The translations under genes and the position numbers were made by a program. Shown here piece by piece: positions 1 to 64,000 of a stretch of 64,000 nt of DNA. The notes under the pieces are model-generated. The model saw only the letters and a list, made by a program, of their open reading frames with translations. It did no database searches and was not told where the DNA came from. Source of the stretch: an uncultured Alphaproteobacteria bacterium (GTDB lineage Bacteria > Pseudomonadota > Alphaproteobacteria > RF32 > CAG-239); the NCBI GenBank assembly GCA_949297415.1, contig CASFSV010000005.1:1-64000 (forward strand). Reading direction: 5' to 3'. Positions within the stretch are counted from its first letter, which is position 1. Each line of letters opens with the position of its first letter.

Positions 1-48
1 AAAATTGCTAAAATTTTAAAATAAGTTTAAAAATTTACAAAAATGTAC

Positions 49-77
49 TTGCATTATATAAAAGTGTAGTGTATAAG
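49..77 (+). promoter_or_regulatory. Sigma70-type promoter of rpmE
   Basis: TTGCAT at 49-54 and TATAAG at 72-77 are separated by 17 nt, close to the housekeeping consensus, about 40 nt upstream of the rpmE start. Assignment is from pattern only. Confidence 0.6.
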
Positions 78-118
78 AACCGTAAATTTTTTAGTGAAGT
101 TAAATTTTGGAGATAATA

Positions 119-352
119 ATGAAAAAAGGTATTCACCCTGATTATCATGAAATTACTTATGTAATGACTGATGGTACAGAGAAGAAAGTTAAGTCAACTT
201 GGGGTAAAGAAGGCGCTACAATGACACTCGAAATCGATCCGAAGTCTCATCCGGCTTGGACTGGTGTTCAACGTGTTGTCGATTCTGGCGGTCAAGTTGG
301 TAAGTTTAATAACAAATTTGCTAAGTTCGTTGCTAAAAAAGCTGCTAATTAA
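119..352 (+). CDS. rpmE: 50S ribosomal protein L31
   Basis: Encodes ribosomal protein L31 of the large subunit. The product begins [12 protein letters not shown] and contains STWGKEG and the [10 protein letters not shown] signature of the family, about 77 residues, the usual length. The zinc-binding cysteines of the C+ L31 type are absent, as is typical for alphaproteobacterial L31. I chose ATG 119 because GGAG (109-112) sits 6 nt upstream; an in-frame TTG at 107 lies before this Shine-Dalgarno. The gene stands alone between its own promoter and a terminator. Confidence 0.95.
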
Positions 353-384
353 TTTGTTATTAGAGAGTTTTCGACAAGTTAAAG

Positions 385-410
385 GCCTGTGTTTTACAGG
401 CTTTTCTTTT
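385..410 (+). terminator. Rho-independent terminator after rpmE
   Basis: GCCTGT at 385-390 pairs with ACAGGC at 396-401 and is followed by a T-rich tract. The remaining space up to 566 is AT-rich and shows no gene. Confidence 0.75.
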
Positions 411-566
411 ATTTGGAAAATATAGCGGTGGTGTTAAGGGATGTTCTTGGGGCAGGTGAAGTGTAAAGTTTGTGTAGAAAACACTTAAAATCGCTTGTAA
501 TCCTATAAAAACAGTTTACGCTATAAACAAATTTGGGGTTTATGTTTAGATAGAAAGGATGATGAA

Positions 567-1334
567 ATGACTGCACCTTTAATGCCTAAGGCGACCGCAG
601 TTTGGTTGGTGGAAAATACAACCCTGACTTTTCAACAAATTGCGGATTTTTGCGAATTGCATGAATTGGAAATTCAGGCTATTGCTGATGGCGATATCGC
701 TTATAATATTATGGGGGTTAGTCCCGTTTCTAATGGACAATTAACGTTGGAAGAAATTCAACGTTGCGAAGCCGATGAAAAGGCTCGCTTGGTGGCTACT
801 CCGTTGGAGAAAAATGTTAAAGAAAGAAATGCTAAGGCTAAAAAAGTTCTTTCTCCAACACAGCGTGCAGAGAAACCGAGTGCTATTTTGTGGATTCTGA
901 AAAACTGTCCCGAAGTGATTGATTCGCAAATTTGTAAACTTATTGGTACTACTAAGCCGACAATTGCTTCCATTCGTGAAGGAACTCACAGCAATATGGC
1001 TAATTTGCGCCCGATTAACCCGATGGCTGTAGGACTCTGCTCTGAAAAAGAATTGGAAAAGGCTATGTTGATTTCTCAGCAACAAGCTGAGTTGAAGGAA
1101 AACAAGGGCAAAAAGAAGACAAAGAAAAAAGCGGCTTCTAAAGCTGATGGTGTGGCTAAAAAGCGTGGTCGCCCGAAGAAGGAAGTAACAGAGAAAACAG
1201 CTAAAAAGGAAAAGAAAAGCACTAAGGCTAAGAAGGAGCCTAAAGCTAAAAAAGAAACTAAAGCTAAGGTAGCAAAGAAAGAGACTAAAGCTAAAAAGGA
1301 GTCTAAAGCAAAAGTTGCTAAAAAAGCTGAATAA
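567..1334 (+). CDS. trcR: DUF1013/TrcR-type cell-cycle regulator with lysine-rich tail
   Basis: The first ~170 residues match the alphaproteobacterial DUF1013 family (start MTAPLMPKATAVWLVENT, then two helix-turn-helix-like stretches around LTFQQIADFC and SQICKLIGTTKPTI), named TrcR for a cell-cycle transcriptional regulator. Residues ~178-255 form a long Lys/Ala-rich tail with repeated KETKAK/KKESKAK units and an AT-hook-like RGRPKK at ~200-205, resembling bacterial histone H1-like tails. I infer non-specific DNA binding by the tail. AAGGA lies 6-9 nt before ATG 567. The gene is monocistronic with a terminator directly after it. The tail is the unusual part; check against relatives. Confidence 0.85.
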   Translation: MTAPLMPKATAVWLVENTTLTFQQIADFCELHELEIQAIADGDIAYNIMGVSPVSNGQLTLEEIQRCEADEKARLVATPLEKNVKERNAKAKKVLSPTQRAEKPSAILWILKNCPEVIDSQICKLIGTTKPTIASIREGTHSNMANLRPINPMAVGLCSEKELEKAMLISQQQAELKENKGKKKTKKKAASKADGVAKKRGRPKKEVTEKTAKKEKKSTKAKKEPKAKKETKAKVAKKETKAKKESKAKVAKKAE

Positions 1335-1363
1335 GTTTCTTTGTTTGACGATTTTTAAGAGCA

Positions 1364-1395
1364 AGAGATGTCATGTCTGGTGGCATCTCTTTTTT
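1364..1395 (+). terminator. Rho-independent terminator after trcR
   Basis: AGAGATG at 1364-1370 pairs with CATCTCT at 1384-1390, followed by a run of T. Confidence 0.8.
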
Positions 1396-1496
1396 GATAG
1401 GTGGGTAATATATGTGTAGTGATTTAGGTTATTTGAGCTGGAAAATTGGTAGGGTATTGCCATCAAATTTCGCAGGAAGTGAAAAAAGAATTTTAA

Positions 1497-1549
1497 ATAA
1501 AAAAACACCTTGAAGTCCAAAATGCTTAAAAAGCGGGAAATCAAGGTGT
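1497..1549 (-). terminator. Terminator of the small membrane protein gene (minus strand)
   Basis: Read on the minus strand, ACACCTTGA (1549-1541) pairs with TCAAGGTGT (1513-1505) and is followed by a T run to 1497. It lies just after the stop of the gene at 1556-1825. Confidence 0.75.
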
Positions 1550-1555
1550 GAAAAG

Positions 1556-1825
1556 TTATTCATCAAAAGCAGAGTTTGCTATGTCTTCTACTTTTGATGA
1601 AAGTTTTTTCATCGTTTTTTTGTAGTGGTGGGGAGCAAAGTTCTCCCATGCATACAGCGCCACATAAGTGACACCGAATGTGATAACACTACTCTCCAGA
1701 GCATAGATGCACCCCTGGAAAAAAACAGCCCATTCATCTGCCCAAGGTTCAGATGAAATACTGTTAATGCTAAATGCGCTGATGGCGAAGAATACGCCTA
1801 AAAGCGCTGCAATTTTTGCTTTCAT
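1556..1825 (-). CDS. Small two-segment membrane protein, unknown function
   Basis: An 89-residue protein that I do not recognise. Residues 1-22 are a hydrophobic signal-like segment (KIAALLGVFFAISAF), followed by a short acidic, Trp-containing stretch and a second hydrophobic segment around residues 38-60 (CIYALESSVITFGVTYVALY), then a basic and acidic C-terminus. It probably sits in the inner membrane with two helices. No clear Shine-Dalgarno precedes the ATG; a good terminator follows, which supports a real transcript. It has no operon partner. Confidence 0.55.
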   Translation of the reverse strand: MKAKIAALLGVFFAISAFSINSISSEPWADEWAVFFQGCIYALESSVITFGVTYVALYAWENFAPHHYKKTMKKLSSKVEDIANSAFDE

Positions 1826-2132
1826 ATTTTTTTTGTTTTAATGATTTTCTTTCTTTTATAGCTACCGAAGAAAAATGGGTAGGTTTAAATTACAGATACA
1901 AATCAGGAAAATCACAGCACAAAATAACTATGAAAACAAACTTCCCAATAATAGATATATCTATAATAAAACATTATTACCATACCACATTTTGAGGGAA
2001 TCGTCAAATAAAAAATTTTATGGGAAATAATTATACATACCCAGATGTATAAAAAAACTTGCGCTTTAAATTTTTTCAGTATATATAATAGATGTAAGCG
2101 GGGTTGTTGTTTAGATGTAAGGGGTATGTGTC
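1826..2132. other. AT-rich intergenic stretch between divergent genes
   Basis: About 300 nt with no open frame of interest. It must hold the minus-strand promoter of the small membrane gene and the plus-strand promoter of the ASCH gene. I see no repeat or RNA fold worth calling. Confidence 0.6.
2059..2089 (+). promoter_or_regulatory. Possible promoter of the ASCH-domain gene
   Basis: TTGCGC at 2059-2064 followed by TATATAAT ending at 2089 (17 nt to TATATA, 19 nt to TATAAT). The start codon is at 2133. Confidence 0.4.
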
Positions 2133-2510
2133 ATGAAACATTTGATAGAAGTATATCCTTTTGCGTATCACAAAATTTTGGGTGGTCAGCGTAAAATAGA
2201 TTTGCGCCTTTATCTCAAAAGATTTCATAATATTCATGTGGGTGATACGATTGAGTATGTTAATGCGGAAACGAAAAGCTGTTTGTTGCGAGAAGTTAAA
2301 GGTATCGCTCTTTTTCAGGATTTTAAAACGCTCATAGAGATGTTGCCGCCGGAAATGATTGGTTATAGTAGTCGTGAGGAAATTAGATTGCGTATTGAAC
2401 GGCAATATTCTAAAGAAGAACAGGAGAAATATGGGGCGTGTGCACTGTTTTTAGCAGAACCGGAAGCGGCAAAAGCTTCAGTTATGAATTTTTTAGAGCG
2501 TAGTGCGTGA
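2133..2510 (+). CDS. ASCH/PUA-like domain protein
   Basis: A 125-residue protein resembling ASCH-fold (PUA-like) RNA-binding proteins. The visible features are an N-terminal beta strand leading to KILGGQRKIDLRLYLKR, then VGDTIEYVN, and a later strand with LREVKGIALFQDFKTLIE, the order seen in ASCH proteins, where the basic G-x-K-x-x-x-x-R stretch lines the presumed RNA cleft. The C-terminus carries ERQYSKEEQEKYGACALF, also usual in the family. Role in the cell is unknown; RNA binding is inferred. It stands alone, divergent from the small membrane gene. Confidence 0.7.
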   Translation: MKHLIEVYPFAYHKILGGQRKIDLRLYLKRFHNIHVGDTIEYVNAETKSCLLREVKGIALFQDFKTLIEMLPPEMIGYSSREEIRLRIERQYSKEEQEKYGACALFLAEPEAAKASVMNFLERSA

Positions 2511-2534
2511 TTTTTATTTATAGGATTCATCAAA

Positions 2535-2562
2535 ACTCTGTTTATACAGAGTAGGATTTTTA
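2535..2562. terminator. Weak hairpin terminator between convergent genes
   Basis: ACTCTGT pairs with ACAGAGT within 2535-2552; T-rich sequence follows on both strands, so it may end both the ASCH transcript and the convergent peptidase transcript. Confidence 0.45.
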
Positions 2563-2635
2563 TATTTATTTATGGGGGCAGAAGCCCTCTTTTTTATAGT
2601 CCTTTTACGGGAAATTTGTCTTTAATTTGAAGAGA

Positions 2636-3541
2636 CTATTTATCAAATTGTTTACGGTAGGCTTTTCTTAGTTTATCTCCAACGTGTCCTAAATCTGCGA
2701 TAATCTCTATTTTTGCATTATCCATGGCACGGTATAAATCCCATGCTCCTTTTAGTGGGCAGCACATATCTAAACGATTATGAACGATTGTGGTGGGGAT
2801 GTTTTGTATTTTATCTATGTTTTTTAGGATTTCATTGTCGCTTAAGAAATAACGATTGGCGGCATAGTATAAACTAATGCGCGCGGAGGTAATAATGTCG
2901 TTATCTATGGCAACTTCCTTAAAGCCGGCATCTAATTTCCCGAGTTGGTATTCATAGTGTACCATGTATTTTATAGCGGTTTGTATTGAGCCTAAATCGT
3001 CTGAAAAAATTAATTTAGCATAATGGGTGTAAGGATTTTCTCCTTCACTTTGACGGCGTATTTCTTCTAATAAATCAGGATAGAATAAACCACTGTCGTG
3101 CAGCATCCATTCCATATCTTCACGACGGGCTAAAAATACGGCATAAACACAGATTTGTTTGACGCATTCAGGGTATTTTTCGGCAAATAATAAAGCTAAA
3201 GTGGAACCCCATGAACCACCGGCAGCGATTACCGGTTCGGTGATGTCTAAATATTCCAGTAAACGTTTGGCATCTTTGATAAGTCTTTTGGTGTCGTTTA
3301 AGGTCACGATATCTTCGGCTTTGGAAAGTCCTGCTCCTCGTTGGTCAAACATGATGACGCGCTGCGTCTTTAAATTAAAATAACGACCATGTGTTTTTTT
3401 GCATTGTCCTCCGGGACCGCCATGGAAAAAAAGTACAGGTTCTCCGTTAGGATTTCCCATTTGTTGATAGTAGATTTCATGCCCTTCATTTTCTGGCAGA
3501 TATCCTTTGTCAAAAATTTTATTGTTGAAAAATCCGAACAT
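2636..3541 (-). CDS. pip: Proline iminopeptidase, alpha/beta hydrolase family S33
   Basis: Cytoplasmic alpha/beta hydrolase that is expected to remove N-terminal proline from peptides. Seen in the sequence: HGGPGG oxyanion motif near residue 40, FDQRGAGLS, the nucleophile elbow GGSWGS near residue 108, a late Asp in NRLDMCCPL and His in DLGHVGD completing the triad. The length of 301 is close to the family norm (~310-320). FDQRGAG and GGSWGS are typical of prolyl iminopeptidases rather than generic hydrolases. It is a single gene, convergent with the ASCH gene. Substrate is inferred from family. Confidence 0.85.
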   Translation of the reverse strand: MFGFFNNKIFDKGYLPENEGHEIYYQQMGNPNGEPVLFFHGGPGGQCKKTHGRYFNLKTQRVIMFDQRGAGLSKAEDIVTLNDTKRLIKDAKRLLEYLDITEPVIAAGGSWGSTLALLFAEKYPECVKQICVYAVFLARREDMEWMLHDSGLFYPDLLEEIRRQSEGENPYTHYAKLIFSDDLGSIQTAIKYMVHYEYQLGKLDAGFKEVAIDNDIITSARISLYYAANRYFLSDNEILKNIDKIQNIPTTIVHNRLDMCCPLKGAWDLYRAMDNAKIEIIADLGHVGDKLRKAYRKQFDK

Positions 3542-3617
3542 TCTTTTTCCTTTTCTTCCTATTTCTTGTAGTCTTCGTGGTAAATGTTTAATATTTATTT
3601 AAATTTGGGGATAAAAT

Positions 3618-4001
3618 ATGAAAATCGTAGGTACGGCTATTATTACCGATAATGACGGGAAAGTTTTAATCGGACAACGCCCCGAAGGGAAAGATTTGGC
3701 CGGATTGTGGGAATTTCCAGGCGGAAAGCAAGAAATTGGCGAAACAATCGAACAGTGCATTGTACGTGAAATTAAAGAAGAGCTTGATGTGGATTGTCAA
3801 GTTGGTGATTATCTGCTTTCGGTTACAAAGTCTTATCCGCATGGAGAATTTAAACTTATGGTCTATCGGGCTAAAATCTTAAATCCTCAAAGTCTTAAGG
3901 CTCTGGTGCATCAAAAACTTTTGTGGGTTACACCTCAAGATTTATCTCAATATCAATTTCCGCCGGCAGACGTTGATATTATTGAATTTTTACAGCGATA
4001 A
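3618..4001 (+). CDS. mutT: NUDIX hydrolase, MutT-type 8-oxo-dGTP diphosphatase
   Basis: A 127-residue NUDIX protein that probably hydrolyses 8-oxo-dGTP and prevents AT-to-CG transversions. The NUDIX box is complete: GGKQEIGET followed by REIKEELDVD (G-x5-E-x7-REU-x-EE-x-G/D-U), placed at residues ~36-58. The start of the protein (GTAIITDNDGKVLIGQRP) and LWEFPGGK are typical of MutT. Length is normal. Single gene; the divergent pip start is 76 nt upstream. Confidence 0.85.
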   Translation: MKIVGTAIITDNDGKVLIGQRPEGKDLAGLWEFPGGKQEIGETIEQCIVREIKEELDVDCQVGDYLLSVTKSYPHGEFKLMVYRAKILNPQSLKALVHQKLLWVTPQDLSQYQFPPADVDIIEFLQR

Positions 4002-4093
4002 TTTGAATATAAATTCTTCTTATTAAAGGTTTTTTAGTTTTTTTGAGGTAGAGTCGGTGTATAACATGTTATATATCGTGCCCGGAGAATTCT

Positions 4094-7000
4094 ATGATGG
4101 CCTTTAAAAATAAATCAATGTTGTTTGCTGCTTCTCTCTTAAGCAGTGTTGTTTTTTATTCAAATTCTGCAGAGGCTTATACAATTACAGCTGATGAAAT
4201 TTATCGTCAGGCAAGGCAGAAAAATTATGGTTTTTTTCAGCGCTTAGCTCGTTATAATGGAGCCGTTAATATGCAAAATCGTTCGGGCGATACGGCTTAT
4301 TGTGTGGCTTTGCGATATAATGATGAAGCTGCACAAGAAATTTTGTTGAATTTTGGTGCTAAAGATAATCATCCTTGTGTGCGAAAAATTAACGATGAAA
4401 AAGAACAATATGCCCGGCGTGAAACTGAAGTTCAAAGAAGATATTCTCGTTCACTAAAATTGGATAGTGATACAGGAAATAATTATTTGTGGTGGGGGCT
4501 TGGCGCTCTTGCCGTTGGTGGCGGTGTTGCAGCTTTAGCTAGTAGTGGCGGTGGCGGTAGTAGTGGTAGTAGCGGCGATGGTGGGGAAAGTAATTTTCCT
4601 GAAAATCCTCTCAGAGAACCGACAATGGATGCTAATGTTTTCAGAACGGCAGAGTATAATAATAGTAACTATTTGGAAGGAATTAAAGCGGCTAATGCGT
4701 ATAGTTATATGTATACTCAAGATGAAAATGGTGATTTAGTTAGTCATCAGGCTGCTTCAGATGAGGCTCTCAAAAAAGTTAAAGTGGGTGTTATTGATAC
4801 CGGTGTATATGCTAATAAAGATTTAGATGGTAAGATTGTGGGGGGATATGACCTTAATCCATATAATAATATGGGAAATGTTTTGGTGTATATGCCTCAG
4901 CAGGATTTGCAATATTATATTTTTGAGAAAGATGGTAAATATTCATTTATGCGTCGAACATTTGTGGATGATTGGTTTTTGGAATATGCTTCCGTTGGAA
5001 CAGAGCAGGTGAGAACGGCTCTTACAGAAACGGAATTAGAGGAGTGGTTAGATGTGTTCGGACTATCTAAGGATCAATTTACGGTCATGAATGGTAGTGG
5101 AGAATCTTCTCCCGGTACTTCCTATGCGGATAGTTACGATCCTAATAATCCGGATACTTGGGGAGATGTTATTACTGATTTAAATCATGGTACTCATGTG
5201 GCAGGACTTATTGCCGCAAATAAAAATGATGAAGGTAGTCATGGTGTTGCTTTTGAAAATGGTGAAATTGTTGCTGTTAGTTGGGATTTAAGCTCAAATA
5301 TTTCTGATACTGTGAAAAAAATGGTTGATGATGATGGGGTTAGAATTTTTAGTAATAGTTGGGGCTTTCCTGTTATGGAGGGATTGTTAGATGCTACTGA
5401 TGCTGAAAGATTGTTAACAGAGGCTACAGATGATGTAGAGGCTTATGCTTATGTGGCAAAAAATGATGGTGTTTGGGTGCAGGCTACCGGTAATGAAAAG
5501 GCACACGAAGCGTCAATCCATAATGGATTAGGTAATCTTGATTTGTCTGATTTTGGTTATGATGGTCCCGATAAATATGAAGTTCCTTATTTGGCTGTAA
5601 CTGCTCTTGATTATTCTACTAAAAATAATAGAGCACCTTCGGGTTATTTGGCGGATTATGCTAACTGGTGCGGTTCTGCTTCCGGTTATTGTTTGGCTGC
5701 TCCGGGAACAAGTGATGTTTCAACCGGAGCTACTGAGGATGGCTTTATGCCTGATTCCGGTACGTCTATGGCAACACCGGTTGTTTCCGGTAGTATTGCT
5801 CTTTTGATGGGATATTATCCTTGGTTGTCGGCACAGAATGTGGCTTATATCTTACTCGAAACGGCAAATGATAAAGGTGAGTATGCTGATGAGCAGAAAT
5901 ATGGGCAGGGGGCTCTGGATTTAGAGGCGGCAGTTACGACACCTATCGATGGATTGAGATTGGCTTCGACTTCTTCATTTGATTCTTTAACTCCGGTTGG
6001 GGTTTCTAAGTTATCGTTGTCATCATCTATGCAGAATAAAATTTTAGCGTCTTTGCCGGAAACTGTTACTGCTTTTGATGCGCTTAATCGCCCGTTTGAT
6101 TATGATACTAAAAACTTGGTTAATGAAACACACGCTTCTAATGCAAATTTCCGTAACGCTGTTTCCAGAATGGCAATGGGCGGGGCTAAAAAGACAATTA
6201 AAGATGAAAAAACAGGATTTGCTTTTACATCCAGTGAAACTCTAAATAAAGGGGGGCAAGCTAATTTGGCTTCTATGGAAGTTGTTAGTGAAACAGATAC
6301 AGGTGCGACACGTTTCTATTATGCGCAAAACAGTAAGTATGATACGCCGGACAGCGTTTTAACTCCGTCTAATAATCCGTATTTGGCGATGAATGAAGCC
6401 TATGGTGCCGAAAATACAATGAAGCTTAGCGATACATCTAAATTTAAATTGGCGTTGCAAACCGGTGAAAATGGTTTGTATGAGCGTGATTATGAACAAG
6501 ATAATCATTCCTTTACAGAACGTTCATATGCGTTTTCTGGTGAATATTCGTTTAATATGACAGATTATTTGGAATTGGCGACTATGGGCGGTATGTTGAT
6601 GGAGAATGATGCTTTGCTTGGTATGAACGGAACAGGCGGTTTTGGTATTAAAGATAGCTCTACTTATTATATGGGGATTAGAGCTGCTTTGAATTTAACG
6701 CCAAATCTGTCGTTGATTGCTGCTTATTATCGCGGTTATACTCAAGGTGCAGATACACCGATGTTAGCTATTTCTGATTTGCAGACAGAAAGTTTCATGA
6801 TTGCCGGAGAGTATAAACTTAATGCTAAAGATAAGGTTGGGTTGAGCTTTTCTTCACCATTATCGGTTGTTAAAGGTCGAGCATCTTTATTATACGCCGG
6901 CGGACGTGATAATAATTCTGATACGATTTATATGAATAAACTTACAACTTCTTTGACACCCGAAGCAAAAGAGTATGATTTAGGTTTATATTATCAAGGA

Positions 7001-7114
7001 CAGCCTAATGAGGATTTGAGCTTAATGGGTAAAGTTCAGGCTCGTTTTAATGCTGATGGTGAAAAAGGAGTTACGGATTATATAGGTATTGTTGGTATGC
7101 AAAGTAATTTCTAA
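4094..7114 (+). CDS. Subtilisin-family (S8) autotransporter protease with ankyrin-like N-terminus
   Basis: A 1006-residue secreted protease. A signal peptide ends near SAEA (residue 28). Residues ~33-97 look like ankyrin repeats (NRSGDTAYCVALRYN, EILLNFGAKDN). A hydrophobic glycine-rich segment (WWGLGALAVGGGVAAL, ~133-148) precedes a Gly/Ser linker. The S8 domain follows with catalytic Asp235 (VIDTG), His365 (NHGTHVAG), oxyanion Asn467 (ATGNE) and Ser558 (GTSMATP). The last ~280 residues have alternating hydrophobic strands and end in Phe, as expected of an outer-membrane autotransporter barrel. GGAG lies 6 nt before ATG 4094. A strong terminator follows. Target unknown; passenger release is inference. 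The ankyrin plus glycine-rich anchor before the protease is unusual. Confidence 0.85.
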   Translation: MMAFKNKSMLFAASLLSSVVFYSNSAEAYTITADEIYRQARQKNYGFFQRLARYNGAVNMQNRSGDTAYCVALRYNDEAAQEILLNFGAKDNHPCVRKINDEKEQYARRETEVQRRYSRSLKLDSDTGNNYLWWGLGALAVGGGVAALASSGGGGSSGSSGDGGESNFPENPLREPTMDANVFRTAEYNNSNYLEGIKAANAYSYMYTQDENGDLVSHQAASDEALKKVKVGVIDTGVYANKDLDGKIVGGYDLNPYNNMGNVLVYMPQQDLQYYIFEKDGKYSFMRRTFVDDWFLEYASVGTEQVRTALTETELEEWLDVFGLSKDQFTVMNGSGESSPGTSYADSYDPNNPDTWGDVITDLNHGTHVAGLIAANKNDEGSHGVAFENGEIVAVSWDLSSNISDTVKKMVDDDGVRIFSNSWGFPVMEGLLDATDAERLLTEATDDVEAYAYVAKNDGVWVQATGNEKAHEASIHNGLGNLDLSDFGYDGPDKYEVPYLAVTALDYSTKNNRAPSGYLADYANWCGSASGYCLAAPGTSDVSTGATEDGFMPDSGTSMATPVVSGSIALLMGYYPWLSAQNVAYILLETANDKGEYADEQKYGQGALDLEAAVTTPIDGLRLASTSSFDSLTPVGVSKLSLSSSMQNKILASLPETVTAFDALNRPFDYDTKNLVNETHASNANFRNAVSRMAMGGAKKTIKDEKTGFAFTSSETLNKGGQANLASMEVVSETDTGATRFYYAQNSKYDTPDSVLTPSNNPYLAMNEAYGAENTMKLSDTSKFKLALQTGENGLYERDYEQDNHSFTERSYAFSGEYSFNMTDYLELATMGGMLMENDALLGMNGTGGFGIKDSSTYYMGIRAALNLTPNLSLIAAYYRGYTQGADTPMLAISDLQTESFMIAGEYKLNAKDKVGLSFSSPLSVVKGRASLLYAGGRDNNSDTIYMNKLTTSLTPEAKEYDLGLYYQGQPNEDLSLMGKVQARFNADGEKGVTDYIGIVGMQSNF

Positions 7115-7140
7115 TTCAACTCAACTAAAAGATGAGCATA

Positions 7141-7177
7141 AAAAAACACCGGAGAGAATTTAATCTCTCGGGTGTTT
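7141..7177. terminator. Bidirectional rho-independent terminator
   Basis: ACACC-GG-AGAGA pairs with TCTCT-CG-GGTGT, flanked by A run on the left and T run on the right, between convergent genes ending at 7114 and 7196. Confidence 0.85.
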
Positions 7178-7195
7178 TTTTATTGTACAAAAGGT

Positions 7196-7852
7196 TTACG
7201 CGCAAACTATGCGGTATACTTCATCTGTGCAAGGGCAGCGACCAAAGCGTAACACTTTATAAGTACGTCTTAATTCAGAAAATTCTTTCTGGGTAAAAAA
7301 CAGTTCCGGCGTGGCTTCGACGATACTGCCGTTGTGCCATAGAATATAAAATGTTCCTCCTTCTGTGTTCACCTGCCATGCGATGCAGGTTAAGTTTTTT
7401 TCCTCTAATGTTCCTAATTTGATTTCTACTTGTTTATAGAGACTGTGAAAGGTCTTTTCAAGCAAGGGGCGATTTAGGAATACTGGTTGAATATCTGCTT
7501 TGAAACGTTCTTGTTTCCACATTAACTTGTTTTTTCCGTTTGCTTGATGGTATACGGCGGACGTAATGCAGAAAATCATTCGTTTAATGTTGATGGTGCA
7601 GATGTAATCTTGTCCGACGAGACTTAAACGCATTAAAGTTTTTGTGTCGCCAGAATGAAAGGTATAACCACTATCTGAGTACACGGTAATGAAAGGATGG
7701 CATAGGTCTTCTGCACTTAATTCTTTCATTTCTGTTTCGGCACGATTTGAAAAAACTCTAGGCCCTTCTGTGTATTTGCGGCGAGGTGTACTGCTCTCTA
7801 CACCATAATCGAGTACATCAAAACTCATGTCGCCATAATTAAAACTTCCCAT
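7196..7852 (-). CDS. Hypothetical protein, 218 residues
   Basis: I do not recognise this protein. It has no signal peptide or membrane segment and seems to be a soluble mixed alpha/beta protein, with an N-terminus MGSFNYGDMSFDVLDYG and a C-terminal stretch RFGRCPCTDEVYRIVCA containing three cysteines (C-P-C and a penultimate Cys). No Shine-Dalgarno is obvious before ATG 7852. It is convergent with the autotransporter and divergent from the hydrogenase gene; neither suggests a job. Confidence 0.55.
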   Translation of the reverse strand: MGSFNYGDMSFDVLDYGVESSTPRRKYTEGPRVFSNRAETEMKELSAEDLCHPFITVYSDSGYTFHSGDTKTLMRLSLVGQDYICTINIKRMIFCITSAVYHQANGKNKLMWKQERFKADIQPVFLNRPLLEKTFHSLYKQVEIKLGTLEEKNLTCIAWQVNTEGGTFYILWHNGSIVEATPELFFTQKEFSELRRTYKVLRFGRCPCTDEVYRIVCA

Positions 7853-8053
7853 AATTATTTATTTAAAAATTAAACATAGATTTATTTTGATACTCCTTTA
7901 TTATTGTTTTTTTGTCTATCCGTCAAGCATAAAATGTTATTGTTTGCTAAAAATATGCTAAAATGTGCTTTTTACTTGCTTTTTTTATCAAATCTTATAC
8001 AGTGCGCGGTATAATGTACTTAATCTGTAAATTTAATCTGTATGAGGTATTTG

Positions 8054-9505
8054 ATGCTGACTGCAAAAAATAATGTAGCGTATATTCGTGCCGAAGTGAT
8101 GCAAAGAGTGGCTAAATCCTTTGTTGAAACTGGTTTGGACGATATTGAAGATGCTTTAAATGAATTAGTTGCTGATAAGAATTTTCGCCATAATCCTGAA
8201 GCCGAAAAGGCTGCGGTTAAAGGACAAATTTTGGCTGCTATGGGCTTTTTGCCACAAGAAGTTGATGCGAATCGGAGTTTGAGAGATTTTGCTCAAGAAG
8301 CTTTGGCTCGTACACAGGCGACACGTGCTGGATTATCCGTTATTAAAGGTGCATGTAACGCTTGTCGCTCCAAAACTTATGAAGTTACACCAATGTGTCA
8401 AGCTTGTGTAGCTCGTCCGTGCGAATTGAATTGTGCGAAAAAAGCTATTACCGTTACCGATAAAGCTTTTATTGATCAGGATAAATGTATTAAATGCGGT
8501 TTGTGTGCAACTTATTGCCCTTATGGTGCTATTCATAAATCTGTTGTTCCCTGTGAAGAGCCTTGTCCAGTTAATGCTATTAAAAAAGATGCAGATGGTC
8601 GTGAGGAAATTGATATCGAAAAATGTATTTCTTGCGGTAAATGTTTGCAGTCTTGTCCGTTTGGTGCAATCGTGTATAATTCTCAAATGATTGATGTACT
8701 GAACGTTCTTAAAAATCCTGATAAAAAAGTTGTCGCTATGGTGGCTCCGGCTATCTTGGGACAATTTGGAAATGATTTGGGTAAAGTTATTGCCGCATAT
8801 AAAGCTTTGGGCTTTGATGATGTTATTGAAGTGGCTTATGGTGCAGATTTTACTTCCAAAAACGAATCGGCTGAATTTGTGGAACGTATGGAAGAAGGGG
8901 CTTCGTTTATGACGACATCTTGTTGTCCGGCTTATGTTAAAACTGCTAAAGTTCATGTTCCGGAAATTGCTCCGTTTGTTTCTAATACCGGAAGCCCAAT
9001 GTATTATGCCGCTGAAGTTTTGAAACAACGTTATCCTGATGCTGTTTCTGTTTTTGTTGGCCCTTGTTTGGCTAAACGTATTGAAGCCGAAAATAATCCG
9101 AATGTTGATTATGTTTTGGTGTTTGCTGATGTGCAAGCTATGTTTGATGCAAAAGGAATTGATATTAACTCTTTAGAAGCAGCTTCTTTTGCTGATGAAG
9201 CTTCTTTGCAATCTCGGCGTTATGCTATTTCCGGTGGTGTTGCTGCAGCAGTTGAAAATTTAATTGACGGACGTGCTGACTATCGTCCGATGAAAATTAA
9301 CGGCTTGACTAAAGATGAAGTTAAAAATTTGAAACGTTATGCAACTAAAGGTTTGGATAATGGCTGTAATATGCTTGAAGTGATGTGTTGCGAAGGCGGC
9401 TGTATTGCTGGTCCAGGCTGTTTATCTATGCCGAAAAAAGCTGCTGTCGTTTTGGAAAAATATGCGGCTGAAGGTAAAAATCAAAAGGATTGTGAAATTC
9501 ATTGA
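8054..9505 (+). CDS. Monomeric [FeFe] hydrogenase (group B-like)
   Basis: Catalyses reversible proton reduction to H2, probably taking electrons from ferredoxin in fermentation. From start 8054, residues ~97-205 hold many Cys clusters, including two ferredoxin-type CxxCxxCxxxCP motifs (CIKCGLCATYCP, CISCGKCLQSCP) and extra N-terminal Cys pairs. The H-cluster motifs are L1 TSCCPA (~289-294), L2 GPCLAK (~336-341) and L3 EVMCCEGGCIAGPG (~442-455), so all four cluster cysteines are present. GPC instead of MPC and GPG instead of GGG point to group B. I prefer ATG 8054 over 8042 because GAGG (8044-8047) lies 6 nt upstream. The maturases HydE, HydF and HydG are not in this window. Single gene with its own terminator. 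Confidence 0.9.
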   Translation: MLTAKNNVAYIRAEVMQRVAKSFVETGLDDIEDALNELVADKNFRHNPEAEKAAVKGQILAAMGFLPQEVDANRSLRDFAQEALARTQATRAGLSVIKGACNACRSKTYEVTPMCQACVARPCELNCAKKAITVTDKAFIDQDKCIKCGLCATYCPYGAIHKSVVPCEEPCPVNAIKKDADGREEIDIEKCISCGKCLQSCPFGAIVYNSQMIDVLNVLKNPDKKVVAMVAPAILGQFGNDLGKVIAAYKALGFDDVIEVAYGADFTSKNESAEFVERMEEGASFMTTSCCPAYVKTAKVHVPEIAPFVSNTGSPMYYAAEVLKQRYPDAVSVFVGPCLAKRIEAENNPNVDYVLVFADVQAMFDAKGIDINSLEAASFADEASLQSRRYAISGGVAAAVENLIDGRADYRPMKINGLTKDEVKNLKRYATKGLDNGCNMLEVMCCEGGCIAGPGCLSMPKKAAVVLEKYAAEGKNQKDCEIH

Positions 9506-9529
9506 TTTTCTTAGTCGGAAGCAAGGTTG

Positions 9530-9557
9530 AAGGACGTCTGCGGGCGTCCTTTTTTAT
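9530..9557 (+). terminator. Rho-independent terminator after the hydrogenase gene
   Basis: AGGACG at 9531-9536 pairs with CGTCCT at 9545-9550, followed by a T run. Confidence 0.85.
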
Positions 9558-9685
9558 TTAGGAGGGATTGGAATAGTTTATCGGAATAATTGGAGTGGGA
9601 ATTTTTTTTTACTTTAAATTTTATTTTTGCTAAATTTTATCTTGCATCGGGAGGGAATTGTTTATTTGCTTAGGAACTGAAGCCG

Positions 9686-10216
9686 ATGTATGATAAATTT
9701 AGAGTTATTTGTTGTGAGAATCCTCAAAAATATCCAGATAAATTGTTTATTGATATATATCCTGCCGATCATATTACTCATGAACTGCTTTATCGTATGC
9801 GTTTGAAAATTACTCCTGACGTTTATGATATTACAGGAGGGGTTTATTTAGATGATTTGGGTAATGGCAGTATAAGACTTAAATATATTAAACATCACGA
9901 TAAAATGATTCAACGTCAACAGATGTTAGTACGAGAAAAAGTTGATGCTCAAATTATTCGCATGTATACAGAAATGAAACGGCGTGGAATTTATAGAACA
10001 ATCAATGCTTCTTTAACTCAAGCATATGAAGTTTTTACTTTAGATGAACTTTATCCTAAAAGTGCAAGAGAAGAACAGATGATTGAGGCGCAAAAAAGCT
10101 ATGCTAAACGTCAAAAAATTATGGAAGCACGACAAAGTTTTTATGCGCGTCAAAAGTATGCTTCTTGTCCGCATATTGCATTGATGATTAGTCAACTTGA
10201 ACGCTCGGGTGATTAG
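9686..10216 (+). CDS. Hypothetical protein, 176 residues
   Basis: Unrecognised cytoplasmic protein. The N-terminal half (to ~75) is predicted mixed strand and helix (FRVICCENPQKYPDKLFIDIYP), and the C-terminal half is helical, basic and Gln/Arg-rich, with a likely coiled coil (EEQMIEAQKSYAKRQKIMEARQ broken around residue 140). There is no signal peptide or membrane segment. Its 3' end overlaps the convergent thioredoxin-like gene by 29 nt, so the two transcripts are antisense over their ends. Confidence 0.55.
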   Translation: MYDKFRVICCENPQKYPDKLFIDIYPADHITHELLYRMRLKITPDVYDITGGVYLDDLGNGSIRLKYIKHHDKMIQRQQMLVREKVDAQIIRMYTEMKRRGIYRTINASLTQAYEVFTLDELYPKSAREEQMIEAQKSYAKRQKIMEARQSFYARQKYASCPHIALMISQLERSGD

Positions 10217-10781
10217 AATATTCCATAGGTGCCATGATAGGTTGAGGTGCAGTGTTCGTTTTAATCAACTGCTTAATTTGTTTGTACAATTTATTTGAAC
10301 TCCAATCTGCTTCACCCTGGATGGTGGCGACTTTTTTGCCTTGTTTATTCATAATGACGGTATATGGCGTGGAGCCAATTCCTAAACTTAGAGATAATTT
10401 GTTTTCTTTATCATTGAAAAAAGGAATAGTCGGTGCACCGTATTTGGTTAAAAATTTACGTTCATCATCGTTGTTGCTCCATTCAGAGGCAGGCGCTACT
10501 AACATAACTTTAATATTGTCTTGAAGGGCTTGAGGATAGAATTTTTCTAATCTTTTCATTTCGCGTAAGCATGGAAAACAGCTTTGTGACCAGAATATAA
10601 ATATCGTTAAATCCGAATTGGAATCTAGAATACGGATGTTTTCTTCGTTTTCCGATGTTAAAGTTATGTCCGGCATATTTACCGGATATTCTAAAACGTA
10701 TAATCCTTTGGGACCACTGTAAGCCTCAGCATTCAATGTGATAAATAAACTGCATACTATTATGTGGATTAAATTTTTCAT
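10188..10781 (-). CDS. Secreted thioredoxin-fold protein, TlpA/ResA-like
   Basis: A 197-residue periplasmic thiol-disulfide protein. A signal peptide (IIVCSLFITLNAEA) ends near residue 20. The thioredoxin active site is CFPC in FWSQSCFPCLREMKRL, near residues 73-76, and the cis-Pro region appears as GIGSTPYTVIMNKQGK, so the fold looks complete. By family it reduces or oxidises periplasmic thiols, for example in cytochrome c or envelope protein maturation; the partner is not visible here. The gene is monocistronic and overlaps its convergent neighbour by 29 nt. Confidence 0.8.
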   Translation of the reverse strand: MKNLIHIIVCSLFITLNAEAYSGPKGLYVLEYPVNMPDITLTSENEENIRILDSNSDLTIFIFWSQSCFPCLREMKRLEKFYPQALQDNIKVMLVAPASEWSNNDDERKFLTKYGAPTIPFFNDKENKLSLSLGIGSTPYTVIMNKQGKKVATIQGEADWSSNKLYKQIKQLIKTNTAPQPIMAPMEYSNHPSVQVD

Positions 10782-10876
10782 CGGGTTTTTCCTGTTAATT
10801 ACTTCAATTCAATTTTGTACTTTAGACGCTTTTCATATAAACTGATTCTAGGTTTATTCAATATGTAGGTTAAAAA

Positions 10877-11014
10877 ATGAAATATTTAGTTAAATTTTTA
10901 ATGATTTTTTCAGTATTTTTTTCCATCTTATATGTAAGTGCTTGCGGAAGAATTTCTTCTAATCAACCAATTAAAGGAAGTGGTTATCCGCATTCTTATC
11001 CGAGACATTATTAG
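10877..11014 (+). CDS. Small lipoprotein, 45 residues
   Basis: A short gene from ATG 10877 to TAG 11014. The product has a lysine near the start, a hydrophobic stretch (LVKFLMIFSVFFSILYV) and a lipobox VSAC with the Cys at position 23, then GRISSNQPIKGSGYP and a His/Tyr/Pro-rich end. A short lipoprotein beginning C-G is reminiscent of LptM/YifL-type proteins, but the K-G-P-L motif is missing, so function is unassigned. An AGG-containing Shine-Dalgarno lies upstream (GTAGGTTAAAAA). It lies 23 nt before the VWA gene and may share its transcript. Confidence 0.6.
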   Translation: MKYLVKFLMIFSVFFSILYVSACGRISSNQPIKGSGYPHSYPRHY

Positions 11015-11037
11015 TCTTTGTTTTTTGAGGGGATATT

Positions 11038-11730
11038 ATGGCCAATAAAGATGATTTTTCTGATGTTATGATTCCTTATGTGGAATTTGCTGAAAATGCT
11101 AATGAGAGAACGCCTTGTATTTTGGTATTGGACTGTTCTGGTTCTATGCGCGGTGAACCGATTAAACAACTTAATTCTGGGTTGCAGGCTTTGGAGAAAG
11201 AACTCAAAGAAGATATTGATGCCAGTTCTCGCGTGCAGCTCTTGGTCATCAAAGCTTATGGTAAAGACGATGCCGAAATTTCTGCAGACTGGGTTGATGC
11301 TATGAATTTTACGGCTCCGGTGATGGAAGCTTCCGGTCTTTCTCCTATTGGTAAAGCAATGGAATTGGCTTTACATAAAATTGAAGAACAGAAATGTTTG
11401 TATGATAGTTGCGGAATTACATCCAAACGTCCTTGGATTTTTCTTATCAGTGATGGTGAACCGACTGATTATGGTTGGGAGTTGGCTGCGGCGAAATGTC
11501 GTGAGGCTCAACAAAATAAAAAAGTAGTTATTCATGCAGTGGGAACGCAAGGAGCTAATTTGGAAAAACTCGCAAAATTCTCTTTGATGCCACCGAAACG
11601 TTTGAGTGGGTTGAAGTTTACGGAGTTCTTCCTCTGGCTTTCTCGTAGCGTATCTTGTGTGTCCAGAGCGGCTCCAAATATGCCTGATATTTTAGATGAT
11701 ATTGAGGCTTGGCATGAAGAAAACGCCTAG
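11038..11730 (+). CDS. terY: TerY-like von Willebrand factor A domain protein
   Basis: A 230-residue single VWA domain. The MIDAS metal site is intact: DCSGSM (D-x-S-x-S) near residue 31, a Thr/Ser position in SGLSPIGKAMELAL, and ISDGEPTDYG near residue 140. The family relative is TerY of tellurium-resistance (Ter) systems, where the VWA protein assembles metal-dependent complexes. The Shine-Dalgarno GAGGGG lies about 7 nt before ATG 11038. The next gene begins inside the end of this one, and a kinase follows; VWA plus PP2C plus kinase is the TerY-P triad described for Ter-type stress systems (Anantharaman, Iyer and Aravind). No TerC, TerD or TerZ gene is in the window. Confidence 0.8.
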   Translation: MANKDDFSDVMIPYVEFAENANERTPCILVLDCSGSMRGEPIKQLNSGLQALEKELKEDIDASSRVQLLVIKAYGKDDAEISADWVDAMNFTAPVMEASGLSPIGKAMELALHKIEEQKCLYDSCGITSKRPWIFLISDGEPTDYGWELAAAKCREAQQNKKVVIHAVGTQGANLEKLAKFSLMPPKRLSGLKFTEFFLWLSRSVSCVSRAAPNMPDILDDIEAWHEENA

Positions 11731-12508
11731 GTCAATTCGGGTTATTGCTACCAAAATTACGGGCGGATTGCATCTGGCTAAACAAAAGCCATGTCAGGAT
11801 TTTTATCAATATGCTTGTTCCGGTAATAAACTTGTAGCGGTTGTTTCAGATGGCGCAGGCTCTGCTGTTTATGGGAAAATTGGGGCGAAAATTGTTTGTG
11901 AAACGCTCGTTAATGTGCTTATTAATACACCTCTAAAAAATACTAAAGAGGCAGTTATTAAAGCTATAAATATGGCTCGTTCAAGATTAGTTATTCATCG
12001 GCTCAATAAATCTAAGTCCGAGCGGGAAATTCTTAATTTTTCTGCGACGATTGTTGGCGTGGTTTATCATAAAAATCGTGGTATCTTTTTTCATATCGGA
12101 GATGGTGCCGGAATCGCTGTTCATAATGTTAAAAATGATAAAATCGTCAGTGATGAAAAAGCTGTTTCTTCTTCTCAAAAAATGAAATATACGCTTTCTC
12201 GGCCGGCTAATGGTTCTTTTTCTTGTGAAACCTATTTTTATACAATGAAAAATTGGGCGGATTGTCTCCGTTTTACGCCAATTGAAAAAGCTGAAGCTCT
12301 TTTTTTAATGACAGATGGTGTTACTAATTTTGCACTTTCCGATGATATGTGTGAACTTAAAAACGGTTTTATTGAGCCGATAAATCAGTATCTTAAAAAC
12401 GAACAGAATAAAACGAGAGCTCTTAAAGCTTTGAATAATACTCTTGATACAAAACAGGCGCGTAAACTTAATTCTGATGATAAAACTTTTTTGTGGGCAG
12501 GGCTATGA
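11714..12508 (+). CDS. PP2C-family serine/threonine phosphatase
   Basis: Metal-dependent protein phosphatase expected to act on the kinase encoded next or on shared targets. Visible PP2C motifs: VSDGAGSAVYG near residue 43 (motif with the metal-binding Asp), FHIGDGAG near residue 126 and LMTDGVTNF near residue 198. I prefer ATG 11714, which has GAGG 6 nt upstream, to the ATG at 11696; it overlaps the end of the VWA gene by 17 nt. Its stop overlaps the kinase ATG (ATGA), so all three are translationally coupled. Confidence 0.8.
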   Translation: MKKTPRSIRVIATKITGGLHLAKQKPCQDFYQYACSGNKLVAVVSDGAGSAVYGKIGAKIVCETLVNVLINTPLKNTKEAVIKAINMARSRLVIHRLNKSKSEREILNFSATIVGVVYHKNRGIFFHIGDGAGIAVHNVKNDKIVSDEKAVSSSQKMKYTLSRPANGSFSCETYFYTMKNWADCLRFTPIEKAEALFLMTDGVTNFALSDDMCELKNGFIEPINQYLKNEQNKTRALKALNNTLDTKQARKLNSDDKTFLWAGL

Positions 12509-13995
12509 GTACAGAAGCAGTTTCTTTATCTAATCAGCCAATATTGATGCCGGAATTGCAATTTAATGCAATTTTTGCGGATAGAAGTTTTAAGCGCATT
12601 ACTTTGGGCAAATTGCTGAATAAAGGTGGGGCGGCTGGTAAAATTTATGAAATTATCGGACAACCTGATAAAGTTGCTAAAATCTTTCATGAACGTCAGA
12701 AGAGTAATACGAATCGCTTAAAATTGGAAGCTATGGTTATCAATAATCCCAATATTCCGAGCGTGACAGCCGGAGGGGTTGAATATGTGCAAATTGCTTG
12801 GCCAGAAGCGGTTTTGGAAGACGATGAGGGATATTGTGTCGGCTATATGATGCCGTTTATTGATACTTCTGCTGCTGTTTCTTTAGACCATTTGATGCAA
12901 GGTGCCGTGCGTGCTAAATTGGGGTTGAGCGATAAGTATGAATATCGTGTTATGGCGGCTTATAATGTTGCTCTTATGGTGGCTTCTTTGCATAAATACG
13001 GACATTATATTATCGACTTAAAACCGGCGAATGTTTCTATCTACAAAAAAACAATGACTGTTGCTATGTTTGACTGTGACGGATTTTCTATTCAGGGTGA
13101 GCAGGCTCGCTTTCCGGCTGAGTTTGTCAGCGAAGAATATATTTATCCCGAAGGAATGACGCAGTCTTGTGATGAAATGGGGGAAGAACAAGATAAGTTT
13201 GCTTTGGCGGTGATTATCTTTAAACTGCTTAACAATGGTATTCATCCGTTTTCCGGTGTGGTTAAGAAAAATGCCGATAGCGCATTATCTATTCAAGAAC
13301 GTATTGAGCAATATCACTATGCTTATGGAATGTGGGGGGATACTTATCAAGCTCCCCATCCTTACAGTATTCATGAGTTTTTGCCACAGAGTACTTTGAA
13401 ACTTTTTGATCGTGCTTTTGTTAAAGGACAGAAAAGACCAACAGCCGTTGAGTGGCAGTTGGAATTAGACTATTTGCTCAAAAATTTGAAGCATTGTAAA
13501 AAGAATCCGAATCATGCGTATTTTACAAATAAAGGGTGTGGTTTATGCGTGGCGGAGGATCGCTTAAAGGCTAATCTTAAAACTATTCAAGAAAAGAAGG
13601 CTGAACCTCGTAAAATTCGTGGATTTGAGATAAAAAAATTATCTCGTGAAAGTATGGAACATGATAAATGGGTGCGTATGCAAAGCGAAAAAAGAGCGAT
13701 GCGTCTGGCGTATCTTTTTGTTATGCTATATAGTCTTTTTATGACATCTTTGCCGAGAATTGCTTTGGAGTATAAGACTACTTTAGATGAGTTGGGGATA
13801 TCTTTACAATTAGTTGGATGCATTATTGCTTTTAATTTGTTGCATTGGTTGGTGAAAAAATGTCGTAAATTTTTGGTTAGACGTATTGGTAGTTCAACCG
13901 TAAATGCTTTAATTACATATACTTATTGCTGTGTGGCTACAGCTCTTATTGTCGGAAACGATATTGATTGGGCTAAATTGTTTAAGGCTTTCTAA
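12505..13995 (+). CDS. Membrane-anchored protein kinase with zinc-ribbon-like linker
   Basis: A 496-residue Ser/Thr kinase-like protein. The glycine-rich loop is GKLLNKGGAAGKIY (~35-48), the ATP-binding lysine is probably K59 (VAKIF), the catalytic loop is IIDLKPAN (Asp171; HRD is replaced by IID), and the metal-binding motif is DCDG (~190-193) in place of DFG. A zinc-ribbon-like motif HCKKN...CGLC lies at ~330-348. The C-terminus has about three hydrophobic segments (~401-420, 436-452, 467-485), placing it in the inner membrane. ATG 12505 overlaps the phosphatase stop. Family context: kinase of a TerY-P triad. The substrate is unknown; the membrane anchor is worth noting. Confidence 0.75.
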   Translation: MSTEAVSLSNQPILMPELQFNAIFADRSFKRITLGKLLNKGGAAGKIYEIIGQPDKVAKIFHERQKSNTNRLKLEAMVINNPNIPSVTAGGVEYVQIAWPEAVLEDDEGYCVGYMMPFIDTSAAVSLDHLMQGAVRAKLGLSDKYEYRVMAAYNVALMVASLHKYGHYIIDLKPANVSIYKKTMTVAMFDCDGFSIQGEQARFPAEFVSEEYIYPEGMTQSCDEMGEEQDKFALAVIIFKLLNNGIHPFSGVVKKNADSALSIQERIEQYHYAYGMWGDTYQAPHPYSIHEFLPQSTLKLFDRAFVKGQKRPTAVEWQLELDYLLKNLKHCKKNPNHAYFTNKGCGLCVAEDRLKANLKTIQEKKAEPRKIRGFEIKKLSRESMEHDKWVRMQSEKRAMRLAYLFVMLYSLFMTSLPRIALEYKTTLDELGISLQLVGCIIAFNLLHWLVKKCRKFLVRRIGSSTVNALITYTYCCVATALIVGNDIDWAKLFKAF

Positions 13996-14105
13996 GTCTA
14001 TGGTTTCCATAAGGATACTAACAACCTTTTAAGTGCCTACTTTTCATTTTAAAAATTGTTGTTATAAATTAAGTATTGGTTATTTGATAATTTAAGGAAA
14101 AATTT

Positions 14106-15497
14106 GTGATAAATTTAAAGAATATTGTTATCTCGGGTAAAGAAGTTTGCCCTATTATTGAAGGTGGTAAAGGTATTAACGGAACAGATGGTCGCAGTAG
14201 CGGTGCTTTTGCGAAAGAGGGTTGCGTTGGTACAATTTCTTTAGTCAGCGCAGATTACTATGATGAAAACGGTAAGCCTGTTTTGGAACGTTCTCATCGC
14301 TTGAAACGTCAGGAACGTCATGAAGATTTAATTGCCGGTGCTATTAAGGGCGGTATTGCTCAGGCTCAAATTGCTCACGAAATTGCCGGAAATAACGGAC
14401 GTATCCATGTTAATGAATTATGGGAATTGGCTGATTCCGAGACCGTGATTACTGAAGTTTTAAAAGGGGCAAAAGGTTTAATTCATGGTGTGACTTGTGG
14501 CGCAGGGCTTCCTTATAAATTAGGGGAAATTGCATCGGCTCATGGTGTTTATTATTATCCTATTGTTTCTTCTGCAAGAGCTTTTCAGATTTTATGGAAG
14601 CGCGCTTATGTAAATTATAGCGAATTTTTGGGTGGTGTTGTTTATGAGGATCCTTGGCTTGCAGGTGGTCATAACGGTCTTTCTAATGCCGAGAATCCAG
14701 AAGAACCTCAAAATCCGTATAATCGTATTAAAGAGTTGCGCGCAACGCTTAATAAATTGGGTTTAAGCGAAACTCCGATTGTCATTGCCGGTGGAGTTTG
14801 GTCGCTTAGCGATTGGGAAGATTATTTGGATAATCCAGAAATTGGTAAAGTTGCTTTCCAATTTGGTACAAGACCGATGATTACTACCGAGAGTCCTATT
14901 AGCGATGCTTGGAAGCAAGTTATGCTTAAGACAAAACCGGGTGATGTTGTTTTGCAACGCTTTAGCCCGACAGGGTTCTATTCTTCAGCAATTAAAAATA
15001 AATTCTTATCACGTTTGATTGAACGTAAAGATGGTGAAATTGCTTATAAACTTGAAGCAGATGATGAATTTGATACTCCATTGTCTTTAAGTAATGTTAA
15101 GGAAGTGTTTATTAAATCTGCTGATTTAGCTAAAGCCGATAATCAAATTAAAGCCGGATTTACGGTTATTCAGGAAACACCTGATTCTACGGTTGTCTTT
15201 TTAACACCGCAAGAATGGGCTACTATGAAAGAAGACAGAGCGAAATGTTTGGGATGTTTATCTCAATGTCAATTTTCTGCTTGGTCCGGTGTCAATGGTA
15301 CGACCGGAAAAATGTGTGACCCGCGTACATATTGTATTCATAAGACTTTGTTTGATATTAGCCATAACGGTAAAACTGATGATAATTTGCTGTTTGCCGG
15401 ACATCAGGTTTATCGTTTTGGGCAAGATCCGTTGTATGCTAACGGGCATATTCCGACAACACATGAGTTGATTGAAGCAATTAAAGCTGGGCGTTAA
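14106..15497 (+). CDS. Nitronate monooxygenase-like flavin oxidoreductase
   Basis: A 463-residue FMN-dependent TIM-barrel enzyme of the nitronate monooxygenase / 2-nitropropane dioxygenase family. Seen: an N-terminal PIIEGGKGING, GLIHGVTCGAGLPYK, YPIVSSARAF, an invariant-type His in AGGHNGLS, IAGGV and AFQFGTRPM in the FMN phosphate region. Length exceeds the usual ~320-360, with a C-terminal extension containing a CLGCLSQC cysteine cluster and later CDP..YC, which could hold metal or support redox. True substrate is uncertain; several relatives are not nitronate oxidases. GTG start at 14106 with AAGGA upstream. Single gene with terminator. Confidence 0.8.
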   Translation: MINLKNIVISGKEVCPIIEGGKGINGTDGRSSGAFAKEGCVGTISLVSADYYDENGKPVLERSHRLKRQERHEDLIAGAIKGGIAQAQIAHEIAGNNGRIHVNELWELADSETVITEVLKGAKGLIHGVTCGAGLPYKLGEIASAHGVYYYPIVSSARAFQILWKRAYVNYSEFLGGVVYEDPWLAGGHNGLSNAENPEEPQNPYNRIKELRATLNKLGLSETPIVIAGGVWSLSDWEDYLDNPEIGKVAFQFGTRPMITTESPISDAWKQVMLKTKPGDVVLQRFSPTGFYSSAIKNKFLSRLIERKDGEIAYKLEADDEFDTPLSLSNVKEVFIKSADLAKADNQIKAGFTVIQETPDSTVVFLTPQEWATMKEDRAKCLGCLSQCQFSAWSGVNGTTGKMCDPRTYCIHKTLFDISHNGKTDDNLLFAGHQVYRFGQDPLYANGHIPTTHELIEAIKAGR

Positions 15498-15520
15498 TTA
15501 TATATTGAATTGTTGAATGT

Positions 15521-15546
15521 GAGGAGCTCTGGCTCCTCTTTTTTTA
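15521..15546 (+). terminator. Rho-independent terminator after the flavin oxidoreductase
   Basis: GAGGAGC (15521-15527) pairs with GCTCCTC (15532-15538), followed by seven or more T. Confidence 0.85.
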
Positions 15547-15591
15547 TGTTCTGTTTATTAGTATAAATCTAAACAAATTTTGAGTTTAGAT

Positions 15592-15620
15592 ATAAAAAAC
15601 TCCTGCGGTAATGCAGGAGT
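15592..15620 (-). terminator. Terminator of the seven-gene minus-strand operon
   Basis: On the minus strand ACTCCTGC (15620-15613) pairs with GCAGGAGT (15606-15599) and runs into TTTTTTAT. It follows the dedA-like stop at 15650. Confidence 0.85.
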
Positions 15621-15649
15621 AAAGTTTTGTTTTATTTTGTTCCCTTTTA

Positions 15650-16243
15650 TTAAAGGAATTTTACGGCGGCGAATCCTCCAATTAAAAGCAGTAAAAAGAG
15701 AACCGACAGTAAATTCAAATTCTTTTCGATAAATACTTTCATCGGGTCGCCGAAGCGTTTTAATAACCATGCAATAAGATAAAATCTCATGCCGCGGGCA
15801 ATGACAGAAGCTATTGTGAACACTACTAAATCTAATTGTACAACGCCACTGGCAATGGTGATTATTTTGTATGGGAAAGGTGTGATACCGGCACCGAAAA
15901 CAATCCATGCGCCATATTCGTGATAGTAGTTTTCAAATTTTGCAAATTGTGCCATGTAGCCATAAAATTCTAGTAAAGGACGCGCTATTAACTCAAATCC
16001 ATATACGCCGATGAAATATCCGAAGCATCCTCCTAATACGCTGGCTATTGTAGCTACGCCTGCTATTTTATATGCCTCTTTAGGTGTGGCTAATACCATC
16101 GGTATAATCATGATATCCGGTGGAATCGGAAAGAATGAACTTTCGATAAAAGAAATGATAAATAGCCAGGTTAACGCATTTTGTTTGGCCGCTAAGTTCA
16201 AAGTATAGTCATATATAGAACGAGTTAAATCTTTAAAAGCCAT
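15650..16243 (-). CDS. DedA/VTT-domain membrane protein (YqaA-like)
   Basis: A 197-residue inner-membrane protein of the SNARE-associated/VTT superfamily. Seen: the reentrant-loop style motif FIESSFFPIPPDIMIIPM near the N-terminus, GCFGYFIG, and a second motif FGAGITPFPYKIITIASGV followed by RGMRFYLIAWLLKRFG, typical of the YqaA branch. About five hydrophobic segments. DedA relatives move lipid carriers such as undecaprenyl phosphate or phospholipids; the cargo here is unknown. Last gene of the minus operon starting at 19833, 41 nt after the preceding stop. Confidence 0.8.
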   Translation of the reverse strand: MAFKDLTRSIYDYTLNLAAKQNALTWLFIISFIESSFFPIPPDIMIIPMVLATPKEAYKIAGVATIASVLGGCFGYFIGVYGFELIARPLLEFYGYMAQFAKFENYYHEYGAWIVFGAGITPFPYKIITIASGVVQLDLVVFTIASVIARGMRFYLIAWLLKRFGDPMKVFIEKNLNLLSVLFLLLLIGGFAAVKFL

Positions 16244-16284
16244 GTCTTTTCTCTCTTTGTGAAATTATACTACGGCTTTTATTC

Positions 16285-16908
16285 TTAATGTAAAAATTGT
16301 TCTACTTCCTTAATATTTTGAGTGTTGTCCACATAAAAAGTTTTAGGAAATGAAAAAAGTTTTTGTGATTTGTTTAGTGCCGGAAGAAAATTTACACAAA
16401 TGACGGTGGGATTGTTTTTTTGCATATATTGTTGCGCGGCATTTATGGTGTGTACTTCAAACATACTGTATGGACTTTCAGCAACGGATTTACTGAAGTC
16501 AGAACGTTCATACGGTTTTAGATTTATGTAGAGAATATCATGCTTCTTGTTACCTACGCAGTAGGTTTCTAATATTTCTTCTAGCTGCTTTTGAGCTTCA
16601 CTATGAGTCAGATAGTGGCTGATGCAGGGGTGATATATTAGTGCTTTCGGGGCTTCACAGACAATGATACTTGGTATTGTTGAACGCTCAAATTTGTTTT
16701 CTAATGAGGTTATGTATTCTAAAGGTGTCTGGGCGGCAAAATCGAAAAGCATTATATTGGGAGTAATCTCTTTGTGATAGAGGGTGAATTTATGCAGATT
16801 ATCCGTGTCAAATAAGAAATATCCCATCTTTTTCAGTTCTTGGTGGTAGAAAGTTCTGTTTGCACTGTTGTTATTATATAAAAAAATGTTACCCAAATTC
16901 CTCATCAC
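16285..16908 (-). CDS. Hypothetical protein, possibly two receiver-like halves
   Basis: A 207-residue soluble protein that I cannot assign. Each half shows an alternating strand/helix pattern similar to a response-regulator receiver fold: NIFLYNNNSANRTFYHQEL with NIMLFDFA later in the first half, and DILYINLKPYERSDFSK with TVICVNFLPAL in the second. The first half keeps an Asp where a phosphoacceptor would sit, the second does not. This is fold-level inference only. GGAG-type Shine-Dalgarno before ATGATG. It sits between folD and the dedA-like gene in one operon. Confidence 0.5.
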   Translation of the reverse strand: MMRNLGNIFLYNNNSANRTFYHQELKKMGYFLFDTDNLHKFTLYHKEITPNIMLFDFAAQTPLEYITSLENKFERSTIPSIIVCEAPKALIYHPCISHYLTHSEAQKQLEEILETYCVGNKKHDILYINLKPYERSDFSKSVAESPYSMFEVHTINAAQQYMQKNNPTVICVNFLPALNKSQKLFSFPKTFYVDNTQNIKEVEQFLH

Positions 16909-16964
16909 ATTTCTCCTCTTTCGGGGGTTATATTTGTTTTATATAATGCAATGAATGGGATTTT

Positions 16965-17810
16965 TTAAGAGTGATTTTGTTTAAAAAATGCTTCGTATGT
17001 ATTTTCCAGCAACATGGCTATTGTCATTGGACCGACACCGCCGGGGACTGGTGTTATGTAGGCGGCTTTTTCATAGGCTTCTGCAAATTTGACATCGCCT
17101 TTTATACCGTTTGATGTACGGTTGATGCCGACATCAATAACGATGGCTTCGGGTTTGATAAACTCTCCGGTGATAAATTCAGCCTTTCCTACCGAAGCAA
17201 TTAAAATATCGGCCTTTTTACATATCTCAGAGAGATTTTTTGTTTTTGAATGTGCAATGGTTACTGTGCAATTTTCATTTAATAAGAGATGTGATACCGG
17301 TAAACCTACAATTTGTGAGCGTCCGATGATAACGGCATTTAATCCGCTTAAATCTTGTTTGACGGTGTGTATTAAGCGTAAAATTCCTTTTGGGGTGCAG
17401 GGGCTGAAAGCTGCGGGTTGCTTTTGGATAATTAAACCGGTATTAAGAGGATGGAAACCATCAACATCTTTTTCAGGTTTAATTCTGGTTAAAATTTCTT
17501 GAGGATTTATGTGTTTGGGAAGGGGAAGTTGAACTAAAATTCCATTTATATTTCTGTCGTTGTTTAATAAATCGATCAGCTCTTTTAATTCTTCGGCAGA
17601 AATGTCTTGTGTTAAACGATATGTTTCAACTTTTATGCCTACTTCTTGGCAAGCTTTTTCTTTGGAGCGAACATAAATCTCACTTGCGGGATCATTGCCT
17701 ACAATGATAACGGCTAATTCCGGAGTAATTTGTGAATCGTATATTTTTTGTTTTAATTCGGTTCTGATTTGTTGGGCGAGTTGCTTGCTATCTAAAATTT
17801 GTGCCGTCAT
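16965..17810 (-). CDS. folD: Bifunctional methylenetetrahydrofolate dehydrogenase/cyclohydrolase
   Basis: FolD interconverts 5,10-methylene-THF, 5,10-methenyl-THF and 10-formyl-THF with NADP, supplying formyl groups for purines and initiator tRNA. Seen: YVRSKEKACQEVGI with the catalytic Lys, QLPLPKHIN, KDVDGFHPLN, the Rossmann motif GRSQIVGLPVSHLL, and the signature PVPGGVGPMTIAML near the end. Length 281 is standard. Its start overlaps the DUF167 stop by 4 nt, showing co-translation within the operon. Confidence 0.95.
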   Translation of the reverse strand: MTAQILDSKQLAQQIRTELKQKIYDSQITPELAVIIVGNDPASEIYVRSKEKACQEVGIKVETYRLTQDISAEELKELIDLLNNDRNINGILVQLPLPKHINPQEILTRIKPEKDVDGFHPLNTGLIIQKQPAAFSPCTPKGILRLIHTVKQDLSGLNAVIIGRSQIVGLPVSHLLLNENCTVTIAHSKTKNLSEICKKADILIASVGKAEFITGEFIKPEAIVIDVGINRTSNGIKGDVKFAEAYEKAAYITPVPGGVGPMTIAMLLENTYEAFFKQNHS

Positions 17811-18121
17811 TGGTTTTTTCCTAATGCTGTGAGAGTTTCTTCCAATACAGGTGAAAGTGCAGTGCTTATTTGTAGTTTCTTGTAGCGATCTGTCTCGCCG
17901 CTTATTATCGTAATGCTGCTTTTGTTTAGATGCAATACTTTACTTAAAAAAATTATTAGTTCTTGGTTGGCTTTGCCTTTTTCAGGAATAGCTCGGAGGG
18001 TTATCTTTAGATATTCTTTTTCGTTGCTGTCAATAAAAATTCCTGTTGTCGTATTTTTTGAAGAGTTCGGTGTTACCCGAACTCTTATTATATATCCTGA
18101 AGATGTCTTTTCGTAATACAT
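17807..18121 (-). CDS. yggU: DUF167 / YggU family protein
   Basis: A 104-residue protein of the YggU (DUF167) family: RVRVTPNSSKNTTTGIF, YLKITLRAIPEKGKANQELI and IISGETDRYKKLQI match the family order V-P-x-S-x4-G ... L-x-A-P-x-x-G-x-A-N ... G-x-x-S-R-x-K. It is a small cytoplasmic alpha/beta protein of unknown biochemical role, commonly next to yggT, as here. It overlaps folD by 4 nt and lies 6 nt after yggT. Confidence 0.85.
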   Translation of the reverse strand: MYYEKTSSGYIIRVRVTPNSSKNTTTGIFIDSNEKEYLKITLRAIPEKGKANQELIIFLSKVLHLNKSSITIISGETDRYKKLQISTALSPVLEETLTALGKNQ

Positions 18122-18127
18122 TCTCTC

Positions 18128-18442
18128 TTATGATTCACTTACAGGTGCTAATACAAGACGCGTTTTTTCTAATATATGCAGTACAAATAAAATAGCTAAA
18201 ATCAAAACGTAGGGAGTTATGTCAAAACCAGATACGGGTTTAATCTTTTCGCGTAATTTGGCATAAACAGGTTCGGTAATCTGATGTAAAAATGCTAAGA
18301 ATTTTTTGAAAGTGGCTCCGCCTTGACCTATGATTTTGAAGTGCATACACCAATATAAGGTTATGTTGACAACCGCTAGTATGAAGTATAATTCCAATAC
18401 ACATTCTATGCACCATAGGAGGGTTTCCAGCATGATTTCCAT
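18128..18442 (-). CDS. yggT: YggT family membrane protein
   Basis: A 104-residue protein with two hydrophobic segments (LLWCIECVLELYFILAVVNI and PYVLILAILFVLHILE) and the mid-protein FLHQITEPVYAKLREKIKPVSGFDITPYV, the YggT signature (T-EP-x-x-x-x-x-R-x-x-x-P-x-x-G-x-D-x-x-P). YggT proteins are implicated in membrane/osmotic or division-related functions; the exact role is unresolved. Neighbours yggU and folD support the assignment. Confidence 0.85.
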   Translation of the reverse strand: MEIMLETLLWCIECVLELYFILAVVNITLYWCMHFKIIGQGGATFKKFLAFLHQITEPVYAKLREKIKPVSGFDITPYVLILAILFVLHILEKTRLVLAPVSES

Positions 18443-18466
18443 ATTTCTATCTCCTTAATATATAAT

Positions 18467-19384
18467 TTATCTTCCTTCGTTTTCTTGGACGTTATTTAGA
18501 AATTGTTCTATTTCTATATTCGGTCCAGAAGCTTCGGTTTGGTTTATAATGTTTTCTTGTTGTTGCGGGCGTTGATTTGCTTTTGAAGCTTCTTCTAATT
18601 TTCGCATCATTTCAAGTACTACCTGATGCAAATAATTTATATACGAATAGTCTTCTTCTAAATCTTCGTCGTTACTATGATTGATATTTAAATTTAATAT
18701 CAAGTTAAAATTTGGAATATAATTTTCTTTTTGTGCAAGTAAATTTGTGCAATAGTTGTAGTATTCTTGTATTTGGGTTCTGTCTTCAAGCTTTTTGCTG
18801 TTTACCAGTGTTGATGTGTTTCTTACGATGCTTCGCATTTCTCTTAAACGGGCTAATTTGAATTTTAAGGTGTCCATTTTGGCTTTGTTAGCTGCTTTTC
18901 CTGCCCCTTCATATAATGCTAAACATAGTAAAATTTCTGCTTCTCTGTCATAGCTCATGTTGATGAATTCATTGCGCTCGCCGACATCTTCATGCGTTAT
19001 TTCTCCGTCGTTCATATGGCGTAAAATATCAGCTGTGGCTGAAATCCAACGATAATATTCATTCATGGATGATGTTTCGCAGTTGTTCTTTTCTATAAGG
19101 TCGGCAATTTCCGCATCTAACGAATAGGGTATGAATTCGTTATTGGCTTTGTCTCGTTCTATGAAATCTGCTAAGTTTTCTCGCAAGCTTTTGATCGGTT
19201 TTGATGCGTTGTTAATTTTTGAAATATATGTATTGGGAGCAAAAACAATTTCCCGACAGACTGTATTGGCTTCTTGTTTTTCTATGTTGGGATATTGCTT
19301 TTTTAAGTATTTTTGAATGACAAGATAATAATTTATGTCTGTTGTCGGGCTTGCTTGTGTTTGTGCAGTATTATCAGCAGGCAT
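18467..19384 (-). CDS. Hypothetical protein, 305 residues, next to TerB-like gene
   Basis: Unrecognised, soluble and mostly helical. It starts with a short low-complexity stretch (MPADNTAQTQASPTTD), has a central helical bundle, a DEDLEEDY acidic patch near residue 240, and a Gln/Asn-rich C-terminus (NQRPQQQENIINQ). No signal peptide or membrane segment. It begins 2 nt after the TerB-like stop, so the two are almost certainly co-translated and may work together; there is no further hint. Confidence 0.55.
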   Translation of the reverse strand: MPADNTAQTQASPTTDINYYLVIQKYLKKQYPNIEKQEANTVCREIVFAPNTYISKINNASKPIKSLRENLADFIERDKANNEFIPYSLDAEIADLIEKNNCETSSMNEYYRWISATADILRHMNDGEITHEDVGERNEFINMSYDREAEILLCLALYEGAGKAANKAKMDTLKFKLARLREMRSIVRNTSTLVNSKKLEDRTQIQEYYNYCTNLLAQKENYIPNFNLILNLNINHSNDEDLEEDYSYINYLHQVVLEMMRKLEEASKANQRPQQQENIINQTEASGPNIEIEQFLNNVQENEGR

Positions 19385-19386
19385 GG

Positions 19387-19833
19387 TTATTCTCCTTTGT
19401 GTTTTGTTTCTTCAAAAATTAAGGCTTCTTGCTCGAGCCATATAATATGGTCGATAATCCATGAACTTATTTCGCCTATCTTTTGAGGTTCTATGCCTAA
19501 ACTATCGCCTATAGAACAAATAAAGTGACCTTCCGAATCCGAAAAATCATTGTCAGTGTAGGCGATAATCAGCATATCTTTGATAAGTTCTAGGCTTAAA
19601 CGGCGTTCTGTTATATTGGAAACTTTGTTTATACAGAGTTCTGGTGTGTAGGTGAAAAATTGTGGTTCTAGCTCTTGTCGCATTTCTTGAGATAATGTTT
19701 CAATAAAACGCATTTCTTCCGGCTTTATTTTGCCGTCAATTTGTGCGAGGGTGCAAAGAGTTGATAAGAAAACTTCTTTTTCTTCCTGACGCGCTTGTTG
19801 GAGATATTCGTTATTTCTTTTATATTCTGACAT
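19387..19833 (-). CDS. TerB-like (tellurite resistance/co-chaperone fold) protein
   Basis: A 148-residue protein whose residues ~18-120 resemble the TerB helical domain: LSTLCTLAQIDGKIKPEEMRFIETLSQEM is the first D-G-x-x-x-x-E-x-x-x-I repeat, and LIIAYTDNDFSDSEGHFICSIGDSLGI the second. TerB domains bind metal through acidic residues and act as membrane-linked stress modules. AAGGAG lies 9 nt before ATG. First gene of the seven-gene minus operon. The TerY-P triad is ~6 kb away on the other strand, so a functional link is only a suggestion. Confidence 0.65.
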   Translation of the reverse strand: MSEYKRNNEYLQQARQEEKEVFLSTLCTLAQIDGKIKPEEMRFIETLSQEMRQELEPQFFTYTPELCINKVSNITERRLSLELIKDMLIIAYTDNDFSDSEGHFICSIGDSLGIEPQKIGEISSWIIDHIIWLEQEALIFEETKHKGE

Positions 19834-19934
19834 TTTCTTTCTACTCCTTCGTTCCTATTTTGCCAGAAAATCTCTTATCTTGCAACAGAAAAAATATTTA
19901 TTGGCAAAATCAGTATGTGGGGTATAAATTTTGT

Positions 19935-19963
19935 TTGAAAAAATTAAAGTTTGTTGGTATACT
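19935..19963 (+). promoter_or_regulatory. Promoter of the miaB-phoH-ybeY-lnt operon
   Basis: TTGAAA at 19935-19940 and TATACT at 19958-19963 with a 17-nt spacer, 43 nt before the miaB ATG. Confidence 0.6.
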
Positions 19964-20005
19964 AATTGCCAATAATAATTGGCTTTAGGATTATGTGTTA
20001 AAAAT

Positions 20006-21337
20006 ATGGTAAAAAAATATTTTATTAAAACTTTTGGTTGTCAGATGAACGTCTATGATTCTAATCGTATGGCGGTCATGCTGGAAGAAATGGGATTGAA
20101 AAAAACACAGAACCAACGTGATGCAGATGTTGTTATCTTTAATACTTGTCATATTCGTGAGAAGGCTGCCGAAAAAGTCTTTTCTGATTTGGGTAGAGCG
20201 TATCTGATTAAACAAGAAAGAGAAATTGATGGTAAAGATACAATTATCGGTGTGACAGGATGTGTAGTGCAAGCAGAAGATAAAGAAATTTTGAAACGTG
20301 CACCGTATGTCGATTTTGCTTTGGGGCCTTTGAGATATTTTCGTTTGAAAGAAGTTGTTGAGGAAGTCTTTAATGAAAGAGAAAAACAACTTTTGGATAC
20401 AGAGTTTTCTGCGGTTTCTAAATTTGATTTCTTGCCGGAAAATAAATCCGAAAGCGGTTGTTCTTATTTGGCTATTCAAGAAGGCTGTAATAATTTTTGT
20501 ACCTATTGCGTTGTGCCCTATACACGCGGAGTAGAGGTTTCTCGACCGGTTGAAGATGTTTTGCATGAGGCTAGACGTTTGGTTCAAACCGGTAGCCTTG
20601 AACTTAATCTTTTAGGGCAAAATGTTAACTCATATCACGGTGAGGACGCTTCTGGTCGTGAACGCAATTTGGCGTACCTCTTAAATAAAATTGCTGAAAT
20701 TGATGGCTTACAACGTATCCGTTATACAACGTCCTATCCAGCAGATGTCGATGATGATTTAATTCGTTGTCATAAAGAAATATCTAAACTTATGCCATAT
20801 TTGCATTTGCCTATTCAATCCGGTTCAGATGCTATTTTGAAGAAGATGAACAGACGACATACTCGTGATGATTATTTGCGTGTGGTTGATAAATTAAAAG
20901 AAGCGAATCCAAATATCGGAATGTCTTCCGACTTTATTGTCGGTTTTCCGGGGGAAACTGATGAGGATTTTCAACAAACTTTGGATGTTGTTAATCGTGT
21001 TAAATATATTCAGGCTTTTTCTTTCAAATATAGCCGTCGTCCGGGGACCCCTGCTGCGGTTATGGATGGGCAGATTGAAGAAAAAGTTAAAAAGGAAAGA
21101 TTACAAATTTTACAGGATTTACTGTTTTCTTATCAAACGAAATTTAATAAGGACAGTGTCGGGAAAGTTATGTCTGTTTTATTTGAAAATAAAGGCAGAC
21201 ATAAAGGACAGCTGGTCGGTCGTACGCCTTATATGCAAAATTTGCACGCGGAAGCTGATAGCTCGTTACTTAATAAAATTGTTGACGTTCGCGTTACGGA
21301 CGCTTCAACCAACTCATTAAGCGGGGAGGTACTTTAA
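20006..21337 (+). CDS. miaB: tRNA-2-methylthio-N6-dimethylallyladenosine synthase
   Basis: Radical-SAM methylthiotransferase that adds a methylthio group to i6A37 of tRNAs reading UNN codons. Seen: N-terminal UPF0004 domain with KTFGCQMNVYDS, NTCHIREKA and the third Cys in TGCVVQ (cluster II), the radical SAM CNNFCTYC motif, LLGQNVNSYHG, the LHLPIQSGSD loop and a C-terminal TRAM domain (LFENKGRHKGQLVGRTPY). About 443 residues, normal. I start at ATG 20006 since family members begin with (M)xKKYFIKTFG; an in-frame TTG at 19979 is less likely. First gene of a conserved alphaproteobacterial block; the next start is 1 nt past the stop. Confidence 0.95.
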   Translation: MVKKYFIKTFGCQMNVYDSNRMAVMLEEMGLKKTQNQRDADVVIFNTCHIREKAAEKVFSDLGRAYLIKQEREIDGKDTIIGVTGCVVQAEDKEILKRAPYVDFALGPLRYFRLKEVVEEVFNEREKQLLDTEFSAVSKFDFLPENKSESGCSYLAIQEGCNNFCTYCVVPYTRGVEVSRPVEDVLHEARRLVQTGSLELNLLGQNVNSYHGEDASGRERNLAYLLNKIAEIDGLQRIRYTTSYPADVDDDLIRCHKEISKLMPYLHLPIQSGSDAILKKMNRRHTRDDYLRVVDKLKEANPNIGMSSDFIVGFPGETDEDFQQTLDVVNRVKYIQAFSFKYSRRPGTPAAVMDGQIEEKVKKERLQILQDLLFSYQTKFNKDSVGKVMSVLFENKGRHKGQLVGRTPYMQNLHAEADSSLLNKIVDVRVTDASTNSLSGEVL

Positions 21338-21338
21338 A

Positions 21339-22304
21339 ATGGCTGAACTAAGTTTTGAACTTTTTAATAATCAATTACTTAAGGTTGTTGTTGGCGTTAA
21401 TGACGAAAACATTCGTCTTATTGAACGGATGCTTAATGTCGAAATCTTAAGTTTCGGTAATCAGATTACAATTAAAGGAGCGGCAAATGATGCCGATAAT
21501 GCTAAAACCGCTATTGATATTTTGTATGAAAAAGCCAGTAAAGGACATGTTATCGGGGAGCAAGAAGTAAAAGCGGCCGTGCGTATTTGCGGTGGTGCGG
21601 AAACTCATGATGAAAAACAGTCTTTAAGCGAGATTGTTTTGAAGACGAAAAAGCGCTATATCTATCCTCGTTCGGCAACACAAGCTAAGTATATTACCGA
21701 AATGATGAAAAATGAGTTAGTCTTCGGTTTAGGACCTGCCGGTACTGGTAAAACTTATTTGGCGGTGGCTCTGGCCGTATCTATGATGATTGAAGGTGCT
21801 GTTGATAAAATTATTCTTTCTCGTCCGGCGGTGGAAGCTGGTGAAAATTTGGGGTTCTTACCAGGGGATTTGAAAGAGAAAGTTGATCCGTATTTACGTC
21901 CGCTTTATGATGCTCTTTATGAAATGCTTCCTGCTGAACAAGTTGATAAAAAATTGGCTCTAGGTGAAATAGAAATCGCTCCTTTGGCTTTTATGCGTGG
22001 TCGTACACTTTCTAATGCGTTTGTTATCTTAGATGAAGCGCAAAATACAACACCGATGCAGATGAAGATGTTTTTGACACGTTTGGGCGAAAATTCTCGA
22101 ATGGTTGTAAACGGTGACCTTAGTCAGGTCGACTTGCCTCGCGGTGTCATTTCCGGTTTGCGTGATGCTCTTGATACCTTGAAAGGGGTTAGTAATATCA
22201 GTTCAGTGACCTTCTCTGCTAATGATGTTGTGCGTCATGGTTTGGTTGCTAAAATTGTTAAGGCGTATGAAGAAAAAAATAAAAGGGAACGTGATGAAGA
22301 GTAA
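21339..22304 (+). CDS. phoH: PhoH-like ATPase (YbeZ)
   Basis: A 321-residue P-loop ATPase of the PhoH/YbeZ family, linked to ribosome and RNA metabolism with YbeY. Seen: GLGPAGTGKTYLAVALAV (Walker A), LSRPAVEAGENLGFLPGD, RGRTLSNAFVILDEAQNT (Walker B), and VNGDLSQVDLPRG. A strong GGGGAGG Shine-Dalgarno lies within the end of miaB. Its 3' end overlaps the ybeY start by 11 nt, the usual coupling of these partners. Confidence 0.95.
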   Translation: MAELSFELFNNQLLKVVVGVNDENIRLIERMLNVEILSFGNQITIKGAANDADNAKTAIDILYEKASKGHVIGEQEVKAAVRICGGAETHDEKQSLSEIVLKTKKRYIYPRSATQAKYITEMMKNELVFGLGPAGTGKTYLAVALAVSMMIEGAVDKIILSRPAVEAGENLGFLPGDLKEKVDPYLRPLYDALYEMLPAEQVDKKLALGEIEIAPLAFMRGRTLSNAFVILDEAQNTTPMQMKMFLTRLGENSRMVVNGDLSQVDLPRGVISGLRDALDTLKGVSNISSVTFSANDVVRHGLVAKIVKAYEEKNKRERDEE

Positions 22305-22830
22305 TATTGTTCTGAACGTGGCGGTTGATAATTCGTTGTGGACGGATGCCGTTGATTTTGACGCTGTTAAAGTTGCTGAAGAAATTAAAGATTTGACTTT
22401 TAACTATGTTAGCGAAGTGGCTGATATTGATTTCTTGGAACTTGCTAAAACATTTGATGTTAATGTATCGCTTAGCGATGATGAGGAAGTTCATCGCTTG
22501 AATAAAGAGTTTCGCGGTATGGATAAACCAACAAACGTTTTATCTTTTGCTAATGTTGATGATGATGAATTTTGGGATATGTTGGATAAATCCGAGCGTT
22601 TGGATTTAGGCGATATTATTCTTGCGTTTGAAACATTGAAACGTGAAGCAGATGAAAAGCAAATTACGGTTTATGCGCATTACTGTCATTTGTTAGTACA
22701 CGGCTTTTTGCATATTCTCGGTTTTGATCATCAAACAGATGAAGAAGCTGATGAAATGGAAGGACTTGAAGTTGAAATTTTAGAGCAGTTCTCTATTGAG
22801 AATCCGTATGCTGATGATGCGGATGAATAG
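22294..22830 (+). CDS. ybeY: Endoribonuclease YbeY (rRNA maturation)
   Basis: Zinc-dependent endoribonuclease involved in 16S rRNA 3'-end maturation and ribosome quality control. The metal site HGFLHILGFDH (H-G-x-L-H-x-x-G-x-D-H) lies near residue 140 from ATG 22294, and LNKEFRGMDKPTNVLSF is the family's conserved upstream block. AAGGG upstream of 22294 supports this start; a longer frame from 22222 would lie inside phoH. 178 residues, normal length. Partner of the upstream PhoH-like ATPase. Confidence 0.93.
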   Translation: MKSNIVLNVAVDNSLWTDAVDFDAVKVAEEIKDLTFNYVSEVADIDFLELAKTFDVNVSLSDDEEVHRLNKEFRGMDKPTNVLSFANVDDDEFWDMLDKSERLDLGDIILAFETLKREADEKQITVYAHYCHLLVHGFLHILGFDHQTDEEADEMEGLEVEILEQFSIENPYADDADE

Positions 22831-22833
22831 TTG

Positions 22834-24402
22834 ATGTTTGGGGTGGGGGGATATAATATATCTGTTAAGCAGATGTTGTTGCGTGGAAAGTTTGTACAAG
22901 GAAGTTTTGCTTTTTTGTGTGGCGGTGTTGCTGCTTTTATCTTTCCGCCTTTTGTCTCTAATATCGCAGGGTATGTGGCTCTAATTCTCTTTTTGGCAAT
23001 GTTGTTTGCACCGAATCGGAGCAAGAAAAGTTTGTTTTGGTTGGCGTATGTTTTTGGTTTTTCTTTTTATGCCGTTAGCTTTTCTTGGATATGTAATGCG
23101 TTGCTCATTGATGAACAAAAATTTATAGCTTATGTTCCAGGTGTGTTTTTTGCTATTGGGGCGTTTTTTGCTCTGTTTTGGGCTTTGCCTGCGTTAGCTT
23201 TAGCTTTGGGACGCTCTATATATGCTAAAGTGCTTTATTTTTGTAGTGCGTTTGTTGTTTTTGAGTGGATTAGAAGTTTTATTTTTACCGGATTTCCATG
23301 GAATTTGTTAGGAACAGCGCTTAGTTTTGATGTGCGGCTTATTCAGGGGGCAGCTTATTTCGGAACGTATGGTTTATCGCTGTTGTTATTATTGATGCTT
23401 TCAGGGGCAGCTGTTTTTGTGTCTGGGCTTTTTTGCCGTCGATTTGATGTGAAATCTTTGGCTCTTATTAGCGTGCCGATGTTGGTATTGGTTGGTTTTG
23501 CTTTGACTTATCAACCTCTACAAAAAGGTGATTTTGTGGTTCGCTTGGTTCAGCCGAGTATTCCTCAAACATTTAAGTGGAATAGGCAAATGTTGGAGGA
23601 TAATTTTCAGCAATATATCAATTTAAGTAAAAGTCAGCCACTTGATAAAGTACGTTTGGTTGTTTGGGGGGAAACGGCTAGTCCTTTTTATTTAGATAGG
23701 GATGAAAAACATTTGCGGGAAGTTACTCAGGCTATTCCAGAAAATGGTTTTTTGATTACGGGATTATTGCGTGCCGGAATGGAAAATGGTTCGCTTGTTC
23801 CGTTTAATTCTATGTTTGTTATTGATAAGCAGGGCTATATTCGTGACTATTATGATAAATCGCACTTGGTTCCATTTGGCGAGTATTTACCGCTACGAGA
23901 TTATTTGCCGAGCTTTATGGAGCCAGTGGCAAATGTTGTCGGAGATTTAGGAAAAGGCGAAAAGTTTAAGAATATTCAGGTGCCCGAATTGCCACTTATG
24001 GGTGGTGCGGTTTGTTATGAAGTTATTTTTCCGAAAGGCGTGGTTAATCCTCTGCAAAAACCTGAGGTGTTGATTGTGGTGGCTAATGATGGATGGTATG
24101 GCGTTAGTGCCGGTCCATATCAGCATTTAACGGCAGCGCAGATGAGAGCGGTTGAAGAGGGGGTTACCGTTGTTCGCAGTGCTAATACCGGTATTAGTGC
24201 AGTTATTGCGCCAAACGGGGAAATCTATGGACGAATAGAATTGAATGATATTGGTATTTCTGATGTCGAACTTCCTATAAAATTGACGCGTCCTACTCTG
24301 TACAATCTATATGGAAATTTGCTTCCTTTGGTGCTGATTTTACTATGTGTTGTTTGGGGATTTTTAGTTTCTCATCGTCCCACTAAAGTTGTAAAGTCAT
24401 AA
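22834..24402 (+). CDS. lnt: Apolipoprotein N-acyltransferase
   Basis: Inner-membrane enzyme that adds the third acyl chain to the N-terminal cysteine of lipoproteins. About six N-terminal hydrophobic segments, then a nitrilase-fold domain with the Glu in VVWGETASPF, the Lys in YDKSHLVPFGEY and the Cys nucleophile in AVCYEVIFP, followed by VANDGWYG and RSANTGISA. 523 residues, normal. In many alphaproteobacteria a corC/tlyC gene lies between ybeY and lnt; here only 3 nt separate them, so it is missing. The TTG at 22831 is an alternative start. Confidence 0.93.
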   Translation: MFGVGGYNISVKQMLLRGKFVQGSFAFLCGGVAAFIFPPFVSNIAGYVALILFLAMLFAPNRSKKSLFWLAYVFGFSFYAVSFSWICNALLIDEQKFIAYVPGVFFAIGAFFALFWALPALALALGRSIYAKVLYFCSAFVVFEWIRSFIFTGFPWNLLGTALSFDVRLIQGAAYFGTYGLSLLLLLMLSGAAVFVSGLFCRRFDVKSLALISVPMLVLVGFALTYQPLQKGDFVVRLVQPSIPQTFKWNRQMLEDNFQQYINLSKSQPLDKVRLVVWGETASPFYLDRDEKHLREVTQAIPENGFLITGLLRAGMENGSLVPFNSMFVIDKQGYIRDYYDKSHLVPFGEYLPLRDYLPSFMEPVANVVGDLGKGEKFKNIQVPELPLMGGAVCYEVIFPKGVVNPLQKPEVLIVVANDGWYGVSAGPYQHLTAAQMRAVEEGVTVVRSANTGISAVIAPNGEIYGRIELNDIGISDVELPIKLTRPTLYNLYGNLLPLVLILLCVVWGFLVSHRPTKVVKS

Positions 24403-24444
24403 AAAATGCTTTTAAATTAAACTGATAGCTGTTTAAAAATGTTA

Positions 24445-24473
24445 TTGCAACTTATAAAGTAATAGTGTATGAA
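24445..24473 (+). promoter_or_regulatory. Promoter of the xre-trmB pair
   Basis: TTGCAA at 24445-24450 and TATGAA at 24468-24473, spacer 17 nt; the regulator starts at 24511. Confidence 0.5.
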
Positions 24474-24510
24474 TTTGTTATTAACCAAATTTTAATGCAG
24501 GAGAAAAGTT

Positions 24511-25005
24511 ATGTCGCGCGGACGTAAAAATAATTCAGGTGATGATATGAGTATTGATGCTGTAAATGATACAAGTATCGGTCCTATTGATGTACATGTA
24601 GGCGCTCGTATTTGTGCTCGGCGTAAATTATTGCAGCTTAGTCAAAAACAAATGGCTGAAAAATTAGGCATTACTTTTCAACAAGTGCAAAAATATGAAA
24701 AAGGAGTTAATCGTATCGGAGCAGGCAGACTTTATACTATTGCTGTTATTTTGGGGGTGGATATTGACTATTTTTATAGTGGGCTTACTCCTGAGCAAAC
24801 GAATCAAAGTGCTGAGTATAAGGAATGCTTAAATTTAAAATTTTTGCAGGAGGATGATAGCGAGTTTAAATCTGATCCAATGCAAGGCGCTGAGGCTGTT
24901 ATGCTGCTGAAAGCTTTTTATTCCCTTCCTCTTAAAGCTCGTAATGCTTTGTTGGTGATGTTAACAAGCCTTAAAGATAGAGAAGATGTAGATAGTGATG
25001 CTTAA
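24511..25005 (+). CDS. XRE-family transcriptional regulator
   Basis: A 164-residue Cro/CI-type helix-turn-helix protein. The HTH spans ~residues 28-85: VGARICARRKLLQLSQKQMA, LGITFQQVQKYEKGVNRI and the A-x-x-L-x-V-x-x-x-YF ending (VILGVDIDYFYSG). This type, with an N-terminal leader of ~20 residues and FQQVQKYEKG, is common in alphaproteobacteria and sits beside lnt and trmB in many of them. The C-terminal helical part may mediate dimerisation. It overlaps trmB by 8 nt. Confidence 0.88.
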   Translation: MSRGRKNNSGDDMSIDAVNDTSIGPIDVHVGARICARRKLLQLSQKQMAEKLGITFQQVQKYEKGVNRIGAGRLYTIAVILGVDIDYFYSGLTPEQTNQSAEYKECLNLKFLQEDDSEFKSDPMQGAEAVMLLKAFYSLPLKARNALLVMLTSLKDREDVDSDA

Positions 25006-25735
25006 TCTTAATCAAATTCCAATGGTGCCTAAGTTCTTTGGACGAAGAAAAGGACGAGTTGTACGTAAGGCAAAACAATTTTTGTTGGAAAATATGTTGC
25101 CGCAAATGAGAGTTACACCGCAGACAAATTTTAATGTCGAAAATTTGTTCTCTACGCCTAAACAGGAAATCTGTTTGGAAATTGGATTTGGTGATGGACA
25201 ACATTTGTTTGGTCAGGCTTTGAATAATCCTCAGAATGGTTATATCGGGGTAGAAGTTTTTCAAAATGGAGTGGCAAATTTATTAACACTTATCAGTGGA
25301 ATAAAAGAAGGTGATAATTTGCCGAATCATGTTAATATCTATGATTATAAGGTTCAAAATATTAAAGTATTTGACGATGATGTGCGTCTGCTTTTTAAGG
25401 CTATTCCTGATGCTTTTTTTGATAAAATATATTTGTTATTTCCGGATCCGTGGCCTAAAAATAAACATGCAGGCAGACGTTTTGTTAATCCAGATAATCT
25501 AGCGGAAATTAAGAGAATTTTAAAATCAGGCGGTCTTTTTAGGATTGCAACAGATCACCCTGTATATAAAAGACATGTTTTGCGAACAATGTATAAAGAT
25601 ACAAATTTTGTGTGGACGGCAAAATGCGGAAATAATTGGCGTAGAGAACCTGCTGATTGGGTTAAAACGAAATATCAACAAAAAGCAATTCGTGAAGGAC
25701 GACGACCTGTCTTTTTTGATTATCGGAAAATTTAA
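24998..25735 (+). CDS. trmB: tRNA (guanine-N7-)-methyltransferase
   Basis: SAM-dependent methyltransferase forming m7G46 in tRNA. Seen: FFGRRKGRVVRKAKQ at the N-terminus, SAM-binding LEIGFGDGQHL, GVEVFQNGVANLL, LLFPDPWPKNKHAGRRF (the substrate-binding PDPW-x-K-x-x-H-x-x-R block), GGLFRIATDHPVY and TKYQQKAIREGR at the C-terminus. 245 residues, normal. Start ATG 24998 (GTG 24995 possible), overlapping the regulator. In many alphaproteobacteria metK precedes trmB; here it does not. Confidence 0.95.
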   Translation: MLNLNQIPMVPKFFGRRKGRVVRKAKQFLLENMLPQMRVTPQTNFNVENLFSTPKQEICLEIGFGDGQHLFGQALNNPQNGYIGVEVFQNGVANLLTLISGIKEGDNLPNHVNIYDYKVQNIKVFDDDVRLLFKAIPDAFFDKIYLLFPDPWPKNKHAGRRFVNPDNLAEIKRILKSGGLFRIATDHPVYKRHVLRTMYKDTNFVWTAKCGNNWRREPADWVKTKYQQKAIREGRRPVFFDYRKI

Positions 25736-25748
25736 TTCTTGATAAAAT

Positions 25749-25778
25749 AAAGGTTTAGATGATTCTAAACCTTTTTCT
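25749..25778. terminator. Terminator between trmB and the convergent gene
   Basis: AGGTTTAGA (25751-25759) pairs with TCTAAACCT (25764-25772); T run on the plus strand and a T-rich run on the minus strand. Confidence 0.75.
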
Positions 25779-25797
25779 ATATGTTTTATTCTATAGA

Positions 25798-27255
25798 CTA
25801 ACTTCGTCCACGAATAAAGTCAACTGCGGATAAAACTAAAGTCTTTCCTTTTTGCAGAATGTTTGGCTTTTCTTCGGTCGGCTTTTGTTGGTGGATAGTA
25901 TCTTGAGTTTGATTGTTACTACTTCTTTGCTGTGCTATGCGTGCCTTACTTTCTGCAATTTCTATGGCTTTTTGATAGTTTTTTGCTAAATTTTTGGCTC
26001 CGGATAATTCTAACTCAGAGTATTGTCTGATAATGTCCGAAGTGAGAATATTTAGCTTATATAGTTCATCAACACCATATCGTTTACTTTTTCCTGTTAC
26101 CCAAGTTTTAACGGTTTCTCGGAGTATTGGATTGGGATTTGATGTATCTTTGAGAAGTGTTCTTAAATTTTGAGCATCTTTTAGTGCTGCTTTTCCGTTT
26201 CCTTTCCAATTTATGTTGCTGATTGCCGCCGCTACTGCAAATGGTGGTAGACGAGTGGCATCTAAGTTCCCATTTTCATCTTTTAAATTCATACTACGTG
26301 CCAGTGCCGCTGTGACGTGTTTGGTTTTTCCGGGACGCCCTAATTGGTAAAATGCTAAGTTATAGTCTTCAATTTGTTGTACCAATAATTCTTCTGACGG
26401 GAAAAGCTCTGTCAGACATAAGTAGTTCTTTGTGGTATTACTTAGATGAACAGAGTGTCCAACTTTTTTACTTTTTTCGGCTTCGGTCTTTTGGATGAAT
26501 TTTTTTAGCTTTTCGGAAGCTGTTGTTTTCCATGCATCGTCATTAAGCTGAATGCTCTTGTAGATATTTCCTTGTAGAATGGCATCGCGTTCATCCATGG
26601 GACGTAAGTCGCCGTTTTCATCAAAGAATTTATGTTCCAGCTTTTGGACGGCTTCTTCTACGTTACCTTTGTTTGTTTTTATTAAGGGGAGGGCATATTG
26701 TCTGGTTTGTGGATTTGCAGCCAGATATTTTATGAAAGCTGTAATCGCGGCATCATCCATTTGTGAGGGACCTTTGGTTATACCGGTTTTACTCATTATG
26801 CGCAAATCAATGACGTATTTGGTTAGTTGATCTTCGTTTGGTTTGGGATTGTAAGTTTGGCATTCACTTCGATATACAAGGCTTAATGTGTTTGCTTTGG
26901 TTACCTCGTCTTTTAATACGCGTTTTAATTCTATTTTTCCGGTTTTTTGGTATTGCTCAGCATTGATAATATACGTGTACTTGTCTGGGGTATAAGCGTA
27001 TGCTTCGGCATCAGAAATGGCTGGTATTTCTTCAAAGCGATGATATACTTTTTGCGCGGTTCGATAAGCAAAATTTGTTGGTACATCTGTATTTAACGTA
27101 GCAGATTGTTTCTCTAATAGTTTTTCCGATATGGTAATTTCTTTTGTAATGTTGTCGGTTGGTTCTGCTTGTGCGGTATTTTTTTGCGGAATTCCTGAAA
27201 AAGCTGCGCCCGCAGCGATAATTCCGGCACCGGCTATGTATTTCGCTTTTGACAT
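25798..27255 (-). CDS. Exported hypothetical protein, 485 residues
   Basis: I do not recognise the family. The first ~31 residues look like a signal peptide (AGAGIIAAGAAFSGI..., possible cleavage at TAQA-E). The body is soluble and helical: residues ~120-180 include RSECQTYNPKPN and ITKGPSQMDDAAITAFI, which faintly recall a lysozyme-like fold (a Glu followed by a G-P-x-Q-M block), but this is not strong enough for a call. The C-terminus is Gln/Lys-rich (TQDTIHQQKPTEE) with a short hydrophobic-basic end. Single gene. Confidence 0.55.
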   Translation of the reverse strand: MSKAKYIAGAGIIAAGAAFSGIPQKNTAQAEPTDNITKEITISEKLLEKQSATLNTDVPTNFAYRTAQKVYHRFEEIPAISDAEAYAYTPDKYTYIINAEQYQKTGKIELKRVLKDEVTKANTLSLVYRSECQTYNPKPNEDQLTKYVIDLRIMSKTGITKGPSQMDDAAITAFIKYLAANPQTRQYALPLIKTNKGNVEEAVQKLEHKFFDENGDLRPMDERDAILQGNIYKSIQLNDDAWKTTASEKLKKFIQKTEAEKSKKVGHSVHLSNTTKNYLCLTELFPSEELLVQQIEDYNLAFYQLGRPGKTKHVTAALARSMNLKDENGNLDATRLPPFAVAAAISNINWKGNGKAALKDAQNLRTLLKDTSNPNPILRETVKTWVTGKSKRYGVDELYKLNILTSDIIRQYSELELSGAKNLAKNYQKAIEIAESKARIAQQRSSNNQTQDTIHQQKPTEEKPNILQKGKTLVLSAVDFIRGRS

Positions 27256-27394
27256 CTTTTTTATATTTTCCTCTTTAAATATAAATGTTTACATTCCTTT
27301 TTTTTCGTTTTTAATTTAGCATATAAATTTTTATTTGTCTAGTGGGGGAGTGAATTATTATTCAGATTGGTATGTTTCTTTTTGCTTTTAAGGA

Positions 27395-27505
27395 GTGAGT
27401 TTTTTAAAAGACGGTGGAAAAGTGTTACTTTTTAAAGGTAAAATTAAATTTTATGTATTAACTTCAGAAAGACTTGGAGAAGCAGGGCTTCTTTTGATGA
27501 CTTAA
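27395..27505 (+). pseudogene. Possible 3' remnant of rplO (ribosomal protein L15) before secY
   Basis: An open frame of 36 codons (GTG 27395 to TAA 27505) lies 27 nt before secY, where rplO normally stands. Its translation (LKDGGKVLLFKGKIKF, then LTSERLGEAG) is similar in spacing to the C-terminal strand/helix of L15, which usually reads L-x-DG ... hydrophobic strand ... S-x-x-x-x-E-x-AGG. The L15 body is absent upstream. This is a weak, pattern-based alignment; the stretch may be chance. A real rplO would then have to exist elsewhere. Confidence 0.25.
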
Positions 27506-27532
27506 TTAAGTAATAATTTTAAGGAAATAAAA

Positions 27533-28882
27533 ATGGTATCATTAGCAGAGAAAATGGCCGCCAATATGGATGCTTCCGTATTTAGCAAAGCTACAGATTT
27601 GAAAAAACGTTTGTTGTTTACGGTGTTGGCCTTGATTGTTTTTCGTTTGGGAACTTTTATTCCTCTTCCGGGTATTGATTCTCGCGTATTGGCGGAAATA
27701 TTTGCCAGACATTCTAACGGAATTTTAGGGATGTTTAATATGTTTTCCGGTGGTGCGCTGGAACGTATGACGATTTTTGCACTCAATATTATGCCTTATA
27801 TTTCGGCTTCTATTATTTTGCAGCTCGGTCAGTCTATCGTGCCGTCTTTGGCCGCGTTGAAAAAGGAAGGTGAAGCCGGACACCGTAAAATGATGCATTA
27901 TACTAAGCTTTTGACCGTGTTGATTACTATTGTTCAAGGTTATGGTATTGCTGTCGGTTTAATGAGCTTGGCTAATGCTGATGGTTCAAGTGCTGTTGTT
28001 ATAGCTCCGTATACTTTCATCTTTTCTACTATTATTTCTTTGACCGGCGGTACAATGTTTATTGTATGGTTGGGGGAACAGATTACTTCTCGCGGTGTTG
28101 GTAACGGTTCTTCCTTGATTATTACGGTTGGTATTATAGCCAATATTCCGTCTGCTATTGCCCAAACTTTGGAATTGGGACGTATTGGCTCTATGTCTCC
28201 GTTGGTGATTTTAGGCTTGTTTGTTATGAGTATTGCTTTGGTGTTCATTATTCTTAAAGTTGAAATGGCGCAAAGAAGAATCTTAGTACAATATCCAAAG
28301 CGTCAAGTTGGTTTGCGTGTAACTTCGGCTGAGAGTTCTCATTTGCCGTTGAAAGTTAATCCTACCGGCGTTATTCCTCCTATTTTTGCTAGTGCTTTGT
28401 TATTGTTGCCGATTACAATTGCTAATATCTGGTCGAACAATGGTCCTGAATGGGTGCAAACGTTGAGTAGATATCTTAGCCATGGACAACCTTTGTATTT
28501 GGCGTTGTATGCTTTCTTGATAGTGTTCTTTGCTTTCTTTTATACGGCTGTTGTTGTTAATCCAGAAGAAACAGCAGAGAATTTGAAAAAGCATGGCGGC
28601 TTTATTGCAGGTATTCGTCCAGGTAAAAATACTGCTGAATATCTTGACTATGTTGTTACAAGATTGACGGTTCTTGGTGCTTTCTATTTGGCTGCATTAT
28701 GTATTTTGCCTGAAATCTTAATTGCAAAATTGTCTGTTCCTTTTGTTTTGGGCGGTACAACTTTGCTCATCGTGGTTCAGGTTACTATGGACTTTATTAC
28801 TCAGGTTCAGTCGCACTTAATTGCTTATCAATATGAGGGGCTTTTGAAAAAAGCTTCTTTGGTAAGTAAAAGGAAAAAATAA
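27533..28882 (+). CDS. secY: Preprotein translocase subunit SecY
   Basis: Core channel of the Sec translocon, inner membrane, about ten transmembrane helices over 449 residues. Seen: FRLGTFIPLPGID after TM1, MFSGGALERMTIFALNIMPYI (signature 1 region), GEQITSRGVGNG and KVNPTGVIPPIFAS (signature 2 region), QVQSHLIAYQYEGLLKKAS at the C-terminus. AAGGA lies 8-9 nt before ATG. adk follows after 3 nt. Unlike the classical spc operon, no rplO or rpmD precedes it here. Confidence 0.96.
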   Translation: MVSLAEKMAANMDASVFSKATDLKKRLLFTVLALIVFRLGTFIPLPGIDSRVLAEIFARHSNGILGMFNMFSGGALERMTIFALNIMPYISASIILQLGQSIVPSLAALKKEGEAGHRKMMHYTKLLTVLITIVQGYGIAVGLMSLANADGSSAVVIAPYTFIFSTIISLTGGTMFIVWLGEQITSRGVGNGSSLIITVGIIANIPSAIAQTLELGRIGSMSPLVILGLFVMSIALVFIILKVEMAQRRILVQYPKRQVGLRVTSAESSHLPLKVNPTGVIPPIFASALLLLPITIANIWSNNGPEWVQTLSRYLSHGQPLYLALYAFLIVFFAFFYTAVVVNPEETAENLKKHGGFIAGIRPGKNTAEYLDYVVTRLTVLGAFYLAALCILPEILIAKLSVPFVLGGTTLLIVVQVTMDFITQVQSHLIAYQYEGLLKKASLVSKRKK

Positions 28883-28885
28883 ATA

Positions 28886-29554
28886 ATGACGGATAAAGAT
28901 TTATTTGTTGTTTTTACCGGCGCGCCCGGGTGTGGAAAAGGCACCCAGGCTCGCATTTTGTGTGAGAAAACGGGAATTTGTCATTTGTCTACCGGGGAAA
29001 TGCTCCGTGCTGAAATCAAAAAGGCTACTCCTTTGGGGATGGAGCTTAAAGAGGCTCTTGATGATGGTGGATTTGCCTCGGATGATTTGATTATCCGTAT
29101 GGTTGAAGAACGAATCGGGCAAGAGGATTGCCAACATGGATTTTTGTTGGATGGATTTCCACGGACACTTGTCCAGGCCGAAATTTTGGCTGATATGCTT
29201 AAGGCAAAAAAGCAAAAATTAGATGCGGTTATTGAAATTCAAGTGCCTGACGAGATTATTATGGAGCGAATTTTAGGGCGTTATGCTTGTATGAAATGTG
29301 GTCGCGGTTATCATGATAAATTCTTGAAACCTAAAGTTTATGGTGTTTGTGATGAATGCGGCGGTGTAGAGTTTTCTCGCAGACAAGATGATAATCGGAC
29401 AACGGTACATAATAGATTGGTTAATTTTAGGGCTTATACCTATCCGACAATCCCGTTTTTTGAAAAAGAAGGACTGCTTAGATGTGTCGATGGAACCGGA
29501 ACTATTGAAGCCGTCGCTGCTAAAATTGAAAAAATTTTGGGTTTAGATGTGTGA
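28886..29554 (+). CDS. adk: Adenylate kinase (zinc-type LID)
   Basis: Converts ATP + AMP to 2 ADP. Seen: P-loop GAPGCGKGTQA, STGEMLRAEI in the AMP site, DGFPRTLVQAE, and a LID domain with four Cys (CMKCGRGYH and CDECGG), which binds structural zinc, a form more usual in Gram-positives but also found in some proteobacteria. The Arg pair RQDDNRTTVHNRL is present. 222 residues, normal long-type. Follows secY by 3 nt, so co-transcribed. Confidence 0.95.
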   Translation: MTDKDLFVVFTGAPGCGKGTQARILCEKTGICHLSTGEMLRAEIKKATPLGMELKEALDDGGFASDDLIIRMVEERIGQEDCQHGFLLDGFPRTLVQAEILADMLKAKKQKLDAVIEIQVPDEIIMERILGRYACMKCGRGYHDKFLKPKVYGVCDECGGVEFSRRQDDNRTTVHNRLVNFRAYTYPTIPFFEKEGLLRCVDGTGTIEAVAAKIEKILGLDV

Positions 29555-29629
29555 TTGCGATTCGTTTACTCCGAAATTAATAATTTGTTAAAAATGTGTA
29601 TTTTTTTTGTATTTTTTTTAAAAGAAGTG

Positions 29630-29657
29630 TTGACTCTAAGAAATTATGCCCTATAAT
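29630..29657 (+). promoter_or_regulatory. Strong promoter of rpsM-rpsK-rpoA
   Basis: TTGACT at 29630-29635 and a perfect TATAAT at 29652-29657 with a 16-nt spacer. It separates this transcript from secY-adk. Confidence 0.8.
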
Positions 29658-29728
29658 CCGCATTAATTTTGAAGAGTGGTGATCAACTTTTTGAATGGTT
29701 TAATTGTTTAAATAAATGGAGAGTTAAT

Positions 29729-30097
29729 TTGGCTCGTATAGCTGGTGTAAATATTCCTTCTGCCAAGAAATTGGAGATCGCTTTGACCTCTATCTATGGT
29801 ATCGGAAGAGAAACAGCACAGGTTATCTGTGCAAAAGCGGGCGTTGCTGGTGATCGTCGTGTACAAGAATTGTCCGATGAAGATATTGCAAAGGTTCGTG
29901 AAGTAATTGATAAAGACTACCTCGTTGAAGGTGAACTTCGTCGTGAAGTTGCTGTAAATATTAAGCGCTTGATGGATTTGGGCTGCTACCGTGGTCTTCG
30001 CCATCGTAAGGGGTTGCCTGTTCGTGGTCAGAGTACTAAACAAAATGCGAGAACCCGTAAAGGTAAACGCAAGACTGTGGCTAACAAGAAGAAATAA
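29729..30097 (+). CDS. rpsM: 30S ribosomal protein S13
   Basis: Small-subunit head protein contacting the P-site tRNA and intersubunit bridges. The conserved start (M)[12 protein letters not shown] is encoded from a TTG start at 29729, with GGAG (29718-29721) 7 nt upstream; annotations starting at 29669 would add 20 residues not seen in the family. Family motifs: [40 protein letters not shown] and the basic end [10 protein letters not shown]. 122 residues, normal. Confidence 0.95.
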
Positions 30098-30108
30098 GTG
30101 AGGTAGTG

Positions 30109-30492
30109 ATGGCAAAAACAGTTATTAAAAGAAAAGAAAAAAAGAACATCACATCCGGTGTCGCTCATGTAAATTCTACTTTCAATAATACACGAGTAAC
30201 AATTACGGATGCTCAAGGTAATACGGTTTCTTGGTCTACAGCTGGTGCTCAAGGCTTTAAAGGTTCTAGAAAATCTACTCCTTATGCAGCTCAGGTTGCT
30301 GCTGAGGAAGCTGGTAGAAAAGCTCAAGAAAATGGTATGAAAACTCTTGAAGTTGAAGTTAAAGGACCAGGTTCTGGGCGCGAATCCGCAATCAGAGCAT
30401 TGCAGGTTATCGGCTTTACCATTACTTCTATCCGTGATGTGACTCCTATTCCACATAACGGCTGCCGTTTAAGAAAACGCCGCAGAGTTTAA
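30109..30492 (+). CDS. rpsK: 30S ribosomal protein S11
   Basis: Platform protein of the small subunit. Seen: [52 protein letters not shown] and [17 protein letters not shown], the family C-terminus. I take ATG 30109, with GAGG 5 nt upstream, over GTG 30106. 127 residues, normal. 11 nt after rpsM. Confidence 0.95.
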
Positions 30493-30501
30493 TTTTTTGT
30501 C

Positions 30502-30535
30502 GCAGAGGAAGGTTTACCTTCCTTCTGCTTGTTTT
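30502..30535 (+). terminator. Terminator-like hairpin between rpsK and rpoA
   Basis: GCAGAGGAAGG (30502-30512) pairs with CCTTCCTTCTGC (30517-30528), followed by TTGTTTTATT. It would partly end or pause transcription before rpoA; an attenuator role is inference. Confidence 0.55.
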
Positions 30536-30567
30536 ATTGCGTATAAATCTATTAAGAGGGTATTCCG

Positions 30568-31578
30568 GTGATTCAGAAAAATTGGCAAGAACTTATAAAA
30601 CCAACTAATCTAGAGGTTGTTCCAGGCGAAGGCAGGAATGTTGCTAAGATAGTTGTTGAACCTTTAGAAAGAGGTTTTGGTTTAACTCTCGGTAACGCAT
30701 TGAGAAGAGTTTTGTTATCTTCTTTACAGGGTGGTGCGGTTACTGCAGTAAAAATTGACGGCGTTTTACATGAATTTTCGGTTATCGAAGGCGTTCGTGA
30801 AGATGTTACCGATGTTATCCTGAATATCAAAGGACTCGCTGTTGCTGTTCATTCTGAAGGACAGAAAACAATGCGCTTAAAGGCTGAAGGTCCTATGGTT
30901 GTTACGGCTGGTATGATTGAAACTGGTCATGACGTTGAAATTATGAATCCAGAGCACGTTATTTGTACTTTGGATGCTGGTGCGAAAATTTCTATGGAAT
31001 TGATCGTTGGTACTGGTAAAGGTTATGTTCCGGCTGTTCAGAATAAAACACCTGATGCTCCAATCGGTGTGATTGCCGTTGATGCTATTTATTCTCCGGT
31101 TAGAAAAGTTTCTTACAAAGTTGAGAAAACTCGTGTTGGTCAAAATACAGATTATGATAAATTGACAATGGTTGTTGAAACAAATGGTGTTGTTTCTCCT
31201 GAAGATGCTGTTGCTCTTTCGGCTAGAATCTTGCAAGACCAATTGAAACCGTTTATTAACTTTGATGAACCTGAAAGCGAAGTAGAAGATGTTAAAGAAG
31301 AACTTCCTTTCGATAGAAACTTGTTACGTAAAGTTGATGAACTTGAATTGTCAGTTCGTTCTGCTAACTGCTTGAAGAATGATAATATCGTTTATATTGG
31401 TGATTTGGTTCAAAAGACTGAAGCTGAAATGCTCAGAACACCTAACTTTGGTAGAAAATCTTTGAATGAAATTAAAGAAGTTTTGGCAAAGATGGGTATT
31501 CACTTGGGTATGGAAACTCCAGGTTGGCCGCCTGAGAATATTGAAGAATTAATTAAAAAATGTGATGAGCATTTTTAA
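30568..31578 (+). CDS. rpoA: RNA polymerase subunit alpha
   Basis: Alpha subunit: N-terminal dimerisation domain ([39 protein letters not shown] at the linker/CTD boundary) and C-terminal domain that binds UP elements and activators ([47 protein letters not shown]). GTG start giving [12 protein letters not shown], the alphaproteobacterial form. 336 residues, normal. In most bacteria rplQ follows; here a terminator does. Confidence 0.96.
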
Positions 31579-31601
31579 GAGAATCTAAAATATTGTGTGA
31601 G

Positions 31602-31627
31602 AGAGCTGGATAACTTCCGGCTCTTTT
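31602..31627 (+). terminator. Rho-independent terminator after rpoA
   Basis: AGAGCTGGA pairs with TCCGGCTCT and is followed by six T. It ends the ribosomal block with no rplQ. Confidence 0.85.
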
Positions 31628-31744
31628 TTGTGTTAAAAAACTTAAATATTAGTTCTATAAGTAATGGAATTTTTTATAGGTATATTTAGGTGTTAAAAAT
31701 ATGAAATTAACTGTTTGAAACTGATTGTATCCTTTTATGTTGTT

Positions 31745-32683
31745 TTAGAATAAATTGTTCCAAAAAATAGAGATTGTCTTATATGCGGATAGAGAAAACT
31801 CTTTGCTTTTTTGTTGCCATTGATTCAATATTTCTGGAGTTAGTTGTTGATATAAAGTATAAGCTTCTTGAGTTGATGTGGTGTGAAAAAGTTGCTCTAA
31901 TTCAGCATCTTGCAACATTGATTTTATTTTCCATGTGTTGGATTCAATTGAAATGGTGGGAATTCCCAGCATTAAAGACATACAGCATGCATGAAATCTT
32001 CCTGAGATTAATGTTTCGTAATTTGTTAGTTGTTCTGCTTTTTCTAAATGCTTAAAGTTTTTGTTTTTTTGAAAAAAATAGCATAAATTTTTTTTGTGCT
32101 TTTTCCAATGTTTTAAGTACATGAAAAATAAATCGCTTTTGCATTGATTGGAAAGTTTGATTAATTCTGATGTGATATTTTTTTTTGTACTGTCTATGAA
32201 TGCGATTTTCTTTTGAGGATTGTGTGGATATTGATTTAAATTTGGCCAACTGTAAAAGGTTAAATCTGGAATTTTTAGGGCATTTTTGCACCCATCTTGT
32301 ATAGCTTCATTATATGAGAAGGCTTCTCTGAATGTACAAATATCGAAAATTTGTAAATAGTTTTTTGTTTGAGTGTTATTTTGCCAGACGCTATTTACGA
32401 GGAAAGTTTTTTTGTTTAAATCTTTTGCGATAGCTGCCTTTTTTAGCCAGTTACTGCCTGCATTGTCGTGAAGAGTACCCTCCCCATTTAATAAGACTAT
32501 ATCTGCTGGATTTATTTGCTCTTTAAATTCTTTATAATCAAAATCCTTATCAGTATTTCTATCGTATAGGTAAATTTCACAGTTATGTTCGTGGCATAAG
32601 GTATTTATATTTTGAATAACATGATTGCATCCCCAGTGCCCAATATCTCTAGTTGTATCGTTTAATAAAGCTACTTTTATCAT
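31745..32683 (-). CDS. Polysaccharide pyruvyl transferase family protein
   Basis: A 312-residue GT-B-like protein of the pyruvyl transferase (CsaB/WcaK) superfamily, which adds pyruvate ketals to, or otherwise modifies, cell-surface sugars. Seen: N-terminal VALLNDTTRDIGHWGCNHVI (cofactor/nucleotide loop), LLNGEGTLHDN near residues 65-74 (family G-E-G-x-x-x), FREAFSYNEA, and SGRFHACCMSLMLGIPTI at ~227-244 (S-x-R-x-H). The acceptor sugar is unknown. It starts 2 nt after the GT29 stop, so the two form one operon. More Lys/Asn-rich and AT-rich than its flanks, consistent with acquisition by transfer. Confidence 0.8.
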   Translation of the reverse strand: MIKVALLNDTTRDIGHWGCNHVIQNINTLCHEHNCEIYLYDRNTDKDFDYKEFKEQINPADIVLLNGEGTLHDNAGSNWLKKAAIAKDLNKKTFLVNSVWQNNTQTKNYLQIFDICTFREAFSYNEAIQDGCKNALKIPDLTFYSWPNLNQYPHNPQKKIAFIDSTKKNITSELIKLSNQCKSDLFFMYLKHWKKHKKNLCYFFQKNKNFKHLEKAEQLTNYETLISGRFHACCMSLMLGIPTISIESNTWKIKSMLQDAELEQLFHTTSTQEAYTLYQQLTPEILNQWQQKSKEFSLSAYKTISIFWNNLF

Positions 32684-32685
32684 TT

Positions 32686-33696
32686 TTATTCTCCAAAAAT
32701 ATTTTGCAAAATGGTATTTTCTAATTCAAAATTATGATGAGCGTTTTGGGTGAATTTTTTGATTTTTAAAAATGATCTTTTTTGAAAATAGTGTTCGTAG
32801 TAATTTGTAGCATTTTCTAGAAATGAAAATCCGAAAATGTCTTGTTTAGATATTTTGCAGATGCAGTTTAAGTGGTATAGTGCGGATAATCCTGATGATG
32901 GATAAATGATGCCATATTGTTTGAGTTGTTTTTTGTACTCGTCTCCAATATATGAGATTGGAATTTGGGCTGAAAGATTTTGGTAAATAATATCACAAAA
33001 TTTAGGATGTAGTTTTGTGTGTTTTAGATCTATATTGTAAAGAATGTAGTTTAATTTGGATATTTCGTCTAATGAGCGATTAATAATATCTCCTGCTTGA
33101 CAACAAACCCATATGTTGGTTTTGTTGCCATAATCTTGTTCGTAGTTCTTTGTAGTATAGTTGTTGAAACGGATGACGATGTCCGCTTGGTCTATTTTTT
33201 TTCCTTTTTTTTTCCCAATAAGATTTGGCGAGTTACCTATTATGGCTATTTTTTTGTTTTGTAAATAATTTTCTAAAGATAAATTGGTTCTGTTGTTTTC
33301 TAGTGTTTTCCATATTTGTGCACATTTTTGTATTTCTGTGTTTGTGCATCCTTCATCATATAGTAAATTGGATATGAGTGGGTAAGATGATATAAATTCA
33401 TAACCATAGTGAGATATGTAAGTTTTTAGAGTTTCGGAAGCTTCGCTTATTTTGTTATTTTCAATCAGTGTTGAAATGTAGATTAGAAATATTTCCTTAT
33501 TTTCTTCTTTTAATGCGGTATTACATTTTAGTATTGTTCGTAATTTTTGTTCTAGTAATAAAGGATGAAAATCTGTCTGCCACTCTTGAAATAAATTATT
33601 TAGAAAATTAGCCGTTTTAATTTTATATTTAAATTTTATTCCTAAAATTGTTAAAATTATTTTATTGCCGTTTCGATTTTTACTGTAAAGTTTCAT
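32686..33696 (-). CDS. Glycosyltransferase family 29 (sialyltransferase-like)
   Basis: A 336-residue protein with all four sialyl motifs of GT29: motif L (KKIAIIGNSPNLIGKKKG then ID..DIVIRFNNY, ~148-180), motif S (IYPSSGLSALYHLN, ~264-277), motif III (HYFQ, His302) and motif VS (His321-x4-Glu326). Family members transfer sialic acid from CMP-sialate; donor here is inferred. Residues 1-140 form an N-terminal helical domain beginning with a KIILTILGIKFKYK patch often seen in bacterial glycan enzymes. No signal anchor, so cytoplasmic. AAGGA Shine-Dalgarno ~10 nt before ATG. Only 27 nt separate the start from the terminator of the structured RNA upstream. No neuA/neuB genes in the window. AT-rich, likely transferred. 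Confidence 0.8.
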   Translation of the reverse strand: MKLYSKNRNGNKIILTILGIKFKYKIKTANFLNNLFQEWQTDFHPLLLEQKLRTILKCNTALKEENKEIFLIYISTLIENNKISEASETLKTYISHYGYEFISSYPLISNLLYDEGCTNTEIQKCAQIWKTLENNRTNLSLENYLQNKKIAIIGNSPNLIGKKKGKKIDQADIVIRFNNYTTKNYEQDYGNKTNIWVCCQAGDIINRSLDEISKLNYILYNIDLKHTKLHPKFCDIIYQNLSAQIPISYIGDEYKKQLKQYGIIYPSSGLSALYHLNCICKISKQDIFGFSFLENATNYYEHYFQKRSFLKIKKFTQNAHHNFELENTILQNIFGE

Positions 33697-33723
33697 TTTT
33701 CAACATCCTTTATGAGCAGTTAT

Positions 33724-33756
33724 AAAAAATCCCACATTTCACAAATGAAAGGTGGG
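33724..33756 (-). terminator. Terminator of the structured RNA, just before the GT29 gene
   Basis: CCCAC-C-TTTC (33756-33747) pairs with GAAA-T-GTGGG (33740-33731) and runs into a stretch of T. Its 5' arm shares three C with the closing helix of the RNA, so the two structures compete. Confidence 0.75.
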
Positions 33757-33927
33757 CGGATGTTCGAAAACCGTAAATGAATCCTTAAACGGCTCGGCTT
33801 ATTCAGCACATAGCATTATTCACCGACATCCGCCCGAAGGCAGAAATCGGCATTAAAATTAAGGTCGTATGCACACGGACGACCGGATTCATTTAAAGGG
33901 TTTTCGACGCCCTTGGATAAAATATCC
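33724..33927 (-). ncRNA. Structured RNA of ~200 nt ending in an intrinsic terminator, upstream of the GT29 operon
   Basis: Read on the minus strand. A long closing helix is formed by 33885-33894 with 33775-33784 (10 bp), 33899-33907 with 33764-33772 (9 bp) and 33908-33912 with 33754-33758 (5 bp). Inside it lie a UUCG-capped hairpin (33850-33823) and a GGUCGU/ACGACC hairpin (about 33884-33862). GGGCGGAUGU at 33835-33826 can instead pair perfectly with ACAUCCGCCC at 33763-33754. The 3' end is a terminator. It could be a cis-acting leader (attenuator) of the GT29 operon or an independent RNA such as a 6S-type RNA; I cannot match it to a known family. The end points are estimates. Confidence 0.6.
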
Positions 33928-33933
33928 TCTTAT

Positions 33934-33961
33934 AAGATAAATATTTTTCCTATTTATGCAA
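33934..33961 (-). promoter_or_regulatory. Promoter of the structured RNA
   Basis: On the minus strand TTGCAT (33961-33956) and TATCTT (33939-33934) with a 16-nt spacer; predicted start near 33927. Confidence 0.45.
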
Positions 33962-34006
33962 TAAAAAAATAATTGCAAACATAGGATTGTTTTTGAGAAA
34001 TGCATG

Positions 34007-34035
34007 TTGACAAAAATGTCAAAAAATGATATAAG
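34007..34035 (+). promoter_or_regulatory. Near-consensus sigma70 promoter
   Basis: TTGACA at 34007-34012 and TATAAG at 34030-34035 with a 17-nt spacer, 28 nt before the ATG at 34064. Confidence 0.8.
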
Positions 34036-34063
34036 TGTGCCGTAGTTTAAAATTTATGATATT

Positions 34064-34705
34064 ATGATGAAAGATTTTTTTGCTTCGCTTGCGCAATTTG
34101 TGCAGGGGGGCAAGCAGTTAGAAAAAGAGTGTGAGCAAGTTTCAACGAGTGTTGCGGAGAAAATTGCACGAGTTCGTGAACGGGTAGGGGAATTTTTAAA
34201 TGTCCCTGAAGGTTTAGAATTATCAGATTTTCATGCTCCTCGCGCTAATGTCGAGATGGGGAAGGCTGAAAAATTAATCTTAACCGCTAAGGACGCGACA
34301 GATTGTTTTGCTAAGATGCTTCAGGTGCCGGAGATTTCTGAACAAGATGTTTCTCTGGTTTATCTGAAGCAGAATTTCAAAGAAAGTTCATACTTTGAAA
34401 ATCTCGGCTATTGCTGGGTTTACAAGGAGTATTATATTTCTTTGAAAGAGTGCTGCGGATACGGTTTTTTTGACACTCGTATGTATGAGCCACAGACAGA
34501 TAAGGTACTCGGTACTACATTAGTTATTAAGCAAGACTATTACCTGGATTTGGTAATAGATAAGGGTAAAATTAAGCCCAATTGTATTCGTTTTTTTGTC
34601 TGGGTAGAGCGATATCTAGATGGTCGGCAGATTCAAGTTTTTGCGAAAGATGCAACGGTTGAAGAAGCCTTGAGGAGTTGCGAATATGTGAAGAAATTTG
34701 CATAA
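34064..34705 (+). CDS. Hypothetical protein, 213 residues, strongly promoted
   Basis: I do not recognise this cytoplasmic protein. Residues 1-75 are helical (LAQFVQGGKQLEKECEQVS, EKIARVRERVGEF), followed by a strand-rich domain with several Cys and aromatic residues (ENLGYCWVYKEYYISLKECC) and a last helix (ATVEEALRSCEYVKKF). No signal peptide or membrane span. No Shine-Dalgarno is visible and the leader is short (~20 nt), yet the promoter is close to consensus and a good terminator follows, so it is a real single-gene transcript. Confidence 0.6.
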   Translation: MMKDFFASLAQFVQGGKQLEKECEQVSTSVAEKIARVRERVGEFLNVPEGLELSDFHAPRANVEMGKAEKLILTAKDATDCFAKMLQVPEISEQDVSLVYLKQNFKESSYFENLGYCWVYKEYYISLKECCGYGFFDTRMYEPQTDKVLGTTLVIKQDYYLDLVIDKGKIKPNCIRFFVWVERYLDGRQIQVFAKDATVEEALRSCEYVKKFA

Positions 34706-34728
34706 TTTCTTTCCTCTCTCTAAACTTA

Positions 34729-34757
34729 AAGCGGCAGTTAAAACTGTCGCTTTTTTT
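34729..34757 (+). terminator. Rho-independent terminator
   Basis: AAGCGGCAGT pairs with ACTGTCGCTT and is followed by seven T, after the gene ending at 34705. Confidence 0.85.
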
Positions 34758-34852
34758 GTATTGATACATGATAGGGGGGATTTTTGTTTTTACACTTTAT
34801 TTATCTTTTCGCGATATGTTTGGTGTATTCTTAAAGTGAAAGAGGTGACAAT

Positions 34853-35803
34853 ATGTTTAAGCCGAGACAACTTGATAAATTAGTGGCAGCCGGAATTATT
34901 ACGCCAACACAGAAATTGCAAATTTTAGATTTTGATAATGATGTCGGACATTCGTGGATTTATCGTATACTCATGACGTTGGGGATTTTTACACTCGGCG
35001 TTGGGGTGATTTCTATTGTGGCGGCAAATTGGCAAGATATTACAGATATGGTTAAATTAGCGGTAATGTTGATTCTTTTGTTCTTTGTTGCATGTGGAAC
35101 ACTCTATTATCTGAAACAAAATAAAACGAAAACAGCTGAAAAATGGGCGCTGAGTGAGTTTCTTTTCTCGGGGGCAGCGATTGCCCTCATTATTCAGGTA
35201 TTTCAACTCAGCGGCGGAAAAATCTATGCTCCGTTGGGTGTTTGGGCGCTGATGACCTCTTCTTTGTTATTTTTGCCGAAGCAAAAGTTGATTTCTTATT
35301 TCTGGATGCCGCTATTTTTGACTTGGGCGGTTATGTGGATTGGTGATGTATGGTGGGATATATTTGAATCTTTTGATTGTGTTTTGCTCTTCTTTGTAGG
35401 ACTGGTTGCTTTAGGGCAATTTTTAGATTGGAAAAAGCCTAACTTTTCTGTGGGAGATGTGCTTTTTCGTGAAGCTTTGATCTGCTTGTATTTGTGGTTG
35501 GCTTTTTATATTATTGCAGCAGGGTTTGATGCTCATGACGGATTGATGGTTCTCTTTAAGTCATTTTTGTATGTTGGCGTATTGGCTGCATGTTTTGGTA
35601 AATTTAAACAATACAGAATTGTACGCTCATTCATTAAGTTGGCTGGGTTGGCTATTGTGATGTTGTATATCAATTTTGGAGAGCGTTTCGGCTTGTTTGA
35701 AACGGGTATCGGGTTAGTGATAAGCGGTGCTTTGCTTATCGGTATGCTTATCTTTATTCCTAAATTTATACGTCGTATCTTGAAGGAGAAAATTCATGCT
35801 TAA
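34853..35803 (+). CDS. DUF2157 membrane protein
   Basis: A 316-residue inner-membrane protein with an N-terminal soluble helix-hairpin (KPRQLDKLVAAGIITPTQKLQIL) and about nine hydrophobic segments, starting with WIYRILMTLGIFTLGVGVISIVAANW, the DUF2157 signature region. These proteins have no settled function; they occur with DUF4401 and GDYXXLXY proteins. GAGGTGA precedes the ATG. The next gene overlaps by 8 nt and is a GDYXXLXY protein, which supports the call; DUF4401 is not present as a separate gene. Confidence 0.8.
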   Translation: MFKPRQLDKLVAAGIITPTQKLQILDFDNDVGHSWIYRILMTLGIFTLGVGVISIVAANWQDITDMVKLAVMLILLFFVACGTLYYLKQNKTKTAEKWALSEFLFSGAAIALIIQVFQLSGGKIYAPLGVWALMTSSLLFLPKQKLISYFWMPLFLTWAVMWIGDVWWDIFESFDCVLLFFVGLVALGQFLDWKKPNFSVGDVLFREALICLYLWLAFYIIAAGFDAHDGLMVLFKSFLYVGVLAACFGKFKQYRIVRSFIKLAGLAIVMLYINFGERFGLFETGIGLVISGALLIGMLIFIPKFIRRILKEKIHA

Positions 35804-36203
35804 AAATTTACGGAATTATGTTACGGTATTTGCGCCTGTTGTTTTATTTGTGGCATTTTGCGGTTATTTTTTAATGCAGATAGCTTTAGGGGCGGAAGTC
35901 AAAGTGCGTATTCAGGGATTTGATCCTAGAGATTTGTTGGCCGGGCATTATATTCGCTATTCTATTGATTGGAATAATACCAATTGTGCGCAGTTCCCAA
36001 ATAAAATCTGTCCGCAGAAAGATTTTGAACAAAGTTATAAATTTTATGTCCCTCAGGAGATAGCTCTTGTTTTAGAGAGAGAAATTCGTGATACTCAAAA
36101 TCAGGCGGAAATTGTTTTTTCTTATCAAAACGGGAAGAAACCGTTAGCCCTTCAGTTGCTGATTAACGGGAAAAGTTTTAAAGGCAAAAATGCACGTTTT
36201 TAA
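35796..36203 (+). CDS. GDYXXLXY-family membrane-anchored protein
   Basis: A 135-residue protein with one N-terminal transmembrane segment (VTVFAPVVLFVAFCGYFLMQIALG) and a periplasmic domain with GFDPRDLLAGHYIRYSI, the GDYxxLxY motif in the form GHYIRY (Asp replaced by His). The C-terminus (LQLLINGKSF) is family-like. AAGGAGA lies before the ATG, inside the end of the DUF2157 gene. Function unknown; the pair probably forms a membrane complex. Confidence 0.75.
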   Translation: MLKNLRNYVTVFAPVVLFVAFCGYFLMQIALGAEVKVRIQGFDPRDLLAGHYIRYSIDWNNTNCAQFPNKICPQKDFEQSYKFYVPQEIALVLEREIRDTQNQAEIVFSYQNGKKPLALQLLINGKSFKGKNARF

Positions 36204-36225
36204 TGTGATTTGAGGCGGACTTCTT

Positions 36226-37437
36226 ATGTTGAAATCGTCAAATGCAATTATTTTATTTCTGACAGCGCAGACTGTTTCTTTATTAGGTTCGTTGGTGGTT
36301 CAGTTTGCTATTGTATGGTATGTTACCTTAGTTACGGAATCGGCGACAATGTTGGCGGTTTCTGCTATATCTGGATTTTTACCTCAACTCGCTGTATCTA
36401 TGTTTGCCGGGGTGTGGATTGATAAATATGACCGCAAAAAAGTTATTATTGTAGCGGACGTTTTTACGGCTCTGTTAACAACGGCTTTGGCAATTTTATT
36501 TTATTTTCAAAAAGAGACAATGCCGATTATTTTTACGATTTTGGCGCTTCGGGCATTGGCTACCGGGGTGCAGATGCCGGCAGTTAATGCGCTTATTCCG
36601 CAAATTGTCGAAAAAAAAAGTTTGATGCGTATTAACGGTATTAACAGTGCGCTTAATTCATCAATGATGTTAAGTGCGCCGCTATTGGGTGGGCTGTTGC
36701 TTAATTATGTTTCGTTTACGGTGGTTCTTTTTTCGGATATTATTACTGCGGTTGTCGGTGTGTCTATTTTGATGATAATTAAGATTGAACCTCTTATTCA
36801 AAATTTGCAAACTGATTTTCGGATAAAACTCTGGTGGCAAAATACTGTTACGGCGGTTCGACAAGGATGGGGGTATCTTCATGAAAATCCTTTAATCAAA
36901 AAAGTGCTTTTTTTCCAGTTTGTTATTTTATTTTTGATTAGTCCGTCGGCTTTCTTAAATCCGTTGTTGGTTAGTAAAACTTTTGGCGGTGATGTTAATT
37001 TGCTCAGCTACGCAGAGGCTGTTTACAGCTTGGGGATGGTTGTTGGTGGCGCGATTGTTGTGGGGTTAAATCGAGTGCGTTATAAGTTGCGCATTATGTT
37101 GATTGCGGCGATTTTGTATGGCGGATGTATGATTGCTTTAGGTTGCGCGGAGGTGTTTAGTTTTTATCTGATGGTTAATTTTATGGCGGGTGTGGTTGTG
37201 CCTTGTTATAATGCGCCGGTTACAACACTCATCCAAGAGAAAGTTCCGTTATTATATCAGGGAAGAATTTTCGGCTTTTTGCAATTTGTGACGGCGGCAG
37301 CGCTTCCTTTGGGAATAGCCGTTTTTAGTCATCCGGCTAATCTTTATGGGGTGGATATTGTATTTATTATCAATGGGATTTTGTGCGGATTAAGTTCATT
37401 GGTTGTATGGCTTTTATTTTTCAGAAAGCAGTATTGA
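36226..37437 (+). CDS. MFS transporter (efflux type)
   Basis: A 403-residue major facilitator with about 12 hydrophobic segments. It resembles the MFS_3/EntS/MefA efflux branch: WYVTLVTESATMLAVSAISGFLPQ and the loop 2-3 motif GVWIDKYDRKKVIIVADV (G-x-x-x-D-x-x-x-R-[RK]). Substrate is not deducible; drug, siderophore or metabolite export is typical. It is 22 nt downstream of the GDYXXLXY gene. Its last 24 nt overlap the convergent HAD gene. Confidence 0.85.
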   Translation: MLKSSNAIILFLTAQTVSLLGSLVVQFAIVWYVTLVTESATMLAVSAISGFLPQLAVSMFAGVWIDKYDRKKVIIVADVFTALLTTALAILFYFQKETMPIIFTILALRALATGVQMPAVNALIPQIVEKKSLMRINGINSALNSSMMLSAPLLGGLLLNYVSFTVVLFSDIITAVVGVSILMIIKIEPLIQNLQTDFRIKLWWQNTVTAVRQGWGYLHENPLIKKVLFFQFVILFLISPSAFLNPLLVSKTFGGDVNLLSYAEAVYSLGMVVGGAIVVGLNRVRYKLRIMLIAAILYGGCMIALGCAEVFSFYLMVNFMAGVVVPCYNAPVTTLIQEKVPLLYQGRIFGFLQFVTAAALPLGIAVFSHPANLYGVDIVFIINGILCGLSSLVVWLLFFRKQY

Positions 37438-38049
37438 TTTTATTTCAGATAAAATGGTGGCGCGATTAAATATGATACCTTTTATACCAAGCTCTTGCGC
37501 AGCAGTTACGTTTTTTGATTTGTCATCTATAAATAAGAGATGCGTGTATGGAACGTTGAGCGTGTTTTTTACGGCTTCATATATTTGATAATCCGGTTTT
37601 AACAGGCCTAGTTTGTAGGAGGTAAAAGTATATTCCGGTGCGGCAATTCCTTTTCCTGTATCGCTTAATATCGGCAGGGCGTTTGATAGCAAACAGATGG
37701 TAATCTTATGTTGTCTTAAAAATGTTATTGCTTCTTTAGTTTCGGTAAAGCGCTCACCACAGCCTTGGTGTAATGCGTTGTTTATGGAAGAAGCGATATT
37801 GGGTGTGTGTTCTACATGGCAAAAGAGGCATAAATCTTTGATAAATTCTTCGGTGGTGAGTTCTCCTTTCATATAGGGATTGTAATTATAATGCAACGGA
37901 TTAGCGTTGTTTTGATATTCTTCTAACGCGTAAGTTTTCGTTTGTAATAATTCTTTTAGCGGATTTAGCGTGAATGGATAAATTACTTGACCGACGTCAA
38001 ATATTGCATATTGTATCTTGGATGTGTTTTTGGTGAGCGTGTTATTCAT
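37414..38049 (-). CDS. HAD-superfamily hydrolase (subfamily IA)
   Basis: A 211-residue HAD phosphatase-like protein. Motif I is FDVGQVI near residue 18 (D-x-G-x-V form used by many HAD-IA proteins), motif II is LLSNA near residue 123, motif III the Lys in GLLKPDYQIYE, motif IV LFIDDKSKNVTAAQELGIKGI. An alpha-helical cap lies between motifs I and II. Substrate unknown; small phosphorylated metabolites or haloacids are usual in the family. Single gene, overlapping the MFS gene tail to tail by 24 nt. Confidence 0.85.
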   Translation of the reverse strand: MNNTLTKNTSKIQYAIFDVGQVIYPFTLNPLKELLQTKTYALEEYQNNANPLHYNYNPYMKGELTTEEFIKDLCLFCHVEHTPNIASSINNALHQGCGERFTETKEAITFLRQHKITICLLSNALPILSDTGKGIAAPEYTFTSYKLGLLKPDYQIYEAVKNTLNVPYTHLLFIDDKSKNVTAAQELGIKGIIFNRATILSEIKSILLSEK

Positions 38050-38161
38050 TTTAGTTTTCCTTCATTGTTTCTTTGCTTTTTAGTATAGATGGTGCAGATG
38101 TCAATGTCTATTATATTTTACTGAAATATTGTGTCGGACGTGGAGAACTTTTGTTCTTGTT

Positions 38162-38189
38162 TTGACTTTCTTAAATTGTGTGTTATATG
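38162..38189 (+). promoter_or_regulatory. Promoter upstream of the repeat protein gene
   Basis: TTGACT at 38162-38167 and TATATG at 38184-38189, spacer 16 nt; ATG at 38243. Confidence 0.5.
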
Positions 38190-38242
38190 CCTAAACTAAT
38201 ATGTGATTATTATGCTGATTTTTTGTATAAAAATTATTTATT

Positions 38243-38845
38243 ATGAAAAAACTAGATGTTCAGGGTGAATTGGCTTTGATGAATGAGCTTTCATCCGATA
38301 GATTGTGTGTGTACTTGTCTTCTTTCCAATTGGAGCCTTCTAGTCAACCTAAATTTTTAGAGTGGGCGGATATGGATTTGAAAAGAAAATATTTTCAAGA
38401 TTATCAGTTGGCACCTGAGGGGGAAGTGTATCTTGTTCAGCATGCTGATGTTGAAACTGCAAAAGCTTATTTTGAAGAATGGGGATTGTTCAAAAATTCT
38501 CAAAAGCTGCTGGTGGAAAGTGGACGCATGGATTTAATTAAAGAATATATCCAGCACAGCGATTTTACCGAAACTGTTGAAAATATGTTGTTTGTTCCTT
38601 CTTTAATTGAAGTTGCGCGTCTTTATGTTCATTTATATCCGTTATATCAAAGTTCCGAACTTAAAATGATGGATTTTGGGGACGTTGATATGGTTTCTGA
38701 TTATATTGAACATGATGAGCTTAGTGCAGAGTCTGAATTGATGCTCTTATCTGATAAATATGTGCATTTGGCTGAAAAATATACTCAAAAATGGGGATTC
38801 GGACTTAGAGCAAAAGAAATGTATGAACGGTTACAAACTAAATGA
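38243..38845 (+). CDS. Helical-repeat protein, 200 residues, unknown function
   Basis: Unrecognised. It appears to be built of five to six imperfect units of about 33 residues, each with a central D-x-x-x-x-x-Y-[FIV] and a following L-x-x-x-x-E-x-x-L: for example DLKRKYFQDYQLAPEGE, DVETAKAYFEEWGLF, DLIKEYIQHSDF, DMVSDYIEHDELSAESE. Such alpha-alpha repeats usually make a curved solenoid for protein binding. No signal peptide. Single gene with its own promoter and terminator. Confidence 0.55.
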   Translation: MKKLDVQGELALMNELSSDRLCVYLSSFQLEPSSQPKFLEWADMDLKRKYFQDYQLAPEGEVYLVQHADVETAKAYFEEWGLFKNSQKLLVESGRMDLIKEYIQHSDFTETVENMLFVPSLIEVARLYVHLYPLYQSSELKMMDFGDVDMVSDYIEHDELSAESELMLLSDKYVHLAEKYTQKWGFGLRAKEMYERLQTK

Positions 38846-38850
38846 AGAAA

Positions 38851-38876
38851 GGGCTTCTTTATGAAGCTCTTTTTTG
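38851..38876 (+). terminator. Rho-independent terminator
   Basis: GGGCTTC (38851-38857) pairs with GAAGCTC (38863-38869), followed by a T run. Confidence 0.75.
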
Positions 38877-38902
38877 TTATTTCTTGAGGGTAGAAAAATA
38901 AA

Positions 38903-38935
38903 TAAAAAATGCCACTCTTCTATAGGTGGCATTTA
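38903..38935 (-). terminator. Terminator of the gene at 38952-39389 (minus strand)
   Basis: On the minus strand AATGCCAC pairs with GTGGCATT, then TTTTATTT. Confidence 0.75.
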
Positions 38936-38951
38936 AATTTTACTGTGTCAA

Positions 38952-39389
38952 TTACAGTTCATCCAAATTGATGATTAATCTGACATAACAGGAACGATAG
39001 CTCTGGAGATAGTTTTTGAGAATTTGCTCTTCATCTTCGCGGAAATGGTCAAAGTGTGAAGTGTAACTTCCTCGTACATTTCTCTCTTCTTGTTTGAGAG
39101 CTGTGTAAATTGAGCTTACTTCTTGGAAAACTTCCTTCAGTTTTGCGTAGTCTTCCGGTTCGGGATAATGTACGGGCAGACCGGTTAGGTTCATCACTGT
39201 TTTTAAAAATACCTCCGGTGAGCATCGGTCTGTAGGAATTTTGACTAACATCCATGCCTTTTGACCTACGCAAATACCAAGCTTGGTATCTTCGGCAGAT
39301 AAGTTGTCTTTTTGTACAAAGTTACCTTTTGGGGTTCTTACCAGAATTTTTAACGGAAACTGGGCTTCGTTCGTCTTTTTTTGTTCCAT
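38952..39389 (-). CDS. Hypothetical protein, 145 residues
   Basis: Unrecognised cytoplasmic protein. N-terminal half is strand-rich (FPLKILVRTPKGNFVQ, LGICVGQKAWMLVKIPT), C-terminal half helical (FQEVSSIYTALKQEERNV, EEQILKNYLQSYRSCYV). No motif suggests an activity. It is followed by its own terminator and lies downstream of the 511-residue gene on the same strand, 123 nt apart, so a shared transcript is possible. Confidence 0.5.
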   Translation of the reverse strand: MEQKKTNEAQFPLKILVRTPKGNFVQKDNLSAEDTKLGICVGQKAWMLVKIPTDRCSPEVFLKTVMNLTGLPVHYPEPEDYAKLKEVFQEVSSIYTALKQEERNVRGSYTSHFDHFREDEEQILKNYLQSYRSCYVRLIINLDEL

Positions 39390-39512
39390 AATAGTTGTAT
39401 TTTAAGTTCATAAAAATAGTTAATGCTTTCTACTGATATGTGTTTTTTTGATTTAAGTCAATAAAAATATTATCTTTTTTTATGAGTACTGTATGGAAAA
39501 CAAGATGACAGC

Positions 39513-41048
39513 TTAACGTTCATTTTGGGCAATAGTGTTTAAAAGGGTTGCCGGATCCAGCATCTTGCGCTTTTTTTGGATGTCTTTGATGACATCTTGA
39601 TATTTTACAGCAGTTTTACTGATACGGGTGAAATCTTTTAAATCTGCCGGAGTTAGGGTATTCCATGCTTTTTGAATATGGTCTTTGGCATTTTTTCCGA
39701 GTTCATCAAAACTTTCCGGTAGTATTCCTATCATTTTTAAGTAAAAGGATTTGTTTGCATATTCATCTGGGGCCGTAGTGAAGGCTGTTGCGCCGTCAAA
39801 AGATTCATAGTTTTCTACTATATAATTCTTTTTGATAGTTTCTATGGAATGCAGATATTTGTCGTCTTCATAATCCGGTGTGCGGTGTAAGCCTCGCGCA
39901 TTGTCGTCCAACCATTGAACTTTGTGTATTAGGTACATGTTGCTTTGGTGCACCGCATTGCGGTGTATTTGTAAACACAGTTCTTTCTTTTCATCTCGTT
40001 GTTTCTTTAATTGTTGTAGTTTTTGCCGATTTGTTGGATTTTTGGTTTTGCTCTTTTGTTCGGCTTCTTTTAATGCTTGGTATTTTGCTTCTAAAATCCG
40101 GTATTCCTCATACGCTGCGTGTGAACGGATATGGGCAAAAAACATTAGCGTTTGTTTGAATTGAAATTCAATATAAAAACTTTTTCCAGTTTGCGGAATG
40201 GTAATTTGGGCTAGCTTTTTGATGTCAAAATAGTTGCGCGCGTTTTCACTTAAATTCTTTTTGTATAGATTTCTTTCTCCTTTTTCAAATGTAATGTAAC
40301 TAGGAAATTTCTTTTCTAATTCTTTTATCAATTCTTCCAAATCGTTAGGGTACTTGGAGGTAATGGATAATCTGTATATATCGTGTGGCAGTATGTCTTT
40401 TTTTGCGATGTTTAAAAGAGCTTGAGAAGAATTTTGCTCATTAAATAATTCATTTAGTTTAGAGACTGTCTGACACGATGTGTGTGAAGTTTTATTATTT
40501 GTTACAGGAAATGGTAATTCTGGTTCTTCTTCGGGATTAAAATCTGATTCAGCTGTAAATTTATTTAGGTTTTGTTCTCTTTCGGTATTATATTCTCGGC
40601 GACATTCTGAAATCATTTTTTCTGCAGTTCTGGTTTCGCTTTTAATCGGAGGACATATCACAAAAACGTCATTGCATTCATGGTTTATGTAATGAAGCAT
40701 AGAAGTTGAGCAAGGGGCTAAAACTTCTGTTGAGTAACTAATCGGACGGCCATTTTTATCGGTTTCTATGCTACCGTCTTTAAGATTTATATTGTAAATA
40801 AATTCAGGAAAACCAGGATTATTCGGTGTGGAAAAACCAGATACGATTGCTTCGTATATTAAGCGATATTTCTCCATAGTATCGGTAAAATATTCTTTGA
40901 GTTGTTCAAATTCTCGGGGACTTAAGAAGGACAATTCTTCTTTTTTTTCTTCCAAAAAATTTTGCGCATCTGTATCGTTGTTTTTTTGTACAATATCTAT
41001 TCCGCCAGAATCCAAATTTACTAATTGGTCTAGGGTATAAGTTTTCAT
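39513..41048 (-). CDS. Hypothetical protein with a possible degenerate RelA/SpoT-like fold
   Basis: A 511-residue cytoplasmic protein. Residues ~219-320 show an order similar to the RelA/SpoT nucleotidyltransferase: DILPHDIYRLSITS, then NYFDIKKLAQI (compare Y-x-S-x-H), then FYIEFQFKQTLMFFAHIRSH (compare V-E-I-Q-x-R-T ... A-x-x-x-H). Several catalytic positions differ, so activity is doubtful. Residues ~320-360 are a charged coiled coil. The rest is unassigned. The fold call is a hypothesis; it may prove wrong on structural comparison. The stop is 123 nt before the next minus-strand gene. Confidence 0.5.
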   Translation of the reverse strand: MKTYTLDQLVNLDSGGIDIVQKNNDTDAQNFLEEKKEELSFLSPREFEQLKEYFTDTMEKYRLIYEAIVSGFSTPNNPGFPEFIYNINLKDGSIETDKNGRPISYSTEVLAPCSTSMLHYINHECNDVFVICPPIKSETRTAEKMISECRREYNTEREQNLNKFTAESDFNPEEEPELPFPVTNNKTSHTSCQTVSKLNELFNEQNSSQALLNIAKKDILPHDIYRLSITSKYPNDLEELIKELEKKFPSYITFEKGERNLYKKNLSENARNYFDIKKLAQITIPQTGKSFYIEFQFKQTLMFFAHIRSHAAYEEYRILEAKYQALKEAEQKSKTKNPTNRQKLQQLKKQRDEKKELCLQIHRNAVHQSNMYLIHKVQWLDDNARGLHRTPDYEDDKYLHSIETIKKNYIVENYESFDGATAFTTAPDEYANKSFYLKMIGILPESFDELGKNAKDHIQKAWNTLTPADLKDFTRISKTAVKYQDVIKDIQKKRKMLDPATLLNTIAQNER

Positions 41049-41139
41049 TTTTTAGTCTCCCGAATTCTGTTTAGTTAATTAGTGCTAGTTTAACACAGCT
41101 TTCTTTATATGGCAATGTCTTTTTCATAAAAAGTTTCTC

Positions 41140-41168
41140 TTGACAAAAAATGTGGCGGAGCTTATTTC
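41140..41168 (+). promoter_or_regulatory. Promoter of ppa
   Basis: TTGACA at 41140-41145 and TATTTC at 41163-41168 with a 17-nt spacer; ppa starts at 41202. Confidence 0.65.
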
Positions 41169-41201
41169 TTTTCTGTTTTTAGATTTTTTAGGAGGTTTGT
41201 T

Positions 41202-41738
41202 ATGCATCCTTGGCATCAGGTTAAACATTACTCGCAGTTTCCGGATATTATTCCAGCTATTATTGAGGTTCCGAAAGGTTCTCAAGTTAAGTATGAGCTG
41301 GATAAAGAGAGTGGGTTGGTTAAAGTTGATCGTATTCTTTATTCTTCTGTGCATTATCCGGCAAATTATGGTTTTATTCCGCAGACGTACTGCGAAGATA
41401 ATGATCCTCTTGATATTTTAGTTTTAGGACAGGAGGCGATTGTTCCTCTTTCAATTATGCGCGCCAGACCTATTGGAGTTATGAAAATGATTGACTGCGG
41501 TGAGGCTGATGATAAAATTATCGCTATTCATGAAGATGATCCTGAATATAATGTATTTACCGATATAGCACAACTTCCGCCACATATTTTAAAAATGTTG
41601 CAGCGATTTTTTGAAGACTATAAAGTTTTGGAGAAAAAACAGGTCACTATAGAGAAATTTTTAGGTCCAGATGAAGCTAAAAAACTTATTGAAGAGGCGC
41701 GTGATGCGTATGAAGAAAAATTTGGTGGTAAATACTAA
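41202..41738 (+). CDS. ppa: Inorganic pyrophosphatase, family I
   Basis: Hydrolyses pyrophosphate to phosphate and drives biosynthetic reactions. Seen: [46 protein letters not shown] (the D-x-D-P-x-D metal motif), [21 protein letters not shown] and a Lys-rich end. 178 residues, normal. AGGAGG directly upstream gives a strong Shine-Dalgarno. Single gene with a bidirectional terminator. Confidence 0.96.
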
Positions 41739-41752
41739 ATAGGTTATTTGAA

Positions 41753-41786
41753 AAATCCCCGTTCTGTTTAGAGCGGGGATTTTTGG
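41753..41786. terminator. Bidirectional terminator between ppa and the minus-strand operon
   Basis: ATCCCCG pairs with GCGGGGAT, with A run before and T run after. Confidence 0.85.
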
Positions 41787-41787
41787 G

Positions 41788-42153
41788 TTACTGTTTGTCT
41801 TTCTGAATTATAGCGGCTACATCATGCATACGCGCGATGAATGTGTCCGTATCCTTAAAATATCGACTCTTTAGATCGTTACTTTGGTGGACTTCTTTAA
41901 TGCCCGGGGCACCATTGTACATACCTAAGTACAGAAATCCTAATACACCGGCAATTATTAACCAAAATAACCTTTTGCCCAATACAAAAAAGAAGAGCGC
42001 GAAAAAGGTGCAGATACCAATGGTGAAGTATGAAGAATAAACCGCACCACCTACGGAGCGTGTTAACTCTAAATCTTCGGCAAAGAATAAGCCGACAACA
42101 CCAAGGGCCAGAAATTTTAAGATAAAAATACCGATTGTTAGTAAAATAAACAT
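41788..42153 (-). CDS. Small membrane protein downstream of qmcA
   Basis: A 121-residue protein with three or four hydrophobic segments (FILLTIGIFILKFLALGVVGLFF, YFTIGICTFFALFFFVLG, WLIIAGVLGFLYLGMY) and a soluble C-terminal tail of ~40 residues (FKDTDTFIARMHDVAAI). No family recognised. It is 28 nt after the SPFH gene and on the same strand, so probably an extra member of the NfeD/SPFH operon. Confidence 0.6.
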   Translation of the reverse strand: MFILLTIGIFILKFLALGVVGLFFAEDLELTRSVGGAVYSSYFTIGICTFFALFFFVLGKRLFWLIIAGVLGFLYLGMYNGAPGIKEVHQSNDLKSRYFKDTDTFIARMHDVAAIIQKDKQ

Positions 42154-42181
42154 TGGTGATCCTTTGTTTGTATTGTTTTAT

Positions 42182-43162
42182 CTAAGCTCCTTTTTTGGTG
42201 GCAAGCATCTCTCTTATGCCATCTACGGAACTTAATACTGCACTTGCTTCATAAGGCATGTAGACAATCTTGTTGTCTTGACCGGAAGTCATTTCTTTCA
42301 TTGTTTCCAGATACTTCATGGCAATTAAATATTTGTCTGCTTGTCCTTTGGAGGATAAGGCTTCAATTATTCTTTTGATGGCTTCTTTTTCGGCTTCGGC
42401 TTCAACCATACGGGCTTGTGCTATACCTTCGGCTTTTAAGATTGATGCTTCTTTTTCACCTTCTGCTTTGCGGATAGCAGCTTCTTTCTGACCTTCGGCA
42501 ATACGTATGGATGATTCTTTTTCTCCCTCTGCTTCATAAATCATGGCACGCTTTTCACGTTCCGCTTTCATTTGCTTATCCATTGCGGCTTGGATATCTG
42601 ACGGGGGAGTGATGTCTTGTAATTCAATACGATTTACTTTTACGCCCCACTTATCTGATGCAGTGTCTAAAATACCTCTTAATTCTTCATTTATTTTATC
42701 ACGCGAAACGAGGGTTTCTTGCAATTCCATTTTACCAATAAGTTGGCGTAGAGTTGTTTGAGTTAATTTTTCAATCGCTTCTGATAAATTTTCAACTCCA
42801 TAAACGGCTTTTTCCGGATTGATGATTTGAAAATATAAAACCGCATTGATTGAAATGGAAACGTTATCTTTGGTGATTACATTCTGGCGCGGAAAGTCGT
42901 ATACTGTTTCTCTTAAATCTAAGCGATTGCTTTTTTGCATGTAAGAATAGGTTCTGCCATCTGGATAGGTCGTGCTTACTTTTTTGTAGACGCTCTTAGG
43001 GGCATCTATGAATGGAACAATAAAGTTTAGCCCGGCACTGAGTGTTTCTTTATATTTTCCTAATCTCTGTATGATGATGACCTCTTGTTGTTCGACAATA
43101 ATACAGCCTTTTATTACAATCGCTATTGCGGTTATTACAAGAACGGTTAATAAAGTTTCCAT
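42182..43162 (-). CDS. qmcA: SPFH/band-7 family protein (QmcA-like)
   Basis: A 326-residue stomatin/prohibitin-like protein that forms oligomeric membrane microdomains. N-terminal anchor (LTVLVITAIAIVIKGCIIV), SPFH domain beginning QQEVIIIQRLGKYKETLSAG, FPRQNVITKDNVSISINAVLYF, then a long Ala/Glu-rich helix with repeated AEGEKEA units (~residues 205-260) and a C-terminal helix. Partner is the upstream NfeD protein; the genes overlap by one base (TAATG). Likely role in membrane protein quality control by family. Confidence 0.9.
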   Translation of the reverse strand: METLLTVLVITAIAIVIKGCIIVEQQEVIIIQRLGKYKETLSAGLNFIVPFIDAPKSVYKKVSTTYPDGRTYSYMQKSNRLDLRETVYDFPRQNVITKDNVSISINAVLYFQIINPEKAVYGVENLSEAIEKLTQTTLRQLIGKMELQETLVSRDKINEELRGILDTASDKWGVKVNRIELQDITPPSDIQAAMDKQMKAEREKRAMIYEAEGEKESSIRIAEGQKEAAIRKAEGEKEASILKAEGIAQARMVEAEAEKEAIKRIIEALSSKGQADKYLIAMKYLETMKEMTSGQDNKIVYMPYEASAVLSSVDGIREMLATKKGA

Positions 43163-43608
43163 TATTTTTTTCCTTTCTTTTCAGCTTTTTCAACAAACAT
43201 TGTTAAATCATTATGGCTAATTATTTTTACTTTGGTTCCCTTTTTTATTTCAGGTGCTGTTTCTTCTGTTGTGCGAGCTTCCCAATCTTCATCATAAATT
43301 TTCAAACGTCCTGAAAAGGCATTGATATCCGTTATTGCCGTAGCTACTTGTCCAATGTATTGTGATTCAAAACTGTGTTTCTTTTCCTTGTTGGGATTGA
43401 TGTTAAGTAGTGGACGGAGAAATAAAATAAAGATAATTGATAGTATTGTAAAAATCGGAACAAGAATGTTGTAATTATCAGTGAATAGCGCAAGTAGCGT
43501 ACATACAATTCCTGCTGCTGCAAAATTTAGAAAAAACATGGTGGGAGTATATATTTCTGCAATGAAACATATAAGTGATATAATTAAAAAAACAATCCAA
43601 GCAGACAT
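43162..43608 (-). CDS. NfeD family protein
   Basis: A 148-residue protein with about three N-terminal hydrophobic segments (WIVFLIISLICFIAEIYTPT, NFAAAGIVCTLLALF, VPIFTILSIIFILFLRPLL) and a C-terminal OB-fold-like domain (IGQVATAITDINAFSGRLKIYDEDWEAR, GTKVKIISHNDLTMFVEK), the short NfeD1b/YbbK-partner type. NfeD proteins pair with SPFH proteins such as the one encoded next. Confidence 0.9.
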   Translation of the reverse strand: MSAWIVFLIISLICFIAEIYTPTMFFLNFAAAGIVCTLLALFTDNYNILVPIFTILSIIFILFLRPLLNINPNKEKKHSFESQYIGQVATAITDINAFSGRLKIYDEDWEARTTEETAPEIKKGTKVKIISHNDLTMFVEKAEKKGKK

Positions 43609-43710
43609 GGGATATTCCTTTTATGGTTAAACAATAATTTTGGCTTTATCTTAATTCCTATTACTTTATTTTTAGTTAAAGTAAAAGTATGTTTTTATTC
43701 AATTTATCGG

Positions 43711-44937
43711 TTATTTGGCTGTTTCTCGTGCGCGTTGATATATGACGTATAGTAAAAAGATAAATAAACTCATATAAAAAATACCGAAAACGGAAAATGC
43801 TGAGGAGAAACTTAAACCACTGCTTTCGCTGTTCGGCGCAATTACAAATTTGAAACAAATTAATGAAAGACCGGAGATGCTTTGTTGGAGCATGTTGTTT
43901 ACTGAGGATATTGTAGCTCGAGTTTCTTCTAAGGCGAAGTTATGTATGTGATTGATGTTGGCTATTGCAAAGGCAAGTTGAAAACCTATCCCGATGCATA
44001 CAAAAATTAAACAGATAAAAGCAACGTTGGGTTGTTTGAAGTAAAAACTTAGTATCATACAAGCAAATGAATATAAACATAAAAATGTTGTGATAACGAG
44101 TAGACGATTAAATCCAAAAAATTTTTTAAGCTTGTTGACGTAAAACGAAAACGCAGCTCTTAAAGCATGATTGATAACGTATATGGAACTGAACATTATC
44201 ACTGGTGCCGACGATATTTTTAATAAGGGTTGAAAACACCAGCAAAATAGTGATGTTGTTGAGAAAAGTAAGGCCGAATATAATATGTAAACATTGATGT
44301 TTTTGTTTTTTATCGTGGCGATGGTGGTGTCTTTTATTTCGTTAAATTTTTCTCTTATTGTTTGTGCGTGCGGACGTGCCGACGGCGGGTTGGGTAATGT
44401 GGTCAGTAAAATGATGCTGATTAACGTTAGGCAAAATTCTAAACTTAAAAGTATTACCGTGCCGTATTTGTCATATAGCACCGCACTGAATATAGCTGCA
44501 AACATTGCTCCCGATGACATGGCGAAATTTGTGCGACCACATTCTTTTAACATACGTTTGGTTTTGTTTTCGTTTTTTAGATAATCGTATATGTAACTAT
44601 CATATACACCCGATAAAAATGCTCGGGAAAGAGCGTTGAAAAGTTCGCCTAAAAGGACAATATAAATTCCTGAAAAACTTAGCCATAATGCGGCTCTTAA
44701 AAAGAAACATAAAAAGGCTAAAATAAGCACTTTTTTCTTGGATATAACATCTGCAATGTAGCCGCAGGGTATTTCAAAAATAATACCGGTTAATTGAAAT
44801 ATTCCTTGAAACAATACAAAGTCAGCAATGCTTAAACCGTTTTGCTGGTAAAAGAATAAAAGTACAGGCGCTAAATATAATTGTGAGCGCAGAAAGCAGG
44901 CTATATCTAGTCTTTTTAACGGGTTTATTTGTTTCAT
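43711..44937 (-). CDS. MFS transporter
   Basis: A 408-residue major facilitator with about 12 hydrophobic segments. The first part reads LDIACFLRSQLYLAPVLLFF and FEIPCGYIADVISKKKVLILAF, the latter being the MFS loop 2-3 motif (G-x-x-A-D-x-x-x-x-K/R). No substrate clue; it differs from the MFS at 36226. Single gene on the minus strand, 102 nt before the nfeD start. Confidence 0.8.
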   Translation of the reverse strand: MKQINPLKRLDIACFLRSQLYLAPVLLFFYQQNGLSIADFVLFQGIFQLTGIIFEIPCGYIADVISKKKVLILAFLCFFLRAALWLSFSGIYIVLLGELFNALSRAFLSGVYDSYIYDYLKNENKTKRMLKECGRTNFAMSSGAMFAAIFSAVLYDKYGTVILLSLEFCLTLISIILLTTLPNPPSARPHAQTIREKFNEIKDTTIATIKNKNINVYILYSALLFSTTSLFCWCFQPLLKISSAPVIMFSSIYVINHALRAAFSFYVNKLKKFFGFNRLLVITTFLCLYSFACMILSFYFKQPNVAFICLIFVCIGIGFQLAFAIANINHIHNFALEETRATISSVNNMLQQSISGLSLICFKFVIAPNSESSGLSFSSAFSVFGIFYMSLFIFLLYVIYQRARETAK

Positions 44938-45036
44938 TATTTTATCGCTTTTCCTGAATGGTTTTCGGTTATTTGTAGTTTAAATTTTTATAGCTTAATA
45001 TATGGTAAATAAAGAGATTTTTCGTTGTATTTTGAT

Positions 45037-45074
45037 ATAAAAAAACCACCCTAATTACAGGTGGTTTTTTTATT
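45037..45074. terminator. Terminator after the DUF2934 gene (minus strand; symmetric)
   Basis: AAAAACCACC pairs with GGTGGTTTTT around the loop CTAATTACA; T run on either strand. Confidence 0.85.
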
Positions 45075-45091
45075 AGCTATATCAAAAAATC

Positions 45092-45310
45092 TTACTTCTT
45101 AGATTTTGATTTAGAAGAAGATGTCTTTTTGCTAGAAGAAGCTGTCTTCTTAGAAGAAGAAGATGTGCTGCAGCAAGACTTTGTAGCTTTTGAACCATAG
45201 ATTTGTTCAATTGCCATATTCCAGAATTTTTCATCCTGACCGAATGGGCAACCAGCATTCTGCCAATTGTAGTAAGCAGCTTCTCTAATTAAATTTTCAT
45301 TGAATGTCAT
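45092..45310 (-). CDS. DUF2934 protein with Ser/Lys-rich tail
   Basis: A 72-residue protein. Residues 1-40 fit DUF2934: IREAAYYNWQNAGCPFGQDEKFWNMA (R-x-x-A-Y-x-x-W-x-x-x-G-x-P-x-G-x-x-x-x-x-W). The rest is CCSTSSSSKKTASSSKK-type low complexity, ending KSKSKK, likely disordered and nucleic-acid binding. GGAG lies 6 nt before ATG. Function of DUF2934 is not known. Strong terminator follows. Confidence 0.75.
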   Translation of the reverse strand: MTFNENLIREAAYYNWQNAGCPFGQDEKFWNMAIEQIYGSKATKSCCSTSSSSKKTASSSKKTSSSKSKSKK

Positions 45311-45960
45311 TTCAATTCTCCAAATAATTTGTTATAAAACAAGGTTAAGTATAAATATAATTTTTATTTTGTAAATACGAATTTTCTTCGTTTTGCTTGT
45401 TAGTCATTGTATATACATAAATAGATTAAAAAATCATTAAAAAAAGAGGGTTAAATAAAAAAAATTTTTAGCTTATTTTAAGGGGGATGTTTGAGATGTT
45501 TTTTATACTGTAAGCGCTCTGCTAACATCTTGTTTTTGTATGTTTTTTTCTGTTGATTTAGATGGGGCGAAAATCGTTTTTTCTTTGCGCATAAATCGTA
45601 GAAAAAAATGATAAAAAAAATAAAAAAAATTTTTTTTGTTTCTTGTGCAAAAAAAAGTCGAAATAACAAATAATAAGAATTAGGTTTTGGTATTGCTGAA
45701 AAATATATCAAAAAAATTATTGAAAATTCGTTTTTTTAGGGAGGGGATTTTTGCGTTTATATTTGAAAAAAAAATATGGGAATTAAACTTTGTTTTTTTT
45801 ATCAAATTTATCTTTCTTTTTTAAAGCTCAAGTGGTTTGTTTTTAAAAGGAAAAAAGTTGTATCGTGGTGAAAAAAATAATAAAATTCTTGCAATTTTTT
45901 TGATTTGTTTTTATACATATTTTGTAACCTATTTTTTGTTTATATTTTGGAGTTATAGTT
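45311..45960. other. 650-nt, extremely AT-rich intergenic region before the glycogen operon
   Basis: Long A and T homopolymers dominate (notably around 45600-45660). A 77-codon frame at 45478-45711 on the minus strand has no Shine-Dalgarno and a composition dictated by the T runs; I do not call it. The region ends with the glgB promoter. Curved A-tract DNA and a regulatory role are possible but unproven. Confidence 0.6.
45889..45917 (+). promoter_or_regulatory. Promoter of glgB-glgX-malQ
   Basis: TTGCAA at 45889-45894 and TATACA at 45912-45917, spacer 17 nt, about 43 nt before the glgB ATG. Confidence 0.6.
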
Positions 45961-48261
45961 ATGGCCAACACAGTTAAAAATCAAACTGTAAAATCAGAGA
46001 GTAATAATACGCCGCATGACTTTGCGGTTTTGAGTTCCTGTAGTGAGGGAGAAATGAAAAATTTATTGTCGAAAAATGAAATGGACTGCATTATTAACGG
46101 CGATTATGAAAATGTGATGGCGGTGTTGGGCATTCATCGCGATAAAGGTAGTAAAGAAGTCTTTATTCGTGCTTATAAACCTAAAACGAAATCTATTGAA
46201 TTGTTAGATGCTCAAGGTAATTCTTTGGGGTTGATGACGTTGCTTGATGCGAGAGGATTTTATCAAATCAATCTCGGAGCGATGAATGCTGATAACTTCT
46301 CTTATAAATTCAGAATTACTAATGATAAAAATGAAACTTATGAAGAGTATGATATCTATTCTTTTCCTTCAATTTTAGGCGATATTGATGAGTATCTTTT
46401 TGCTGAAGGAAATCATCTTGATTTGTATAAAAAACTCGGTGCGCATATTATGGAAATCAATGGTGTTAAAGGTGTTGGTTTTTCTGTTTGGGCTCCTAAT
46501 GCAAAACGCGTTTCCGTTGTCGGTGCATTTAATAATTGGGACGGTCGTGTTAATGTTATGCGTAAACATTATAACTGTGGTGTGTGGGATATCTTTATTC
46601 CAAATATTTCTGAGGGTGAATACTATAAGTACGAAATTAAAACACACGAAGGTTATATCTTAACCAAAAGCGATCCGATGGCTTTCTATTCCGAAGTCAG
46701 ACCAAATACGGCTTCTATCGTTTATGACCTTAATCATTATAAATGGAATGATGATAATTGGATGAATTATCGTGCTTCTTATAATAGTTTTGATAGACCA
46801 ACTTCTATTTATGAAGTACATCTCGGTTCTTGGCGCAGAAAAGGCGAAAACGGTTCCGAATTTTTAACTTATCGCGAACTGGCTGACAGCCTTGTTCCTT
46901 ATGTTATGAATATGGGCTTTACGCATGTTGAATTTTTGCCGGTTTGCGAACATCCGTTGGATGCTTCTTGGGGATACCAAGTTACAGGTTTGTTTGCGCC
47001 GACTTCTCGTTTTGGTAACCCTGATGATTTCAGATATATGATTGATAAATTTCACCAAGCTAATATCGGTGTTATTATGGACTGGGTTCCGGCTCACTTC
47101 CCGAAAGATGGTCATGGGTTGGTTGAATTCGACGGAACACACCTTTATGAACACGCTGATCCGCGTAAAGGCGAACATAAAGATTGGGGTACTAAAATCT
47201 ATAACTATGGTCGTACCGAAGTTGGTAATGTTCTTTGCTCCAGCGCTCTTTATTGGTTAAAGGAATATCATATCGATGGTCTTCGTGTTGACGCTGTTGC
47301 TTCTATGTTGTATTTGGATTATTCTCGTAAACCGGGTGAGTGGATTCCGAATATTTATGGCGGTAATGAAAATCTTGAGGCAATCGCGTTTATTCGTAAA
47401 ATGAATGAATTGTGCTACGGAACTTGTCCCGGGGTTATGACTTGTGCAGAAGAATCTACGGCTTGGCCGATGGTTTCTCGCCCGACTTCTATGGGGGGAC
47501 TGGGTTTTGGTTATAAATGGAATATGGGCTGGATGAATGATACTCTCCATTATATTAGCAAAGATCCTGTTTATCGTAAATATGAACATGGTAAATTGAC
47601 CTTCGGCTTGTTGTATGCCTTTAATGAAAACTTTATTTTGCCAATTTCTCACGATGAAGTTGTTCATGGTAAAGGTTCTATGCTTGGAAAAATGCCGGGC
47701 GATGAATGGCAAAAATTTGCTAACCTTCGTGCTTATTACGGCTTTATGTGGACACACCCTGGTAAAAAATTACTCTTTATGGGGTGTGAGTTCGGACAAG
47801 ATTGGGAGTGGAATTCTGCTGAAAGTTTAAGATGGCATTTGTTGCAGTATCCAATGTATAAGGGAATGCAGAATTGTGTACGTGACTTGAACTTGATGTA
47901 TAAAGGTAACTCCGCTTTTTATGAAGAAGATTTTGATAGCAAAGGATTTGAATGGATTGATCATGCTAATGCAAATGACAGCGTTATTTCTTATATTCGG
48001 CGCGGACATGATTATAATAATTATATGATTGTCATTTCTAACTTTACTCCGGTGGTGCGTCATGGATTCAAACTTGGTGTGCCGGATAGCGGTGCTTATC
48101 AGGAAATCTTTAATAGTGATGATAAAAACTATTGGGGAAGCGGTGTTAAAAATGAAGGAGAGCTGTATGCTTCCAATGAAGGTATGCACGGTCGTCCTCA
48201 TTCTATTGAGTTGACTTTGCCTCCGTTGTCTACCATTGTTTTGAAACATATCAGATATTAA
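45961..48261 (+). CDS. glgB: 1,4-alpha-glucan branching enzyme
   Basis: Introduces alpha-1,6 branches into glycogen (GH13_9). N-terminal part to ~130 is a carbohydrate-binding-like domain, then a CBM48 (GVKGVGFSVWAPNAKRVSVVGAFNNWDGR), then the barrel: EVHLGSWRR, GYQVTGLFAPTSRFG, DWVPAHFPKDGHGL, nucleophile Asp in GLRVDAVASMLYLDY, acid Glu in TCAEESTAWP, third Asp in ISHDEVVHGK. 766 residues, within the usual range (730-780). GGAG precedes ATG. First gene of the operon; no glgA, glgC or glgP in the window. Confidence 0.96.
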   Translation: MANTVKNQTVKSESNNTPHDFAVLSSCSEGEMKNLLSKNEMDCIINGDYENVMAVLGIHRDKGSKEVFIRAYKPKTKSIELLDAQGNSLGLMTLLDARGFYQINLGAMNADNFSYKFRITNDKNETYEEYDIYSFPSILGDIDEYLFAEGNHLDLYKKLGAHIMEINGVKGVGFSVWAPNAKRVSVVGAFNNWDGRVNVMRKHYNCGVWDIFIPNISEGEYYKYEIKTHEGYILTKSDPMAFYSEVRPNTASIVYDLNHYKWNDDNWMNYRASYNSFDRPTSIYEVHLGSWRRKGENGSEFLTYRELADSLVPYVMNMGFTHVEFLPVCEHPLDASWGYQVTGLFAPTSRFGNPDDFRYMIDKFHQANIGVIMDWVPAHFPKDGHGLVEFDGTHLYEHADPRKGEHKDWGTKIYNYGRTEVGNVLCSSALYWLKEYHIDGLRVDAVASMLYLDYSRKPGEWIPNIYGGNENLEAIAFIRKMNELCYGTCPGVMTCAEESTAWPMVSRPTSMGGLGFGYKWNMGWMNDTLHYISKDPVYRKYEHGKLTFGLLYAFNENFILPISHDEVVHGKGSMLGKMPGDEWQKFANLRAYYGFMWTHPGKKLLFMGCEFGQDWEWNSAESLRWHLLQYPMYKGMQNCVRDLNLMYKGNSAFYEEDFDSKGFEWIDHANANDSVISYIRRGHDYNNYMIVISNFTPVVRHGFKLGVPDSGAYQEIFNSDDKNYWGSGVKNEGELYASNEGMHGRPHSIELTLPPLSTIVLKHIRY

Positions 48262-48290
48262 TTCTAGTTCTTATTTTGTAGTGAGGGTAT

Positions 48291-50366
48291 ATGCCAGATA
48301 TTAGAGTATGGGAAGGTCGTGCTTATCCGTTGGGCGCTACTGCTGATGAATGGGGTGTTAATTTTGCCTTGTTCTCTGCGGGAGCTACTAAAGTGGAATT
48401 ATGCTTGTTTGATAAAAGCGGTGTTAAGGAAATTGCACGATATGAACTTCCTGTTCACGAAAATAATATCTGGCATATTTACCTTGAGGGTGTTACCCCT
48501 GGACAAGTGTATGGTTATCGTGTTTATGGACCATACGAGCCGACTAAGGGTAAGCGCTTTAATCCTAATAAGCTGTTGTTGGATCCGTATGCAAAAAAAA
48601 TTATTGGGCGGCTTATTTGGCATAAAGCGATTTTTGGGTATGATACAGATAGTATTGAAAAAGATTTGTCTTTTTCAACTTTAGATAGTGCTCCGTATGT
48701 ACCAAAGTCCGTGGTTGTGGATAGTTCTGATTTTGATTGGAGCGGAGACGTTCCTCCTCAAGTTGATGCGGCAAAGACAGTTTTTTATGAACTGCATGTC
48801 AAAGGCTATACTAAATTACATCCTAAAGTACAAGATGCTAAAAGAGGTACATTTTCCGGACTTGCCAGCAGAAGTGTTTGTGGATATTTGAAATGGCTTG
48901 GAGTTACTTCGGTTGAACTTATGCCGGTTAATGCTTTTATGGCTGAACGAAATACCGGTATGAAAGATAATTTTTGGGGATATGAAACACTTAATTTCTT
49001 TGCTCTAGAGCCAAGTTATATGGTTAATGCCGATATCAATAATTTTAAACGCATGGTTAAGCGTTTTCATGAAAGCGGTTTAGAAGTTATTTTGGATATG
49101 GTTTATAACCATACACTTGAGGGTAACCATATGGGACCAACACTCTGCTATCGGGGTATAGATAATGAAAGCTACTATACTCTTGATGGTACAAATAAAC
49201 GCTATTACTATGATAGTACTGGTTGCGGTGCTTCATTTAATTTACAGAATCCGTATGTGTTGACTTTGGTTATGGATTCAATGCGTTATATGGTTGAGGA
49301 AATGCATGTTGATGGTTTCCGTTTGGATTTGGCTTCATCTCTTGCTCGTGTCAAACAAGAGTTTAGTCAAAGTAGCGGTTTTTTGATGTCATTGCGACAA
49401 GATGAAGTTCTGCAACTTGTTAAAATGACAGCGGAACCTTGGGACGTGGGAATCGGAGGTTATCAGTTGGGGGCTTTTCCTCCAGGACAAATGGAGTGGA
49501 ACGATAGATATCGTGATGTGACCAGACGCTTTTGGCGAGGTGATGAAAGGCAAGTCGGAGAATTAGCCAGTCGTATTTCCGGCTCAAGTGATATTTTTGG
49601 GCCGAGCAAAAGAACTATTTGGAGTTCAGTTAACTATCTGACTGTTCATGATGGTATGACATTGGCTGATTTAGTTTCTTATAATCATAAACATAACTAT
49701 GCAAATGGCGAAGATAATCGTGATGGGAGTGATGCAAACTGGAGTTATAATTCCGGATTTGAAGGAGAAACAGATAATAAAGAAATTCTCGAAAATCGTA
49801 AACTTCGTCAGCGGGCAATGATGAGTACTTTGTTGCTTTCTTTCGGTACGCCGATTATTCGTGCTGGTGATGAATTCTTTAATACTCAATTTGGTAATAA
49901 TAATGCCTATTGTCAAGATAATATTATTTCCTACATGGTTTGGGATGCTATTGGAAATGAAGCTATTGCAAATGTTCGGTTTGTGAAAAATCTTATTAGA
50001 CTTCGTCGAAAAATGGGTATCTTTAATCGTCGTAACTTTTTTACTGGACAAGTGGTTGACGCTAAATTAGGAATTAAAGATTTAGCGTGGTATACTGAAA
50101 AAGGTACTGAGTTTACAAGTGCAGATTGGTATCAGCCAACACGTAAATCTTTGTCTTATATTGTTAGTGCTCGTGAAAAATTGTTTATGGTTATCCTTAA
50201 TGCTCAGGCTAGTCACTTAAAGTGGAAGTTACCTAATATTAAAAAGTCTTTTAAGTGGAATTTGCTATTGGACAGTTCTTCTAAATTTGAAGCGGATAAT
50301 TTGGCTTGCGGTGCGGAAATTTGGGTGCCGGCTTGGTCTGTTCTTTGTTTTGAGATTAAGAAATAG
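48291..50366 (+). CDS. glgX: Glycogen debranching enzyme
   Basis: Isoamylase-type GH13_11 enzyme that removes alpha-1,6 branches, usually from phosphorylase-limit dextrin. Seen: N-terminal CBM48 (GRAYPLGATADEWGVNFALFS), VYGYRVYGPYEP, NPNKLLLDPYAK, YELHVKGYTKLHP, VILDMVYNHTLEGN, nucleophile Asp in GFRLDLASSLAR, Glu in MTAEPWDVGIGGYQLG, and Asp in LTVHDGMTL. 691 residues, normal. GAGGG upstream; 29 nt after glgB. Confidence 0.95.
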   Translation: MPDIRVWEGRAYPLGATADEWGVNFALFSAGATKVELCLFDKSGVKEIARYELPVHENNIWHIYLEGVTPGQVYGYRVYGPYEPTKGKRFNPNKLLLDPYAKKIIGRLIWHKAIFGYDTDSIEKDLSFSTLDSAPYVPKSVVVDSSDFDWSGDVPPQVDAAKTVFYELHVKGYTKLHPKVQDAKRGTFSGLASRSVCGYLKWLGVTSVELMPVNAFMAERNTGMKDNFWGYETLNFFALEPSYMVNADINNFKRMVKRFHESGLEVILDMVYNHTLEGNHMGPTLCYRGIDNESYYTLDGTNKRYYYDSTGCGASFNLQNPYVLTLVMDSMRYMVEEMHVDGFRLDLASSLARVKQEFSQSSGFLMSLRQDEVLQLVKMTAEPWDVGIGGYQLGAFPPGQMEWNDRYRDVTRRFWRGDERQVGELASRISGSSDIFGPSKRTIWSSVNYLTVHDGMTLADLVSYNHKHNYANGEDNRDGSDANWSYNSGFEGETDNKEILENRKLRQRAMMSTLLLSFGTPIIRAGDEFFNTQFGNNNAYCQDNIISYMVWDAIGNEAIANVRFVKNLIRLRRKMGIFNRRNFFTGQVVDAKLGIKDLAWYTEKGTEFTSADWYQPTRKSLSYIVSAREKLFMVILNAQASHLKWKLPNIKKSFKWNLLLDSSSKFEADNLACGAEIWVPAWSVLCFEIKK

Positions 50367-50393
50367 TTTGTGACGTAGTCTAGGGAGTTTATG

Positions 50394-52535
50394 ATGAGTG
50401 ATCTTTTGCATCAATTAGCGGAAAAGTTGGGTATTAGTACTAGCTTTACTTATGGCGGCGGTGTGATTAAAACTAGTGTTGCCAGTGACGATTTGTTACG
50501 CTTTTTTATTGAGAGTTTAGGGTATGGTGCTAAAAATGATGCGGAAATACAACGCTCTTTGGAACGTTTGGAGAAAAAACGTTGGCAAAGAGCAATGGAT
50601 GCTATTTATGTGGTTACAAATGATAATCCAATTATGGATATTGTGTTGCCCCAGAAAGAAGTTGAGGGAGGAATTGAGGTTTATGTGGCACCTGAAGGAC
50701 AAGATGATTTTCGTGTGCTTAATGTTGCCGTAAACCAGACGGAAACACGTCAGGAAGGGCGCGTTCTTTATGTTAAAGAGCAACTACGTGTTTGTGATAG
50801 TCTTGATTTTGGTTACTATGATATAAAAGTTAAAACATCTAAAGCTGAATATAAAACTTTGTTGGCTGTTGCACCTCAGAAATGCTTTGCTATGGATACA
50901 AAAGGTAAAAATAAATTGTTCGGTTTTGCCGTACAACTTTATTCGCTCAAAAGTAAAAGAAATTGGGGTGTCGGCGATTTTTCTGATTTGGAAAATATGA
51001 TTGATTTATTGGCAGACAGTGGGGGCGATGTTATTGGCTTAAATCCTCTTAGTGTGTTGTTGCATGATTATCCTGAAGCTGCCAGTCCGTATGCGTCAAT
51101 CAGTCGTTTGTTCTTAAATCCGATTTACATAGATGTTGAAAAAGTACCTTTTTATGAGACTTCTGATAAAGATGAAGCGGCAGTTAATGCTGCTCGCGAA
51201 AAAGAAACGATTGATTATACAACTGTTTATAATGCTAAAATTAAAGCGTTGCAGAATATCTTTGAACGAGTTAAACAAAATTCGGCTTCAGACTATGCAA
51301 AAGAGTTTCAAAAATTTAAAAAAGCAGATAGTGGTGAATTGAGCCGTTTGGCTGTTTTTCAGGCTTTGTGTCATGCCAGATGTTTGGCGGATGAAAGAAC
51401 TGCTAAGAAAATAAATGAGTTGCTTTCTTCATCTTTGGGAAGCGATGTTGAAAAATTTGCTCATAAACATGCGGCGGAAATTGATTTCTTTAAATTCTTG
51501 CAATTTGAGGCGGACAGACAGTTGCGCTTGGTTGAACAGAAAATTAAAGAGAGAAATTTGGCTATCGGTTTATATCGAGATTTGCCGGTAGGGGTTTCTA
51601 AAGATAGCGCGGAAGTTTGGAGCGATAGATATCTCTATGTGCAAGAAAGTGGAGCCGGAGCTCCTCCGGATAGTTGTTTTCCTACTGGTCAAAAATGGGG
51701 TTTGGGGGCGTTTAATCCGTTTGAACTTAAAGAACGTTGCTATAAGCCGTTTATTCGTATTTTAAGAGCAAATATGCGTTATGCCGGTGCTCTTAGGGTT
51801 GATCATGTAATGGGATTGTCTCGCCTTTATTTAATTCCTGATAAAGGCGAAGATGGTACTTATTTGGCTTATAATGTTCAAGATATGTTTAATATTTTGG
51901 CTTTAGAGAGCTATTTGAACAAATGTATTGTGGTAGGGGAATGCATTGGTAATGTTGCTGATGGTTTTAAGGAAATGTTGACGGAGCGAAATATTTATTC
52001 TTTAGGTGTTTTGTGGAATGAACGTAGACAGGATGGTTTTTCATTTAAAACTCCTAGTGAGTATGAACATCTTTATTTTGCTTCTGTCGGAACGCATGAT
52101 ATGCCGCCTCTTAAGGCTTGGTGGTTTGGAACGGAAATCGGTCTGATGAAAGATTTGAAGATGTTTACTCCTGATGAGGCGGATGCGGCTTATAAATGTC
52201 GTGAACATGAACGTTGGCTTTTGCTTAATGCTTTGGATAATGAGGGTGTTTGGCCGGAAGATAAAAGAAGACAAGGGGATTATCTTTTTGGCGAAGGGTA
52301 TCCTGAAGGAATTGAAGAGGCTGTTCACGGATATATGGCTAAATCAAATAGTGTGGTCTTTATGTTGCAGCCGGAAGATGTTTTTCAATCAATGCGTATT
52401 CAAAACCTTCCGGGAACGGATATTGATAAATATCCAAACTGGCGTACAAAACTTCCGGTTGATGTAGAAGATATGCAAAATAGTGAGGCATATTATCGAA
52501 ATATCAACGTGGTTAAAAAATGGCGCTCTTTATAA
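50394..52535 (+). CDS. malQ: 4-alpha-glucanotransferase
   Basis: Amylomaltase (GH77) that transfers maltooligosaccharides between alpha-glucan chains. N-terminal extension of ~165 residues (as in the long proteobacterial type), then GFAVQLYSLKSKRNWGVGDF, GLNPLSVLLHDYPEAASPYASISR, RDLPVGVSKDSAEVW, nucleophile Asp in GALRVDHVMGL, Glu in VVGECIGNV, Asp in GTHDMPPLKAWW. About 713 residues, normal. GGGAG lies 6 nt before ATG 50394 (ATG 50391 also possible). Last gene of the glycogen operon. Confidence 0.94.
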   Translation: MSDLLHQLAEKLGISTSFTYGGGVIKTSVASDDLLRFFIESLGYGAKNDAEIQRSLERLEKKRWQRAMDAIYVVTNDNPIMDIVLPQKEVEGGIEVYVAPEGQDDFRVLNVAVNQTETRQEGRVLYVKEQLRVCDSLDFGYYDIKVKTSKAEYKTLLAVAPQKCFAMDTKGKNKLFGFAVQLYSLKSKRNWGVGDFSDLENMIDLLADSGGDVIGLNPLSVLLHDYPEAASPYASISRLFLNPIYIDVEKVPFYETSDKDEAAVNAAREKETIDYTTVYNAKIKALQNIFERVKQNSASDYAKEFQKFKKADSGELSRLAVFQALCHARCLADERTAKKINELLSSSLGSDVEKFAHKHAAEIDFFKFLQFEADRQLRLVEQKIKERNLAIGLYRDLPVGVSKDSAEVWSDRYLYVQESGAGAPPDSCFPTGQKWGLGAFNPFELKERCYKPFIRILRANMRYAGALRVDHVMGLSRLYLIPDKGEDGTYLAYNVQDMFNILALESYLNKCIVVGECIGNVADGFKEMLTERNIYSLGVLWNERRQDGFSFKTPSEYEHLYFASVGTHDMPPLKAWWFGTEIGLMKDLKMFTPDEADAAYKCREHERWLLLNALDNEGVWPEDKRRQGDYLFGEGYPEGIEEAVHGYMAKSNSVVFMLQPEDVFQSMRIQNLPGTDIDKYPNWRTKLPVDVEDMQNSEAYYRNINVVKKWRSL

Positions 52536-52565
52536 ACGTATTAGTAAGTATTTTGTAAGATAATT

Positions 52566-52600
52566 AATATCGGGCGGAAGTGACTCTTCTGCCTGATATT
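52566..52600. repeat. Long inverted repeat after malQ without a T run
   Basis: ATATCGGGCGGAAG and CTTCTGCCTGATAT form a 14-pair stem (one G-T) around a 5-nt loop. No T run follows in either direction, so a rho-independent terminator is doubtful; it may protect the mRNA end. Confidence 0.55.
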
Positions 52601-52634
52601 GCGTATATTAAATAGAGATAAATGGGATGGTAAT

Positions 52635-54161
52635 ATGCGGGCATTGCTGAAATTAGATTGGAAAAATTTGATGACAAAACTTTGGGTGAGATTGACTTTG
52701 GTCGCATTGGGCTTAAATCTTATTGCCGTTTCTGTTTTGTATGCTTTTATGACGGCGCACGTGCCGACGCAAAACGGGGATAATATTGAGCATATTCATT
52801 CCAGTTTCTTAATTGCTCAAGGACAGGTTCCGTATCGCGATTTTTTCCAGCATCACAACCCGCTTATGTGGTATTTGTTTGCGCCTCTGGTTAATTTGTT
52901 TGCATATAACGCTACAGTTACTGAAGTGGTTTGTTTGATTTCGCTATTGGTATGTTTGAAATCTGCGGTATATGTTTATAAAATCGGAAGTGAGTTTTTG
53001 TGTGATAAACGCTGGGCTTTAGTTATGGCAGCGGCGATTTTAGCTCCGAGTTATAAATTGTATGCAGTTGATTTTCGCCCTGATAACTATATGATTTTTG
53101 CTTTGATGGGAGGAATTTATTATTATTTTTCATATTTGAAAGAGCATCGTTCCTCCTCTTTGATTGTTGCGTTTGTTTGGTTCTTTCTGGCTTTTATGTT
53201 TGCTCAAAAAGCCGTTTTTCCGTTGTTTGTTTTGGGATGTTCTGGGCTCTATTTTTGGTATGTTAAAGATATTAAAACAACTGATTTGCTTAAAGCTTTG
53301 ATCTTACCGATTATTGGATCCGGATTGTTTGTGGCATATTTATACTACTATGATATGTTTGGATTGTACTACGCTTCTAATTTTACGTTTAATCTGAATT
53401 TGGTTAACGGATTTGATATGAATAAAATTGTAGAGTTGCCTCCTTTTATGGCGGTGCTTGTTTGGATTGGTGTTGCCGGAATGTTGGCGGCGTGTTTTTC
53501 TAAAAATAAATATTGGTTACTTGTGGCTGTTTTGTTTGTGACTGAACTCGTTCAACGTAAATTCTATTTTTCACCTTATTCTTATTATTATTGGTTGTTG
53601 GTTTATTTTGCTGCTCTTTGCGGGGTACCTTTGTTGGCTCGGTTGACTTTTAAAAATACTTTGTGGTTATGGTGTGCTATTGTTGGGTTGTATTTTGTTT
53701 TTTATAAAGCTTTTGTCTTTCAGATGGAAGTTGTTAAAGCTCAATCAGAGCGTAAATATCTGCCTGACTATATTACCAGAAGTATTACTCCTTGTGACTA
53801 TGTTTTTAATGGCGATGGCATGATGTATAATCTTTTTGGTAAAGATCCAGCTTATTATTGGCAACTTATTGGGCAGTTAGATGTTATCGGTGAACAGACT
53901 GGAATAGCTCCTAAACCTAAGATTAATGAGCTTATTGTGCGTCTTAAACCTAAATTTGTTTATGGCAAAAGCTATTTTAATAAATTTTCTGATGAGAGCG
54001 GAAAAATGGAAATCGTTCATTATGTTGATAAGGATATTATTAACACTTTTTATGAACCAACACGTTTTACGTCTGTGTATAAGTTAAAACCAGAGTTTGA
54101 TAAACGGCACTGTGTTTATGACGCATTAACCGGGCAGTGGCGATTTCAAGCTAAAAAATAG
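52635..54161 (+). CDS. Membrane glycosyltransferase, GT39/PMT_2-like
   Basis: An integral membrane protein of ~508 residues with about 10 hydrophobic segments. The first extracytoplasmic loop reads GDNIEHIHSSFLIAQGQVPYRDFF followed by QHHNPLMWYLFAP, typical of GT-C enzymes (ArnT/PMT_2) with an acidic residue in loop 1 that coordinates metal and lipid-linked sugar donor. Donor and acceptor are unknown; lipid A or surface glycan modification is usual. I use ATG 52635, as the TTG at 52599 precedes a weak GGGATGG Shine-Dalgarno. No partners nearby. Confidence 0.75.
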   Translation: MRALLKLDWKNLMTKLWVRLTLVALGLNLIAVSVLYAFMTAHVPTQNGDNIEHIHSSFLIAQGQVPYRDFFQHHNPLMWYLFAPLVNLFAYNATVTEVVCLISLLVCLKSAVYVYKIGSEFLCDKRWALVMAAAILAPSYKLYAVDFRPDNYMIFALMGGIYYYFSYLKEHRSSSLIVAFVWFFLAFMFAQKAVFPLFVLGCSGLYFWYVKDIKTTDLLKALILPIIGSGLFVAYLYYYDMFGLYYASNFTFNLNLVNGFDMNKIVELPPFMAVLVWIGVAGMLAACFSKNKYWLLVAVLFVTELVQRKFYFSPYSYYYWLLVYFAALCGVPLLARLTFKNTLWLWCAIVGLYFVFYKAFVFQMEVVKAQSERKYLPDYITRSITPCDYVFNGDGMMYNLFGKDPAYYWQLIGQLDVIGEQTGIAPKPKINELIVRLKPKFVYGKSYFNKFSDESGKMEIVHYVDKDIINTFYEPTRFTSVYKLKPEFDKRHCVYDALTGQWRFQAKK

Positions 54162-54195
54162 GTTGGCTTTATGTATATTTGTTGTGCTATTAAGC

Positions 54196-54222
54196 TTGTT
54201 TTAAATAAAAAATTGCTATAAT
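54196..54222 (+). promoter_or_regulatory. Possible promoter of the anchored disordered protein gene
   Basis: TTGTTT at 54196-54201 and a perfect TATAAT at 54217-54222; the spacer (15 nt) is short. Confidence 0.5.
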
Positions 54223-54267
54223 GTTTCAAAAGATAGATGATACTGACTATTTATTTCAGGAGGAAAT

Positions 54268-55497
54268 ATGTCTGAAGGTAAACAAAGAAGTGGTATTTTT
54301 AAATTTTTGTATATAGTGCTTAGTATTGTCACTTTTCCGATATTTATGATATTGTTTATTTTGAGACATCCCTTTTGGATATTGTTTTTGTTGTGTTTGG
54401 CAGCGGGGGGAGTTGCTTATTATCCACTTAGTCAGGGAGTTAAACCAGAGGAAGTTATTTCTTGGTATCAGAAAAAGTATCAAGATATTAAATTTGAAGT
54501 TGTTACTAATGCGGTAGAAAGCGGTAAAACTGATTTTATTCCTCAGGCAATTGTTGATGAAGTTGTTAAAACGAAACAGAAAATGGAAGAGGATAAGGAA
54601 GAAGCTGCTCGTCCAAAAAGTGAAAACTATAATGAAAATATCAGCAGAGATAAAAAGGTTGAAGAAGTTAAACAGGATTTGAAAAAACGTAAGAGTGGAT
54701 TTAAGAGAAAAGGTTCTGCAAATGATGTGAACAATGCGAAGAATAGCAGTGAAAATTTGCAGAATCCTGCAAATGATACAGAGGAACAAAAATCAGATAC
54801 CTTGACATTGGATGTTGAAACTTTATCTGGTGGCGGTTTAGCAGGGGTGTTAGGTATTGCAGCAGATAATGAGCAAAAGCAACCTCAGTCTGTGTCTACT
54901 TCTGAAGTGCAAGAAAATAATGTGAGTGTTTCTGCTCCAGGCGTTGTGGGGAAAAATGATTTGGATGTTTTAGAACAGCCAAAGACTTTGTCTCAAAAAG
55001 AGAATATTCCGTCAAAATCTGAAAAAATGGAAGTGTTTACACCTTCTCGTGATGAAAGTGGTGTAATACCACAGTCTCCATCTACGGAGAAAGTTATTCC
55101 TTCGTTGTTGCCGAATAAAGTTGAAGATGTTTCAGCAAAGGTAGAACAAGCGGTGGAGAACAGTTCTGATGATGCAACTGTACCGACTTTATTGTTGCAA
55201 GAGGATAAAGTGGTTTTGTCTGGTGACGTACTGGTTAAAGATACAGAAAAGAGAGAGGGGGGGAAAAGTTTGAATACTAATCAAGGTGAAAAACTTTCTC
55301 CTCAAATACAAACTCAACAACAAGTTCGATCACAACCAGCTGTTGTTACAGAGGGAAATGATGTGCCGATGTTGCTTCCTAATACACCGTCAGTAGATAA
55401 TGAGGCTAAAGAAAATGAAGCAGAAAAAGCGTCTCAGTCACAACCCGTAGATGATATTTTTTCTGATGAAGATTTTGAAGATTTGAAATTGTTTTAG
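54268..55497 (+). CDS. Membrane-anchored protein with long disordered tail
   Basis: A 409-residue protein I cannot assign. Two adjacent hydrophobic segments near the N-terminus (FLYIVLSIVTFPIFMILFIL and PFWILFLLCLAAGGVAYYPL) anchor it. A helical charged region follows (KTKQKMEEDKEEAARPKS, KVEEVKQDLKKRKSGFKRK), then ~240 residues of low-complexity Ser/Gln/Glu/Val sequence with recurring short motifs such as PTLLLQ, VPMLLP and PSLLPN. It ends in an acidic tail (DDIFSDEDFEDLKLF). Strong AGGAGG Shine-Dalgarno. Its stop overlaps the convergent RHH gene by 4 nt. Possibly an envelope scaffold; that is inference. Confidence 0.55.
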   Translation: MSEGKQRSGIFKFLYIVLSIVTFPIFMILFILRHPFWILFLLCLAAGGVAYYPLSQGVKPEEVISWYQKKYQDIKFEVVTNAVESGKTDFIPQAIVDEVVKTKQKMEEDKEEAARPKSENYNENISRDKKVEEVKQDLKKRKSGFKRKGSANDVNNAKNSSENLQNPANDTEEQKSDTLTLDVETLSGGGLAGVLGIAADNEQKQPQSVSTSEVQENNVSVSAPGVVGKNDLDVLEQPKTLSQKENIPSKSEKMEVFTPSRDESGVIPQSPSTEKVIPSLLPNKVEDVSAKVEQAVENSSDDATVPTLLLQEDKVVLSGDVLVKDTEKREGGKSLNTNQGEKLSPQIQTQQQVRSQPAVVTEGNDVPMLLPNTPSVDNEAKENEAEKASQSQPVDDIFSDEDFEDLKLF

Positions 55498-55718
55498 TCA
55501 GATTGTTTGGTAATTTTTTCTAAGAGTTTTTTTAATACATATAGTCTTAGAGCTGAAGATAAATTTGGGTTAGTTCGAGTTTCGTCTATTTCAGTTATTA
55601 GTTGTTTGATAGATAGATTTTGTTCTGCGGCTAATTTGCAGAGTTCTTTGTAAAACTCTTCTTCCAACGAAATACTCGTTGCGTGTCGGTGGGCAATTTC
55701 CACAGAATATTTTCGCAT
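55494..55718 (-). CDS. Ribbon-helix-helix protein (RHH_4 type)
   Basis: A 74-residue protein of the alphaproteobacterial RHH_4 family: HATSISLEEEFYKELCKLAAEQNLSIKQLITEID, then R-x-x-PNLSSALRLYVL, exactly the family layout. RHH folds bind DNA as dimers. It overlaps the sspB stop by one base (TAATG) and is probably co-translated; the pair is common in alphaproteobacteria. Confidence 0.85.
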   Translation of the reverse strand: MRKYSVEIAHRHATSISLEEEFYKELCKLAAEQNLSIKQLITEIDETRTNPNLSSALRLYVLKKLLEKITKQSD

Positions 55719-56182
55719 TATTTTTTCTTTCTGAAACTATCAAAAGAAATAATCTGTGCACTTTCTCCTGAAACTTTCTTTTCCGGTTCTAAGTCTTCTA
55801 ATGAATGGACATCGCCGTTTTCGTAAAAAGAAAAACTTAATCCAAATTTAGCGTAAGGGTCTGCAAAGTATGTAATCGAATCGAACGGTATTACCAGTGT
55901 TTCTAATTGACCGCCGAAACTTAATGAAACAGAGAAACTTGTATCGTCAACGCTTAGATTGGAGTATTGATGTTGTAAAACAATCGTCATACTATCAGGA
56001 TATTGTATTCTTAGATTATTGGGAACTATGGCTCCGGGATAAGAAGTTTTGAAAGTGATGTAAAAATGATTCTCCCCAGGTAAACCTTGAAATTCAGCAA
56101 TCTTTAAAGCTTCAATCACTACTTGTTTTAAAGATTTTTCTATCAACTTGTCATAGTTTATTTCATCTACAAATTCTGTCAT
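55718..56182 (-). CDS. sspB: SspB-family ClpXP adaptor (alphaproteobacterial type)
   Basis: A 154-residue protein like the alpha-type SspB, which binds ssrA-tagged proteins and hands them to ClpXP. Seen: INYDKLIEKSLKQVVIEALK, LPGENHFYITFKTSYPGAIVP, LRIQYPDSMTIVLQHQY and a strand-rich body with VIPFDSITYFADPYAKFGLSF. The C-terminus ends IISFDSFRKKK, resembling the short ClpX-binding tail of this family. The gene lies directly downstream of ssrA on the same strand (about 40 nt after its terminator) and upstream of the RHH gene. Confidence 0.85.
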   Translation of the reverse strand: MTEFVDEINYDKLIEKSLKQVVIEALKIAEFQGLPGENHFYITFKTSYPGAIVPNNLRIQYPDSMTIVLQHQYSNLSVDDTSFSVSLSFGGQLETLVIPFDSITYFADPYAKFGLSFSFYENGDVHSLEDLEPEKKVSGESAQIISFDSFRKKK

Positions 56183-56212
56183 TCTTAAGGCTTTCTTTTC
56201 TTATCCATTTAT

Positions 56213-56245
56213 ACAAAATGAGCCGTTCTGTTGCTAGGTGGCTCA
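56213..56245 (-). terminator. Terminator of ssrA (minus strand)
   Basis: On the minus strand GAGCC (56244-56240) pairs with GGCTC (56224-56220), followed by ATTTTGTAT. The loop is long, so the stem is only moderate. Confidence 0.5.
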
Positions 56246-56523
56246 AACCCCACTTTCGACTAACCATAGTTAAAAGAATTTAATTTGTTGCTTTGCCTTA
56301 TGCAGCTACAGCAACCGGTGCAAAATTATCATTTGCGTTTATTTGTTTTGAACCGATAACGGTGGTATCTCACCGAATACAGCTCTATATCTTTACTATA
56401 CACTGTCTAACCTGTTTCACCCCCTTAAATGTTTTGGTGGAGGTGCCGGGTACCGCCCCCGGGTCCAATATATCTATTTCATACGGCTTTTCGTATCATA
56501 GTTTGCAGTTGCCTGACAAACTT
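56220..56523 (-). ncRNA. ssrA: Permuted two-piece tmRNA (ssrA), tag ANDNFAPVAVAA
   Basis: Transfer-messenger RNA for trans-translation. On the minus strand the acceptor piece comes first and ends in encoded CCA (CACCTCCACCA, 56445-56435); a stem CCGGG / CCCGG with a 7-nt loop lies just before it. After a ~10-nt spacer the coding piece begins GGGGGTG (56424-56418), which pairs with CACCTCC as the acceptor stem. The reading frame at 56336-56298 encodes ANDNFAPVAVAA then TAA. This order is the hallmark of alphaproteobacterial permuted tmRNA, cut into two pieces after transcription. End points are estimates. Confidence 0.9.
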
Positions 56524-56528
56524 CTTTT

Positions 56529-56557
56529 AGTATAGGGATTCTTTTTTTTAAATTCAA
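56529..56557 (-). promoter_or_regulatory. Promoter of ssrA
   Basis: On the minus strand TTGAAT (56557-56552) and TATACT (56534-56529) with a 17-nt spacer; start expected near 56522. Confidence 0.65.
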
Positions 56558-56677
56558 GTTTTATCGTTAGCTACCTTTTTATTTTTGAAAAAAATGTTCT
56601 TTTTGTTTTTAATTAAGCTTTTATTTAGTAATGGAGTGTTATTTTACTTAAAAGTGTAATTTTTTTTAGAGGGAACA

Positions 56678-59260
56678 ATGACTGAAGGTGTTAATCAACC
56701 CTTGGTATTGAGAAAAAATAGTAGGTCAAGTCGGTTTGCAAGTTGGTCTGGTGATGCTAACCGTTTTTATGATAAATTTTTGCGCGCCTTTTATCTCTTT
56801 TTGTTGTTTGCGATTGATTTGATTATGTTTATTTATTCCATCAATGCAAAGTTGATTGAAAATGGTGTGTTTAATCAGGCGGTGCTTCTGATTTTTGCCG
56901 GCTTGTTTGCCTTTTTCTTTGTGTTGATACTCTTTTTATCTTTCTCTAAAAATATTCAAAATTTTGTTTGCGCATTTTTTACAATGTTGATTGTGGTTAT
57001 TTTCTTTAATCAATTTGCGCTTTTTAATGTCGATACATTTATTGAGAAGTGGTTGGAGACAAAGGCCAGTTGGCTTACTTTTATTTGTATTATACCGTCT
57101 TCGTGGTTATTGGGTTTGCTTATCGGGGTAGTCATCTTTTTTGCTTTTCGCTCTACTTATGCGATGCTTTTTGTGACTTCTGTATTGCTGTTTGCCGGGA
57201 TTATCGGTGTTCAGAAAAATGAATTCTTGCCTATGGCAAAATCGGAATATAGCGAAATTAAATCTTTGGGAAATAAAAATCCTACGGAACGAAAAGGTAA
57301 TTTGGTATATTTTATGTTGCCTAAGTTTCCGTCTTATCAGTTGTTGAGTAATGTTCGCGATCATAATTTTAGAGAACTTCGGGATTTGATGGTTGGTTTC
57401 TATGCGGTTAATAATTTTGAAATCTATCCGAACGCTTTTGTTAAAAAAGATGATACTGTCAGTAATATGATTGATATTTTTAATCAAATTGATTATACAA
57501 GTTCGGCCAGTGGTAATCGTGCTTATTCCGAGTTTATCAATAATTGGGATTTTATTCATGGCGGATTGGATTATTTTAGTCTTGAGGAGAATCGTTTGTA
57601 TGACTATTTGAAAGAAAATGGTTATGCAATCAGTACTTACGCTATGCCAGGATTTAATACGTGTATTAAATCCGGTTCAATGGATACTGATAGATGTGTT
57701 ATTAAAAATTACAAAACAGTGACTTTTTATGATAGTGCTAAAACGATTGAACAAAATGTTTATACGTTGATTGCAGAATGGTTGCTTAGCATTAAAGATA
57801 ATAATTTAAAATCAGTGGCGAAAATGTTTGCCAATATGTCTCCTTTAAAAGGTATTAAAGTTTCTGCTGAAAATAGAAGAGTGTCTTTGGAGGGGGCTCC
57901 TGAACTTGTTGATCTTGTAGCAGATGACTTTGCTCAGGATAAAGGTGGACAAATTTATATGATTTATGTTGATTTGCCTTCTGATATTTATATCTATGAT
58001 GAGTTTTGTAATGTTAAACCGAGAAAAGAATGGGTGGCGCTGAAAGATAATTCTATTCAAAATGGCGGTATTGATGAGAAACGTAAGGCTTATGCTGATC
58101 AAGCTAAATGTCTTATCGGTAAATTACAAGAGTATATGGATGTGGTTAATGCCAATTATAAAAATGCAAAAACAGATGTCATTGTTCAAGGGGTCAGTAC
58201 TATTCGCGATTTGGCTGGTATGATGGTGGGAAGATATGGCAATTTTGTAAAAGATCAGTTGGTTAATTTGGCTATACGTAAAGGTAAAAGACCTAAGTTC
58301 TTAATCAATGCTAATATTTGTTTGGCGAGCGATTTTACTAAGACGCTTATTCGTTATCAGGATTATTGTTATTCAATTGATAATATGAAACTTAAGACAG
58401 ATGAAGCTCTTAGCTTAAAACAAAATCTTATCAATAATTCTATTATTCGCGGAAGTAAAATTTCTAATATTGCGGCTAATTATCGTGATTGGTATGAGGA
58501 GTATAAGCTCAATAGTAAATCTTATCAGGATCGGATAAAAAAACAACAGGAGCGTTTGCGTAAATTGGAACAAACAGAAAATGTTCAGCATGAAGAAGCT
58601 GATGTTTCTCCTAAAAATAAATCTAGCAGAATTCATAATAGCAACATTTTTGTGCCGACTGATGATTTGATTTTGGAAATGGATGAAAAGGGGGAAATCC
58701 GATCACTGTCTCGTCAGTTTGAGAAAAATGCTCGTGATGGTGCGATAATGATAGTTCCTGCTGAAGAGGCGGCTGTAACAGAACCTGTCGCTCAACCGAC
58801 AGAGCCGGTTGCTGCTCCGGCAGTAGCAGAACCTGTAACTCAGCCGACAGAGCCGGTTGCTGCTCCGGCAGTAGCAGAACCTGTAACTCAGCCGACAGAG
58901 CCGGTTGCTGCTCCGGCAGTAGCAGAACCTGTCGCTCAACCGACAGAGCCGGTTGCTGCTCCGGCAGTAGCCGAACCTGTCGCTCAACCGACAGAGCCGG
59001 TTGATACTCCGGCTGTAACAGAACCTGTCGCTCAACCGACAGAGCCGGTTGCTGCTCCGGTAGTAGCCAAACCTGTAGTTCAATCGACAGAGCCGGTTGC
59101 TACTCCAGCAGTGACAGAACCTGTAACTCAGCCGACAGAGCCAGTTGCTGCTCCGGCTGTAGTCGAACCTGTAACTCAACCGACAGAGACAGTGGATGTG
59201 CCTGTGGTACAATCAGAAAAATCAGATACAGCAGATGATATTTTACAACTTTTGCCATAA
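56678..59260 (+). CDS. Large membrane protein with extracytoplasmic domain and 16-residue tandem repeats
   Basis: An 860-residue protein. About five hydrophobic segments occupy residues ~33-180 (FLRAFYLFLLFAIDLIMFIY, LIFAGLFAFFFVLILFL and others). The following domain (~185-620) has a buried strand NLVYFMLP, then YPNAFVKKDDTVSNMIDIFN, which recalls alkaline-phosphatase/sulfatase-fold transferases such as PbgA or LTA synthase, but the nucleophile and metal ligands are not evident, so it would be degenerate. A charged coiled coil (~605-650) follows. The tail (~702-845) has nine EPVxQPTEPVxxPxVx repeats. AGAGGGA Shine-Dalgarno. Function unknown; the fold call is tentative. Confidence 0.55.
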   Translation: MTEGVNQPLVLRKNSRSSRFASWSGDANRFYDKFLRAFYLFLLFAIDLIMFIYSINAKLIENGVFNQAVLLIFAGLFAFFFVLILFLSFSKNIQNFVCAFFTMLIVVIFFNQFALFNVDTFIEKWLETKASWLTFICIIPSSWLLGLLIGVVIFFAFRSTYAMLFVTSVLLFAGIIGVQKNEFLPMAKSEYSEIKSLGNKNPTERKGNLVYFMLPKFPSYQLLSNVRDHNFRELRDLMVGFYAVNNFEIYPNAFVKKDDTVSNMIDIFNQIDYTSSASGNRAYSEFINNWDFIHGGLDYFSLEENRLYDYLKENGYAISTYAMPGFNTCIKSGSMDTDRCVIKNYKTVTFYDSAKTIEQNVYTLIAEWLLSIKDNNLKSVAKMFANMSPLKGIKVSAENRRVSLEGAPELVDLVADDFAQDKGGQIYMIYVDLPSDIYIYDEFCNVKPRKEWVALKDNSIQNGGIDEKRKAYADQAKCLIGKLQEYMDVVNANYKNAKTDVIVQGVSTIRDLAGMMVGRYGNFVKDQLVNLAIRKGKRPKFLINANICLASDFTKTLIRYQDYCYSIDNMKLKTDEALSLKQNLINNSIIRGSKISNIAANYRDWYEEYKLNSKSYQDRIKKQQERLRKLEQTENVQHEEADVSPKNKSSRIHNSNIFVPTDDLILEMDEKGEIRSLSRQFEKNARDGAIMIVPAEEAAVTEPVAQPTEPVAAPAVAEPVTQPTEPVAAPAVAEPVTQPTEPVAAPAVAEPVAQPTEPVAAPAVAEPVAQPTEPVDTPAVTEPVAQPTEPVAAPVVAKPVVQSTEPVATPAVTEPVTQPTEPVAAPAVVEPVTQPTETVDVPVVQSEKSDTADDILQLLP
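58781..59212 (+). repeat. Nine in-frame tandem repeats of 48 bp
   Basis: Each copy encodes 16 residues of the form EPV-[AT]-QPTEPVAAPAVA. The first four or five copies are almost identical in nucleotides; the last four have diverged (Lys for Glu, Ser for Pro, D-T or V-V variants). The total is 432 bp with no spacer, inside the gene at 56678-59260. Confidence 0.9.
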
Positions 59261-59304
59261 CTGTAAATCTTGCGAATAAAGATACTTAATGATTGAAAAA
59301 ATTA

Positions 59305-59341
59305 GCCTATCATTGTACAAAAATGGTAGGTTTTATTTTAT
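59305..59341 (+). terminator. Rho-independent terminator between the repeat protein gene and yejE
   Basis: CCTATCATT (59306-59314) pairs with AATGGTAGG (59322-59330), followed by TTTTATTTTATT. It lies inside the in-frame extension of the yejE reading frame and argues against starting yejE at 59289. Confidence 0.75.
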
Positions 59342-59357
59342 TGGGGCAAATCTAACA

Positions 59358-60353
59358 ATGCTGTTTGGTAAATATATCAAAAATAAACGGGGAAAAGCAT
59401 CTCTTTTTATTCTGATGATGATTTTCTTGTTGTCGATATTTGCTGAATTTATTGCAAATGATAAGCCTATTGTATTGAAGTATGACAACGAATATTTTTT
59501 TCCGATTTTTAAAGTTTATACTGATGCCAGATTTGGAGGGGATTTTCCGACAGAGGCTAACTATAAAGACGAATTTATTCGCAAGAATATAGAGACGGAC
59601 GGTTTTATGATTATGCCGATTATCGAATTTTCTTATAATACAGTTGATTATGAACTTAATGAGCCTTTTCCGGCGGCACCTTCGTCCAGACATTGGTTAG
59701 GGACAGACGAAGAAGGACGCGATATTGTGGCGCGTCTTTTGTATGGTATTCGTTTGTCGTTTGCATTTGCTTGTTTATTGACTTTGCTTTCTTCGGTTTT
59801 GGGAATTTTTATCGGTGCTATACAAGGGTATTTTGGCGGTAAAATAGATATTGTAATGCAGAGAATTATTGAAATTTGGGAATCTATGCCGCAGATGTTT
59901 ATCCTTATTATTGTGGCAAGTGTTTTTGTGCCGACGTTTTGGACGCTGTTGTTTATTTTATTGCTTTTCTCGTGGACGGAACTTACTGGTATGGTTCGGG
60001 CAGAATTTTTAAGAGCTCGCAATTTTGAATATGTTAAGGCGGCAAAAGCTATTGGCGTTAGTAATTTCCGAATTATTTGGCGGCATATCTTACCTAATGC
60101 TTTGGTGGCTACGATTACTTTTGTTCCTTTTATTTTGGCCGGTGCTATTGTGGCTTTAACAGCTTTGGATTTTTTAGGTTTAGGATTGGGGCATGAATAT
60201 CCCTCTTTGGGAGATTTGGTGCGTCAGGGAAAAGATAATTTACAAGCTCCGTGGATTGGCTTGAGTATCTTTTTTGTTTTATCGTTATTGTTGACGGCTC
60301 TTATTTTTGTCGGTGAAGGGGTTCGTGACGCATTGGATAAGAGGAAACTATGA
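59358..60353 (+). CDS. yejE: Peptide ABC transporter permease (YejE-like)
   Basis: Inner-membrane permease of a peptide importer. From ATG 59358: KRGKASLFILMMIFLLSIFAEFIANDKPIVL is the YejE N-terminus, then a periplasmic loop of ~100 residues with FPAAPSSRHWLGTDEEGRDI and five more hydrophobic segments. The EAA loop reads EYVKAAKAIGVSNFRIIWRHILPNA. About 331 residues, near the E. coli YejE length. I use 59358 because a terminator lies upstream within the longer frame. yejF overlaps by 4 nt. YejA (binding protein) and YejB (second permease) are not next to it. Confidence 0.88.
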   Translation: MLFGKYIKNKRGKASLFILMMIFLLSIFAEFIANDKPIVLKYDNEYFFPIFKVYTDARFGGDFPTEANYKDEFIRKNIETDGFMIMPIIEFSYNTVDYELNEPFPAAPSSRHWLGTDEEGRDIVARLLYGIRLSFAFACLLTLLSSVLGIFIGAIQGYFGGKIDIVMQRIIEIWESMPQMFILIIVASVFVPTFWTLLFILLLFSWTELTGMVRAEFLRARNFEYVKAAKAIGVSNFRIIWRHILPNALVATITFVPFILAGAIVALTALDFLGLGLGHEYPSLGDLVRQGKDNLQAPWIGLSIFFVLSLLLTALIFVGEGVRDALDKRKL

Positions 60354-61936
60354 GTGAGCCGATTTTAAATGTGAAAAGTCTGAATGTTCGCTTTATTGAT
60401 GAAAATGGAGCTCTATTTTCTGCTGTTTATAATAGCTCTTTTTTTGTTGATGAAGGGGAAATTGTGGCGATTGTCGGTGAGTCTGGCTCCGGTAAATCCG
60501 TTACTGCATTGTCTATTTTAGGTCTTATAAATCCTCGTAAAGTTTTGTATAAAAGTACCAATTCTATTTTGTTTGAAAATCGTGAGTTAACGGCACTTTC
60601 TGAACAAGAATGGCAGGATATTCGCGGTAATCAAATCAGTATGATTTTTCAAGAACCAATGAGCTCGCTTAATCCTCTCTTGAAAGTTGGACAACAAGTG
60701 GCGGAAATTATTAAAGTTCATAAAAATGTTTCTGATAGAAAAGCTTGGGCAAGAGCTCGGTATTTGTTACGTTTGGTCGGAATTGAAAATGCAGATGAAC
60801 GTATGAATGCTTTTCCGTTCGAGCTGTCAGGGGGACAACGTCAACGCGTTATGATTGCTATGGCGGTGGCTAATCATCCCAAACTTTTGATTGCTGATGA
60901 ACCTACTACTGCTCTTGATGTGACTGTGCAAAAACAAATATTGGAGCTTATTTTTAAACTTAAACAAAAGTTTGGGATGGCGGTTATTTTTATTTCTCAT
61001 GACCTTAATTTGGTGCGTCAAATTGCTAACAGAGTTTTGGTAATGAGACAAGGGGTTATTGTTGAGCAGGGAAGTGTCGGAAATATTTTTAATGCACCGA
61101 TACATCCGTATACAAAAAGTTTGTTAGCAGCATTTAATCATTCTTCTTTTAGACGTGAGTTTATTTCAAGAAAGTTGATGGAAGCACGGGATTTATCTGT
61201 GGAATTTCCAATTAAAAAGAACTTGTTGGGAAAAACAATTAAAAGTATTAAGGCTTTAGATGATGTGTCTTTGGCACTTTATGAAGGAAAAACACTGGGT
61301 GTTGTTGGTGAGTCCGGTTCGGGTAAAACGACCTTGGGAATGTGCTTGGCTAATCTTATTAAATATGATGGGGTGATTTTAACAGCCAAATCCGTACATA
61401 TTAAAAATGAACGTGATTTTCGTAAGAATATTCAGGTTGTTTTTCAAGATCCGTATAATTCACTTAATCCGCGTATGACTATTCGTGAAATTGTGTCTGA
61501 AGGGATTAAAGTGCATTTTCCTAAATTGAAGAAACATGATATTGAGAAAAAAGTTAAAAAAGTTTTGGCAGATGTTGGTTTAAACGATGATGATATTTTA
61601 GATAAGTATCCGCATGAGTTTTCGGGAGGACAACGACAGCGTATTGCGATTGCTCGTTCGTTGGTAATTGAACCGAAAATTATGATTTTAGATGAACCCA
61701 CGTCGGCTCTTGATGTAACTGTTCAAGCGGAGATTTTAGCACTGCTTAAAAAAATTCAGGAAACTACAGGAATCGCTTATTTGTTTATTTCTCATGACAT
61801 GCGGGCAGTTAAATCTATTGCTCATGATGTATTGGTAATGAAATCCGGCAAAATAGTTGAACAGGGAAGTGTTGAGGGGGTATTTGCTCAGCCACAATCT
61901 CAGTATGCTAAAGAGCTTATTAAGGCGGCTCTATAA
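60350..61936 (+). CDS. yejF: Peptide ABC transporter ATP-binding protein with two NBDs (YejF-like)
   Basis: A 528-residue protein with two ATPase domains that powers the YejE permease. First NBD: Walker A GESGSGKSVTA, ABC signature LSGGQRQRV, Walker B LLIADEPTTALDV. Second NBD (from ~278): GESGSGKTTLG, FSGGQRQRI, IMILDEPTSALDV, with the H-loop in FISHDM. Residues around HPYTKSLLAA at the end of NBD1 are the usual oligopeptide-type linker. ATG overlaps the yejE stop (ATGA). Its last 6 nt overlap the convergent large gene. Confidence 0.93.
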   Translation: MSEPILNVKSLNVRFIDENGALFSAVYNSSFFVDEGEIVAIVGESGSGKSVTALSILGLINPRKVLYKSTNSILFENRELTALSEQEWQDIRGNQISMIFQEPMSSLNPLLKVGQQVAEIIKVHKNVSDRKAWARARYLLRLVGIENADERMNAFPFELSGGQRQRVMIAMAVANHPKLLIADEPTTALDVTVQKQILELIFKLKQKFGMAVIFISHDLNLVRQIANRVLVMRQGVIVEQGSVGNIFNAPIHPYTKSLLAAFNHSSFRREFISRKLMEARDLSVEFPIKKNLLGKTIKSIKALDDVSLALYEGKTLGVVGESGSGKTTLGMCLANLIKYDGVILTAKSVHIKNERDFRKNIQVVFQDPYNSLNPRMTIREIVSEGIKVHFPKLKKHDIEKKVKKVLADVGLNDDDILDKYPHEFSGGQRQRIAIARSLVIEPKIMILDEPTSALDVTVQAEILALLKKIQETTGIAYLFISHDMRAVKSIAHDVLVMKSGKIVEQGSVEGVFAQPQSQYAKELIKAAL

Positions 61937-64000
61937 TTCTTCGTAAGTGTCTGTTATAGATATTTTGCTTATGCTGCTATCTTGCCAGTAGGCGGCGATG
62001 TTGCGGAGATATTTTAAATCTTCTTTTGTTATGGTTGCACTTATTTGCGCTATGTATTCAATGTGCTCGGTTAAGGGCAAGTTTTCGGCAAATAATTTTA
62101 CAATTTCGGTAGGCGCAATTGTTAAAACTTGAGTTACTTCTTCCGGATGATTTTGTGGTAATTCTGTTTCTAAATAGTTAAGTGCTTTTTTGCGGATAAG
62201 GGGATTTCTTAATGCTGAAATGAAAATTTTTTCCGGCGTATTTGTTTCTACGTTTGGATAATCATGCTTTAGTTTTTTTGAAATTAATGGGTGCAAATTT
62301 TGTAGTTCTTTTCCGATTTCAAATAGCTTGGTTATTTGCTCCGCTAGGCTTAAATTGGTATAGATTAGTTGTGATTTTATCTTAAATTCCGGCGGTAATA
62401 AAGTGGCTTCTTGGGATAATATGATTTCAGCGACTGCTAAAATTTGTTCGTCTACGGTAAAGCTTTTATTGATGATGATGCTGTTGTTGTTTATATTGTA
62501 GAGGGCTGCAATAGGTATTTGTTTTGATGTCAAACCACAGGTTTCTGTAAAGATAATTTCTTTGTGTAGAATATATTCTTGTATTTCTTCAAGGTGAGGT
62601 GCGAGTGAAGTGATATTGTTTAATTTTTCTGCAAAAGAAGATGGTCTGATTGGAAGGTTAGGGTATGGATGTGGTTTTACTTTTTTGTGAACAGTAGTAA
62701 AATGTTTGTTGCCTGAGATGATTTTAGATTCGCTTATTTTCAAACCGTATTTATCTTTTTTGTTGGTTATGTGCTGTATTTGCCTATTTAAATAGGGCAT
62801 CTCGTTATGACCTGTTATTGATGTTGGAATTTTATTGAGGATGTTCATACGAGTGTATATGTCATCAGTTACGGTTAAGGCTTGTTGAACAGCTTTGCTT
62901 AAATCTAAATAAGGTGTTTCAAAGATGGATAGATGATAGGTTTGGACAATGCTTTCCGGTGTTAAAATATCTGTTGCCAGAGGTGTATCTGGATTATTTT
63001 GTGTAAAAGGTTTGCTACTGAAGGTTCTTTTGCAATATTCTCCGAAATCTTTATCCCATGCAAGAGCTGCTGAATTTAATGCTTTTAAGATATCGTTAGT
63101 TTTGCTTAGGGTATGGCTGTATGCACGCTGCATGTATGGCGCTTTGCTTAGTAGTGTGTTGTATACTTCCGGATAGATGTTCTTTATGTCATGGCTAACG
63201 GCACATGTACACGCAAGGGCATCACTTTCTGTTAAGCATTTTTGTAATAAAATATTGGTGAGACCCGATGTGTTGTCATTGGTATTTTGATATGCTTGCA
63301 GAGCATGCTTTGATTCATAAATTATTCGGGTTATAAGCAGATTTGATTTATGAATTGATGATGATAGATCCGGCAGTGTTATGGTGCCATTTATGTAAGT
63401 GCTTAGTGTTTGTTGAATGTTGTTTTGCGGAACGACGATATATTGGGTTCCTAATTTTAAGCTCTGATGAATAATGTAACGTCCTATTTCTGAATATTCG
63501 CAGATGATGTTTAGCAGATGGATTAAGTAGTTTTTTTGTTCTTCTGTTCCGCTTATTTGACCATTGATGAGGGATTCATTGATGATTTCGTCATTGTAAT
63601 CTGTAGTTAGAAGATGTTTGTCGTGATAGGTTGTAAATTGTTCACGCTTTAGAGCAAGAGTGGCTTGGGTTTGATTGATTGTTTGAGCTAAGTCTTCGTT
63701 TTCTAAACTCAAACGTTTAATTTCTTTATTGATGCGCTCTCGTTCTTGTTGTAGGGTGTCTGTATCGTATTTTTCAAGGATTTCCTTTTTTATTTTTTCA
63801 ATGGAACGAGTTATATCAAATCTGGCATCAAATTCTTTGTATTCGCTGTTTGTTTGGAGGAATTCATCATAAAATTTTTGAATGTGCTGGCTATAATATA
63901 TTCTTCTTGCTTTATCTTGAAGATTTTGCTTTTGAGGATTCATTCCCGGAACATAGTTGGTGTTGGGATCGGGATGATGTGTTTGCGGCGGAGTTGATAC
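61931..64000 (-). CDS. Large coiled-coil protein with degenerate metallopeptidase-like motif (5' end beyond window)
   Basis: Partial: the frame is open to the window edge, with a Pro/His-rich stretch (PPQTHHPDPNTNYVPG) before the first in-window ATG at 63943, which has no Shine-Dalgarno, so the true start lies outside. From that Met, residues ~40-105 form a coiled coil. YESKHALQAYQ (~209-219; encoded near 63319-63287) and ESDALA (~239-244) copy the layout of an H-E-x-x-H ... E-x-D-A zincin of the DUF6782 kind, but the first His is Tyr. A second similar stretch (NSIIINKSFTVDEQI, ~468-482) precedes a helix without HExxH. Activity is doubtful. No family assignment is secure. Confidence 0.55.
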   Translation of the reverse strand, partial: VSTPPQTHHPDPNTNYVPGMNPQKQNLQDKARRIYYSQHIQKFYDEFLQTNSEYKEFDARFDITRSIEKIKKEILEKYDTDTLQQERERINKEIKRLSLENEDLAQTINQTQATLALKREQFTTYHDKHLLTTDYNDEIINESLINGQISGTEEQKNYLIHLLNIICEYSEIGRYIIHQSLKLGTQYIVVPQNNIQQTLSTYINGTITLPDLSSSIHKSNLLITRIIYESKHALQAYQNTNDNTSGLTNILLQKCLTESDALACTCAVSHDIKNIYPEVYNTLLSKAPYMQRAYSHTLSKTNDILKALNSAALAWDKDFGEYCKRTFSSKPFTQNNPDTPLATDILTPESIVQTYHLSIFETPYLDLSKAVQQALTVTDDIYTRMNILNKIPTSITGHNEMPYLNRQIQHITNKKDKYGLKISESKIISGNKHFTTVHKKVKPHPYPNLPIRPSSFAEKLNNITSLAPHLEEIQEYILHKEIIFTETCGLTSKQIPIAALYNINNNSIIINKSFTVDEQILAVAEIILSQEATLLPPEFKIKSQLIYTNLSLAEQITKLFEIGKELQNLHPLISKKLKHDYPNVETNTPEKIFISALRNPLIRKKALNYLETELPQNHPEEVTQVLTIAPTEIVKLFAENLPLTEHIEYIAQISATITKEDLKYLRNIAAYWQDSSISKISITDTYEEL

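Follow-up and report, generated by a model that had tools for sequence, protein, structure and literature searches.

A multicopy RNA element with a C4-like layout and complementarity to downstream Shine-Dalgarno sequences in gut Alphaproteobacteria

A structured RNA ahead of a GT29 operon

The window (the whole stretch analyzed, 64,000 nt of contig CASFSV010000005.1 from an uncultured alphaproteobacterium of the CAG-239 lineage) carries on its minus strand an operon of a sialyltransferase-type GT29 glycosyltransferase gene and a second gene, the latter read as a pyruvyl-transferase in the original prediction. Upstream of the operon lies an RNA element, the parts of which are listed in Table 1. 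At the Rfam gathering level, only tmRNA was matched in the whole window, a permuted alphaproteobacterial form at 56217-56561 (RF01849, RF04321).

The minus-strand segment 33724-33927 folded at -77.4 kcal/mol, against -50.0 ± 4.7 kcal/mol for shuffled sequences (z = -5.86, 0 of 200 shuffles), and the structured RNA in it is real. Each pairing of the original prediction was found where it had been placed: the closing helix, the hairpins inside it, the alternative pairing of 10 bp, and the terminator-like hairpin. The closing helix is interrupted (33912-33909 plus 33907-33899 with 33757-33754 plus 33772-33764, continuing as 33894-33885 with 33784-33775), the alternative pairing joins 33835-33826 to 33763-33754, and the terminator-like hairpin (33756-33731) is followed by TTTTTT. 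Also as predicted, bases 33754-33756 are common to the closing helix and the terminator hairpin, and the GT29 ATG (33696-33694) stands 27 nt past the T run. Read in order, the element comprises a1b1, a hairpin, a cloverleaf with a' and b', an RCC end, and a terminator, with the Shine-Dalgarno (SD) sequence directly behind.

Table 1. Features of the window element and the operon behind it (positions are those of the window)
Feature	Position	Strand	Motif or partner	Basis
Weak promoter candidate	33934-33961	-	TTGCAT 33961-33956, 16 nt, TATCTT 33939-33934	Spotted by eye
P0, 5' hairpin	33915-33927	-	GGAUAUUUUAUCC	Fold
a1, putative decoy target	33898-33912	-	GGGCGUCGAAAACCC; partner, a' and GCCC	Covariation, alignment A1 columns 2-15 with 183-201
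b1	33885-33894	-	AAAUGAAUCC; partner, b'	Helix 3, 7/7 pairs with double changes
P3 hairpin	33863-33884	-	GGUCG..CGACC	96% paired in alignment
Putative C4-like antisense body	33751-33835	-		Lone fold; RF02221 match 33835-33746, 33.2 bits
Body acceptor stem	33835-33827 with 33762-33754	-		Fold, pair counts
Body first hairpin	33826-33823 with 33797-33794	-	UCGG with CCGA	Fold, pair counts
Body b' hairpin	33792-33789 with 33774-33771	-	CCGU with ACGG	Fold, pair counts
b' antisense segment	33775-33784	-	In loop of CCGU/ACGG hairpin	b1 complement, covarying
a' antisense segment	33758-33770	-	UUUUCGAACAUCC	Complements a1 and downstream SD
Body 3' end	33753-33751	-	RCC (ACC)	RNase-P-like end (by sequence)
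Terminator-like hairpin and U run	33724-33756	-	CCCACCUUUC..GAAAUGUGGG; overlaps acceptor 3' strand	Fold
a2 (SD)	33697-33708	-	GGAUGUUGAAAA	Complementary to a'
GT29 glycosyltransferase, first gene	32686-33696	-	PF00777	Pfam, E = 8.4e-21
Second operon gene	31745-32683	-		ORF

The promoter scan of the window did not list the promoter candidate; across 173 copies of the element, TTGACA-like hexamers peaked about 54 to 60 nt and TATAAT-like hexamers about 31 to 37 nt upstream of GGG. The P0 region (30 nt upstream of GGG) folded at -7.8 versus -2.3 kcal/mol for shuffled sequences in the same 173 copies. The hairpin at the 3' end was not called by the simple terminator scan of the window; of the 173 copies, 159 have a hairpin with a T run behind it. 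The body starts with GG at the acceptor-like stem, 3' of which RCY stands in 162 of the 173 copies.

Folded alone, the body (33835-33751) formed the acceptor stem and two hairpins (-31.5 kcal/mol). In the window precursor, the long form (state A: a1:a', b1:b', P3, and a pseudoknot) reached -67.2 kcal/mol versus -44.0 kcal/mol for the C4 fold (state B), so that state A is favored by 23 kcal/mol and the two forms are not a balanced switch.

Spread, relatives, and compensatory changes

Five copies of the element are present in the host genome (1.56 Mb). Clear extra copies came from a DNA search, which gave one to eight matches per genome in relatives. A covariance model built from 72 copies detected the element in 108 of the 125 genomes from the order and, among 385 genomes sampled from the class, in 25. 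Selected genomes held 18 to 54 copies each. By a pattern census, ruminants and other animals are the sources of gut Alphaproteobacteria MAGs that have the element, e.g., Azospirillum sp. CAG:239; a search of IMG/VR with the exact core pattern returned no phage copies of the conserved core. The fifth copy in the host genome (C48) is quite different in sequence and has retained all of the a1/a', b1/b', acceptor, and SD pairings.

The Rfam family RF02221 (sRNA-Xcc1) aligned with the window element end to end (1-87) at 33.2 bits, and with all five copies at 32 to 36.5 bits, all below the gathering cutoff of 53 bits. At an E value of ≤10, it hit five places only in the whole genome, each a copy of this layout, four known from the DNA search as well and the fifth being C48. 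The family's consensus fold (a 9-bp closing stem and two inner hairpins) is present in the window body, and, as judged from these alignments, the 3' half of the element is a distant relative of sRNA-Xcc1; the original prediction had assigned the layout to no family. A 6S RNA, the alternative offered in the original prediction, or another known housekeeping RNA would account for the long interrupted closing helix. However, RF00013 and its relatives went unmatched both at gathering and at E ≤ 10, and the element is multicopy and stands ahead of unrelated genes, so that such an identity is scarcely credible; 6S and the other Rfam families were rejected as the element's identity for want of a matching model.

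Of 299 Pseudomonadota genomes sampled, 35 had RF02221 scores above the cutoff, and 20 of the loci (L098 to L117) were inspected. The genes behind them include those for Bro-N, KilA-N, P22_AR_N, and Rha proteins and for SymE, and the antisense complementarity was locus specific (-34.6 versus -24.8 kcal/mol upstream and -21.9 versus -18.5 kcal/mol downstream, around the SD). With their a1b1 and a2b2 targets, the sRNA-Xcc1 loci look like C4-type antisense RNA, though the family lies outside the Rfam C4 clan. C4 antisense RNA is processed by RNase P and pairs around the ribosome-binding site of antirepressor (ant) mRNA (PMC5320573, PMC12197685). A recent paper puts sRNA-Xcc1 ahead of symE in cassettes of Xanthomonas and gives no C4 reading (PMC12444791), and no paper tying it to C4 or antirepressors was found in the open-access literature. 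One of the loci (L105) also has a subthreshold c4-2 RNA at 2890-2958 (RF02944, 34.8 bits), about 1.4 kb or less from its sRNA-Xcc1 RNA. The C4 models RF01695 and RF02944 matched neither the window at gathering nor positions 33600-34050 at E ≤ 10, and in relatives the element gave no C4 match at E ≤ 0.1.

The pairings were then scored in a sequence-based alignment. State A had 279 double-changed cells versus 89.5 ± 11.2 after shuffling (score, 0.314 versus 0.124), while slid versions had 35 to 83 such cells and scores of 0.04 to 0.07; the slid control carries more weight, because shuffles ignore relatedness. In state B, which was otherwise mostly invariant, 16 double changes were seen versus 5.1 ± 1.6 after shuffling, among them CCGU/ACGG to CCAU/AUGG. 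The pseudoknot, formed by the loop GCAU (33872-33869) and AUGC downstream of it (33853-33850), was paired in 92% (C-G, 31; U-A, 31) and also covaries. Compensatory changes were thus found in both pairings. The original prediction was partly supported: a regulatory leader with mutually exclusive pairings and a terminator, the gene being reached by read-through only, was judged right.

A mobile DNA repeat (MITE- or integron-attC-like) that has no role as an RNA would suit the dispersal of up to 54 copies in one genome, the occurrence of sRNA-Xcc1 in integron cassettes (PMC12444791), and the finding in another genome (G023) of the element, GT29, and a relative of the second gene in the same order at a different chromosomal place. 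Such a repeat is very improbable, however, because of the compensatory changes, and the strand-specific position before ORFs, the covarying RNA pairings, the cognate SD, and the terminator argue against it as well.

Shine-Dalgarno complementarity and the genes behind the copies

In the window, a' (33770-33758) and the SD (33708-33697) form 12 pairs with one bulged G (-13.0 kcal/mol). Like the multicopy nature of the element, its covarying helices, and the GCAU/AUGC pseudoknot, this complementarity had not been seen from the single sequence. Genome-wide SD statistics were obtained by pattern search and from the ORFs of fetched loci. The pattern AAGGATGTTN{0,9}ATG had four matches in the host genome, three of them behind element copies; a match before lon (C21) was rejected as an element locus, no element being there. 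GGATGTT stood behind 45 of 85 copies (about 1 expected). The pairing covaries from group to group: the a'-SD duplex was stronger with the copy's own SD than with SDs permuted among the copies (-12.0 versus -10.55 ± 0.13, 0 of 300 permutations), and the difference was larger among members without ACAUCC (-13.1 versus -9.3 ± 0.46, 0 of 300). For 117 of 157 close copies, the SD beat at least 95% of 200 control SDs, and for 40 there was no convincing SD match.

Three-way changes of a', acceptor, and SD were AACAUCC/GGAUGU/GGAUGUU, AACACCC/GGGUGC/GGGUGUU, AAAAUCC/GGAUUU/GGAUUUCAGAAA, and AACUUCC/GGAAG/GGAAGUU. In the common AACAUCC group, the part complementary to the SD is an invariant 7-mer with no further covariation, and a locus-specific extension of the pairing in this group was rejected (P = 0.08 to 0.6). 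Between b' and the segment behind the SD, a candidate b2, the difference was small (own, -8.9; cross, -8.2; n = 40). In the mature form, the acceptor stem engages part of AACAUCC and must therefore open before the SD can be paired. Dispersed copies were numerous in genomes G432, G438, G450, and G457 (22 to 54 each); in G438, G457, and G450, most of the sampled copies head one small secreted protein family (QCVATQDCATLGYTETSC...), and G438 and G457 have the code AACACCC/GGGUGUU instead of AACAUCC/GGAUGUU.

Among the fetched loci, 199 distinct copies were counted, and in 168 of these an ORF started ≤65 nt from the acceptor stem. The proteins encoded there fell into 42 unrelated clusters, and the leader is thus not specific to the GT29 operon. 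A hydrophobic N terminus was found in 125 of the 168 ORFs versus 102 of 405 control ORFs (20 of 42 when counted per cluster), and the proteins are predicted to be mostly exported or envelope proteins. Pfam domains behind the copies include PEGA lipoproteins, OMP beta-barrels, Chlam_PMP, pilins, OmpA, GT29, Mrr nucleases, and an EcoRI-type methylase; the copies heading restriction-modification genes (Mrr nuclease, EcoRI-type methylase) are those of L016, L039, and L031. No antirepressor was among the gene families identified behind the clade copies, which were envelope, restriction-modification, and glycosyltransferase families instead. One group of copies lies 152 to 191 nt upstream of ftsH and has no cognate SD; it occurs in several species of the genus (L119 4387-4468, G000:C35; L078, L080, L082, and L084 to L087) and is possibly a trans-acting member.

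These ftsH-linked copies, the element's own promoter-like and terminator-like signals, and the handling of sRNA-Xcc1 in the literature as a trans-acting sRNA are what one would expect of a free-standing sRNA gene with targets elsewhere, the gene behind being a bystander. We consider this unlikely, since the SD complementarity of the adjacent gene is far above that of control SDs and covaries, and in this genome the AAGGATGTT-type SD is almost confined to element-linked genes.

A putative antisense module of phage origin

The original prediction had held that homologues beside unrelated genes, with only the closing helix conserved, would speak against a cis-acting switch. Homologues do lie beside unrelated genes, but the SD pairing and both folds are kept along with the closing helix. 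In a leader acting in cis only, as an attenuator or riboswitch, state A would free ACAUCC to mask the SD, and state B would lock ACAUCC in the acceptor and leave the SD free, with a ligand, a protein, or temperature making the choice. The conservation of two mutually exclusive folds and of the SD pairing is consistent with such a leader, as is the close element-gene linkage in 168 of 199 copies. Against it stand the preference for state A in the window precursor, the variation of a1/a' and b1/b' between copies, as in antisense specificity and not in aptamers, and the fact that no conserved ligand pocket was identified. Cis-only control is possible but rather doubtful; a ligand riboswitch was rejected as the first choice on the energy gap and the unrelated genes and, like 6S RNA, is disfavored. 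That the body folds by itself while the precursor prefers a1b1:a'b' by 23 kcal/mol fits a sense/antisense module with a processed body more readily than a ligand switch in fine balance.

Building on what was demonstrated (the anatomy, the covariation of every pairing, the complementarity to the SD, and the spread in many copies), we propose that the element is probably a host-adopted phage C4-type antisense module, one that acts in cis or in trans and represses the following gene at the level of translation. A promoter of its own would drive an RNA with the P0 hairpin, the decoy a1b1, a further hairpin, and a body of the C4/sRNA-Xcc1 type that bears a' and b'. Most transcripts would end at the terminator-like hairpin, and RNase P would probably trim the body at the GG of the acceptor-like stem. 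A minority would continue into the gene behind. Its SD (a2) complements a', and a duplex of the two, within the same transcript or with RNAs from this or other copies, would block translation. With a1b1 and a2 competing for a', the gene would be held low, its release being set by the a1b1/a' balance, by processing, or by titration. Because the AACAUCC/GGAUGUU code is shared, cross-talk between copies is possible.

The element resembles sRNA-Xcc1 in its acceptor-like stem, a first hairpin with an AAUA/AAUA internal loop, the antisense in the loop of the second hairpin, a single-stranded a', and RCC past the stem, and, as in other Pseudomonadota, in having a1b1 upstream and a target at the SD downstream. 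It differs from sRNA-Xcc1 in that its conserved unit is longer, taking in P0, a1b1, and the terminator-like hairpin, and in that it heads envelope genes, not antirepressors or symE. With P1/P7 C4 RNA (RF01695; c4-2, RF02944), which silences the antirepressor of these phages, it shares a1b1, an antisense with a' and b', a target located at the next gene's ribosome-binding site, and targets and antisense in the same transcript; its GG start and the RCY past the stem mark a candidate RNase-P-type 5' end. It differs in having no sequence match to the C4 models, in that a', not b', touches the SD, with no clear b2, and in the terminator between the RNA and the gene; the genes, moreover, are the host's. 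The C4-derived Group 1 sRNAs of Acinetobacter baumannii are likewise multicopy, chromosomal, and C4-type, and their adoption by the host has been proposed; they are free sRNAs with unknown targets (PMC5320573), whereas copies of the element are tied to a gene physically and by pairing.

In its hundreds of copies in gut Alphaproteobacteria, a leader with a C4-like layout stands ahead of many unrelated bacterial genes, mostly for predicted surface and secreted proteins, and carries a sequence that, from its complementarity, could mask the SD of most genes close behind it. More tentatively, and with some doubt on our part, dozens of C4-type modules may form a chromosome-wide network derived from a phage immunity RNA, in which envelope, glycosylation, and restriction genes would be cross-silenced according to a'/SD class (AACAUCC, AACACCC) and surface genes would be switched as groups. 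If this is true, a phage antisense immunity module has become a multicopy surface regulator in gut bacteria that have received little study, and its RNA and the Shine-Dalgarno sequences are linked by a base-pairing code that can be read. The findings also suggest that sRNA-Xcc1, which is catalogued as a trans-acting, virulence-linked sRNA from integrons of Xanthomonas, may be a C4-type RNA controlling the antirepressor or SymE gene behind it.
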